Below, piece after piece: positions 1 to 31,779 of a DNA stretch of 31,779 nucleotides. A model generated the notes under the pieces. The model saw only the letters and a program-made list of their open reading frames with translations. It did no database searches and had not been told where the DNA came from. Source of the DNA: a virus; IMG/VR virus record IMGVR_UViG_3300035670_000882, positions 1 through 31,779 of that record; one strand, given 5' to 3'. Position 1 is the stretch's first letter. Each line of letters opens with the position of its first letter. A program made the translations under genes and the position numbers.

Positions 1-1212
1 GTCGATGTAGGCGATGTGGTGGCCGGTGTTGAGTTGTTGGGTGGCTGCGGTGAGGGCGATCCATGTTTTTCCGGAGGCGGATTCGCCGAAGATCATGTTG
101 AGTCGTCCGGGGTAGAGGAGGTGGGTTCCGTCGGTGCGTTGGAGGATGGTGGGTTGGAGGGGTTCGTGGGTGCCGGTGAAGTAGGGGGTGAGGTCGATGG
201 GGGTCCAGGTGGAGGTGGTGTCGGGGTCGTCTGGGGTGGGTTCCTGCGCTGTCTGGAGGGCTTCTGAGGGGGGTTGGGTGGGGATGTGGGGTGTGGGTGC
301 GGGGGTGAGGTTTGGGAGGCGGAGAGAGGCTGTGAGTGCCCGGTAGTCGCCTCCGTGGTTGCGGTGGGCGGTGTAGGCGAACCGGGTGTAGTTCCCTTCG
401 GGGAGCCACGGGATCGAGGTGGTGAAAACGTGGAGGAAGTCTTTGCCGTTGTGGCCGGTGGTTGCGCTGGTGCCTTCGTTGGGGTGTTTGCCGGGTCGGG
501 TCCAGTGGGTGACGCCGTCGCGGTCGGTGTGGGTGGCGGTCCAGCCGTCGGCGGTGAGGAGCTGCGCCCAGGTGGTTTCGGTGTTGTATCGGTCGGCGGG
601 TGAGTCGGTGGGTGCGAGGAAGGGGTCGCGGGTGGGGGGTGGTGCGGGGTAGGTGGCGACGGGTGGTGGGGGGTTGAGGAGGGTTTCGAGCCAGTGGGGT
701 GCGGGGGCGATGTGGTGTTGCCAGGGTGCGCGTCCGGTGGCCCAGGTGTAGGGGCGGTGTGTGGTGGGGTGGAGGGTGGGTGGGGCGAGGACTTGTCCGC
801 CGTCGCCGCGGAGGTCGATGCCGGGGCCGAGTTTGGTGCCGGCGTTGTTGCGGATTTGGAGGTTGGTGCGGAGGTAGATGTGTTGTCCGCCGGAGCCGGT
901 GTTGCAGGTGACGGTGTCAGGCAGCGGGCCGTGTTTGGTGGTGAGTTGGTTGAGGGTGGTGTAGCCGTCTGCGCCGTGGGTGTCGATGTCGAGGACGATG
1001 ATCCCGTTGCCGGTGGCGATGCCGATTCCGTGGTTGCGGTACAGCTGGGTGTACCAGCGGTGGATGATGTCGGGGTTGGTGGTGGCTTTGTTGGGCCAGT
1101 CGGGGATGCCGGGGTGTTTCGCGCCGGGTTTGATCGGGAGGACGCGGAGGTTGCAGTTGGCGAGTTGGAGGGCTGCGTCGAGGTGGTTGGTGGGTGCGAC
1201 GGGTTCAGGCAT
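1..1212 (-). CDS. Bifunctional primase-polymerase / helicase, N-terminal part (cut by window edge)
   Basis: The 404 residues visible form an archaeo-eukaryotic-type prim-pol domain followed by the start of a RecA-like ATPase, a layout common in replication proteins of actinobacterial phages. Seen directly: the catalytic acidic pair in VLDIDTHG (D75, D77), the SGGQH motif ending in H111, the GIDLRGDGG segment (D133) followed by APPTLHP, and near the left edge a Walker A loop GESASGKTW. It probably primes and unwinds phage DNA. The open frame runs off the window, so the rest of the ATPase is not visible. The start is ATG at 1212, or GTG at 1218, which would give a GTGA overlap with the HNH gene upstream. 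Only the exact start and the C-terminal content are uncertain. Confidence 0.9.
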   Translation of the reverse strand, partial: MPEPVAPTNHLDAALQLANCNLRVLPIKPGAKHPGIPDWPNKATTNPDIIHRWYTQLYRNHGIGIATGNGIIVLDIDTHGADGYTTLNQLTTKHGPLPDTVTCNTGSGGQHIYLRTNLQIRNNAGTKLGPGIDLRGDGGQVLAPPTLHPTTHRPYTWATGRAPWQHHIAPAPHWLETLLNPPPPVATYPAPPPTRDPFLAPTDSPADRYNTETTWAQLLTADGWTATHTDRDGVTHWTRPGKHPNEGTSATTGHNGKDFLHVFTTSIPWLPEGNYTRFAYTAHRNHGGDYRALTASLRLPNLTPAPTPHIPTQPPSEALQTAQEPTPDDPDTTSTWTPIDLTPYFTGTHEPLQPTILQRTDGTHLLYPGRLNMIFGESASGKTWIALTAATQQLNTGHHIAYID

Positions 1213-1214
1213 GG

Positions 1215-1658
1215 TCACGGGCGGTTCTTTCTCATGAGGTTCGGGGTGATGGTGTTGTGCCATTCCTCGTGGCATTGACGGCACAATGGGTCGGTCAGAT
1301 CAACCCAGGCGTCGTGGGTGTTTCTGGTTTGCATGGCTCGAGGCCACCAATGGTGCAGCTCGACGCGCTGGTGGTTGCCGCACACTCGGCATGGGTCGCT
1401 GCATCGTTCGCAACCTGATCCGGCACAGTTTCTGCATGAGTCGTTGCCGATAAGCGGGATGTTTGCGAATTGTTCGTCGCTGAACAGTTTGCGGATTGAT
1501 TCGCGGGCGATTGGGTTTCCACGGTGTGTCTTGCCGCATTTGACGCAGCGCGGGACGAGAGCTTCGGAGCCGTTCCGGTTGATGAACCTAACAACCGTCG
1601 CGATCAACTCTTCCGATCCACAGCAAGGTATCGCCACCGCGATCTTTGGCATGGTCAT
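1215..1658 (-). CDS. HNH endonuclease-like protein with several zinc knuckles
   Basis: This 147-residue protein has a C-terminal HNH-type core: CRVCG (C90, C93), VELHHWWPRA (H102/H103), then CRQCHEEWH (C126, C129, H134), the usual arrangement of a zinc-stabilised HNH nuclease. The N-terminal half adds further CxxC pairs (C38/C41, C75/C78, C83/C86), so it may bind two or three zinc ions in total. It ends 2 bases before the prim-pol ATG. HNH proteins in phages can be homing enzymes, packaging nickases or recombination nucleases. Its place in the replication cluster, far from the terminase, makes a packaging role less likely. The family call is good; the target is unknown. Confidence 0.75.
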   Translation of the reverse strand: MTMPKIAVAIPCCGSEELIATVVRFINRNGSEALVPRCVKCGKTHRGNPIARESIRKLFSDEQFANIPLIGNDSCRNCAGSGCERCSDPCRVCGNHQRVELHHWWPRAMQTRNTHDAWVDLTDPLCRQCHEEWHNTITPNLMRKNRP

Positions 1659-1660
1659 GG

Positions 1661-1870
1661 TCAGATGGTGTTGTCGTTGATCGGCTTTGTTCCGTGCGCG
1701 ATGGCTTGCAGGTTTGCCATTCTGACGGTGACTGCGTCGGTGAAATCATCCATCGTTTCGTAAATCTCCACGTCCATGTTGAGTAGTTCGACCAGTCGAG
1801 TCACTTTCTTCTGTCCAGAAAGTGCTTGCTCAATTTCGTCCAGTAGACGCTGCGCTTGCTTGCGGTTCAT
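1661..1870 (-). CDS. Small helical protein of unknown function
   Basis: A 69-residue protein starting MNRKQAQRLLDEIEQAL, strongly helical and probably coiled-coil. No family is recognised. A longer frame continues upstream but runs through the methyltransferase gene and reads as Arg/His/Pro-rich nonsense, so it is rejected. The start is ATG 1870, or GTG 1879, which overlaps the methyltransferase stop as GTGA. It ends 2 bases before the HNH start. Confidence 0.6.
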   Translation of the reverse strand: MNRKQAQRLLDEIEQALSGQKKVTRLVELLNMDVEIYETMDDFTDAVTVRMANLQAIAHGTKPINDNTI

Positions 1871-1875
1871 GATGG

Positions 1876-2379
1876 TCACACGGTGAGGTAGGCGAGGCCG
1901 TGGGTGGTGGGGATGTGTTTCCACCCGTATCCGGTGAGGGCTGCGGCGACGTTGGGGTATTTGGCGTCGTGGACGTAGATACGACCTCCGACCATGACAC
2001 GTTCCCATGCGGCGAGGATGTCGCGGTTCGTGGATTCCGTGGAATGGTCGCCGTCGATGAAGGCCATGGTGAACACAACGGTGGTTGGGATGTCGTCGAG
2101 GGTGGCGATGTGGAGGACGTCGTCGGGGAAGGTTGGGGCGATCGTTTCGGCGACCCACGGGTCGGGGTCGACGGTGATCACTGTTTGTGCGCTGACTGCC
2201 ATGGCGCGGGTGGAGACACCAAGGCCGGTGCCGATCTCCAGGACGATTTGTCCGCGGGCGGCTTCGGTGAGGATGTCGATTTCGTCGTCGGCGATGGAGA
2301 TGCGGGGTTTGCCGGTGGTGGGTTCGCCGGGGTCGTCGGTGCGGCGGATGGAGCCGCCGTTGAGGTGTTCGATGTTCAT
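1876..2379 (-). CDS. Class I SAM-dependent methyltransferase
   Basis: The 167-residue protein has a Rossmann methyltransferase core: motif I IVLEIGTGLG (about residues 45-54), an acidic end to strand 2 (TVDPDP), and FIDGDHSTES in motif IV style. The FIDGDH segment is typical of the Methyltransf_24 / cephalosporin-hydroxylase-like group, which acts on small molecules or sugars. There is no DPPY or NPPY motif and no target-recognition domain, so it does not look like a DNA adenine or cytosine methylase. The ATG overlaps the preceding stop as TAATG. Substrate unknown. Confidence 0.8.
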   Translation of the reverse strand: MNIEHLNGGSIRRTDDPGEPTTGKPRISIADDEIDILTEAARGQIVLEIGTGLGVSTRAMAVSAQTVITVDPDPWVAETIAPTFPDDVLHIATLDDIPTTVVFTMAFIDGDHSTESTNRDILAAWERVMVGGRIYVHDAKYPNVAAALTGYGWKHIPTTHGLAYLTV

Positions 2380-2519
2380 TAGTTGTTTCTCCAGTGTTGG
2401 TTGAGGTTGCGGAACAGGTAGTCGTTGTTGATGTGTTCTTCGAGTGCGTTGAGGCGTTGGTGGAGCCTCCAGACGGACAGGTTGAGGAGGGTGACGCAGG
2501 CGAGGAGGACGATGGTCAT
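2379..2519 (-). CDS. Small single-span membrane protein
   Basis: 46 residues. The first 16 (MTIVLLACVTLLNLSV) form a hydrophobic segment, followed by a charged helical tail, so it is probably a membrane-anchored micro-protein. The ATG at 2519 overlaps the stop of the upstream DNA-binding gene as ATGA. A longer frame reaching 2621 would run inside that gene and is not favoured. Function unknown. Confidence 0.55.
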   Translation of the reverse strand: MTIVLLACVTLLNLSVWRLHQRLNALEEHINNDYLFRNLNQHWRNN

Positions 2520-2977
2520 TTGGCGTGCCAGTAGTCGTTGCCCCAGATGAGGTAGGGGTGGTATCCGAGTTTGCAGGCGGCCTGGTCGGCAGCTCGAAGG
2601 TTCAACCCTTCCCGTCTCCACCTAACCATGGTTACCCGTGTCACACCCATCCGCTCGGCGCTGGTGGCGTCGTCGATGTGGTCGATCGCGGCCAACAGGG
2701 GTCGGATGGACAGTTTGCCGGGGGCCAACTGGGATTCGGGGGCGGTGCGTTTGATCAGGTGCCGGTTTTTGCGGTACCAGCGCATGTAGTCACGGTTCGC
2801 CTGGGTGCAACCTTTACAGCGGCAACCTTCTGCGTACCTGCCATGGGACGGGGTGTGGTTGTCGGTGTTGCTGCGACGATGTTTGGTCGCCTGTGAGTAT
2901 TGGCGGTTGGCTTCGGTGCAGCCGGCGCACCGGCATCCGCGGGTGTAGTTGCTACGCGAGGGGGTGTGGTTGTTCAC
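2516..2977 (-). CDS. Tandem CxCxxC zinc-knuckle protein with helix-turn-helix-like C terminus
   Basis: 153 residues from GTG 2977. Two copies of a 25-residue module (NHTPS...GCRCxGCTxANRxY) lie at residues 3-27 and 40-64, each with a CRCxGC cluster that probably binds zinc. The C-terminal part (SAERMGVTRVTMVRWRREG) reads like a helix-turn-helix followed by a wing-like segment. It is therefore probably a DNA-binding regulator. GTG 2977 is preferred over GTG 2986: it overlaps the upstream stop as GTGA, and a GGAAGG Shine-Dalgarno lies 9 bases ahead. Related CRC-module proteins are common hypotheticals in actinobacterial phages. Confidence 0.7.
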   Translation of the reverse strand: MNNHTPSRSNYTRGCRCAGCTEANRQYSQATKHRRSNTDNHTPSHGRYAEGCRCKGCTQANRDYMRWYRKNRHLIKRTAPESQLAPGKLSIRPLLAAIDHIDDATSAERMGVTRVTMVRWRREGLNLRAADQAACKLGYHPYLIWGNDYWHAK

Positions 2978-3135
2978 AGGCAGCACCTTCCGGAGCAGTT
3001 GTACCGTTCGCAGGCGGGGCAGCGGTCTTCGTCCTCGTCGTCGATCTCCAGCTCGGCGCGACGCTCGGCTTCGGCGACGAATGCGTCCTCGGCCCGGTTC
3101 ACGTCAGCCCACAGTTCCAGATCCGGGTCACGCAT
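2974..3135 (-). CDS. Acidic micro-protein with C-terminal Cys cluster
   Basis: A 53-residue gene starting MRDPDLELWADVNRAEDAF, with an acidic middle and a C-terminal CPACERYNCSGRCC cluster that looks metal-binding. A strong Shine-Dalgarno (AGAGGAGG) lies about 6 bases before ATG 3135. The start overlaps the upstream stop by 8 bases and the stop overlaps the next GTG as GTGA. These signals support a real gene despite its size. Function unknown; the Cys cluster suggests a partner of the neighbouring zinc-knuckle protein, which is inference only. Confidence 0.65.
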   Translation of the reverse strand: MRDPDLELWADVNRAEDAFVAEAERRAELEIDDEDEDRCPACERYNCSGRCCL

Positions 3136-3505
3136 CGCGGGCCTCCTCTAAAAACTGTTGCATCAACTGCTCGGACGAGTACACCGAATACTGACCGTGC
3201 CTAGACAGTTCGTTGACGGCGAGAGCCAAAGCGGCTCGCAGGCGTTCCATCTCGTTCAGCGTGTTTGTTTTTTGAACCTCGTGGATAATGGTCTGTTCTG
3301 CTATCTGTGTCCGTAGTCGTTCTATCTCATCAGCGGCTTCGGATACCTTGTCAAGCCAAGAATGGCAGTCGCAGGCGCACTCTATTACGCGCCCCTCCAT
3401 GAACGGAATTGGATTGCCGTCTTCATCGGAACATCCCCATTCTGCACAGGTGTAACACTCTGCCGGCATCCCTGCTCGCAGTCGGGTCACAATGTCGTCA
3501 GACAC
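3128..3505 (-). CDS. Cys-containing coiled-coil protein
   Basis: 125 residues from GTG 3505, chosen because GGAGGAGG lies 6 bases upstream and the start overlaps the preceding stop by 8 bases. The N-terminal part has several cysteines (CYTCAEWGC, then CACDCH), suggesting a zinc site. Residues of about 55-110 form a coiled coil (DEIERLRTQIAEQ...NEMERLRAALALA). A longer frame up to 3640 runs out of frame through the neighbour and is Pro/Ser-rich nonsense. Function unknown. Confidence 0.65.
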   Translation of the reverse strand: MSDDIVTRLRAGMPAECYTCAEWGCSDEDGNPIPFMEGRVIECACDCHSWLDKVSEAADEIERLRTQIAEQTIIHEVQKTNTLNEMERLRAALALAVNELSRHGQYSVYSSEQLMQQFLEEARDA

Positions 3506-3707
3506 GGTCGGCCTCCTCCGGTCGATCGGCGAGGGCCATGGCGGCGAGGAGGGCGGCGGTGTCAGGTTCACCGTCCTTGTGGGCTTGGACGATCCGCTCG
3601 AGCAGGTCGTACAGGCGGTGCCGATCCGCTTGTAGCTCACGGATGTAGATGGCGGTTTCGCCGTACGAGTGTTGGTGTGCCTCGAAGTAGGCGGGCAACG
3701 GTTTCAT
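3498..3707 (-). CDS. Small conserved-looking protein, unknown function
   Basis: 69 residues beginning MKPLPAYFEAHQHSYGETA and mostly helical (YIRELQADRHRLYDLLERIV). An AAAGGGGA Shine-Dalgarno precedes ATG 3707 by about 6 bases. It overlaps the next gene by 8 bases. No family is recognised. Confidence 0.6.
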   Translation of the reverse strand: MKPLPAYFEAHQHSYGETAIYIRELQADRHRLYDLLERIVQAHKDGEPDTAALLAAMALADRPEEADRV

Positions 3708-3734
3708 GTTTTTCCCCTTTGTTGTGGTGGACGG

Positions 3735-3965
3735 TTACCGGTAGTTGTCAGCTAACCAGTTCATGTACGCATCTTTGACGCGACGCACCCTAGCGGGATC
3801 GTCGATGCACAATGCGGTGAAGAGTTCTTCGGCGTGGCGGGACAGTTCACGGTACTGGTCGATCAGTTCGAGTTGGTGGTGGTACATCTGCAACGCAAGC
3901 GACCCGCAGCATGGGGACATTTCTTCGGTGATGGCCATCACCTCGTTGATCTGCTGGATCGACAT
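3735..3965 (-). CDS. Small helical protein, unknown function
   Basis: 76 residues from ATG 3965 (a GTG lies one codon upstream at 3968). It begins MSIQQINEVMAITEEMSPCC, is mainly helical, and carries a CC pair. The first 119 bases overlap the out-of-frame 3' end of the membrane-protein gene at 3847-4170. That overlap is far longer than any other here and may reflect a frameshift in the upstream gene rather than a wrong start. Confidence 0.55.
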   Translation of the reverse strand: MSIQQINEVMAITEEMSPCCGSLALQMYHHQLELIDQYRELSRHAEELFTALCIDDPARVRRVKDAYMNWLADNYR

Positions 3966-4170
3966 CACTTCTCCACGTTCTCATGTTGTTGGCATAGACG
4001 GCTCCGTAGCCGATTGCCATGAGGATGAACCCGTACTGGCGGGTTGTGACGGCGAAGATGATCCACAGGATTTCGTTGGCGAGGTTGACGAGCCATCCCC
4101 ACCAGATTTTCCTGCCGGCGATCACCATGCCGGTGATTCCGAAGGTAGCCAACACCCATGAGAAGTCCAC
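3847..4170 (-). CDS. Small membrane protein (PnuC-like appearance), possibly frameshifted at its 3' end
   Basis: The first 68 residues from GTG 4170 (MDFSWVLATFGITGMVIAGR onward) contain two to three hydrophobic spans separated by Trp-rich turns (IWWGWLVNLANEILW, YGFILMAIGYGAVY) and end near MRTWRS. They resemble small nicotinamide-transporter-like membrane proteins found in phages. After that the frame continues for about 38 basic and Pro-rich residues that lie antiphase to the next gene. One extra A in AGAAGTGATG would end the protein at WRK with a TGATG overlap, as seen elsewhere in this genome. The start overlaps the previous stop as TAGTG. Transport function is not established. Confidence 0.55.
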   Translation of the reverse strand: MDFSWVLATFGITGMVIAGRKIWWGWLVNLANEILWIIFAVTTRQYGFILMAIGYGAVYANNMRTWRSDVDPADQRGDGHHRRNVPMLRVACVADVPPPTRTDRPVP

Positions 4171-4385
4171 TAGCGGTTGTCGTTGTTGTTGATGTCGTCG
4201 AGTGCTAGGACGGTCGCAGCTGCGATTGCGACACAGACGGCGAACAGTCCCGTTACGACACCGACCGCAAGCGTAATGTTCGCCATTGTTCCGTCGCTGA
4301 CCGCCGACGCAAACATCATGAAGTAGGAAATCAGCAAGGATTTTCCGGCGACGGCGATAACGGCTTTGTGTGTGTTGTCGTCCAC
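4170..4385 (-). CDS. Small two-span membrane protein
   Basis: 71 residues from GTG 4385, two bases after the stop of the coiled-coil gene. It has two predicted spans, around SLLISYFMMFASAV and TLAVGVVTGLFAVCVAIAAA, and a polar tail with DDINNNDNR. The longer frame to 4604 gives an Arg/Pro-rich leader that overlaps the coiled-coil gene and is rejected. The adjacent second membrane gene suggests a membrane-acting pair. Function unknown. Confidence 0.55.
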   Translation of the reverse strand: MDDNTHKAVIAVAGKSLLISYFMMFASAVSDGTMANITLAVGVVTGLFAVCVAIAAATVLALDDINNNDNR

Positions 4386-4387
4386 GG

Positions 4388-4576
4388 TCAGTCGCTGTAG
4401 TGGATTTGCTGCAATGCTTCGAGGCGGAGGATTTCGGCTCGTTTCTCGACGAGGAGTTGTTCTGCGCGGTCGGCGCGGTCTTTTTCCTCGGTGAGTCGTT
4501 CCCGGAGGACGTCGAGGGTCATGGCTTGTTCTTCGAGGCGTTCCCTCAACATCATCAGTTCTTCGTTGGTGTTCAT
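4388..4576 (-). CDS. Small coiled-coil protein
   Basis: 62 residues, almost entirely a coiled coil (ELMMLRERLEEQAMTLDVLR and onward, heptad leucines throughout). ATG 4576 overlaps the preceding stop as ATGA and has GGAAAGG about 8 bases upstream. Probably an oligomeric accessory protein; no specific role can be assigned. Confidence 0.6.
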   Translation of the reverse strand: MNTNEELMMLRERLEEQAMTLDVLRERLTEEKDRADRAEQLLVEKRAEILRLEALQQIHYSD

Positions 4577-4713
4577 TTCTTGGACCTTTCCCGCCGCCGA
4601 TCAAGTTCCTTTTCTAAGGCTTCGATGGTGGCGATGAGGATGTCTTGGTCGGCACCGTAGGCCACGGTGCGACGCAAGAAGTGTACGGCGTTGGCTATGT
4701 CTTGTGTTTTCAT
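4573..4713 (-). CDS. 46-residue protein downstream of structured leader
   Basis: A gene starting at ATG 4713 (MKTQDIANAVHFLRRTVAYG), 46 residues, helical, with a basic end (LDRRRERSKK). GGAGGGG lies 5 bases before the ATG, and its stop overlaps the next ATG as ATGA. It replaces an overlapping 70-residue frame (4601-4813) that is Arg/His-rich nonsense. Its ribosome-binding site lies inside the leader hairpin system described at 4718-4809, so its translation, and that of the coupled genes after it, may be controlled by RNA folding. Confidence 0.6.
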   Translation of the reverse strand: MKTQDIANAVHFLRRTVAYGADQDILIATIEALEKELDRRRERSKK

Positions 4714-4717
4714 GTGG

Positions 4718-4809
4718 CCCCTCCACCCGGACTTGCACCGGGTCGCGCCCTACCTGGACAGCGTGGTTGGCGCGGACATCTTGTTGCCTGGAGGGGTCGC
4801 TGCCCCTCC
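4718..4809 (-). promoter_or_regulatory. Structured leader RNA with alternative pairings and a tRNA T-arm-like hairpin
   Basis: Part of a 144-base gap (4714-4857). On the transcript, GGAGGGG (4809-4803) can pair with CCCCTCC (4796-4790) around a 6-base loop. The same CCCCTCC plus one A (4796-4789) can instead pair over 8 bp with TGGAGGGG (4725-4718), which contains the Shine-Dalgarno of the next gene. Between them is a hairpin CCCGG-TGCAAGT-CCGGG (4742-4726) that matches the tRNA T-arm consensus except for one base, followed by an acceptor-like strand, G and CCA. No convincing D arm or anticodon arm can be drawn, so it is not called a tRNA. Confidence 0.45.
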
Positions 4810-4857
4810 CCACCCCGAAAGGAGAAAGGCGGGAAAGGGTGTGCGACTTGGGGTGAC

Positions 4858-5259
4858 CTACAGGAGGTCGTCGGTGGTGATCGTGGACGCCGGCTTCACC
4901 TGGGCCTTGAACAGCTTCGGCGGTGCGTACCCCTTCGAGGTCGGTTCGCCGAGGCCGGTGAACTGAACCGCGACGGTTGCGCCTTCCATGGTGGTGACCC
5001 CGGCGGCGGTGGCGGCCTCACGGATCGCCTTCACCATGTTGCCGCGCACCCAGAGGGCTTCGGTGCCGTTGTCGGTTTCGAGGGTGAACACGAACACGTG
5101 CTTCGGCTTCCCGTCGGGCCACGTCTTGACGGTGCCGTTCGGGTCGCGGTCCTCGAGCCGCTTCACTTGGGTGATGACCCCTTTGGCGGTGTCGCCGGGG
5201 TTGGTGAATTTGATCGCCGGGTTGGAGGCTCCGCCTCCGGCGAGGAATTCGTCGCTCAT
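4858..5259 (-). CDS. Putative ssDNA-binding protein (actinophage type)
   Basis: 133 residues starting MSDEFLAGGGASNPAIKF. It resembles small beta-rich proteins annotated as ssDNA-binding in actinobacterial phages: an early GDTAKGVITQVKRLED strand, a WPDGKPKHVFVFTLET core, the LWVRGNMVKAIREA helix, then VAVQFTGLGE and a YAPPKLFKAQ strand near the end. It directly follows the exonuclease (ATGA overlap at 5259), which fits a recombination or replication role. The OB fold is inferred from pattern and context, not from catalytic residues. It is the last gene before the structured leader gap. Confidence 0.6.
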   Translation of the reverse strand: MSDEFLAGGGASNPAIKFTNPGDTAKGVITQVKRLEDRDPNGTVKTWPDGKPKHVFVFTLETDNGTEALWVRGNMVKAIREAATAAGVTTMEGATVAVQFTGLGEPTSKGYAPPKLFKAQVKPASTITTDDLL

Positions 5260-6800
5260 TGGTTCTCCTGGTTGTTGTTGGTTGGGTTGTTTGCCACCAG
5301 CGTGATCGTGCCGGTTTTGGTTTCCTCCAGGTGGAGAAGGCCGGCCTCGAAGGCGTTGGCGGTGTTTTCTACGGCACGAGACTCCGTGATGGTGAATGTG
5401 CCGAAGAGCTTGCCGAGCGACGCGGCGGCGTCGTGGTCGGGGAGGGCGTGGGTGATGATGGGGCGGATGATGGTGGCGTCCTCGAATTGGGCGCAGGCGA
5501 ACAGAGCGAGGATCGCGGCGACCCGCTGTTCACTGGCACGCTTCTTGAGCGACAGGCCGTAGCCGGCACCGTTCGCCTCCGCGAGGACCATGGTGACGAT
5601 GTTGGTGGCGGCGGGGGTCAGGTTGCGGTGGATCTCCATCACATCCGACACGACCTCGTCGGGAACCAGTTTGGTTGTGTCGACGGGTTGGGCGGATGGG
5701 AACGCACCTTTGACCAGTTTGATTGCGTGCTGGTGGGTGGCGGCGTAGTCGGGGTCGGGGAGACCGAACGGGAGATTGTGTTCCCGTTCTACTGACTCGA
5801 GCGCGACGAGGATCAGGTTCAGCTCCCGGTGGGTGTGCTGGTGGTTGCCTTTGAAGCCGGGGACACCTTCGGGCCACAGGTGCTTCGTCATGGTGGCGGT
5901 GGCGTCGCTGAAGGTGAGGCACACCTTGAGGCGGTCTTTGACCCATTCGATGCGGGCGTCGGATGCGATCTCGTCGATCGGGTCCATCTGGGCGTCCAGT
6001 TTCACCACCGCAGGCGCACCCTTCTCCACCGCCTTCACGGCACGGGCGAGCTCGACGATGGGGCGCACAGCGGTGAGGTCGACCCGGTAGATGTCGCACC
6101 TACCGTCGCCGGTGGCGGGGATGTGGGCAATCAACGCCTCCGAAGTGTCGACGTCGCCGATCTGGGAGCGTTCCCCGGTTGCGACGTTGTAGCGGACGGC
6201 TGTGGCGTACAGGTACAGCTGCACCATGTAGGCGAGTGGGCGGGTGTGGATTTGTTTGCCGGTTTTCTTGTCCAGGGCGACCAGTTTGCCGTCGGAGATG
6301 CGGCGGACGAAGTTGTCACCTGATCCGGCTGCTTGGAATTCGTCGTTGACGAGGTGCAGTTCGATCAGGTCGGGGTCGACTTCGTAGCCAAGGGTGGTCA
6401 GGGCGGTTTGCCACCCTTGGCCGAAGGGGCGGAAGTTGTCCGGCATTTCGTGGAGGGTGATCTGCCCGGAGTCGAGTTGAGCCAACACTTCGTGGATGGC
6501 GGTGCCGATGTTCGCTGCCGATGATGCGCCGGCGTGTTCCATCATGCGGTCGACGATGTCGTCGAGGTGCCGGTCGTCACCAAGTTTGGATTCGGCGGCG
6601 GCGCGCAGATCGGGACGATCCAACGACCCTTTCAGGAGGGTGCGGAGCTTCCACTTGGTGAGGCCGAACTGGTTCTCCAGCACCGACCCGTATCCGGAGA
6701 TCCGGGTGTAGGCGACGGGTTTCCCACCACCAGCGGGGGTGATGAGGGGTCGGCCCCACCGGTCGCGGGTGAAGTCTTGCTGTAGGAATTGGGCGGTCAT
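5256..6800 (-). CDS. Cas4/RecB-like PD-(D/E)XK exonuclease
   Basis: 514 residues. The N-terminal 200 residues contain a RecB/Cas4-type nuclease signature: NIGTAIHEVLA (H103), EFQAAGSGD (D162), LVALDKKTGK (D177, K179) and the following YMVQLYLYA helix with the QxxxY-like motif. This is the arrangement of metal-dependent DNA exonucleases acting in recombination and replication. The remaining 300 residues are of unclear fold, with helical repeats and a Gln/Asn tail (NNPTNNNQENQ). No Cys cluster for the Cas4 iron-sulfur site is visible, so a RecB-type label is safer than true Cas4. It is flanked by a resolvase-like nuclease and a putative ssDNA-binding protein, giving a recombination module. Confidence 0.75.
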   Translation of the reverse strand: MTAQFLQQDFTRDRWGRPLITPAGGGKPVAYTRISGYGSVLENQFGLTKWKLRTLLKGSLDRPDLRAAAESKLGDDRHLDDIVDRMMEHAGASSAANIGTAIHEVLAQLDSGQITLHEMPDNFRPFGQGWQTALTTLGYEVDPDLIELHLVNDEFQAAGSGDNFVRRISDGKLVALDKKTGKQIHTRPLAYMVQLYLYATAVRYNVATGERSQIGDVDTSEALIAHIPATGDGRCDIYRVDLTAVRPIVELARAVKAVEKGAPAVVKLDAQMDPIDEIASDARIEWVKDRLKVCLTFSDATATMTKHLWPEGVPGFKGNHQHTHRELNLILVALESVEREHNLPFGLPDPDYAATHQHAIKLVKGAFPSAQPVDTTKLVPDEVVSDVMEIHRNLTPAATNIVTMVLAEANGAGYGLSLKKRASEQRVAAILALFACAQFEDATIIRPIITHALPDHDAAASLGKLFGTFTITESRAVENTANAFEAGLLHLEETKTGTITLVANNPTNNNQENQ

Positions 6801-6806
6801 TTCTGG

Positions 6807-7145
6807 TTATCTCCCCGTTTGTTTGATCAGTTCAGCCCACAGGTGGGCGGGCAGGACGGCGTACCACTGTCCCACCTCGGTGTGTCCACGTCGCTTCACG
6901 ATGACGACCCCGGTGTCGGCTTTGCCGTTGTGCATCTCGACAGCAAGTTCGGCGAGGTAGCCGGCGAGGTCGATCCGCTTTTCGTTCTTGACCTCGATCG
7001 TGACCCCTGGCAGACCGTCAATGTCGCCGCGATCATCAGTCCAACCGGCACGGACCCGCTCCGCGTGAATGAACCCGACGGAGCGGAGCCATTTGACAAC
7101 GGCGTTCTCGGCGGCGGTCCCTTTGCGTTTGGATGGGCTGGTCAC
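6807..7145 (-). CDS. Holliday junction resolvase-like PD-(D/E)XK nuclease
   Basis: 112 residues from GTG 7145, which overlaps the WhiB stop as GTGA. It starts with KRKGTAAENAVVKWL (E13), then DDRGDIDGLPG (D41) and VTIEVKNEKR (E51, K53). This E...GD...ExK pattern is that of archaeal-type Hjc and VRR-like resolvases. It probably cleaves branched DNA before packaging or during replication. A longer frame to 7454 passes antiphase through whiB and is rejected. Confidence 0.75.
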   Translation of the reverse strand: MTSPSKRKGTAAENAVVKWLRSVGFIHAERVRAGWTDDRGDIDGLPGVTIEVKNEKRIDLAGYLAELAVEMHNGKADTGVVIVKRRGHTEVGQWYAVLPAHLWAELIKQTGR

Positions 7146-7447
7146 TTCGGCCTCCTGGATCGGTGCCGATTGTACCCGTACACCTGCACGTCCCGTTCGG
7201 TGGGTGTCATGCCTCCCCAGATGCCGTCCCGTTCGTCGTTCGCAAACGCCATTTCCAAACACTGGCGGGCGACCGGACATTTCGCGCAGATTGCCTTGGC
7301 TTTCAAGGTTTGCTCCACGGTGATCTTTTCGGGGAAGAACAACGCCATGTTGCCTCGGCAGAGGGCGTCGTTTTGCCACACGGGTCGGCGCAGCTCGATG
7401 ACGTTGACTGGTTCGGACCAGTGGGAAGCCTGACGGTGACGATTCAC
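7142..7447 (-). CDS. whiB: WhiB-family iron-sulfur transcriptional regulator
   Basis: 101 residues from GTG 7447, overlapping the preceding stop as GTGA. The four cluster-binding cysteines are C30, C54, C57 and C63 (CxxC then five residues to the last), preceded by DALCRGN and FFPEK. The beta-turn DGIWGGMTPTER follows, then a short basic tail (RHRSRRPK). WhiB proteins bind a 4Fe-4S cluster and contact the principal sigma factor to alter promoter choice. Known phage copies can shut down host whiB2 or alter superinfection, but which role applies here is not visible. It sits ahead of the replication nucleases. Confidence 0.92.
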   Translation of the reverse strand: MNRHRQASHWSEPVNVIELRRPVWQNDALCRGNMALFFPEKITVEQTLKAKAICAKCPVARQCLEMAFANDERDGIWGGMTPTERDVQVYGYNRHRSRRPK

Positions 7448-7641
7448 GAGGCATCCTGAGACCTGACGGCGCGCATCATCAGTTCGTCGTAAGCGCGTTG
7501 ACCGTCGCAACGCATACAGCCATGTTCGCAGACCCCGGTGTGGCTGCGGTGCGGCATCCGAAGTTGCACCGCGATGGAGGCCAGTTCACGGTAGGCGTCG
7601 AGGAGCCGGTCGAGTTGTTCTTCCCACAGGTCACCGGCCAC
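7444..7641 (-). CDS. Small Cys/His-containing protein
   Basis: 65 residues from GTG 7641, with AAGGAG 7 bases upstream. It begins MAGDLWEEQLDRLLDAYREL, a helix, then HRSHTGVCEHGCMRCDGQRAY, whose CEHGCMRC may bind zinc or iron, then a closing helix. It overlaps the upstream gene by 11 bases and the whiB start as GTGA. No family is recognised. Confidence 0.55.
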   Translation of the reverse strand: MAGDLWEEQLDRLLDAYRELASIAVQLRMPHRSHTGVCEHGCMRCDGQRAYDELMMRAVRSQDAS

Positions 7642-7879
7642 GGCGATACTCCTTGATGTCGCGGCGGGTGACCCGCCGGTGGTGTTTCTTGGTGCGTCGA
7701 GGTTGCACCTCGGGTGCGCCAACGTTCCGCAGGATCCCGAAACCGAGGAGGGACACGATGATCCAGAAGATCGCCCATTGTGCGGGGGTGCCACCGTTGC
7801 GGGTTTCCTCACTGATCGCCATGAGGACCATGACACCGAGTATCGCGGTGTAGATCAGGGCTTTTTCCGTGGACCTCAT
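7631..7879 (-). CDS. Two-span membrane protein with basic tail
   Basis: 82 residues from ATG 7879, which overlaps the preceding stop as ATGA and has GGAG 8 bases upstream. Two hydrophobic segments (ALIYTAILGVMVLMAI and WAIFWIIVSLLGFGIL) are followed by a strongly basic tail (RRTKKHHRRVTRRDIKEYRR). The tail would face the cytoplasm and could contact nucleic acid or lipid. Function unknown. Confidence 0.6.
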   Translation of the reverse strand: MRSTEKALIYTAILGVMVLMAISEETRNGGTPAQWAIFWIIVSLLGFGILRNVGAPEVQPRRTKKHHRRVTRRDIKEYRRGR

Positions 7880-8127
7880 CGCTTTTTCTCCCACTTGATC
7901 ACGTTCTGGTAACGCACGACATGACCGGTGCGAACGATGACGTAGTCATCAAGATCATCATTGAATCGCCATTCGTGGACGACTCCGGCGCAGTTTCCTG
8001 CGTGTTCGTCCATTGCTGCGATGACCCACAGAGCGGCGTGCGTTTGACTTCCGCATCGTGCCCGTGCGACGGGTCGGTTGAGGTCGTAGTTGACCAGGAT
8101 GGCCTCGTACGGTTCGAGGTGCGTCAT
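7876..8127 (-). CDS. Hypothetical protein
   Basis: 83 residues beginning MTHLEPYEAILVNYDLNRPV, a mixed alpha/beta pattern ending in a basic WEKKR. ATG 8127 overlaps the upstream stop as ATGA. No family is recognised. Confidence 0.6.
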   Translation of the reverse strand: MTHLEPYEAILVNYDLNRPVARARCGSQTHAALWVIAAMDEHAGNCAGVVHEWRFNDDLDDYVIVRTGHVVRYQNVIKWEKKR

Positions 8128-8339
8128 GCCGTCACCGCCTTGTTCTGGCGGTGCCAGTTGGCAATGAGGACGGTCATCATGCGGGCGTAATAGCGACGGT
8201 TCTCGGTGTTGCCTATGCGATGCGCCTGACGCTGCAGTTCACGAATATTGCGGAGAACCTCGGACGGGTCCGACATGGGTTCGGTGACGGCGTTTGGGTT
8301 GCGGTGCTTGTCGAACCGCAGGGCGGAGGTGTTCATCAC
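8124..8339 (-). CDS. Small helical basic protein
   Basis: 71 residues. Either GTG 8339 (GTGA overlap) or ATG 8336 (TGATG overlap) could start it. A helical centre (DPSEVLRNIRELQRQAHRIG) is followed by a basic region (NRRYYARMMTVLIANWHRQN). No family is recognised. Confidence 0.55.
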   Translation of the reverse strand: MMNTSALRFDKHRNPNAVTEPMSDPSEVLRNIRELQRQAHRIGNTENRRYYARMMTVLIANWHRQNKAVTA

Positions 8340-8500
8340 TTGACCTCGCCGTAGATTTCGCGGTCAAGGACGGTGACGATGGACTGGCCTTCGGTGTCGC
8401 CGGTCTCGTCGCGGTGCATGAGGATCTGCGCCCGGAGGGGGTACTTGCCCCACTTGGCGAAGAATGCCCGGTCGTGGTCGGTGAGTTGGTACTTGTTCAT
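8336..8500 (-). CDS. Small protein, first gene after the early promoter
   Basis: 54 residues from ATG 8500 (MNKYQLTDHDRAFFAKWGKY). GGGAGGT lies about 7 bases upstream. An alternative start at 8554 would place coding sequence across the promoter and is rejected. It heads the operon running down to the primase. No family is recognised. Confidence 0.6.
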   Translation of the reverse strand: MNKYQLTDHDRAFFAKWGKYPLRAQILMHRDETGDTEGQSIVTVLDREIYGEVK

Positions 8501-8526
8501 TTGGTGACCTCCCTTGGTCACCCATG

Positions 8527-8554
8527 AAGGTACCCGATCCACCGCCGATGTCAA
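8527..8554 (-). promoter_or_regulatory. Sigma70-type promoter for the early operon
   Basis: On the minus strand a perfect -35 TTGACA (8554-8549) is followed after 16 bases by TACCTT (8532-8527), which fits the actinobacterial TANNNT -10. Expected transcription starts around 8520, giving a leader of about 20 bases before the GGGAGGT and ATG 8500. It lies in one of the few real intergenic gaps. Confidence 0.65.
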
Positions 8555-8565
8555 GCATTTTTTTG

Positions 8566-8582
8566 CCGTTGCGGGACAACGG
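8566..8582 (-). other. Perfect 6-bp dyad between Rpf-like gene and early promoter
   Basis: CCGTTG and CAACGG flank a 5-base loop just after the stop of the Rpf-like gene. On the transcript it is followed by a run of A, not U, so it is not a standard intrinsic terminator for the minus strand. It could be an operator, a Rho-linked end or an RNA-stabilising hairpin. Confidence 0.35.
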
Positions 8583-8584
8583 TT

Positions 8585-9238
8585 TCAGCGGAGCCGTGAG
8601 GCGGGGAACCGGGCATAGGCGTACCGGGGCACGTTCAGACGCACCTTCAGCTTGAACACCTGGTAGGTGATCCGGGGACGCGGGGTGGCTCGCTCATACC
8701 GGGTGGGGTTCAGGGTTCCGTACTTCGAGCCGTTGCGACGCATCTTTATGCAGCCCCAGCCCATCCAGCCTGTCGCGTTCTTCACATAATGCTTTTCGCG
8801 GACACGCATCGCCCGACCATCCCACCGCCGGAACTTCGCTTCCCACCCGAACATGGCGATCCGGTTCGCGACCACGATCTGCTGAAGCGGGGTGGCCTTG
8901 TCGGGGCGTGGGGCGAATTGTTCCCCGCCCCAGCGTTCCCAGGTGCCCATGCCCTGCTCGGGGAATTTGCGTTGCGTCATGACCCCCAATCCGCCGGCGT
9001 ATTTGCCGGGGTTCTCCCAATCTTGGCGGGTTTCACAATGGGCGACCTGTTCCCAGAATTTGACGGGTGGGGCACCGTGGGCGCGTTGCCACCGAAACTC
9101 CGGCCATGCGGGGTCGGTGCGGGCGATCACCACACCGGAGATCGTGAAGTCCTCGACGGGTGGTGGTTGTTCTGCGACGGTTGCGACGGGGTAGAGGGTG
9201 GACAGGGCAATAGCAAGTGTGAGGGTGCGTTTCAGCAA
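8585..9238 (-). CDS. Secreted Rpf/transglycosylase-like cell-wall enzyme
   Basis: 217 residues from TTG 9238, with GGAGG 5-6 bases upstream. Residues 1-22 look like a signal peptide (basic start, hydrophobic core, ALA-like site near TVAEQ). Residues of about 60-130 match the resuscitation-promoting-factor fold: FWEQVAHCETRQDW (probable catalytic E69), then GGLGVMTQRKF, TWERWGGEQFAP, the ATPLQQIVVANRIA helix and TGWMGWGCI. The enzyme would cut glycan strands of peptidoglycan outside the membrane. It is separate from the M15 endolysin, so it may assist lysis, release or spread of infection. The 60-residue basic C-terminal part is not recognised. Confidence 0.75.
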   Translation of the reverse strand: MLKRTLTLAIALSTLYPVATVAEQPPPVEDFTISGVVIARTDPAWPEFRWQRAHGAPPVKFWEQVAHCETRQDWENPGKYAGGLGVMTQRKFPEQGMGTWERWGGEQFAPRPDKATPLQQIVVANRIAMFGWEAKFRRWDGRAMRVREKHYVKNATGWMGWGCIKMRRNGSKYGTLNPTRYERATPRPRITYQVFKLKVRLNVPRYAYARFPASRLR

Positions 9239-9265
9239 GGGTGCCTCCAGTGTCGGCGAACAGGG

Positions 9266-9568
9266 TCAGACACTGCGCCGGTGGCGTTCAGTGTCGATCA
9301 TGGCGAGACAGCCGAGGTATCCGGCTGCGTCAACCAACGAATCTTGGTGGAGTGTCTCCAGGTTCAGGTTGTGTCCCAGTCGGGACAACTTGACTGACAC
9401 CATGAACAGTACGCCCTGCTCGGCGGTCAACTCCACACCGGTGATGGCACGGAAGATGTCCACGGTGCGGGTGTAGTCGTCCAGCGGGTGACCGTAGGTG
9501 TCGTTGCGGTCGTTGGTGATCAGCCGGTGCGCTTCGAGAAGCATTTCAGCTCCGGTGACCGGCTTCAC
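9266..9568 (-). CDS. DUF6378-like phage protein
   Basis: 100 residues. The pattern of AHRLITNDRNDTYGHPLDDY, then ELTAEQGVLFMVSVKLSRL and DSLVDAAGYLGCLAMID is that of a widespread phage domain (DUF6378), distantly MazG-like in helical layout. The biochemical role is unproven; nucleotide-pool housekeeping is a guess by analogy. GTG 9568 overlaps the preceding stop as GTGA. Confidence 0.7.
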   Translation of the reverse strand: MKPVTGAEMLLEAHRLITNDRNDTYGHPLDDYTRTVDIFRAITGVELTAEQGVLFMVSVKLSRLGHNLNLETLHQDSLVDAAGYLGCLAMIDTERHRRSV

Positions 9569-9756
9569 TTGGACCTCGGGTTGAAGGGTATGACCGTGGC
9601 CCCAGAAGAAGGGGAGGCCACCGGGGCCACGGCCCGCTCAACACCCGACACCCCCGTCGCTGGGTTCACCTGGGTGGAGCAGAAATGTGTCGGGTGCAGA
9701 TACAACCCGACGTTCAGAAATACTACTTGACAGTTGACACACCGAACAAACGGCAT
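9565..9756 (-). CDS. Small zinc-ribbon-like protein
   Basis: 63 residues from ATG 9756, with AAAGGGGAT a few bases upstream; a GTG at 9771 is a weaker alternative. MPFVRCVNCQVVFLNV carries a CxxC, and HPTHFC supplies further ligands, as in a small zinc ribbon. The C-terminal half is low-complexity Ala/Pro/Ser. Function unknown. Confidence 0.55.
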   Translation of the reverse strand: MPFVRCVNCQVVFLNVGLYLHPTHFCSTQVNPATGVSGVERAVAPVASPSSGATVIPFNPRSK

Positions 9757-9789
9757 CCCATCCCCTTTCACTTGTGATTGATGTGGACC

Positions 9790-10074
9790 CTACCCGTTGT
9801 CGGTGGCAGGCTCAAATCGTTGCGCGATCACCTGAACGCGGCGCACCATCGCCGCCGGAATATGAAACGGGTGAATGCCGTCGCCGTCGCTGATCGTCTG
9901 CCACACGGTGACATGACCGGCTTTGCCGCCGGGTTGGTCGGCGGGGACCAAGAACCCGGTGGTGTAGATCATCATTTCGCCGTCGTCGTCGTAGTCCTCG
10001 AGCGTGTGCCACCCGGTGTTGCCGCAATGCGCGTCCGCCCACTGCACACACACCAAAGGGTACTCGTAGTTCAT
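9790..10074 (-). CDS. Hypothetical protein, beta-rich
   Basis: 94 residues beginning MNYEYPLVCVQWADAHCG. The spacing of WADAHCG, TLEDYDDDGEMMIYTTGFLV and HVTVWQTISDGDGIHPFHIP resembles small conserved actinophage hypotheticals, but no function is known. ATG 10074 overlaps the upstream stop as ATGA. Confidence 0.6.
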   Translation of the reverse strand: MNYEYPLVCVQWADAHCGNTGWHTLEDYDDDGEMMIYTTGFLVPADQPGGKAGHVTVWQTISDGDGIHPFHIPAAMVRRVQVIAQRFEPATDNG

Positions 10075-10325
10075 TGTTCGTCTCCGTCGATGACGTATTT
10101 CGTGTCAACCCATGAGTCAACCAGGTCGGCTTGGACTGCGTTGACCATGCCGATCAGCACCCACGGGGCGGAGTCTCCGTCGTGGAGGACGTGGAGGGCG
10201 TGTTTGCCGTCTGGGGTCAACCCGGAAATGATAACGATTCCGGCGGTCGGCACGATGTTCGGCCACAGCTCCAACCCGGCCTTCGGCATCAGGTCGTTCG
10301 GGGAGATCGGCTGATATTCCCTCAC
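10071..10325 (-). CDS. Hypothetical protein
   Basis: 84 residues from GTG 10325, which overlaps the phosphoesterase stop as GTGA. It begins MREYQPISPNDLMPKAGLEL and has alternating beta strands (VIISGLTPDGKHALHVLHDG). Frames extending to 10529 lie antiphase to the phosphoesterase and are not coding. No family is recognised. Confidence 0.6.
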   Translation of the reverse strand: MREYQPISPNDLMPKAGLELWPNIVPTAGIVIISGLTPDGKHALHVLHDGDSAPWVLIGMVNAVQADLVDSWVDTKYVIDGDEQ

Positions 10326-11482
10326 TGGTCCGCCCGGTAGTGTTTGCCGTGCCACATCGCCCACCCGTTGTGGATGGCGATCTGTTCGTAGACGAAGTCG
10401 CCGGTGTCCGGGTTGTGGGGGATGACCGCCAAACCTTGCTGCCAATCCTCGTGGCGTACGAGGGGTCGTCCGTCGAGGTCGATGCCGCCTTTGGTGGAGG
10501 GGACGGCTCCGTCGATGCGGGCGAGGCATCCGGGGGTGGCGGCGAGGATGGTGCGCGGCCCGTCGTGATCTTCGCGGGTGCGTTCAGCCCATTCGCGGCG
10601 ATGAATATGACCGTAAATCACTGAGGTCTTTTCGGTGTTGAGGTATTTGTGGGCGGTGGAGCCACCGGAGGCAACTTTGTCGCCGTGGATGACACGCAAC
10701 CGTTCGGTGATCCAGACGGAGCCGGCGGGGTAACCGGGAACGTAGGTGATCCGGTGATCGTCGAATCGGCACAGGTAGGGGACGGAGAGAACGGGCCAGG
10801 AGTCGGGGGTGTTGCCTCGGCGGAGACCGAAGGCGGCTTTGGCGTTGTCAAGGATGTAGTTCGGCAAGCGTTCTTCGTGGTTGCCGGCGAGCCAGTGGAT
10901 GTCGGCGTTGGGGGCGGCTTGGCGGAGCTGCGCCGCGAGGAGGGTGGCCCGGTCGATCGTCGCCTGCGTCGTCAGGGCGTAGGCGGGGGACAGACGGTAT
11001 TTGCCGAACTCGGGGAGGTCCAGGTTGTCGCCGACGAGGACCACCTTCGTCGGGTTGGCGGCCTTGACGATCTTGAGGGCCACGGCGATCGCTGCTTCGT
11101 CGTGAGTGGCCTCCAGATCGCCTGTAACGCCCCGAAAGTACCCAATCTGCATATCCGGCAGGACGACAGCGTTCGGCCACTCAGAACGGCTTACAACGGC
11201 ACTGGGAGGGGTTGTGCGGTGGATCGGCCCCGGCTGGACCACAGGCCACTCCGGACCGGATTCCCACGATGGGGAGAACTGGATCGCGGTCAGGTCGTGG
11301 ACTTCAGCCTCACCCTCATCGTTCTTTGTGAGGGACTGGTACAGCGATACCCGTTGGACCCTGCCGATTTCGTCCAGGTCGATGCCGTTCCGCTCGAGCA
11401 TCTCGGCGATCCGCCCCAACGCCTCCCTGCGCCCCTGGGTGGTTTGGGCGGAGGTGGCGGCGATGTCGTCAGCGAGGCTCAC
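10322..11482 (-). CDS. Calcineurin-like metallophosphoesterase
   Basis: 386 residues from GTG 11482. The metallophosphatase motifs are in order: VLPDMQIG (D110, Q112), VLVGDNLD (G151-D155), LAGNHEER (N201, H202, E203), VIHGDK (H266) and YGHIHRREW (H292, H294). Motif I is DxQ rather than the classical DxH, a variant common in phage members. The first 90 residues are helical (RREALGRIAEMLERNG) and may bind DNA or protein. Likely a di-metal nuclease or phosphatase of the replication region. It overlaps the preceding gene by 14 bases and the next as GTGA. Confidence 0.85.
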   Translation of the reverse strand: MSLADDIAATSAQTTQGRREALGRIAEMLERNGIDLDEIGRVQRVSLYQSLTKNDEGEAEVHDLTAIQFSPSWESGPEWPVVQPGPIHRTTPPSAVVSRSEWPNAVVLPDMQIGYFRGVTGDLEATHDEAAIAVALKIVKAANPTKVVLVGDNLDLPEFGKYRLSPAYALTTQATIDRATLLAAQLRQAAPNADIHWLAGNHEERLPNYILDNAKAAFGLRRGNTPDSWPVLSVPYLCRFDDHRITYVPGYPAGSVWITERLRVIHGDKVASGGSTAHKYLNTEKTSVIYGHIHRREWAERTREDHDGPRTILAATPGCLARIDGAVPSTKGGIDLDGRPLVRHEDWQQGLAVIPHNPDTGDFVYEQIAIHNGWAMWHGKHYRADQ

Positions 11483-11705
11483 AGTTGCACAGCCTACGCC
11501 GGTGCCGTGACACCGCTTCCGGTCTCACAACGAAACCCCTAGCGGTCAACACTTTTGCGATCACCGTCCCTTGAATATCAGGGCGGTCCAACGCCACGAT
11601 CAGCTCCGCACGATCCTTCGCATCCAGTTTGTCCAATGTGAGTCCGACGGTGCAGTGCGGCCCTTTCCGGACATGGCTGTTCTCAATGTCGTCTAGTAGT
11701 CCCAC
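11469..11705 (-). CDS. Small putative DNA-binding protein
   Basis: 78 residues from GTG 11705, chosen for the GGGGAGG six bases upstream (GTG 11732 is the longer alternative). The C-terminal half (DRPDIQGTVIAKVLTARGF, then VVRPEAVSRHRRRLCNC) looks like a helix-turn-helix with a basic recognition helix. It is the first gene after the tail/fibre block and lies just downstream of a perfect dyad at 11730-11746, so it may be a regulator acting at this boundary. Confidence 0.55.
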   Translation of the reverse strand: MGLLDDIENSHVRKGPHCTVGLTLDKLDAKDRAELIVALDRPDIQGTVIAKVLTARGFVVRPEAVSRHRRRLCNCEPR

Positions 11706-11729
11706 GGTTCCTCCCCCGATCCGGTTGTC

Positions 11730-11746
11730 CACAGGCTAACCCTGTG
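11730..11746 (-). promoter_or_regulatory. Perfect inverted repeat at the late/early boundary
   Basis: CACAGG and CCTGTG separated by 5 bases, inside the 50-base gap between the fibre block and the small DNA-binding gene. With no U-run it is more likely an operator or processing hairpin than a terminator. No convincing -35/-10 pair was found here. Confidence 0.35.
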
Positions 11747-11755
11747 AGTAACAGG

Positions 11756-12043
11756 TCAGCCCTCGAACGGCTCCGGCTCCGGTGACGGCGGCGGATCAGA
11801 AGGTGCCCCGAGGCCGTCAGGATAGGTGGCGGCGATGTCGTCGGCGACCCACGCGCGCCAGTCGTCATCGGCCACCTCGACAACGCTGGTGTACGCCGTG
11901 GTCCACTGGGCGGCCTCGTCGATTTCGCCCGTGGCAGCGTTACGGCCCGGATGGGGGATGCCCAACCCGACACAAACCATGTGATGCCACGCGGTAAACG
12001 CCGACAAAGTTGCCCATGAGTACCACATCAGAGGGTCGCCCAT
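11756..12043 (-). CDS. Hypothetical protein after the fibre genes
   Basis: 95 residues from ATG 12043, or 90 from ATG 12028, which gives a TGATG overlap with the lectin-domain gene. It begins MGDPLMWYSWATLSAFTAWH, has a PHPGRNAATGEI segment and a Pro/Glu-rich end (SDPPPSPEPEPFEG). Its pattern recalls small proteins that follow tail-fibre genes in phage genomes; a chaperone or accessory tip role is possible but unproven. Confidence 0.6.
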   Translation of the reverse strand: MGDPLMWYSWATLSAFTAWHHMVCVGLGIPHPGRNAATGEIDEAAQWTTAYTSVVEVADDDWRAWVADDIAATYPDGLGAPSDPPPSPEPEPFEG

Positions 12044-12816
12044 TTCTGTTGCAAATAACCGGTGACAAGGTTCCGCTCGTTATCAGACAGCGACCGACCG
12101 TAAATGACGATTTCTGCGATGAACCCATTCAAGACTTCACCGTTTGTGACGTGGGAACCGACCAAAAACGGTGTGCTGTTGGGATATGTAACTGTTGCAC
12201 CAGCAGCGTCGCTGTTGAAACTGGTGTTGTTCCAGGAGTTGCCAAGGCCGGTGTCGAGGACGAAGCATCGTGCGCGGGTTGTTGGTATTGGGCCGAACCC
12301 TGCAATATCGGTGCCGTCAATACGGGTCGAAAAGATATTTGTGCTGCCATGAAACACAACCCAACGCCAAAATGGGGTGGTATGCGTCAATGCATGGCTA
12401 ACACCACAAATGGTTCGACCTGCGCTACCTGAACGTGCAACCGCAAAAACGGTCAAAGTGCCTAGCTGTAGCGCACCGTTGCTGGTACGCAGATTGTCGT
12501 TTGACCCATCAAACGAGATGACATTCAACCCATTCTGAGTTGTGCTGCCCGTCGTCGGCTGGTTGGCCGCAACACCCTGTGTGACGTGCCGAGCGTTGCC
12601 TGACTTGTCATCCCACTGGCTCACGGCAGCAGGAGAACCTGACGACGTAATAGTCGAGGTGTCAGAAGCATCCAACCAAAGTTCCAAATCGAGCAAATCA
12701 CTAGGTTGGAAATCGCGCAACATGACATTCAGGGCACCGCCCGGTTCGGTGTCCTTAGGGTCAGGCACCCAAGTGTTCACCTGATTCGCCGTGCGGGTCC
12801 GGTTGCCGTACCGCAT
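12028..12816 (-). CDS. LamG / concanavalin-like lectin domain protein (tail tip, receptor-binding candidate)
   Basis: 262 residues. After about 40 residues comes a complete LamG-type jelly roll: LELWLDASDTSTIT, AVSQWDDKSGNARHVTQ, ISFDGSNDNLRT, LTVFAVARSG, then near the end GFIAEIVIYGRSLSDNERN and YLQQKW. Such domains bind carbohydrate on phage tips and cell surfaces. It sits with the fibre genes, so adhesion to host glycans is the natural inference. By eye this gene is distinctly less GC-rich than its neighbours, as expected for an exchangeable receptor-binding module. ATG 12816 overlaps the previous stop as TAATG. Confidence 0.75.
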   Translation of the reverse strand: MRYGNRTRTANQVNTWVPDPKDTEPGGALNVMLRDFQPSDLLDLELWLDASDTSTITSSGSPAAVSQWDDKSGNARHVTQGVAANQPTTGSTTQNGLNVISFDGSNDNLRTSNGALQLGTLTVFAVARSGSAGRTICGVSHALTHTTPFWRWVVFHGSTNIFSTRIDGTDIAGFGPIPTTRARCFVLDTGLGNSWNNTSFNSDAAGATVTYPNSTPFLVGSHVTNGEVLNGFIAEIVIYGRSLSDNERNLVTGYLQQKWATL

Positions 12817-13175
12817 TAGGCGATCCGGTTGACGTACCCGTGGACCGTCACCACGTTCGCTGAGGCGCAGAACGCGGTCACCACCAGCGGGGTCGCGTTG
12901 CCTTTGATGAGCAAACCGGGGGCGACAAGGGTGAGGCCGGATTCGGCGGGGATCGTCAGCTCGATCAAGTCATCCGGAGAGGAGGTGCCGCCCCACTCGA
13001 TCGTCAACTTCCGCGCGGTGGTGTCGGTGTTCGTGGCGTACAGCCAGATTTCGTCGATCGTCGTGGCGGTTGCGGACCCGGTGTGGATCGTCGTGCCCGG
13101 TGTGCCGGTGGCGGCAACCTTGATGGCGCGACCGTCGGTGGACCCGGAAAGAACCAATTTGGAGAATGCAGCCAT
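12816..13175 (-). CDS. Small beta-rich structural protein
   Basis: 119 residues of alternating strands (IDEIWLYATNTDTTARKLTI, LIELTIPAESGLTLVAPGLL). This is typical of small virion decoration or tail-tip proteins found next to fibre genes. AGGT lies upstream of ATG 13175. Location in the virion is inferred from context. Confidence 0.6.
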   Translation of the reverse strand: MAAFSKLVLSGSTDGRAIKVAATGTPGTTIHTGSATATTIDEIWLYATNTDTTARKLTIEWGGTSSPDDLIELTIPAESGLTLVAPGLLIKGNATPLVVTAFCASANVVTVHGYVNRIA

Positions 13176-13181
13176 AAGAAC

Positions 13182-14975
13182 CTACCCGAAAACCTGACCG
13201 GCCAAGATTACTTGATCGTCCTCCCACACCGACCCCCACTCAACCGCATAGTCAGTCCCCGAGGTCTTGCGAAGCACCTGGCCGGTGGTGCCGCCGGTGA
13301 TCAGCCCTCGATCTCCGGAGGCGGCGGTGCCCGTGGTGGTGCCGTAGAGGACGGTGAGGGTGCGGTCAGCTTCGAGGGTGCCGCCGCCGGTCAGGCCGGT
13401 GCCGGCAATGATCTCAATTGACGCTTCCGCCGCCCCAATGTTCGTCGCGGTCAGCGCATCTGATCCGCCGGTGAAATGTGTGGAGGCATGCGCCGTCGGC
13501 GTCCTCGCATCCGACAACCGAGCGTCGTCACCCGCCGCAGCCGTCCCCGACGTGGTGCCGTACAACACCGACAAGGTCCGATCAGCTGTCAGGTCACCAC
13601 CACCGGCCAGGCCGGTGCCGGCAATGACCTGGCGTCCCTCGGGCACCGCACCGATGTTCGTGGCGTTGATCGGATCGGACCCGCCGGTGAAATGGGTTGA
13701 GGCGTGCGCCGTCGGCGTCCTCGCATCACTGAGGCGGGCGTCGTCACCTTGAGCTGCCGTCCCAGCCGTCGTCCCGTACAGCACCGTGAACGTGCGGTTG
13801 GCCTCGAGCGTCCCACCACCCGACAACCCCGTCCCCGCGATCATCTGCGTTGTTGCCTCCGCCGCGCCGATGTTCGTCGCCGTCAACGGATCACTGCCAC
13901 CCGTGTGGTGCGTGGTCGCGTGCGCCAACGGGGTCCGCGCATCCGACAACCGCACATCATCACCCTGCGCCGCCGTGCCCGCCGTCGTCCCATACAACAC
14001 CGACAACGTGCGATCCGTAGACAGATCCCCGCCACCAGCCAACCCAGTCCCCGACGCCACCTGACGTGTAGTTGGCACCACACCAGACACATTCGATACG
14101 GACAGCGACACGTTCTCAAACACACCGACGGTGCCGTTGTAAATCAACGCCTGACCGTTCGTCAGGTTCGTCAACCGAACCCGCTCATCATCACCCAAAT
14201 CCGACCCATAGGTAGGCCGAACAAAGATCGCCCCGTTCGCCGTGTTCCGCGACAACACAATCGCCACGATCGTCCGCGAGTTCGGAGCCGCAGGCTCCAC
14301 CTTCGTCAACCCACCCGGAACAGCCGGATCAGCCCACAAAATATCCCCAGGGTTCCAATCCGGGGTCTGGGTGTCCAAGCGGCGCACCCGACCGAAATGC
14401 ACCACAAACCCCTCAGCGTCCGCCTCAATCTCCTCAGCAACCACACCCATGATGTATTGCGACGGCACCGACCCGTCCGCGACAGCCTTCGTGACACTGA
14501 TCTTGCCGGAGCTGCCCGACGGGGTAGTCGCCATCACCAACGTCCCCTTCGTCAACGTCACCCCGGAGGCGTTCTTCACCCGGTAGTAGATGTCCTGCCC
14601 GATGTGCATCGTGACGAGATCGTCACCGTTGGACAGGACCGCATCGAAGGTGCCGAACTCGGCGTCCCACGCAATCTCACCCGGAGCGGTCAAATCCTCC
14701 TCAGCCGCGACATCGAACGTCAACTTGTCCAGGGTGATCTCATCAGTCCACGACACGTCATAGTCAGCCGAGGAATCCTTGACGATCAGCTGACCGGCAA
14801 CGCCACCTTCGGGGAACCCCGGCCCGACCGGACCCTGCGGACCAGGTGCGGTGATCTCCACCGTCGTTCCGTCACCGGTGATCGTCACACGGGCGGCCTT
14901 GTCCTCCACCACAAGGGTGCTGACGGTTTCGTCAACGGTCACCTTCGAGTTGGTCTCATTGACCTGAAAACTCAC
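13182..14975 (-). CDS. Tail fibre with collagen-like and 72-residue repeats
   Basis: 597 residues from GTG 14975 (GTGA overlap). The N terminus is beta-rich and includes a short collagen-like stretch, GPQGPVGPG (about residues 45-53). Residues 100-300 form a conserved phage fibre domain (IYYRVKNASGVTLTKGTLVM and GVVAEEIEADAEGFVVHFG). From residue 305 a 72-residue unit (ASGTGLAGGGDL...DRTLSVLYGTT...RLSDARTP...GGSDP...NIGA) repeats at 305, 377, 449 and, partly, 521. A short C-terminal domain ends WEDDQVILAGQVFG. Such repeats build long trimeric shafts; length can evolve by unit gain or loss. Confidence 0.85.
   Translation of the reverse strand: MSFQVNETNSKVTVDETVSTLVVEDKAARVTITGDGTTVEITAPGPQGPVGPGFPEGGVAGQLIVKDSSADYDVSWTDEITLDKLTFDVAAEEDLTAPGEIAWDAEFGTFDAVLSNGDDLVTMHIGQDIYYRVKNASGVTLTKGTLVMATTPSGSSGKISVTKAVADGSVPSQYIMGVVAEEIEADAEGFVVHFGRVRRLDTQTPDWNPGDILWADPAVPGGLTKVEPAAPNSRTIVAIVLSRNTANGAIFVRPTYGSDLGDDERVRLTNLTNGQALIYNGTVGVFENVSLSVSNVSGVVPTTRQVASGTGLAGGGDLSTDRTLSVLYGTTAGTAAQGDDVRLSDARTPLAHATTHHTGGSDPLTATNIGAAEATTQMIAGTGLSGGGTLEANRTFTVLYGTTAGTAAQGDDARLSDARTPTAHASTHFTGGSDPINATNIGAVPEGRQVIAGTGLAGGGDLTADRTLSVLYGTTSGTAAAGDDARLSDARTPTAHASTHFTGGSDALTATNIGAAEASIEIIAGTGLTGGGTLEADRTLTVLYGTTTGTAASGDRGLITGGTTGQVLRKTSGTDYAVEWGSVWEDDQVILAGQVFG
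13311..14063 (-). repeat. Four in-frame 216-bp tandem repeats in the fibre gene
   Basis: Units begin at residues 305, 377, 449 and 521, giving an exact 72-codon period with three full units and one partial. DNA identity is high in places, for example the recurring stretch encoding RLSDARTPTAHASTHFTGGS in units 2 and 3, so slippage or recombination between units is plausible. Confidence 0.85.
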
Positions 14976-15328
14976 TTCGTCACTTCTCCGCTCACCACGA
15001 ATGTGCCCTGGAGGAGCCGGGTGACGGTGACACCACCGGACGACAGCATTTCGAGGTCGTACACGTACTGGCCTTCGGGGACCGTCATGTCACCCGCCGA
15101 CACCGACAGGGTGACCGTCCCGGCGGTACCACCCAACAGAATCCGCCCATTGTCGGTCGTCAACGACAGTGTCGCCGTCTCATCCGTGTTGTCGATCGTG
15201 GGACGGACCTGCATCCGCGCCGAATACCCGCTGAGATCAACAAGGGCGTCGCTCGAGTCACGCCACGTGATCGTCCGTGCAAACGTTGCGCCTTCCTCAG
15301 CGAGAATGTTGTAAATACCTGCACTCAT
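14972..15328 (-). CDS. Baseplate/fibre-attachment structural protein
   Basis: 118 residues from ATG 15328, with TGAGGT about 7 bases upstream. MSAGIYNILAEEGATFARTI, then ITWRDSSDALVDLSGYSARM, the GGTAGTVTLSVSAGDM core and VYDLEMLSSGGVTVTRLLQG match a small beta-sandwich protein that is very common beside fibre genes in siphoviruses. It probably links the fibre to the tail tip. Its stop overlaps the fibre GTG. Confidence 0.7.
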   Translation of the reverse strand: MSAGIYNILAEEGATFARTITWRDSSDALVDLSGYSARMQVRPTIDNTDETATLSLTTDNGRILLGGTAGTVTLSVSAGDMTVPEGQYVYDLEMLSSGGVTVTRLLQGTFVVSGEVTK

Positions 15329-15337
15329 CGTCAAACC

Positions 15338-15844
15338 TCACTTCGCGTGGCAGAACTGCCAATGCCACGCCTCGTACTCCGGGCTACCTTTGGCGGCCTG
15401 CATGTAGAACCCGAACTTCGGCGCATTCTCACACATCCACCGAAACGTTTTTCGCGGCACCGCAATGTCCTGCGCCAAACCCCACCCGTGGTTCGACCGC
15501 CCAGGTGTCGCAGCCGGAGACTTCCCCCGCTTCAACCACCACCACTTTCCCTTGTAGAACCGCTTCACCACCGGGCGACGCAACGTCTTACGCGGAACAT
15601 ACCGGTCAAAGAACAGGCGTTCCTGCGACTCCAACGACCGGTACCCCGCCGACACCGACCGGATCTTCACCCCATCCTTGTCAGCTGCGAGACACATCAT
15701 GTTCCACCACCACGCAGCCTCCGACCACAACTGCCCACCCGACCAAATCGGGGACAGCACCTCAGCCGGCAACTTCCCGTTGCCGTACTGCTTCAGGCGG
15801 GGCGGAATGTTGACCCGCTTGACCGGTTCAGGCACTTTCGCCAT
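15338..15844 (-). CDS. Endolysin: M15-type D,D/L,D-carboxypeptidase
   Basis: 168 residues. The zinc-peptidase motifs of the VanY/M15 family are plain: SAGYRSLESQERLF, SNHGWGLAQDI (H119, D126) and EAWHWQF (E158, H161). It would cleave peptide stems or cross-bridges of peptidoglycan. No signal peptide or wall-binding domain is visible, so it needs a holin; two small membrane proteins lie directly upstream. A single catalytic domain without an amidase or wall-anchoring partner is a compact lysin for a phage of Actinobacteria. Confidence 0.85.
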   Translation of the reverse strand: MAKVPEPVKRVNIPPRLKQYGNGKLPAEVLSPIWSGGQLWSEAAWWWNMMCLAADKDGVKIRSVSAGYRSLESQERLFFDRYVPRKTLRRPVVKRFYKGKWWWLKRGKSPAATPGRSNHGWGLAQDIAVPRKTFRWMCENAPKFGFYMQAAKGSPEYEAWHWQFCHAK

Positions 15845-15995
15845 TGTCCTTCACCACCAACTGCAACAACGCCTCCGCAGCCAACTGGATCGCACCCACC
15901 TGCTCGGCGGACAGGTCCAGGCCGAACGCGGTCACGGCAACCAACACGGCACGAACCGCCATCCGAATCTTGCTTGCGTACTGGGAAGTGATCAT
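15828..15995 (-). CDS. 55-residue hydrophobic/amphipathic protein of the lysis cassette
   Basis: ATG 15995 overlaps the upstream stop as ATGA, and the stop lies 17 bases inside the endolysin gene. The sequence starts MITSQYASKIRMAVRAVLVA, has one hydrophobic helix, then the amphipathic SAEQVGAIQLAAEALLQLVV. An overlapping 94-residue frame (15793-16077) is Arg/Cys-rich nonsense. A holin, antiholin or head/tail accessory role is possible. Confidence 0.6.
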   Translation of the reverse strand: MITSQYASKIRMAVRAVLVAVTAFGLDLSAEQVGAIQLAAEALLQLVVKDNGESA

Positions 15996-16192
15996 TGGAA
16001 CTCGCCTTTCGCGTGATCATTGATATGGGTGTCAATCTTCGCCTCGAGCCGCTGATGGCCCTCATGCAACGTGTCAAGCTTCGTGGTCACGATCCCGTGG
16101 TCGCGCCCGTTCTGGCGACGCATCACCTCCACCAACGCCACCACCACAGAAAACCCGCCACCGATGACCGCAACAAGCACAGCGTCAGACAT
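15992..16192 (-). CDS. Holin-like protein: one membrane span plus coiled coil
   Basis: 66 residues from ATG 16192. An N-terminal span (AVLVAVIGGGFSVVVALVEV) is followed by a polar helical tail (RQNGRDHGIVTTKLDTLHEG, then EAKIDTHINDHAKG). This layout is typical of small phage holins and of fibre-linked membrane proteins. Its position, two genes from the M15 endolysin, supports holin. Confidence 0.55.
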   Translation of the reverse strand: MSDAVLVAVIGGGFSVVVALVEVMRRQNGRDHGIVTTKLDTLHEGHQRLEAKIDTHINDHAKGEFQ

Positions 16193-16196
16193 GGCA

Positions 16197-16736
16197 TTAG
16201 TTCCTGTACCCGTACACCCGAATCGTGCCACCGGTCAAAGTTTGTGGGCTGGTGGCATATATCTTGAACCCGGTGTATGAAGTCGTGTCATTGAGAATGC
16301 CAGTGACCAATCTGCCAGCAGTGGTACCGGTCAATCCTTGACCGAACATGAACGTGTTTTCAGTGAGAAACGGCCCCATGAGGTCAATGTTCATATTCAA
16401 CGATGACGTGTTCATACTGCCAACGACGGTCCAGCGAGATGCGTTGTTATCGGCTCCGTTTGTCGCAGCAGCTGTGGCATAAGTAATCCCCAAACTGCCT
16501 GAATAATAACCGGTGGTCGTGGTGCCAAGCTGTAGTTCGAGTGCCCCGCCAGCGGACGCAACCCCGCCGGTCACGATGATCTTATAGGCGTCATAATCCG
16601 CGCTAAACGCATCGGTGACCGTGACGTCTGTTACTGCCGTCCCGATCGTCTGGGTCTTGACCAACCAAAGGCCCACAGCGTTCATATGAGCTGCGGTCAG
16701 AACCTGTGCAACCGAAAAATCTGGGGGGGTAGCCAT
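16197..16736 (-). CDS. Minor tail / tip structural protein
   Basis: 179 residues. The N terminus (DFSVAQVLTAAHMNAVGLWL, then VKTQTIGTAVTDVTVTDAFS) is a recognisable capping motif seen in many phage and prophage tail proteins. Repeated beta strands with Gly-rich turns and a C-terminal VYGYRN follow. Base composition is lower in GC than the surrounding genes. It is likely a short fibre or adhesion module at the tail tip; its exact place in the virion is unknown. Confidence 0.7.
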   Translation of the reverse strand: MATPPDFSVAQVLTAAHMNAVGLWLVKTQTIGTAVTDVTVTDAFSADYDAYKIIVTGGVASAGGALELQLGTTTTGYYSGSLGITYATAAATNGADNNASRWTVVGSMNTSSLNMNIDLMGPFLTENTFMFGQGLTGTTAGRLVTGILNDTTSYTGFKIYATSPQTLTGGTIRVYGYRN

Positions 16737-16740
16737 AACC

Positions 16741-17850
16741 TCAGAATCCTAACTTATTCTCGTCCAACTTGCCGAAGGTCGCATTGTCCAACACGAAGTA
16801 ATTCAGGGTGTCCAAACCCTGCAAGTAATACTTGAGGTCACCCGAATCCGGGCGCAACGACAACTCGTAACCGATCACCAACGCCTGCTTGTTCGTCGTC
16901 CGGAACGTGATGTCCAAAATGACCGGGTCAGTCAACCCAAGCAAAACCTTGCCATTCGTCTGATTCCGCAGATTGATGCTGATCTCCCGAGGCACCTGAT
17001 CCTGGGCATCAAAAATAGACAACAAATACTCAGCCAAATCATCTGCCTGCGTCGTTGTCTCGTCATAAGTAGACAACTCCCACACATACTCGCCGGTGCC
17101 AGCGGTCTGCGTCGCCAGACCATCAGGATTCACAATCACCTTGTCGACGTAATCCTCGGCGATCGAGGCAAACACCAACGGCAACTGATACAAGATCGGA
17201 TCGGTACCTGTCCCATCATCTGATGCCGGGATTGTCTCCGCAGAACCGAGGATTTGCACACGGTCAACCCAATAACCACCCTGAACCGTCAAGTTGTCTT
17301 GCTGTGAAGTGAAGAACAACCCCTGCTCAGTTCGTGCAATCTGATTGAAAACCGTCAACAACGAAACATCGCTCAAAGATTGACCAGAAAGTTTTGAGCC
17401 AGTCAGATTGAACGGATCATTAGTGAAATATCTAAAACTGAACGACGATGACAACCCTCTCGCCGCTACAGACGTGACATCCCCAGCCGACCACGACGCT
17501 GAACCAATCTCACGACCCAAACGGCCCAGAACGTCCTCGACCTCAATGAACCACACATCCTCATTCTCAACAACCCCATACTCGATCCGGAAGTCACGCA
17601 ACCAAAACTGCAAATACACCGTGTCAGAATCCGTCGTGATCTCAACAACGATCCCATCACCAACAGCCAACACCGGCAAATCACCAGGAACACGGCCCTG
17701 AATCGTGCCGCCACCAACCGCATAATCAGAAGTGAAACGTGTCCTGCCGGCACGAAGATTCACCCCCTGAACATTCTCAATCTCCGGTCCAGGACCGAGC
17801 GCGAGACTGTTCGTTACACCGCGTCGAACAACAACCTGCGGCAAAGCCAT
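16741..17850 (-). CDS. Minor tail / baseplate hub-like protein
   Basis: 369 residues, directly downstream of the tape measure, where siphoviruses encode distal-tail and hub proteins. The sequence is beta-rich (VVVRRGVTNSLALGPGPEIE, LQFWLRDFRIEYG, FIEVEDVLGRLGREIG), and residues 100-300 recall hub proteins that describe strand-helix domains around a central channel. No enzymatic motif is visible. The assignment rests mainly on gene order. Confidence 0.65.
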   Translation of the reverse strand: MALPQVVVRRGVTNSLALGPGPEIENVQGVNLRAGRTRFTSDYAVGGGTIQGRVPGDLPVLAVGDGIVVEITTDSDTVYLQFWLRDFRIEYGVVENEDVWFIEVEDVLGRLGREIGSASWSAGDVTSVAARGLSSSFSFRYFTNDPFNLTGSKLSGQSLSDVSLLTVFNQIARTEQGLFFTSQQDNLTVQGGYWVDRVQILGSAETIPASDDGTGTDPILYQLPLVFASIAEDYVDKVIVNPDGLATQTAGTGEYVWELSTYDETTTQADDLAEYLLSIFDAQDQVPREISINLRNQTNGKVLLGLTDPVILDITFRTTNKQALVIGYELSLRPDSGDLKYYLQGLDTLNYFVLDNATFGKLDENKLGF

Positions 17851-17852
17851 GA

Positions 17853-19370
17853 CTACTGGACCTTGATCGGCAACGGACCGTTCTGCCGATACCAGCGGGT
17901 GATCGCATCAACAACCGCTCGAGGGTCGCCACCGTTCACGTTGATCGTCACATAGGTGTCGCCACCGCCGCCCATGCCGAACTCGCCGGCACGATCCAAC
18001 GGAACCACCGCCTCCGGCCCCGATTCACCAATCAACGCCAACGTCGCCGACTGCACAATGCCACCCGTCGCCAACTCCGGAATATCAACCGGCTTCAACT
18101 TCTTGATGTCACTGAACGGATTGATCAGGTTCACACCGGAAATGATCGTGTTGATCGGCCCGATCGCCTTGTTGATCAGCCACTCCAACGACCGCAACAC
18201 CCCGTTGATGACACCCTTGAATGCACCAACGATCCCACCGAAGATCGACTCAACGATCGTTTTCACGAACACGAACACCTTGATGATGTCCTCACCGAAC
18301 CTGCGCCACACCGCCAACACGGCACCAATCGGCCCGGTCAACGCCATGATCAACAAATCCCAGTTCTTCTTCACGAAACCGAACACGCTGTCAACGATGT
18401 TTCGGAACCCCTCAACCTTCTGGTAGGCCAGCACCAAACCTGCGATGACCGCCACGATCGCACCAGCGATCAGGACGAACGGGTTGATCGACAACACAAA
18501 GTTCAGAACTACAATTGCGGCAGACAGCGCGGCGATCGCACCTCCAAGGATCACAACCAGTTTCTGATTTCGCTCCACCCAGCCGAGGAACTTCTCGACG
18601 ATCGGCAGGATCTTCTCGAACACCCCGATGAGCTTGCCGCCGACCTCTTTACGCAAATCCTCGAATCGAGCCTTGAGGATCTTCTGGCGGTTCACCAAAC
18701 TGTCAGACGTCCGCCCGAAGTCACCCTGGGCGTCATCGGCCTGCTTGTAAATCGCGGCCTGAGCAGCCAACACCTTCTGCTGAGGGGTCAACGCCTGCTT
18801 CGTATTGTCAATGATCCCCAACGCCAACGCCTCCTGGCGGAGGGTGGCGTCGTCGAGGAGGATACCGTAACGACGGATCGGTTCGGCCTCACCACGCAAC
18901 GCCGCCCCGATCGCCTGAATTGCTTCCTCCGGGGTGGTGTTGTTGAACGACGCCAGATCGACCGCCAACTTGGTGAAATCAACCGAGAAGTCAGTCAGGT
19001 CCGTGCCGGTCAACCCGGCAGACTTCCCGAACACTGCGAACGTGGCCGCAGCATCAATGGCAGCCCTTTCCGACAAACCAAAGTTTTCCGCTGCGGTGTC
19101 GGCGAACTTGAGTACCTCCGCCGAAGCCTCACCCATAACAACACTGATCCGGTTGACCGACTCCTCAAAATCGGCGGCATCCTGAACACTCTTGAACGCG
19201 GCAGCACCAATCCCAGCCAACGCCGCGGTCGCCGGGACCACAGACTTCCGGGTGAACGTCCTCAGCTTTTCAGAAAACTTGTCAGTGTCCGCACCGGCCT
19301 TGCCGAACATCTTCGACAAACTGGCGGCATCACCAAGAACCTCAACCTTGAGGGTACGAACTCTTGCCAT
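17853..19370 (-). CDS. Tape measure protein
   Basis: 505 residues. N-terminal domain: TLKVEVLGDAASLSKMFGKA, then the FEESVNRISVVMGEAS and FAVFGKSAGLTGTDL region typical of phage tail tape measures. Central hydrophobic stretches (VVILGGAIAALSAAIVVLNF, FVLIAGAIVAVIAGLVLAY) are followed by long helices and a C-terminal GESGPEAVVPLDRAGEFGMG motif with a short beta domain. At about 1.5 angstrom per residue a tail of roughly 75 nm is expected (inference). It starts with a one-base overlap of the gp10-like gene stop. Confidence 0.9.
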   Translation of the reverse strand: MARVRTLKVEVLGDAASLSKMFGKAGADTDKFSEKLRTFTRKSVVPATAALAGIGAAAFKSVQDAADFEESVNRISVVMGEASAEVLKFADTAAENFGLSERAAIDAAATFAVFGKSAGLTGTDLTDFSVDFTKLAVDLASFNNTTPEEAIQAIGAALRGEAEPIRRYGILLDDATLRQEALALGIIDNTKQALTPQQKVLAAQAAIYKQADDAQGDFGRTSDSLVNRQKILKARFEDLRKEVGGKLIGVFEKILPIVEKFLGWVERNQKLVVILGGAIAALSAAIVVLNFVLSINPFVLIAGAIVAVIAGLVLAYQKVEGFRNIVDSVFGFVKKNWDLLIMALTGPIGAVLAVWRRFGEDIIKVFVFVKTIVESIFGGIVGAFKGVINGVLRSLEWLINKAIGPINTIISGVNLINPFSDIKKLKPVDIPELATGGIVQSATLALIGESGPEAVVPLDRAGEFGMGGGGDTYVTINVNGGDPRAVVDAITRWYRQNGPLPIKVQ

Positions 19371-19882
19371 TACAGCCTGCCTTCAGGGAACGCCTGCGCC
19401 GCGACCTTGTCCAGCTCGTCAGCGTAAAAATCAATGATGTTCTGAGTCTCCGCCCGCAACGTCGGGAACAGAAAATAGCCGGTATTGCCCCCACCCGGCT
19501 TTTTCCACGGCAAGAACTGGCGAAACCCCAGATACCGGCCAGGTCCGGCCCAACCTGCGGCGCGGCGCTCAGACCGGAGGATGTTCTGCTTCGCACCGAA
19601 CTCCGCACCGAAGAAGAACGGCACCTTCGCGGAACCACCCATGACTTGCGCCCGGTTCACCGTCTTTGACGCCCGCAACGACTCTGCTGCTCGAGCCTGC
19701 TGGCGACCGATCGTGCCGGCCCGTGCCTGTGCCCGCTGCACAACAAACTGGGCGACTTTCCAGTTCGCTTCCTTCAACAACGCTGAACCGTCGGTACCGC
19801 CCCGCGTTCCGAGTTCGCGCAGTTCGCGCCGGAACTCACGCAACCCGGACACCGCAACCGTGGACGATGACTTCATAGCCAT
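19370..19882 (-). CDS. HK97 gp10-like tail completion / connector protein
   Basis: 170 residues. The start GLREFRRELRELG, the EANWKVAQFVVQRAQARAG helix and the KVPFFFGAEFGAKQ...GYFLFPTLRAE...FYADELDKVAAQAF pattern match the HK97 gp10-like family, which acts at the head-tail joint. Its position between the tail assembly chaperone and the tape measure is unusual, since the gene normally lies among the connector genes. ATG 19882 overlaps the chaperone extension stop as TAATG; an internal ATG two codons later is also possible. Confidence 0.6.
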   Translation of the reverse strand: MAMKSSSTVAVSGLREFRRELRELGTRGGTDGSALLKEANWKVAQFVVQRAQARAGTIGRQQARAAESLRASKTVNRAQVMGGSAKVPFFFGAEFGAKQNILRSERRAAGWAGPGRYLGFRQFLPWKKPGGGNTGYFLFPTLRAETQNIIDFYADELDKVAAQAFPEGRL

Positions 19883-20306
19883 TAGCGTTGTTTCCGTTTC
19901 GCTTTCTTCGCTTCGTCGTTCCGAACCTTGATCACATCAAACATGGCCTCCAACATCCCCGGAGGAGCATCCAACAGATGTTGCGGCGCGATGCCGGTTT
20001 CGACTGACAACGCGGCGATGGCGTATGTCAGCCAGTCACGTCGAAAGGGGCAGCATCATCCTCGATGTCGATCGTGTCAATGTCGTCTAGGTACCCGTCG
20101 AACGGTTTGACGACATGACCGGCCATGTGTTCAGCCTTCCAACCCAACCAGTAGATGTGTTCCATCTTCGGGTCGCGTTCCGGGTTGAACGCTGACGACA
20201 ACCCGCACTTGAATTCCCGCTCGAACGCCACGATGACCTTCGGGGTGACCGGGACGGTGCGGACAGTGCCGTCAGTTTTCGTGATGGTCAGGCGGTGCGC
20301 AGCCAT
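19882..20306 (-). CDS. Tail assembly chaperone, -1 frameshifted long form (GT type)
   Basis: The zero-frame gene (20028-20306, 92 residues) begins MAAHRLTITKTDGTVRTVPV and ends DDAAPFDVTG. At CCCTTTC (20049-20043), positioned exactly as X XXY YYZ in the reading frame, a -1 shift enters a second open frame that reads RRDWLTYAIAALSVETGIAP and ends in a Lys/Arg tail (KKAKRKQR), stopping at 19882. The fusion is about 141 residues. This is the lambda G/GT arrangement: the two forms act with the tape measure to assemble the tail tube and are absent from the virion. Gene order (tail tube before, tape measure soon after) agrees. Confidence 0.85.
20028..20306 (-). CDS. Tail assembly chaperone, short form (G type)
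   Basis: This is the 92-residue product made when ribosomes do not shift at 20049-20043. The acidic end (DGYLDDIDTIDIEDD) precedes the slippery site. It shares its first 88 codons with the long form. Confidence 0.85.
   Translation of the reverse strand: MAAHRLTITKTDGTVRTVPVTPKVIVAFEREFKCGLSSAFNPERDPKMEHIYWLGWKAEHMAGHVVKPFDGYLDDIDTIDIEDDAAPFDVTG
20043..20049 (-). other. Programmed -1 frameshift slippery heptamer
   Basis: C CCT TTC in the zero frame can re-pair as CCC TTT after a one-base backward slip. Seventeen codons from the 3' end of the tail tube neighbour is irrelevant; what counts is that it lies 5 codons before the zero-frame stop, and the -1 frame is open for 53 further codons. No stimulating pseudoknot was worked out. 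Confidence 0.8.
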
Positions 20307-20308
20307 GA

Positions 20309-20716
20309 TCAGGACAGGTTCTTGAGAACCGAACCGGACACGGGCCAGGTCACATCAGCGGTCAACAGGTCACCAACAGCACCGGAAATGGGGGACCATT
20401 CGGTCACCAGCACCGTGAACTGGTACTCCGGGTTCGTTGTGATCGTGGTCGAGTTGACAGCCTTGATCTTCACCTCGGTGGTGGTGCCGAGCAGAGGGTA
20501 AATCGTCGCCTCAACCTCACCGGAGGCGAAGTCCTGATGGAACGACGCGGTGAAGCTGTGGTCGCCGAGGCCGGCAACACGGGTCCGGGCCGAATCGCCG
20601 AACGCGGTCGTCTCAACCTCGTCGAACGACATGTCGAGGGACACCTGTGCGACACGGTCCGTCAAATCCACCGAGTTGATGAGGATCTGCGGGTTTGTGA
20701 GGACAATCTTTGCCAT
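20309..20716 (-). CDS. Major tail (tube) protein
   Basis: 135 residues with the tail-tube pattern: ILINSVDLTDRVAQVSLDMS, FDEVETTAFGDSARTRVAGL, HSFTASFHQDFASGEV, and a closing TWPVSGSVLKNLS. It polymerises into the non-contractile tube. AAGGAG lies upstream of ATG 20716 in a 54-base gap that also has a short CCCC-GGTA-GGGG hairpin, which may allow separate tuning of this highly expressed gene. Immediately followed by the chaperone pair. Confidence 0.85.
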   Translation of the reverse strand: MAKIVLTNPQILINSVDLTDRVAQVSLDMSFDEVETTAFGDSARTRVAGLGDHSFTASFHQDFASGEVEATIYPLLGTTTEVKIKAVNSTTITTNPEYQFTVLVTEWSPISGAVGDLLTADVTWPVSGSVLKNLS

Positions 20717-20770
20717 TGGGGGGTTTGCTCCTTGGGTTGGCCCCTACCGGGGACGCTTCATGTTACAACT

Positions 20771-21178
20771 TCACGCATGAACGATGGCGGTGAAATCCAC
20801 CGTCACATACGCGACTTCGTTGACCGTCAACGCCTGCACGTTTCCGCCACGGTCAATGATCGCCTGTTGGACCGCTCCGCCCAACGACTTGTCCGCCTCA
20901 ACGGCGGCGCGGACCGACTGGGTGCCAGAATACGCCAGGAAGGCGTCAAGTTTCTGCTGTGCGACCCGTTCAGAGGCGCGGGCCACGATGACGGTGATCG
21001 TGAACTGGTACAGCGGGTCGCCACCGGCGAACGCCTGATGGTACGTCACCGAGTCAATCGAGATGACCGCAGTCGGCGGGTTGATCTGGTCCGGGAGGTA
21101 GTCGACGACACGCAGACCGGGGATCTGTGCCAGTTGGGCTTTCAGGCCGGCGGCGGCCTCGGAGACGGTGGCGGCCAT
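20771..21178 (-). CDS. Tail terminator-like protein
   Basis: 135 residues from ATG 21178 (TAATG overlap). The alpha/beta pattern SEAAAGLKAQLAQIPGLRVV, then PPTAVISIDSVTYHQAFAGG, LYQFTITVIVARASERVAQQ and a terminal VAYVTVDFTAIVHA fits the small protein that caps the tail before head joining. Gene order between connector and tail tube supports this. The frame extending to 21517 is antiphase to the connector and rejected. Confidence 0.65.
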   Translation of the reverse strand: MAATVSEAAAGLKAQLAQIPGLRVVDYLPDQINPPTAVISIDSVTYHQAFAGGDPLYQFTITVIVARASERVAQQKLDAFLAYSGTQSVRAAVEADKSLGGAVQQAIIDRGGNVQALTVNEVAYVTVDFTAIVHA

Positions 21179-21780
21179 TAGGCGACCATCACGGAGTTCA
21201 GGCGGTAATCCTCCAACAGCCCGACAGCGGTGGGGTGGAGGGAAGTGCGAAGCCGGATGATGCCGGTTTCGGCGAACGGGGTCGCACCGAACGGGGCGTC
21301 CACCGACTTGAACACATGAATCGTCTGGAGGATCGTGGCCTGCTTGACCGGGTCGGGGATGGTGGACCAACCCCAGCGGGCGGTGATCCGCACCAACGCC
21401 TGCCCGTAGTCGCGGGGGAAATACAGCGACCGGATCGCACGGATCGTCGTGAACGGGCGATAGGAACCGTTGATCAGCCCGTTGAGCGGCTCGAGCTGGT
21501 AGTCGGCGGCAACCCATGTCTGGGAGAACGTGCCGGTGGCACCCGGATCGGTTTCCACGATCAGCCCGGTCGTCACCGAGATGTCATCGGTCTGGACGAG
21601 GTACGGGTTGTCGGCAACATACACACGGGCGGACACCGTCGAATCCTGAACGAACACCCGGTTGCAGTATTCCTGCACCTGACTCGTCGCCGCGGACAGG
21701 GCCACGTCAATCCGGAGGTCGTCGACGGCGTCCTGGATTCCGAGGGCGTTCTTCACGTCCTGACGGGTGCAAATTGCCAC
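21178..21780 (-). CDS. Head-tail connector (gp6-like adaptor)
   Basis: 200 residues from GTG 21780, with AGGAGA 8 bases upstream. The N-terminal helices (CTRQDVKNALGIQDAVDDLR, then VDVALSAATSQVQEYCNRVF) are characteristic of HK97 gp6-like adaptor proteins that bind below the portal. A beta insertion in the middle is larger than in short relatives. In most phages this gene follows the capsid gene closely; here the glycosyltransferase cassette separates them. Confidence 0.75.
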   Translation of the reverse strand: MAICTRQDVKNALGIQDAVDDLRIDVALSAATSQVQEYCNRVFVQDSTVSARVYVADNPYLVQTDDISVTTGLIVETDPGATGTFSQTWVAADYQLEPLNGLINGSYRPFTTIRAIRSLYFPRDYGQALVRITARWGWSTIPDPVKQATILQTIHVFKSVDAPFGATPFAETGIIRLRTSLHPTAVGLLEDYRLNSVMVA

Positions 21781-21789
21781 AGTCGTCTC

Positions 21790-22635
21790 CTAGCCCCGCT
21801 GAGGGGTTCGCCACCAAAAGAAGTGCGCCACCAGCGCAACAACCACCCATTCTGCCCCAATATGGGTTGACGCTGCCACCGCCATTGCGGGGCCGGCAGC
21901 GTGAGCGACAAGGCGCACATGATCCGTCGCCCCGAGCAGTTGCAGGTGCGCCACGACGAGGACGACGATCAACTGCCACGGTGCGTCATACAAACCGACC
22001 AGGGTGACGCCGAACGGGGCGACGAACCACCAGGCGTCGCGGGCGTGCGGAAGATGCCGAGGCCATGCGGTGCGGATCGGGTGGTCAGCGATTTCTTGGA
22101 ACATGGGGCCGAACGGCGACGGACCCGGTCGGGCAACCACGGCCCGCACCGCCGGGGCCGCCAGGGCGATCAAAGGTACCGGCGACATGACCCACAGGGC
22201 GGGCCAGATCGGGGCGGATTCTTTGATCATGCCCGCCACGGTGAACAGGGCGACAGCCAAAGGCCACCAGCCGTGTTCGAGCGCGGCAACCCCCAACAGG
22301 TTCAGGGCGGTAGTGGGCAGGTCGACCCCGACGGGGATCACCACATTGGGGCCGAGGATGCCGGGGAGGCCGATGATCAGGCCGGCGACGAGGACCGCCT
22401 GATACAGCTCGTCACCCGCTGCCAGACGCCACCAGCCCGCTCCTAAGGCGATGAGAGGCCACGAAACCGCCCAGATGGCCCACCACCGCCACATGACGTT
22501 TCGGCACGCCCACGGAAGCAACCAGCGCAGATAGAACGGGCGTGGCGTCGGCTTCCCCTCAACCATGAGCCACATGTGGGCGGCGTCAGGGCCGAGGGGT
22601 ATCTGGCGGCCAGTCGAGGTCAGAAACATGAACAT
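21790..22635 (-). CDS. Polytopic membrane protein of the glycosylation cassette
   Basis: 281 residues from ATG 22635 (TGATG overlap, GGGAGGA just upstream). After a polar start containing KPTPRPFYLRWLLPWACRN come about seven or eight hydrophobic spans (AIWAVSWPLIALGAGWWRLA, AVLVAGLIIGLPGILGPNVV, VVVALVAHFFWW and others). The PFYLRWLLPW segment recalls GT-C-type membrane glycosyltransferases or lipid-sugar proteins, but no catalytic motif can be confirmed. Neighbouring two soluble glycosyltransferases, it may supply or move a lipid-linked sugar. A membrane protein in the middle of head genes is unusual. Confidence 0.65.
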   Translation of the reverse strand: MFMFLTSTGRQIPLGPDAAHMWLMVEGKPTPRPFYLRWLLPWACRNVMWRWWAIWAVSWPLIALGAGWWRLAAGDELYQAVLVAGLIIGLPGILGPNVVIPVGVDLPTTALNLLGVAALEHGWWPLAVALFTVAGMIKESAPIWPALWVMSPVPLIALAAPAVRAVVARPGPSPFGPMFQEIADHPIRTAWPRHLPHARDAWWFVAPFGVTLVGLYDAPWQLIVVLVVAHLQLLGATDHVRLVAHAAGPAMAVAASTHIGAEWVVVALVAHFFWWRTPQRG

Positions 22636-23270
22636 CAGTCCTCCCGATGGTGGTGGTGGTAGGTGAACGCCGGGTTCTCCCAAAATCCACCGGGCAAATC
22701 GGCCACCTTCAGGTCATACAACCGGACGATGTACGGGAAGGACAGTTGGTCTTGGTAGGTCAGCGTGTCGTTGTGTGCAAACCACTGTGCCGCCGCCAAC
22801 CGCGGTCGCACACCCGCCGCCCACCCAAGAATCCCCGTCTGCCACAAACCACCATGCGGGGGCATCTTCCGTCGGCGGAGGAAGTCCATCTGTGCGCCGA
22901 TGGGCTGACCTGCGTACTTCAGCAACGGCACCGAGGCGGCGACCTCCTCGTAGACACAGTCGCGGTGAATGTGGCGGAGGAGCGCAACGTCGTGGGTTTC
23001 CAACAGCTCCTCGATCTGGATCAAATACTCCAGGTCGCGCCACTGAATCGACCCATCCAACCACAGGGCTTTACCATCGGTCGGTGGGTGGCAACGGTGC
23101 CACTTCGCGGACAGCCGCGGATGATCAAACCGGCCCGCTTCCCAGCGCACCTCCCACCCGTTCGGCTCGAGGTTCGGGTTGTCGGTGAACGCCACCCACT
23201 CCACACCCTGCATCGTCGGGTGCGGACGCAGGGTGTCATAGTCCCCATAAATCGCCGTGTAGACGATCAT
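22635..23270 (-). CDS. DUF616-type glycosyltransferase-like protein
   Basis: 211 residues. MIVYTAIYGDYDTLRPHP, EWVAFTDNPNLEPNGWEVRW, PRLSAKWHRCHP, then KALWLDGSIQW match the DUF616 (TOD1/MUCI70-like) group. These are nucleotide-sugar glycosyltransferases in which the LDG-type aspartate takes the place of DxD. Family relatives occur in plants and bacteria. It ends with FTYHHHHRED. Start and stop both form TGATG overlaps, tying the three cassette genes together. Acceptor unknown. Confidence 0.75.
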   Translation of the reverse strand: MIVYTAIYGDYDTLRPHPTMQGVEWVAFTDNPNLEPNGWEVRWEAGRFDHPRLSAKWHRCHPPTDGKALWLDGSIQWRDLEYLIQIEELLETHDVALLRHIHRDCVYEEVAASVPLLKYAGQPIGAQMDFLRRRKMPPHGGLWQTGILGWAAGVRPRLAAAQWFAHNDTLTYQDQLSFPYIVRLYDLKVADLPGGFWENPAFTYHHHHRED

Positions 23271-24634
23271 CAGCCGAACTGCTTCAACCGCTTCTGGAAC
23301 AACCGCCGATCCTGCTCCGCAAACCTGGACCCCACCTCGTACACCTCGTCCTTTGCGGCCTTGCCGACCATCGGGTGAAAATGCTCCACCTCCGACGCCA
23401 ACGCCGCCTGAAACTGGCGACGCTGTTTCGCCGCGGTGATGATCTCGTCGTCAACGAACCAGTGCCGGTACCCCTCATGGCAGATCACACCAGGACCATC
23501 CCACGACGCACCCACCTGATCGATGTAGTCGCGACGGATCAACGGGTGTGTGGCATGTTCCCCGCGCATCACCCTCGGGTTCGCCAAATCGTTCGTCCCG
23601 ACCACCGACACCTGATAGCGGCGAGCAATGTCCTGCGCCTGATCCAACCAGCCGGCACGGAACCGCACGTCGTCACCGACCAACAACACCCACGGGTTGC
23701 TCGAGCGGTGATAGGCAAAGTTGACCTTCTCGGCGAACGTGCCGTCACGGAAACACACCTCGCCACCCAACGCCATCACCAACTCATGCTTCGCGTGATC
23801 GTCCTCGTTCAACACCCACAGCGGGCGCGCCAACCCGGTCGACGCCACCAACGACTCCATCAACGGGGCCACATTGTCCATCCGACCCGGCAACGACGGC
23901 ACGATCACATCGACCCGCTCCCGCGCCGGCGGAGCCACAAACGACGCCCAAAAATCCGACTCACCCAACCACAACTGCTTCAGATGGGTGGTGCGAATCC
24001 CAGTGTGAACGTGCAACGGAATGTCCAACGCCTGCGTCCGAACAAAGAACGAAATGTCCTCACCCATCACCGAATCATCCGTTCCGGTGACACGGGTGAA
24101 CCATGTCGGGCCGTAGTTCTCCAGCACCAGCTCGGCAACGCGGCGGTGGATCAGCAGCATCGCGGCACCCGTCGCAGCGCACTGCACCAACGAATTCACC
24201 GGATAATGGGCGCGACCCGTGAACCGCCAATGACCATCATCGTGCTGGATGTAGTCAAAGATCGTCGGGCGGGGCACACACCGGAACCCGTGCGAACCAT
24301 CGTCGAACGCTTCCCGCTGTGCGAAACACAACCCGCCAACGATCGGACGTTGCATTGGATCGGCAACCGACAACAACTGGTCCAGCACCACCGGTTCGAA
24401 TCCCATGTCGGCATCAACCATCAGCACCCACTCGGCGTCCGACTCCAACAACGACTGCATCAACTTGTTCCGACCCTCAGGCAAACCTCCCGTGGCGCAC
24501 TTCACCGACGACCACGAATGCAACCGGTGACCATGCGACAGGTCGTAGCCGACCAACGCCATCAGCGACTTGTGGAAAGATGCGGCGATTTCGTTCGGGT
24601 GCAAATACCCGAACATCACATCCTGCTTAGCCAC
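23270..24634 (-). CDS. Two-domain GT-A glycosyltransferase
   Basis: 454 residues from GTG 24634; longer frames upstream are Arg/Cys-rich nonsense. Domain 1 (about 1-235) is a GT2-like fold with GGLPEGRNKLMQSLLES, WVLMVDADMG (DxD at D74/D76) and GEDISFFVRT late in the domain. Domain 2 (from about 241) starts again with VDVIVPSLPGRMDN, then PWVLLVGDDVRF (D321/D322) and a GYRHWFVDDEI motif, so it looks like a second GT-A domain. The protein could add two sugars or polymerise. It lies directly after the small capsid-associated gene. Confidence 0.8.
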   Translation of the reverse strand: MAKQDVMFGYLHPNEIAASFHKSLMALVGYDLSHGHRLHSWSSVKCATGGLPEGRNKLMQSLLESDAEWVLMVDADMGFEPVVLDQLLSVADPMQRPIVGGLCFAQREAFDDGSHGFRCVPRPTIFDYIQHDDGHWRFTGRAHYPVNSLVQCAATGAAMLLIHRRVAELVLENYGPTWFTRVTGTDDSVMGEDISFFVRTQALDIPLHVHTGIRTTHLKQLWLGESDFWASFVAPPARERVDVIVPSLPGRMDNVAPLMESLVASTGLARPLWVLNEDDHAKHELVMALGGEVCFRDGTFAEKVNFAYHRSSNPWVLLVGDDVRFRAGWLDQAQDIARRYQVSVVGTNDLANPRVMRGEHATHPLIRRDYIDQVGASWDGPGVICHEGYRHWFVDDEIITAAKQRRQFQAALASEVEHFHPMVGKAAKDEVYEVGSRFAEQDRRLFQKRLKQFG

Positions 24635-24869
24635 GCTTTGTAGCCCGCTTCTCACCCGGAGCCGCCGACGCCGACTCCACAGGGCGGGAACGCTCCCCAC
24701 GGATCTTCGGCGGCATCTCCGCAAACAAATCAGGGCGTGACACGACGAACGGGTCGTCGGCATACCAGGCTTCCCCGGCGAGCATCGACACCAGCAACCC
24801 GGTGTGCGGGTTCGAGGTGGACAGCGACGCCTGAGCAAAAACGATTCTTGGTGCGGTCATGGCGGTCAT
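24627..24869 (-). CDS. Small head-associated protein
   Basis: 80 residues (ATG 24869, or ATG 24860). The core APRIVFAQASLSTSN...SMLAGEAWYADDPFVVSRPD...LFAEMPP resembles short proteins that follow the major capsid gene in many actinophages, where 'ST' and 'DDP' segments are conserved; their role is unclear, possibly head completion. The tail is low-complexity. Its stop overlaps the glycosyltransferase GTG by 8 bases. Confidence 0.6.
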   Translation of the reverse strand: MTAMTAPRIVFAQASLSTSNPHTGLLVSMLAGEAWYADDPFVVSRPDLFAEMPPKIRGERSRPVESASAAPGEKRATKRG

Positions 24870-24902
24870 TTTCCTTCCGGGCAGTAACAGGTTGGGCGAT
24901 GC

Positions 24903-24938
24903 CCCCGCCGGTCGACCGCCCGATACATACCGGCGGGG
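24903..24938 (-). other. Perfect 10-bp inverted repeat after the capsid gene
   Basis: CCCCGCCGGT and ACCGGCGGGG flank 16 bases. It is the second of two strong hairpins between the capsid gene and its follower. No U-run follows on the transcript. It might hold back 3' exonucleases and protect the capsid message. Confidence 0.55.
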
Positions 24939-24959
24939 AGCGCACCAAGGATAGCCGAA

Positions 24960-24983
24960 GGGCCGGGACCGAAGCCCCGGCCC
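24960..24983 (-). terminator. Terminator-like hairpin with UUCG tetraloop, downstream of the major capsid gene
   Basis: On the transcript GGGCCGGGGC-TTCG-GTCCCGGCCC forms a 10-bp stem (one G-U pair) capped by a C(UUCG)G tetraloop, starting 46 bases after the capsid stop. The U-tract is weak (TTCGG), so partial termination or processing is more likely than a full stop, and the head-tail genes downstream still need expression. Confidence 0.6.
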
Positions 24984-25028
24984 TCAAGCCGAACGTGGTT
25001 CTCATCCACCCGCGAGGGGTGGGTTGGA

Positions 25029-26408
25029 TCAGGTGTTCTGGAGGAGGCGGAACGCCGCGTCGTTCACGGAGTCGAATCCGTGACGTGCGTAGGCGAACCA
25101 GCCGCGGGCACCCAGCGGGCGACCGTTGGTGACACCGAACAGGTGGGGGACCAGCTCGACCGTCATGCCGGCGCGCTGCGCCACCACGTAGTTCGAGAAG
25201 TCGCCGACCACCAGGATGTTCGCTGCACCGGTCGTCCCGGTGAACTCCGGGGCGTAGTCCGACGTGATGATCGGACGACCCAGAAGGGTTCCGACACCAC
25301 CAGCGGCGAGGTTCACCGTGTAGTACGCACCGTCGGAGTCGGCCGCGAACTTGCGGATCTCGTTCTCCACCGAGGTCGACATGACCCAGGTTGCACGGCT
25401 GCGGTACCGCTCCGGCAGAGCCTTCCACACCTTGAGGATGTCGACTGCGCCGAGCGCACCGTCGGTCGTCACAGCAACCTCCGAGCCGGCGGTGGCGTCG
25501 ATCGCGGTGAAGATACCAACCGGGGTGGTCCCGGTCATGGTCTGCTTGGCAACGAGGTCGACGTAGCCCTGGTCGAGAAGACGGCGCATCTCCTCGGCGA
25601 AGCCGGGGTAGTCCTGACCGATCTCGATCGAGTACGGAATGAACCCACGCGCCGAGTAGACGTCGATCGACGGCTGAGCCAGCGTCGGGGAGTCATCGGA
25701 CACCTCTTCGAGCTCCGCGTCGTACGACCAGGCGGTGCCAGCCGAGCTGACGCCGTTCCACTTGTCGGTCGTGATCGTGACCACCCGTGCCACCGACAGC
25801 AGCGGGGCATCCGCCGCACCCGAAGTAAGGATAATTGAGGGATCGATGAGAACGGGAACCCCGTACCCTCCCGCGGAGTCGGCACCCGACATCGCACGGA
25901 ACTCGTTGATCGCCTGCGCCTCCTCAGCGGTGTACGCCGGGTTCGTCTGGGTGACACCCTTCATGAACGCCGAACGGTACGCCTCGTTCTCGGTGAGAAC
26001 CAGACGCTTGGCGATCTCGCCACCGTCGGTCACCTCGTTACGGGTCGCCAGCAGGGTCTCCAGGTGACGCTCCTGATGGGCGCCGAGACGGGCCTTCTCA
26101 GCGATGCGGAGGGCGGCGTCACGCATTTCCTTGCGGGATGCGCGGCGAACGTCCACCGACTCGTCATTGGACTTGATGATCTGGGGTGCGTCGAAACCGG
26201 CGGCACGCTCGGTCACAACCGACTTCGCGGCTGCGATGCGTGCGGCGCGGGCCTCAGCGGCATCCAGTTCGGCCTTGCGGGCCTCGAACTCCTCGAGCGC
26301 GGCGTCCAAACGGGCGTCGTCCTCCGGGGAGATGTCGTCGGCAGCTGCGAGCTTCTCGATTTCGCTCTGAAGCGCAGCAACCTTGGAACGAAGCTCTTCC
26401 ATGAGCAT
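25029..26408 (-). CDS. Major capsid protein (HK97 fold)
   Basis: 459 residues. Residues 1-60 are a coiled coil (ELRSKVAALQSEIEKLAAAD, ALEEFEARKAELDAAEARAA), the delta/scaffold segment normally removed by the prohead protease. From about residue 150 the HK97 shell domains follow: GGYGVPVLIDPSIIL, ARGFIPYSIEIGQDYPGF, the KALPERYRSRATWVMSTS helix-strand and VGDFSNYVVAQRAGMTVELV. ATG 26408 forms a TAATG overlap with the protease; ATG 26402, two codons later, has better spacing to AAGGAAG. Two strong hairpins follow. Confidence 0.93.
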   Translation of the reverse strand: MLMEELRSKVAALQSEIEKLAAADDISPEDDARLDAALEEFEARKAELDAAEARAARIAAAKSVVTERAAGFDAPQIIKSNDESVDVRRASRKEMRDAALRIAEKARLGAHQERHLETLLATRNEVTDGGEIAKRLVLTENEAYRSAFMKGVTQTNPAYTAEEAQAINEFRAMSGADSAGGYGVPVLIDPSIILTSGAADAPLLSVARVVTITTDKWNGVSSAGTAWSYDAELEEVSDDSPTLAQPSIDVYSARGFIPYSIEIGQDYPGFAEEMRRLLDQGYVDLVAKQTMTGTTPVGIFTAIDATAGSEVAVTTDGALGAVDILKVWKALPERYRSRATWVMSTSVENEIRKFAADSDGAYYTVNLAAGGVGTLLGRPIITSDYAPEFTGTTGAANILVVGDFSNYVVAQRAGMTVELVPHLFGVTNGRPLGARGWFAYARHGFDSVNDAAFRLLQNT

Positions 26409-27856
26409 TACTTCCTTTTCAGGTTGAGCAGGGCCGCAGCCCTGCGTTGATTCTTGGAACGAGTCGAGTGACCAGGTTCGGTCGGCTCGTCTACAGGTTC
26501 AGCGGCCAACTGGGCGGGGTCGGTGCCGGCAGCAAGCAACACAGCAATCTCTTGCCGTGTCTCCGGATCAGCGAGCGCAGTGAGAACTTCTCGGCTGCGA
26601 ACACCAACGGAGGTTTGCTCGTATGCGGGGAACACTACAGGGCCAGCCTCATACAGCGCAATCTCACTGATCGTGCGTTCCGGCATCTTGTCCGCACCGC
26701 GACGCCACTGGTCCTTGATGACCCGGAACCGGAACGACATGCCGGTGATCGCACCGTCGCGGATCGCGTCGCGCACCGGCTCGACCAGCCAGTTGTCGGA
26801 CAGGCGACCGCGGACGAACAGACCGTTCTCGTCCTCGCGGAGGCTGGTGAACACCCCGAGCGGGATCGACCCGATCAGCGGGTGCGTGCCGTGATCAAAC
26901 TGAAGAACCGGCATCCGCTCCGACAGCGTTTTCTTGAACGCACCGGGGGCGATCCGCTCACGGAACGTCCCTTCCCACGAATCAATTTCGGTCCAGGCGT
27001 CAAACACCGCCGCGTAACCCTCAAGGGTGTTCCCGTCGGAACCTTCCGCAGCCTCGAACGACATCTGGCGCACCAAATTGTCCTTCGGAGCCTCGAACCG
27101 GAACTCTTCATCTTCCATAGTGCTAGACCTTTCAGCTTTGATCTGCTCAGACTTTGTCTCGAACCATTCACGGGCAGGTTGCGGGTCGAGCGGATCAATA
27201 CCCCACAAATAATGCGCCACCGCACCAGCACCCGGCCACCCATCAGCATCCGCGTCACTGTTCTGCGCCGCATCCAAATCAACAGCGTGACGGGCACCCC
27301 ACGCCGCCGCCCGAACAACCTTGTCCTCCGAAATGTTCCCCGCCGCCATCTCACGGGCCTCACGGATCGTGCGGGGCACCAACCCGTCACCACCGAACCC
27401 TTCCTCACGCAACTCCAACCCACGGGTCGCAGCGTCACGGATGTACTGGGGCAGATCGAGTGTCACCTGACGGTACTGATCTTCTTCGTCGTCCTTCGCC
27501 GCCGCGGCCTCAGCGGGTTGCCATGCGTCGCAGTAGAAGTCGCCGCGCACATAATCATCCCAACGGGAACACCACACGCTCACCCCATCGGGGGCCACCA
27601 TGGACTCATCGTAGAAGGCGCAGTTTCCACAGGCCCGGCCCTCCGGCACGTCGTCCGAGACAGCCGGACGGTATGCCTCCGGCAACGCACGCACCGACCG
27701 CTCCCCACCCGGCTCGATCCCCTCAGCAATCGAAACAGCAACCATCTGATCAACCGCATCACCTTTCGTTGTGTGGCACCCGATCACCTCACCGTCAGCC
27801 TTCACAACCGCCCACCCCGAGCAATCAGGGTTGTTGTCCTCGATGAAGTACGGCAT
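26408..27856 (-). CDS. Prohead protease with N-terminal cysteine-cluster domain
   Basis: 482 residues. The C-terminal part is a U35/HK97-type capsid maturation protease: EGYAAVFDAWTEI, FRERIAPGAFKKTL, LQFDHGTHPLIGS (H322), GAITGMSFRFRV (S374) and LYEAGPVVFPAYEQT. Before it lie about 246 extra residues: a short leader (GCHTTKGDAVDQMVAVSIAE), a cysteine module C76, C79, C96, C109 resembling high-potential iron-sulfur proteins, and a helical part (LVPRTIREAREMAAGNISED...VAHYLWGIDPLDP). An internal ATG at 27118 (M247) has its own Shine-Dalgarno and would give a 236-residue protease alone. It cleaves the capsid delta region during maturation. Confidence 0.85.
   Translation of the reverse strand: MPYFIEDNNPDCSGWAVVKADGEVIGCHTTKGDAVDQMVAVSIAEGIEPGGERSVRALPEAYRPAVSDDVPEGRACGNCAFYDESMVAPDGVSVWCSRWDDYVRGDFYCDAWQPAEAAAAKDDEEDQYRQVTLDLPQYIRDAATRGLELREEGFGGDGLVPRTIREAREMAAGNISEDKVVRAAAWGARHAVDLDAAQNSDADADGWPGAGAVAHYLWGIDPLDPQPAREWFETKSEQIKAERSSTMEDEEFRFEAPKDNLVRQMSFEAAEGSDGNTLEGYAAVFDAWTEIDSWEGTFRERIAPGAFKKTLSERMPVLQFDHGTHPLIGSIPLGVFTSLREDENGLFVRGRLSDNWLVEPVRDAIRDGAITGMSFRFRVIKDQWRRGADKMPERTISEIALYEAGPVVFPAYEQTSVGVRSREVLTALADPETRQEIAVLLAAGTDPAQLAAEPVDEPTEPGHSTRSKNQRRAAALLNLKRK
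27118..27133 (-). promoter_or_regulatory. Internal ribosome-binding site and start for the protease domain
   Basis: AAAGGT lies 8 bases before the in-frame ATG at 27118-27116, at the junction between the Cys/helical extension and the protease domain. This supports a second, shorter product. Confidence 0.45.
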
Positions 27857-29142
27857 CAGACAGCCCCAGCCCCCGGTGCCTGCAACTGCACCGACAACGT
27901 CCCCGTATGCACCAACCGAGTCATGTCACCCGTCGTCACCGCATCAATGACGGACTGTGGCTCGAAACCACCGTCGACGAGGGTTCGCATTGTTTGGGCG
28001 TCGCGGGCGCGGATCTCCGCACCATCGAGGACATCTTCCTGCAAGAACGACACGTCACGGTCGTCGTACCACAAACGGGACGCCGGATCAGGTGGCGGCA
28101 CCAACGCCTGCAACGCACCAGCCGCCGACCGCCACAACGGGCGCACCGTCCCATCCGCAAACCGGCGACGAGCCGCCGTGTAATTCCCGGCGTTCAACGC
28201 CGAACCAGCCAACCCCTCCGAAATCCCAACGATCGACGCCGGCACACCAGCCGCCGCCGCAATCCTCGTCTCACCGGCACCCTGCACCGCCTTGAACGAC
28301 AACTGATCCAACGTCGCCCCAACAACCTTCACATCAGCACCCGAACCCAAATACAACGTCTTGAACGCCTGCGCCGCACCACGATGCCCCGACTCCATCC
28401 GCTCCCGAAACTTCTTAAACGACTCCTCCGACACCGACGGATCAAACTTCACCACCAAATTCGGCGTCGCACTATTGCGAAGATACGCGTGCTTGTAGGT
28501 GGTCATTTCCTGATCAGCGGACACATCCGGCAACACCGCACCCAACCACGACCGGCCCCGATAAGTGTGCGTCGGATCAGGCAACGGCTTGTAATGGCAC
28601 ACCTCCGACGGCTCGAAAAACGCCAACTCGGAACCGTCATCATCCGTGAACGAATACCCAACCAGCCGGCGACCAAACGGTTGACCAGACACCTGATCAA
28701 TCACATCCGCCGACGCCACCACCACACGGGTCGGGTCGAGACGCACCATCTCGCCACCGTTCAGCACCCAGTACGAGTTCCCGTACAGCGAGGCGTCAAC
28801 CTCCATGCGAGCAAGAAGATCACCCGTCGTTGCCCCGCGCCACGGCGTCTCGAGCTGCGCCAACACCGGTGTCCCGTACAACTCACCAGGGCGACCCGAC
28901 TGGTACCGCTGGAAACTGAACCGCGCCTCCGAAAACACCATCAGGCGCACCGAGATGCACGCCGCAACGATCGGATTCCGCTGCCCCTGGAGCGCGTTCA
29001 GTTCCTGCAACCCGCCTTGGGGAACAACGTATTGCATCCCGTTGAACGAGAACTCTTCCCACAGGCGCAGATAGTCCGGCCAAGAGAACTGACCGAACTC
29101 GCCACGGGCCTCACCGGCAGGACTGAACAAACGACCCAACAT
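27856..29142 (-). CDS. Portal protein (HK97 family)
   Basis: 428 residues from ATG 29142 (TGATG overlap). Typical segments are NPIVAACISVRLMVFSEARF, LLARMEVDASLYGNSYWVL, SWLGAVLPDVSADQEMTTYK, NLVVKFDPSVSEESFKKFRE and GETRIAAAAGVPASIVGISE with GSALNAGNYTAARRRFADGT. It forms the dodecameric ring through which the terminase packs DNA. The length is near the family norm. Its stop overlaps the protease ATG as TGATG. Confidence 0.92.
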   Translation of the reverse strand: MLGRLFSPAGEARGEFGQFSWPDYLRLWEEFSFNGMQYVVPQGGLQELNALQGQRNPIVAACISVRLMVFSEARFSFQRYQSGRPGELYGTPVLAQLETPWRGATTGDLLARMEVDASLYGNSYWVLNGGEMVRLDPTRVVVASADVIDQVSGQPFGRRLVGYSFTDDDGSELAFFEPSEVCHYKPLPDPTHTYRGRSWLGAVLPDVSADQEMTTYKHAYLRNSATPNLVVKFDPSVSEESFKKFRERMESGHRGAAQAFKTLYLGSGADVKVVGATLDQLSFKAVQGAGETRIAAAAGVPASIVGISEGLAGSALNAGNYTAARRRFADGTVRPLWRSAAGALQALVPPPDPASRLWYDDRDVSFLQEDVLDGAEIRARDAQTMRTLVDGGFEPQSVIDAVTTGDMTRLVHTGTLSVQLQAPGAGAV

Positions 29143-29306
29143 CAACGACCTCGCTCAACAGCCAAACCGAACAACAACAAACCAACCGCCAACACACCAC
29201 CCGCCGCAGGCCACGACACCGCACCCATCGACACAACCCCCACAATCAACCCCGACACCTGAAGGACCGTCGCCAAAAACAAACGAGAAAACCAGAAACG
29301 CATCAT
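29142..29306 (-). CDS. Small two-span membrane protein between terminase and portal
   Basis: 54 residues from ATG 29306 (TGATG overlap with the terminase stop), starting MMRFWFSRLFLATVLQVSGL and ending VLAVGLLLFGLAVERGR; two hydrophobic spans separated by a short turn. Overlaps at both ends support a real gene. Function unknown; membrane genes at this place are occasionally seen in actinophages. Confidence 0.55.
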   Translation of the reverse strand: MMRFWFSRLFLATVLQVSGLIVGVVSMGAVSWPAAGGVLAVGLLLFGLAVERGR

Positions 29307-30637
29307 CAATCCCAAGCGACCCACACGTCAGTTTTCCGCCCAACTCCACGATCCATAGCCAACGTCAACGCCACCAAAGGTGACACATCAACACCAGCAT
29401 CTTTCCTTGCCCAAACCCACGAATCGCCAACCGACCGACGCTTCACCCCGGCCACAGCCGAATCCAAAACCTCAGACGAACGAACCCGTACCTGACGATC
29501 CGCCAATTTGTCAAACAACAACCCGCAAGCATACGCCATATCCCGCGTCTGGTACCGCACAACACGAACACCACGCCCCTCCAACTCGTCAACCAACGAC
29601 CCTGCCGGCCCCGACATATCCACCGCGACCTCGGCGTTCCACCTGGCGCATAACTCGACAACCCGATCCACAACCCACCCCACACCAGCACGGAACTCCA
29701 CCAACTCCCCACGCAACTCCGTGTCACCAACACAGATCGAGGCACCCGACCGCTCCGGATTCACATCCAACCCAAACCTCAGATCCCCCTCCGGTTTCAC
29801 CTCAGCCCCACACGCCGCATCCCACACCTCAACCGGGATCACCCGCTCATCCGAAATGGTCCGCTGGTTCAGCATCGCCCGCCGGAAATCACCCTCGGAC
29901 ATCGTTTGGCGGGCATGGGCCACCGTCGACTCCGTAATCGTGTGCCCCAACGCTGGCATACACGACCACCACGTCTCCGGATCATCAATATCGGCGTCCG
30001 GATCAGCGGACCACTCGAAATAGGCGATGCCCCGCTCGGCACCGTCCGCGATCGCCTGCCGGCCCGCCTCGATCTTCCGGTTCAGATACACCGATGCCTC
30101 AGTCCCCATCGTCGACACCACCAACAGCTGCGCGTCCGCCTTCGTTGCCATCGCCGGCAACAACGCCTGCTCCCGCCGATCATCCGAATCCGAAAACGCC
30201 TCGTCAATCACCGCCAAATCCACAGTCCGACCATGACCCGCAGAATCCGTCGACGCCAACACATCAATCCGCGAACCATTACGAAAAATGACACCTTCGT
30301 TGCCGGCCCCGCGAAGCACCCTGGACACCGCCACCGACAACCTCGACCCCATCAACACCGGAGCCTGATCATCAATCAACTTCCGACGCGCATCCCAACC
30401 CGTCTGCGCTGTGTACGCAACCCGCTGCGCCCCACCCCACTTCAACGCCCGATGCACCTCAAACCCCAACACCAACGTCGTCTTGCCCGACTGGCGCGGA
30501 ACAGTCACAACAACCTCACGCCACGCCGGCACCCACTTACCCGTCTCCGGATCCTCAACCAGCTCGGTGCCGACATCGGCCACCAACTGCTGCCACGGCA
30601 TCAACGGCTGACCAAACTGGCGGGCCACCGCCGCCAC
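29306..30637 (-). CDS. terL: Terminase large subunit
   Basis: 443 residues from GTG 30637, one base after the small-subunit stop. ATPase: Walker A PRQSGKTT (K52), AYTAQTGWDARRKL, Walker B VDLAVIDEAF (D145, E146) and LLVVSTMGTEAS as the coupling motif. Nuclease: FGLDVNPERSG (first Asp), VAVDMSGPAGSLVDEL (second acidic site) and a C-terminal DVSPLVALTLAMDR (third). It packages DNA into the prohead and cuts the concatemer. The packaging type cannot be read from this sequence. Longer frames are antiphase to the small subunit gene. Confidence 0.93.
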   Translation of the reverse strand: MAAVARQFGQPLMPWQQLVADVGTELVEDPETGKWVPAWREVVVTVPRQSGKTTLVLGFEVHRALKWGGAQRVAYTAQTGWDARRKLIDDQAPVLMGSRLSVAVSRVLRGAGNEGVIFRNGSRIDVLASTDSAGHGRTVDLAVIDEAFSDSDDRREQALLPAMATKADAQLLVVSTMGTEASVYLNRKIEAGRQAIADGAERGIAYFEWSADPDADIDDPETWWSCMPALGHTITESTVAHARQTMSEGDFRRAMLNQRTISDERVIPVEVWDAACGAEVKPEGDLRFGLDVNPERSGASICVGDTELRGELVEFRAGVGWVVDRVVELCARWNAEVAVDMSGPAGSLVDELEGRGVRVVRYQTRDMAYACGLLFDKLADRQVRVRSSEVLDSAVAGVKRRSVGDSWVWARKDAGVDVSPLVALTLAMDRGVGRKTDVWVAWD

Positions 30638-30638
30638 C

Positions 30639-30947
30639 TCACCCCCGAGACTTCTTCGATCCTCCCTTCGGGGTGTCGCCCACCTCGGCAGACAACGAAT
30701 CAAGGAGCGCGGCGAACTCATCCTCCCCACCCACCGACAACTCCCGCACCGCAACCTCCGCCGACCGGTACTCCCGCCACAACGACGCATTGTCCGGAGC
30801 CTGATCCACCGCATCCGCCAACGCCAACAACGCCATCACCCGCGCAGAATCCACGTCCTCGAGCCTGCCCAACTGACGCAACGCCTCGACCGTCGCCTCC
30901 GCCGCGGTGCGGTTCCGGCCCCACGCCGGGTTCGGTTTCATAACCAT
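30639..30947 (-). CDS. Terminase small subunit-like protein
   Basis: 102 residues from ATG 30947 (TGATG overlap); ATG 30941 is equally plausible. A basic start (KPNPAWGRNRTAAEATVEAL) and a helical body (DSARVMALLALADAVDQAPD, then SLWREYRSAEVAVREL) followed by a Gly/Lys/Ser tail fit small terminase-like proteins placed directly before terL in actinophages. A DNA-binding motif is not obvious, so the call relies on position. Confidence 0.6.
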   Translation of the reverse strand: MVMKPNPAWGRNRTAAEATVEALRQLGRLEDVDSARVMALLALADAVDQAPDNASLWREYRSAEVAVRELSVGGEDEFAALLDSLSAEVGDTPKGGSKKSRG

Positions 30948-31738
30948 CAAACACCGCACATTCCTGAACACTCAAACTCAAAATCGTCAAACAACGACGG
31001 AGGCTCCGCCTCCACCGCCTCACCCAACGGGCGCAACGACCGATGCAAAAATACATCACCACGGTTACGCCACTTGTCACGCACCAACAAATCCACCTGA
31101 ACAGCATCCTCAAACGCCTCCGGCGACTTCCGACGCATCTCCACCCACGACACCTGCGACCGAAACGGACACCCAACACACGACGACCGCGGAGCCACAC
31201 CAAACCCACGATCCGCCAACCAGCGCTCACAATCCCCACGAGTCATCCCCACCTCGATCAACGGATACCGCCACGCCGTCCTCGTCGGAGCATCACCACG
31301 AATCCGGCCAGTCTCATCCGTCGAAATCCCCAACCACACCTCCAAAAACAAATCAGCCCGCAACCGGCCACGCTGACCCGCACCCATCATCACCCTGGCC
31401 TCCCGCATCACCGGCTTCATCTTCAACTGCCGCGAACACTGATGCTGCAACTGACCCTTGCCGCCATCCAGCCGGCGCACATGAAGCGGCGCCATGATCC
31501 GCTTCCCATCCTCCCGAATCAAATCCTCACGAATGTTCGCAGGCTTCACGACCCGCAGTTCAAGATCGGCCTTGTCGCATTCGGGCCGCAAAACGTCGTC
31601 CAACCACCGGTACGTCTCCGGCATTTCCCACCCCAGATCCACGAAGATCGCCACGTCGGGCCGCTCGATCTCGCCGCGGCACGCCATCAACAACAGGGTC
31701 GACGACTGAACGCCGGCCCCAAGACTCAGAACCTTCAC
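30947..31738 (-). CDS. PP-loop ATPase, PAPS-reductase family
   Basis: 263 residues from GTG 31738, with GGAGGT about 8 bases upstream. The PP-loop is SLGAGVQSST (residues 5-14). HQCSRQLKMKP (C101), RSSCVGCPFRS (C187, C190) and a C-terminal CSGMCGV provide further cysteines for a metal or iron-sulfur site. The family activates a substrate with ATP for sulfur or nitrogen transfer; phage members include homologues of DndC-like DNA sulfuration and tRNA-modifying enzymes. No dnd partners are visible here, so a true phosphorothioation role is unsupported. Position next to the terminase would allow action on DNA before packaging. Confidence 0.8.
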   Translation of the reverse strand: MKVLSLGAGVQSSTLLLMACRGEIERPDVAIFVDLGWEMPETYRWLDDVLRPECDKADLELRVVKPANIREDLIREDGKRIMAPLHVRRLDGGKGQLQHQCSRQLKMKPVMREARVMMGAGQRGRLRADLFLEVWLGISTDETGRIRGDAPTRTAWRYPLIEVGMTRGDCERWLADRGFGVAPRSSCVGCPFRSQVSWVEMRRKSPEAFEDAVQVDLLVRDKWRNRGDVFLHRSLRPLGEAVEAEPPSLFDDFEFECSGMCGV

Positions 31739-31779
31739 GCCGCGACCTCCGATTCGTCCGGGCAGTATGGATAAAGACA
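31735..31779 (-). CDS. C-terminal end of an upstream gene (cut by window edge)
   Basis: The frame ...CLYPYCPDESEVAA followed by TGA overlaps the PP-loop GTG as GTGA, matching the coupling style here. Only 14 residues are visible, with two cysteines (CLYPYC). It cannot be identified. Confidence 0.45.
   Translation of the reverse strand, partial: CLYPYCPDESEVAA

Follow-up and report, generated by a model that had tools for sequence, protein, structure and literature searches.

A glycosyltransferase (GT) gene occupies a fixed site behind the major capsid gene in nearly all members of a lineage of mostly uncultured phages, and it is followed there by a changing set of genes concerned mainly with sugar chemistry. 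The genes in this slot probably form a late-expressed module for glycosylation of the virion, with a putative acceptor and a putative sugar. This reading is supported by the gene order and its conservation, by GT-A folds with intact catalytic residues, and by purifying selection.

Gene organization around the slot

The window, which is the whole stretch of DNA analysed, is an IMG/VR virus record of 31,779 bases with a G+C content of 61%. On the minus strand, the genes follow each other in the order large terminase, portal, protease, capsid, small head gene, three slot genes, gp6-like connector and tail terminator. Next on this strand, 3′ of the tail terminator, are the genes of a small protein, interpreted as the major tail protein, and of a tape-measure-like protein. 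This head and tail layout is the standard HK97-type order. A metallo-phosphoesterase (phrog_20266, 7e-77) is encoded at the end of the tail region (10322-11482).

The upstream neighbour of the slot is the gene of the HK97-type major capsid protein (25029..26408, minus strand; 459 residues), which matched PF05065 (5.4e-34) and the major head protein family phrog_10 (2.4e-48). Between capsid and GT lies the small head gene (24627..24869, minus strand; 80 residues; head-tail connector phrog_9538, 2.7e-5), a conserved neighbour in the relatives, including those that have no GT. The GT gene (23270..24634, minus strand; 454 residues) begins with a GTG codon and overlaps the end of the small head gene by 8 bases. 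It is followed by the gene of a TOD1_MUCI70 (former DUF616) glycosyltransferase-like protein (22635..23270, minus strand; 211 residues) and by that of a polytopic membrane protein of about 281 residues from its ATG (21790..22635, minus strand). The gp6-like head-tail connector (21178..21780, minus strand; PF05135, 6e-5; phrog_442, 3.7e-16) forms the downstream boundary of the slot. The initial annotation had described the three genes as joined by TGATG overlaps inside the head operon, and these overlaps were read directly on the minus strand at both junctions, at 23272-23268 (GT/TOD1) and 22637-22633 (TOD1/membrane protein).

Compared with the closest relative contig, dN/dS was 0.18 for the GT, 0.05 for the TOD1 protein and 0.05 for the membrane protein. 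The GT gave values of 0.14-0.17 against two more distant relatives, with 0.16-0.23 for the capsid gene and 0.18 for the portal gene, the ratios of distant pairs being rough as synonymous-site distances are near or above 1. With dN/dS values comparable to those of the capsid and portal genes, the three slot genes are considered real and maintained, and not chance open reading frames.

The two-domain glycosyltransferase

The AF2 model of the 454-residue protein (pLDDT 93.5, pTM 0.90) consists of two complete GT-A domains, and searches with Foldseek and VIA returned glycosyltransferase folds. The protein also matched two glycosyltransferase families, phrog_34859 (3.3e-20) and phrog_14945 (8.5e-5). 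Domain 1 (about residues 1-232; 23939..24634, minus strand) has STIV A197 (2c0n) as its best VIA match, with a Z-score of 19.6 and an rmsd of 2.2 over 172 aligned residues. Domain 2 (about residues 233-454; 23270..23938, minus strand) is GT2-like. It matched PcManGT, GalNAc-T2, WrtF, RmlT and TarP/TarS with Z-scores of 17-18.6, so that structure prediction, which had been put forward as a check on this domain, gave GT2-type glycosyltransferase folds.

Among 46 aligned sequences, the invariant residues are those of the D74xD76 motif (D74 and D76), the E192-D193 pair and H217 in domain 1, and D321-D322, D395-D396-E397 and H418 in domain 2. By analogy with GT2 enzymes, these would provide the metal/nucleotide Asp motif, the acidic base and the His. 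The two domains resemble each other weakly and locally (E 9e-4). They are encoded by separate genes in some relatives, and domain 1 stands alone in many. The two-domain GT-A architecture proposed initially is upheld by the high-confidence model, the fold matches and the relatives with split domains, and the protein is confirmed as a predicted GT-A glycosyltransferase in both domains. GT-A enzymes of this kind draw on cytoplasmic nucleotide sugars. When the window GT was compared by tblastn with 50,697 phage records (E 1e-5), two matches were obtained, with no mycobacteriophage among them.

The TOD1 protein and the membrane protein

The TOD1 protein matched PF04765 (3.2e-9) with 37 bits over profile positions 154-287 of 314. 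This score is above the curated cut-off of 21.4, in keeping with the DUF616 identity given at the outset. A further match was to the glycosyltransferase family phrog_26101 (4.6e-6). Used as a single query, the protein found a near-identical contig as its only match, and its relatives were drawn from the GT and capsid searches.

The membrane protein had been called polytopic, and from its hydrophobicity it is predicted to contain several membrane segments. Its relatives, with 38-53% identity, occur in the head operons of about 25 contigs, all of them from phages, which makes it a phage-restricted family. It gave no match to Pfam, PHROG or PDB profiles, nor to 296 genomes of the Amycolatopsis phylum in a search run without a positive control. 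An AlphaFold model calculated from 12 sequences was too poor for use (pLDDT 41.5). The conserved motifs of the family may resemble those of GT-C-like proteins. In one relative (L106, 1366-2199), the family member is encoded between large terminase and portal, not beside a GT, still within the head operon. The sole match in the cultured collection, Caudovirales GX15bay (E 2e-3, 31.8%), was dropped, as it lies at the end of the record without capsid context.

Linkage of the glycosyltransferase to the capsid gene

A search with the GT yielded 76 viral contigs, down to about 40% identity, and in nearly all of them it is preceded by the capsid/small gene or followed by the connector. A search with a capsid alignment was run against the bias of querying with the GT, the alignment itself being built from GT-bearing loci. 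It found contigs that had been missed by the GT search, as well as contigs devoid of GT. Fifty-six of the 80 best capsid loci were testable, meaning that the contig extends to the connector gene or continues for at least 2.5 kb past the capsid gene. GT domain 1 was present downstream of the capsid gene in 54 of these 56 nearest capsid relatives. Wherever the contig extends to the connector, domain 1 sits between it and the capsid/small gene. The gene-neighbourhood search that the initial annotation had recommended has therefore shown the GT to be linked to head genes in both sets. The layout had been thought non-standard; this view has to be abandoned, as the GT-bearing layout is the rule in its own lineage and GT genes in a head operon are known from phage Corndog (PMC4351075).

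Two relatives (L156 and L157) have no GT. Their capsid-connector gap of 368 bp contains the small gene only and represents the clean empty state of the slot. A single 348-bp open reading frame separates the capsid and connector genes of the cultured Gordonia phage Nymphadora, a distant capsid relative. Both observations agree with the earlier remark that this interval is normally short.

In the prophage of Amycolatopsis pretoriensis DSM 44654, the order is portal, protease, capsid, small gene, GT, 2OG-oxygenase-like and methyltransferase genes, and connector. This strain was the only one among 396 sampled genomes of the Amycolatopsis phylum to contain a full-length GT relative, and the GT is therefore regarded as essentially a phage gene. 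From the Amycolatopsis relative, it may be guessed that the host of the window phage is an actinobacterium. Relatives of GT domain 2 were also seen in Gemmatimonadetes, Planctomycetota and other MAG contigs (L094, L095 and L096). Two of these, L095 and L096, contain matches to terminase or portal and, directly after the GT, a gene related to the epimerase, which suggests that the same module is present in phages of other phyla.

Variable content of the slot

The second position, after domain 1, is filled by a fused domain 2 as in the window, by a separate domain 2 gene, or by the membrane protein. At the later positions, genes for a nucleotide-sugar epimerase, a deoxysugar-type C-methyltransferase, O-methyltransferases, GT2 enzymes and TOD1 proteins are exchanged among relatives, as are those for LicD, a 2OG oxygenase and an FAD oxidoreductase. 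The interval from GT to connector spans 0.1-5.7 kb, and at least one sugar-related family could be recognised among its cargo in 25 of the 29 cases examined. The TOD1 and membrane proteins are each found in a minority of relatives, the GT being the only conserved part, and the exact trio of the window is complete in just one close contig (L002/L078). The trio is one combination among others, and the constant part is the GT. The earlier proposal of a sugar-transfer cassette placed beside the capsid gene and timed with virion assembly stands as regards the GT, which is locked to the capsid gene and for which virion glycosylation is the best reading. It does not stand as regards the trio, which is no fixed unit since the TOD1 and membrane proteins are exchangeable.

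Further genes were observed in these operons. A GT-B-type glycosyltransferase (PF13524, Glyco_trans_1_2) recurs in the GT set, 14 loci of which encode it just past the tail-terminator region (for instance L030, 11179-12204; L027, 11764-13011; L080, 8812-9846), and constitutes a second sugar-gene spot beside the tail genes. Large probable virion-appendage proteins are encoded between the GT and the later genes (L017, 3660-4352 and 5307-6041; L051, 8142-8864; L006, 8129-9130). One of them resembles a beta-propeller repeat, and a C-terminal ending like 'VINFAAVDRAANW' is common to several, possibly as a shared attachment tail. Behind the capsid region, L070 (7356-8006), L093 (about 9382-9981) and L181 (7397-7903) encode an oxygenase or oxidoreductase. 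That of L070 is a 2OG-Fe(II) oxygenase with a relative in the Amycolatopsis prophage, and in prophiGD02-2 the gene after the capsid region is annotated 'oxidoreductase'. The oxygenase step is perhaps a hydroxylation ahead of glycosylation.

Proposed function of the slot genes

Virion glycosylation is preferred because of the precedents offered by Corndog, Che8 and STIV A197. From their position in the head operon, the slot genes would be expressed late, together with capsid and connector. Acting in the cytoplasm with a nucleotide sugar as donor, domain 1 would set a first sugar on a virion protein, at an exposed residue; the capsid is the first candidate acceptor and the tail tube the second. 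Domain 2 would attach a second sugar. The genes that follow (TOD1 here; epimerase, C-/O-methyltransferase and more GTs in relatives) may extend or alter the glycan. As these later genes are swapped freely while domain 1 is kept, the outer part of the glycan is probably what selection diversifies. Since some relatives hold the membrane protein where others hold domain 2, this protein would most likely add or deliver one sugar instead of a soluble second GT, which is the least certain step of the scheme. Several observations count against virion glycosylation. The capsid proteins of the lineage show no Ser/Thr-rich C-terminal tail, their sequence stopping at the capsid fold, and the idea of linking such a tail to the presence of the GT was dropped on this account, with a mere two relatives for comparison that have no GT. 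A membrane protein is ill-suited to a purely cytoplasmic modification. Two relatives manage without the GT, which is consequently not indispensable.

The membrane protein is better accommodated if the modification is directed at the host envelope. In that case the target of the soluble GTs and the membrane protein would be a polymer of the cell wall or one linked to lipid, modified in lysogens or towards the end of infection. Masking of the receptor in this way would keep newly released virions from being wasted on debris and would exclude superinfecting phages. The presence of a polytopic membrane protein directly 3′ of a GT fits this scheme, as does the resemblance of domain 2 to GTs of teichoic acid and other polymers (TarP, TarS, RmlT), and genes for LicD and epimerases typically belong to loci for surface polymers. 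However, receptor-converting genes usually reside near the attachment site and are expressed in the lysogen, whereas those considered here are locked between capsid and connector. Most relatives also have no membrane protein, and the closest structure to domain 1 is that of a viral GT tied to capsid glycosylation. On balance, an action on the envelope appears rather unlikely. Serotype conversion of the Gtr type was rejected in view of the location of the slot between small head gene and connector, and of a membrane protein without GtrA (no Pfam match).

The site after the small head gene could also be a general cargo (moron) site, where insertions are tolerated as neutral for transcription and where sugar genes with mixed, unrelated targets accumulate. 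The highly variable content (0.1-5.7 kb) and the occurrence of large probable virion-appendage proteins would be explained in this way. Retention of domain 1 in 54 of 56 relatives, with dN/dS values like those of structural genes, and the strong bias of the cargo toward sugar chemistry make this explanation improbable. Still harder to credit is a hypermodification of DNA or nucleotides, in which the GTs would glycosylate modified bases of the phage genome. Glycosylation of DNA by viral GTs is documented (Pyle 2024, as cited in PMC12619734), and such a role was proposed for GTs of freshwater actinophages (PMC10202952). Against it, the genes travel with structural and not with replication genes, the cargo includes NDP-sugar and sugar-methyl enzymes, and the scan of window proteins, which covered part of the open reading frames, revealed no gene for base modification.

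Virion glycosylation is the reading retained. A tentative extension, which we regard as possible but would not wager on, is that the slot is a capsid-linked locus of glycan diversity across the lineage, where a near-universal initiating GT, an interchangeable second position and swapped tailoring genes would give each phage a different sugar coat, and where the membrane protein would be a new phage-only transferase acting on virion or envelope glycans. A constant enzyme followed by exchangeable sugar genes recalls antigen-variation loci and raises the question of what selects for such exchange on phage particles. Glycosylation of the virion has so far been demonstrated in a few mycobacteriophages only. 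Sugar genes are a near-constant component of the head operon in this large lineage, most of which is uncultured, and virions with a sugar coat may thus be common in nature. The prophage in Amycolatopsis pretoriensis DSM 44654, a named and deposited strain, offers a direct way to test the idea. Neither glycosylation of phage virions nor the presence of GT genes in head operons is new. As far as the papers and databases searched extend, the new elements are the fixed post-capsid slot, near-universal in an uncultured lineage, the modularity of its second position, the partnership with TOD1, and a membrane protein family, so far undescribed, that occurs only in phages.

Comparison with known systems

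The pairing of a GT with a membrane protein is shared with phage gtrABC operons. Those lie near the integrase or attachment site, whereas the window cassette is in the head operon and has no match to GtrA. GT genes of aquatic actinophages are represented by the freshwater phages E7/F5 and G2/G3 (PMC10202952).

Two GT-A domains per chain, as in the window GT, are found in K4 chondroitin polymerase (K4CP) and heparosan synthase 2. The fold of domain 2 is common to these two enzymes and to RmlT, TarP/TarS and GalNAc-T2, with 10-15% identity. The whole chains of two-domain GT2 enzymes do not superimpose on the window GT (rmsd of 16-21), and the arrangement of the domains therefore differs. Domain 1 shares its GT-A fold with STIV A197, the closest solved structure, at 13% identity. 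A197 is a single-domain protein from an archaeal virus with an unrelated capsid, unlike the two-domain window GT. The STIV capsid protein carries glycans, and A197, an essential GT of the virus, has been suggested as the enzyme that attaches them (PMC10551542).

Glycans have been demonstrated on the capsid and tail tube of mycobacteriophages, where glycosylation of the capsid is described as requiring gp110 in Che8 and gp38 in Corndog (PMC12363180 and PMC12619734, citing Freeman 2023). Virion glycans are demonstrated for this Corndog/Che8 type, whereas for the window lineage they are a prediction. The likeness to Corndog is one of layout and not of demonstrated ancestry, given that the search at E 1e-5 revealed no relative of the window GT in cultured mycobacteriophages. 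In Corndog, O-methyltransferase and GT genes are placed between portal and protease (PMC4351075), whereas the window genes are placed between capsid/small gene and connector and comprise a two-domain GT, a TOD1 protein and a membrane protein. Like Corndog (cluster O, gp35-gp38), the window phage has soluble GTs inside the head operon and the same siphophage type of head genes. In both systems, sugar-tailoring enzymes that include a methyltransferase, in Corndog itself and in the slot of the relatives, stand next to the GTs within the structural operon.

Follow-up and report, generated by a model that had tools for sequence, protein, structure and literature searches.

What is a HiPIP-like cysteine module doing in a phage head-assembly protease, an unexpected place for a metal centre? 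The question is raised by a 31,779-nucleotide stretch of viral DNA (the window), on the minus strand of which an open reading frame at 26408–27856 begins with ATG, ends with TAA and encodes a 482-residue head-operon fusion of an N-domain, a HiPIP-fold module, a putative helical domain and an S78 prohead protease. The product is matched by phrog_80 over residues 1–479 (E 9.7e-84) and by Peptidase_S78 (PF04586) over residues 268–424 (26585–27055; E 4.9e-34, 118.3 bits versus a cut-off of 21; model positions 6–159 of 165). By this match, which scores above the cut-off over the whole domain, the window protein is a caudovirus prohead serine protease. The other parts of the gene, likewise on the minus strand, are the N-domain (residues 1–54, 27695–27856), which contains Cys12 and Cys27 and bears a weak likeness to DUF2188 (E 0.13), the HiPIP-fold cassette (residues 56–114, 27515–27691) and a second cassette (residues about 129–246, 27119–27472; phrog_2859, function unknown). 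The original prediction of a cysteine module fused ahead of the maturation protease, with another domain between them, is thereby borne out; "helical" is that prediction's word for the second cassette. The gene order in the window is terminase, portal, protease fusion, capsid. The terminase large subunit gene is at 29306–30814, the portal gene at 27856–29145 (start taken from the ORF tool listing) and the gene for the major capsid protein, of the Phage_capsid family, at 25029–26408 (with a second ATG 6 bases inside), all on the minus strand. The start of the fusion gene overlaps the portal stop by one base (TGATG), and its stop overlaps the first ATG of the capsid ORF by one base (TAATG). An E[FY]R-A motif at the capsid junction and arginines at the cassette borders were also noticed; no claim about cleavage sites is drawn from them.

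The protein has six cysteines, at positions 12, 27, 76, 79, 96 and 109. The last four, encoded on the minus strand at 27629–27631 (Cys76), 27620–27622 (Cys79), 27569–27571 (Cys96) and 27530–27532 (Cys109), follow the predicted CxxC-x16-C-x12-C spacing exactly and lie within the separate module. The pattern C-x2-C-x14..18-C-x12-C occurs once, in this gene, among the 301 stop-to-stop segments of at least 60 residues in the window, which argues against a chance motif. All four cysteines are present in 75/75 distinct homologues of the window type (M1; profile matches at E ≤ 1e-3, not counting two named phage records) and in 70/70 distinct modules of a sister type with a different loop length (M2), in loci fetched by such profile matches and by any one of the patterns CGNC, YCDAW, C[SGA]NC and [GA][IY]C, a sampling in which cysteine-free homologues would be under-represented because the patterns themselves include some of the cysteines. 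The one variable gap among the 75 M1 modules is the C2–C3 loop, of 14, 15, 16 or 18 residues, and the C3–C4 gap is constant at 12; in M2 these gaps are 8 and 12. In alignments, the M2 spacing (C-x2-C-x8-C-x12-C) and the M1 spacing with a 14-residue loop (21/75) are those of PioC (6xyv), which we take to be a HiPIP, and of 3h31. Both module types thus present, at the level of sequence, a four-cysteine ligand order with HiPIP-like spacing. Also invariant is a Tyr that precedes the first CxxC, in 46/46 aligned M1 modules (Tyr62 in the window, codon 27671–27673 on the minus strand) and in 44/44 of M2. The M2 Tyr aligns with the Tyr of 3h31 and PioC, to which the M1 Tyr is linked via M2 alone. In HiPIPs, a conserved Tyr lies near the cluster.

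Profile comparisons support the HiPIP likeness for the two families and leave the window copy itself below threshold. Pfam HIPIP (PF01355) is matched by 30/46 M1 members (best E 2.1e-4) and by 39/44 M2 members (best E 2.2e-4), and these best-scoring members may be in reach of the curated cut-off of 22 bits; one protein (L237) scores 21.0 bits. When M1 sequences were shuffled with their cysteines held fixed (the first 23 of the 46 rows), matches fell to 0/23, which rules out cysteine spacing alone as their source. A search of the PDB with the M2 profile returned 3h31 (E 1.1e-4) and PioC (E 1.8e-3), and the M1 profile aligns in register with that of M2. The window module alone scores 9.8 bits (E 1.3) against the 22-bit cut-off, and a slightly different segment of it, scanned among the M1 members, gave no HIPIP match at E ≤ 1. 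The module is therefore named HiPIP-fold rather than a certified HiPIP. Searches of the PDB with M1 profiles yielded no significant HiPIP, and LIM, antibody and other chains ranked higher. A LIM or zinc-finger identity was considered and set aside: a LIM chain headed the results of the initial M1 profile (E 0.29) and is absent from the six matches of the larger profile, among which antibody chains come first. An M2 segment (locus L065) had no match in PHROGs at E ≤ 1.

As proposed with the original prediction, an AlphaFold2 model of the window module was compared with known folds. The model is ordered (pLDDT 82.8, pTM 0.64), with a mean pLDDT of 90–92 over the ten-residue blocks that bear the cysteines, contrary to the disorder that would have spoken against a metal site. 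In a Foldseek search of 350,542 PDB chains, ranks 1–10 are all HiPIPs (best E 0.028, probability 1.00); for the M2 model (pLDDT 94.6), HiPIPs take ranks 1–8 of 9 (3h31, E 5.6e-3), and no E-value for either model is below 0.001. Antibody and Ig chains stand at ranks 27 and below of the M1 list (probability ≤ 0.02), and LIM is absent from the best 50 of its 75 matches. In VIA-align, HiPIPs fill rows 1–14 of 17 for the window module; the Z score is 7.2 both for this module with 1eyt (2.4 Å, 61 residues) and for the M2 model with 3h31, values below 8 being a range that the tool's own note describes as common. Both models thus show a predicted HiPIP fold, and residues 56–114 very probably adopt it. 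The HiPIP likeness that was originally proposed holds for fold and spacing, but not for the profile score of the window copy.

The module is not a fixed part of the protease. Close relatives with an identical S78 protease domain differ by its in-frame presence versus absence, and a quick protease tree, in which 50 of 128 inner branches have support under 80, contains 23 label changes. In other phages a gene of its own, preceding that of the protease, encodes the cassette string; the portal gene is upstream on the same strand in 92/109 M1 loci, and the module also occupies other positions in related architectures. Among the region's other cassettes is a HAD phosphatase, with its DxDxT motif in 4/4 cases, and M2 is found in the same polypeptide as a Zeta-toxin domain and a match to a minor head protein. 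On these comparisons, the HiPIP-fold module is one of several swappable cassettes in the head operon, and the HK97-type protease gene is a docking place for them. Free-standing M2 genes exist too, and one pair adjoins a tail-fibre-like gene, so the head is not the sole place of M2. The survey for the fusion in other phages recovered the same domain order in phage phiPsal1; the module is missing in close relatives and separately encoded elsewhere. That it is swappable, and part of an accessory unit with a gene of its own in other phages, had been overlooked in the original prediction. A neighbouring PAPS-reductase gene was found in 3/12 records with the module versus 1/8 without it; no association was seen at these counts, and the idea was dropped. 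The module is carried by uncultured phages whose hosts are probably aquatic actinobacteria; Actinomycetia phage DSL-LC01 is another carrier. A search of genome contigs with M1 returned 36 stretches, among them four relatives, all in one Microbacteriaceae MAG. An origin of M1 in host genomes was rejected, as 1/398 genomes of this family was positive, namely that MAG, on four contigs.

We propose that residues 56–114 are a small domain of HiPIP fold, with a [4Fe-4S] cluster as the most likely occupant of its four-cysteine site; that the metal site is of the Fe–S kind, rather than zinc or nothing, is probable. The domain would be a cassette, mobile and dispensable, within an accessory head-operon polypeptide that is encoded between the portal and capsid genes and is fused to the protease in the window phage. 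The protease is expected to bring the module into the procapsid, since HK97-type heads take up tens of protease molecules (about 60 per HK97 Prohead 1 and about 90 in D3, according to the available portion of PMC12749128). Once inside, the module would act as an accessory or cargo, possibly freed by protease cleavage, and in the boldest form it would be delivered along with the DNA. A head-loaded accessory is reasonably likely, and cargo that persists or is delivered somewhat less than an even prospect; the whole explanation, a probably [4Fe-4S] accessory or cargo cassette of HiPIP fold loaded with the protease, we regard as evenly balanced. The broadest extension, that HiPIP-fold Fe–S domains are interchangeable, protease-released head cargo that accompanies the DNA into the host and there influences redox or defence chemistry, is doubtful, and equally so when worded as an Fe–S member of a head-delivered cassette set common to several different head proteases.

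A purely structural role is possible, albeit unlikely. The cluster (or zinc) would then staple a small domain that, during assembly, docks the protease or the accessory polypeptide onto the portal, the scaffold or the terminase and is shed when the head matures. HiPIP-like accessory subunits without known catalytic function do exist in benzylsuccinate synthase (BSS), of which gamma promotes solubility and beta has a proposed gating and regulatory role, in the available text of PMC12590467, and glycyl-radical-enzyme complexes fill rows 15–17 of the VIA-align results, the sole non-HiPIP rows. Purified D3 Prohead 2, as described in the accessible part of PMC12749128, contains cleaved capsid protein only and no protease, which suits a discarded part and counts against a protease-borne part that persists. 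However, a close relative whose S78 domain is identical lacks the cassette, and neither M1 nor M2 occurs elsewhere in four cassette-free records (31–35 kb, maybe incomplete); assembly as such does not, therefore, require it.

That the HiPIP-shaped scaffold harbours a structural zinc site and no Fe–S cluster is improbable. Four-cysteine sites can bind zinc, weak matches to zinc-finger models occur in 2/46 M1 members and, for three models, in 4, 3 and 1 of 44 M2 members, and the zinc proteins Survivin and a BED finger appear far down the M1 Foldseek list (ranks 16 and 24, probability ≤ 0.04). No zinc protein, however, is among the ten best fold matches for M1 or the eight best for M2, and the cysteine spacings and the M2 Tyr shared with 3h31 and PioC speak against zinc. 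It is very unlikely that the module senses redox state, oxygen or iron and restrains the protease up to the point at which its cluster is oxidised or disappears: four invariant cysteines and a likely cluster do sit beside a protease whose timing matters, but a gating device tied to the active site is hardly compatible with a module that is lost, moved or encoded on a separate gene.

If the proposed head-loaded cassette is correct, the HiPIP fold, found in electron carriers and in a small number of enzyme subunits, would extend to phage head assembly, and the gene would serve as a marker for delivered phage proteins in uncultured phages. No description of a HiPIP-fold cassette in a phage head protease was found in the literature searched. 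The nearest counterpart is the prohead protease of Pontimonas phage phiPsal1 (MG835450), which has an identical domain order and all four cysteines and is annotated merely as a prohead protease; the phiPsal1 paper, in its available part, states that this phage is not discussed further there. HiPIPs (PF01355; 3h31, 1eyt, 8z82 and 6xyv) resemble the module in predicted fold, in cysteine spacing and in the Tyr before the first CxxC (aligned for M2). They are free electron carriers, whereas the module is a domain of a phage head-operon polypeptide, with the window copy below the Pfam cut-off. Small subunits of glycyl radical enzymes (benzylsuccinate synthase beta and gamma; 2y8n, chain B) likewise use a HiPIP-like fold as an accessory subunit, as far as the available source describes them, but are parts of metabolic enzyme complexes with no phage context. 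Tail-tip [4Fe-4S] proteins of the lambda gpL type and the RcGTA hub parallel the proposed module as phage or phage-like structural proteins with a four-cysteine Fe–S cluster; they belong not to the head but to the tail, which is where the available literature places phage Fe–S clusters. Polyvalent proteins (Iyer et al. 2017, PMC5512222), from the main text of which the terms "hipip", "iron-sulfur" and "tudor" are all absent, were proposed in the part of that paper available to be packaged and transferred; delivery of the window protein is hypothetical. In that same part they are multidomain proteins with shuffled domains and head-associated fusions, and by its predicted architecture the window protein, which combines several unrelated, exchangeable domains within a single chain of the phage head operon, is of this kind.

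The 482-aa prohead protease ORF of the window (26408-27856, minus strand) is a real gene, squeezed between the portal and major capsid genes with a one-base overlap on each side. Its Peptidase_S78 domain (S78, residues 268-424) is the only Pfam family in the protein at E ≤0.1, and the head maturation protease family phrog_80 of PHROGs covers the whole protein. The original prediction placed a HiPIP-like module around C76, C79, C96 and C109, and these positions are exact. Ahead of this module (M1, residues 56-114) lies an N-domain (27695-27856, minus strand) with two cysteines of its own, C12 and C27, that recur in most relatives compared, though not in the homologous locus L175. Behind it is a helical cassette (27119-27472, minus strand; phrog_2859), which is present in many of the head proteins studied and matches no Pfam family at E ≤10. 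In the capsid protein alignment, an E[FY]R-A motif at the propeptide border is kept in most rows of the window's group, and the cassette borders also carry arginines; a common cleavage rule is possible from these sequences. Directly past the capsid gene are two glycosyltransferase-like genes (22635-23270 and 23270-24838, minus strand), and such a gene likewise follows the capsid gene in the Pontimonas phage phiPsal1. Also on the minus strand are genes for a metallophosphoesterase (10322-11482; phrog_20266, E 7.1e-77), a Prim-Pol primase (1-1284; PF09250, E 1.2e-38) and a PAPS-reductase-like protein (30947-31738; phrog_424, E 1.1e-37). A link between the last and M1 was rejected, as among 20 records the gene occurs in 3 of 12 with the module and 1 of 8 without.

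To sample relatives, viral contigs were scanned with the whole protein (106 relatives, 80 loci kept), with M1 (at least 558, 80 kept) and with M2, a sister module of different C2-C3 loop length first seen in locus L065 (19 loci, then at least 562 relatives, 80 kept). The ORFs of the resulting 261 loci were searched with ten home-made profiles. All four cysteines are kept in 75/75 distinct M1 modules, with a C2-C3 spacing of 16 (41 modules), 14 (21), 18 (8) or 15 (5) and a C3-C4 spacing that is always 12; the M2 spacings are 8 and 12 throughout 70 distinct modules. These counts exclude two named phage records, both of which nevertheless have all four cysteines. In the 46-row M1 alignment headed by the window (A3), the cysteines and Y62, W99, Y108 and W112 are invariant. 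The cysteine invariance is partly selected for because some of the peptide patterns used to fetch loci contain cysteines; one pattern was enough, leaving the remaining cysteines free.

By sequence, the HiPIP signal of the window module alone is weak: HIPIP is the single Pfam family at E ≤10 (E 1.3, 9.8 bits), and in the PDB the HiPIPs 2hip (E 0.41) and 1pih (E 0.53) appear amid mostly antibody chains. Among A3 members, 30/46 match Pfam HIPIP (best E 2.1e-4), the window's own row having no Pfam match at E ≤1, and 17/46 match DUF7140 (PF23601, best E 7.2e-4), which may itself be a HiPIP-like family. In the 44-member M2 alignment (A4, headed by L099), HIPIP is matched by 39 members (best E 2.2e-4) and DUF3716 by 12; shuffles of 23 M1 rows with the cysteines fixed gave 0/23 HIPIP matches. 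HiPIP-family chains are the first five of 13 PDB matches to the M2 profile (3h31, E 1.1e-4; PioC, 1.8e-3; 1hpi, 0.042; 1isu, 0.048; 1hlq, 0.24); M1 profiles retrieved nothing significant from the PDB. The two profiles align across the module (E 1.9e-6, prob 89.6), and larger alignments give E 1.2e-7 and prob 94.2, yet over just 23 columns around the first CxxC. In whole records, the M1 profile retrieved the M2 site in 3/6 (marginal E 8e-4 to 6e-3) and the M2 profile the M1 site in 5/10 (marginal E 4e-4 to 2e-3).

Structure prediction agrees with the HiPIP resemblance originally proposed. The AlphaFold2 model of A3 has a mean pLDDT of 82.8 (61.5-82.8 across five models) and a pTM of 0.64. Searched by Foldseek against 350,542 PDB chains, it finds HiPIPs at ranks 1-10 (best E 0.028), a glycyl radical enzyme chain B at rank 11 and HiPIPs again at ranks 12-15 and 21. 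VIA-align lists HiPIPs in its first 14 rows (Z 5.4-7.2), followed by glycyl-radical-enzyme complexes in three more (Z 3.8-4.2). For the A4 model (pLDDT 94.6, pTM 0.85), HiPIPs make up 8/9 Foldseek matches (3h31, E 5.6e-3, prob 1.00) and 14/14 VIA-align rows (3h31, Z 7.2, 57 residues, 3.4 Å). One fold match at this module's size would alone be weak; the convergence of M1 and M2, in sequence and predicted fold, on one small family is stronger evidence.

The N-terminal half of the window protein's translated relatives is modular. N-domain/M1/helical/S78 is the commonest architecture among distinct ORFs (65); elsewhere M1 stands behind a Hva1-TUDOR-like module or behind the helical domain. M2 lies ahead of or behind the helical domain, or toward the C-terminus past S78, and no ORF combines M1 and M2 (109 ORFs of each). 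S78 is present in 87/94 distinct M1 ORFs, a contig edge cutting five of the seven others, and in 41/85 distinct M2 ORFs, with 13 of the other 44 cut. A same-strand portal gene is found upstream at 92/109 M1 and 67/104 M2 loci, and a capsid gene downstream at 70/109 and 21/104; many loci are cut, and these counts are of loci, so that one contig may be counted more than once, whereas the others are of distinct sequences. A HAD phosphatase module occurs in four ORFs, two of which also contain M1, and keeps DxDxT in 4/4.

The modules also occur apart from S78. In L099, L185, L191, L199, L204 and L218, N-domain/M2/helical forms its own gene, followed by a 198-aa S78 ORF and, in 5/6, preceded by a portal gene. 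M1 stands behind a different protease type in L262 and L263 (phrog_15531; E 6.4e-33 in the scan of L262). The proteins of L147 (M1) and the Actinomycetia phage DSL-LC01 (M2) match the head maturation protease family phrog_18402 and, more strongly, the portal family phrog_859; the S78 match of the DSL-LC01 protein is below threshold (19.9 bits, cut-off 21). In L240 (2593-4704), M2 and a Zeta-toxin-type kinase domain (E 7.4e-19) share one polypeptide matching a minor head protein family; L251 looks similar by eye. L093, L243, L248 and L260, on phage contigs of 31-116 kb, carry two adjoining free-standing ORFs of ~110-150 aa, each an M2 module; in L243 a tail-fibre-like gene adjoins the pair.

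Close relatives differ by the module itself. L025 (with M1) and L044 (without) share 96.1% identity over 2,895 bases before the module and 94.8% past it, separated by 204 versus 6 bases, a net difference of 198 bases or 66 in-frame codons. In L021 and L027 one slot is filled by M1 or the TUDOR-like module. S78 domain identity is 100% in the first of these pairs and 99.4% in the second. When 147 S78 domains on a quick tree are labelled as M1, M2 or none, 23 label changes are required (minimum 2), against a shuffled mean of 64.1, so that the labels are also clustered; starred branches force at least 11 (M1), 6 (M2) and 10 (none) changes. Four module-less records of 31-35 kb (L029, L030, L048, L063), possibly incomplete, have no M1 or M2 elsewhere.

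By single-sequence tblastn, M1 is found in 1 of 50,697 named phage records, phiPsal1, and M2 in one, DSL-LC01. phiPsal1 was detected in sequence data from a Microbacteriaceae strain. Among cellular genomes, M1 occurs in four contigs, all of one Microbacteriaceae MAG; two carry terminase, portal, protease and capsid genes and are therefore phage contigs. The window's hosts are presumably aquatic actinobacteria.

A cargo or accessory role is the favoured reading of the module. Prohead 1 contains ~60 protease copies in HK97 and ~90 in D3 (PMC12749128), and therefore a protease-fused domain is expected to enter too. M1 would travel into Prohead 1 by this fusion and then act as cargo or accessory module. 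Against cargo, D3 Prohead 2 is described in that paper as containing capsid protein only. No account of ejected prohead-protease cargo was found in the literature searched, most subscription journals being outside coverage. The main rival is structural docking, in keeping with benzylsuccinate synthase, where HiPIP-like folds are documented in non-catalytic or regulatory roles (PMC12590467); a region shared with a DxDxT-keeping HAD phosphatase is more in line with cargo than with an invariable component of assembly. A gating sensor is unlikely, given a cassette that changes position, is lost in some relatives and can be encoded by another gene. Within the same literature coverage, no description of a HiPIP-type domain in a prohead protease was found. 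Iron-sulfur is already known in phage tails (Tam et al. 2013, as cited in later work), and for a cargo or accessory module the precedent is the polyvalent proteins, in which varied domains are fused to phage head proteins and delivery has been proposed (PMC5512222).
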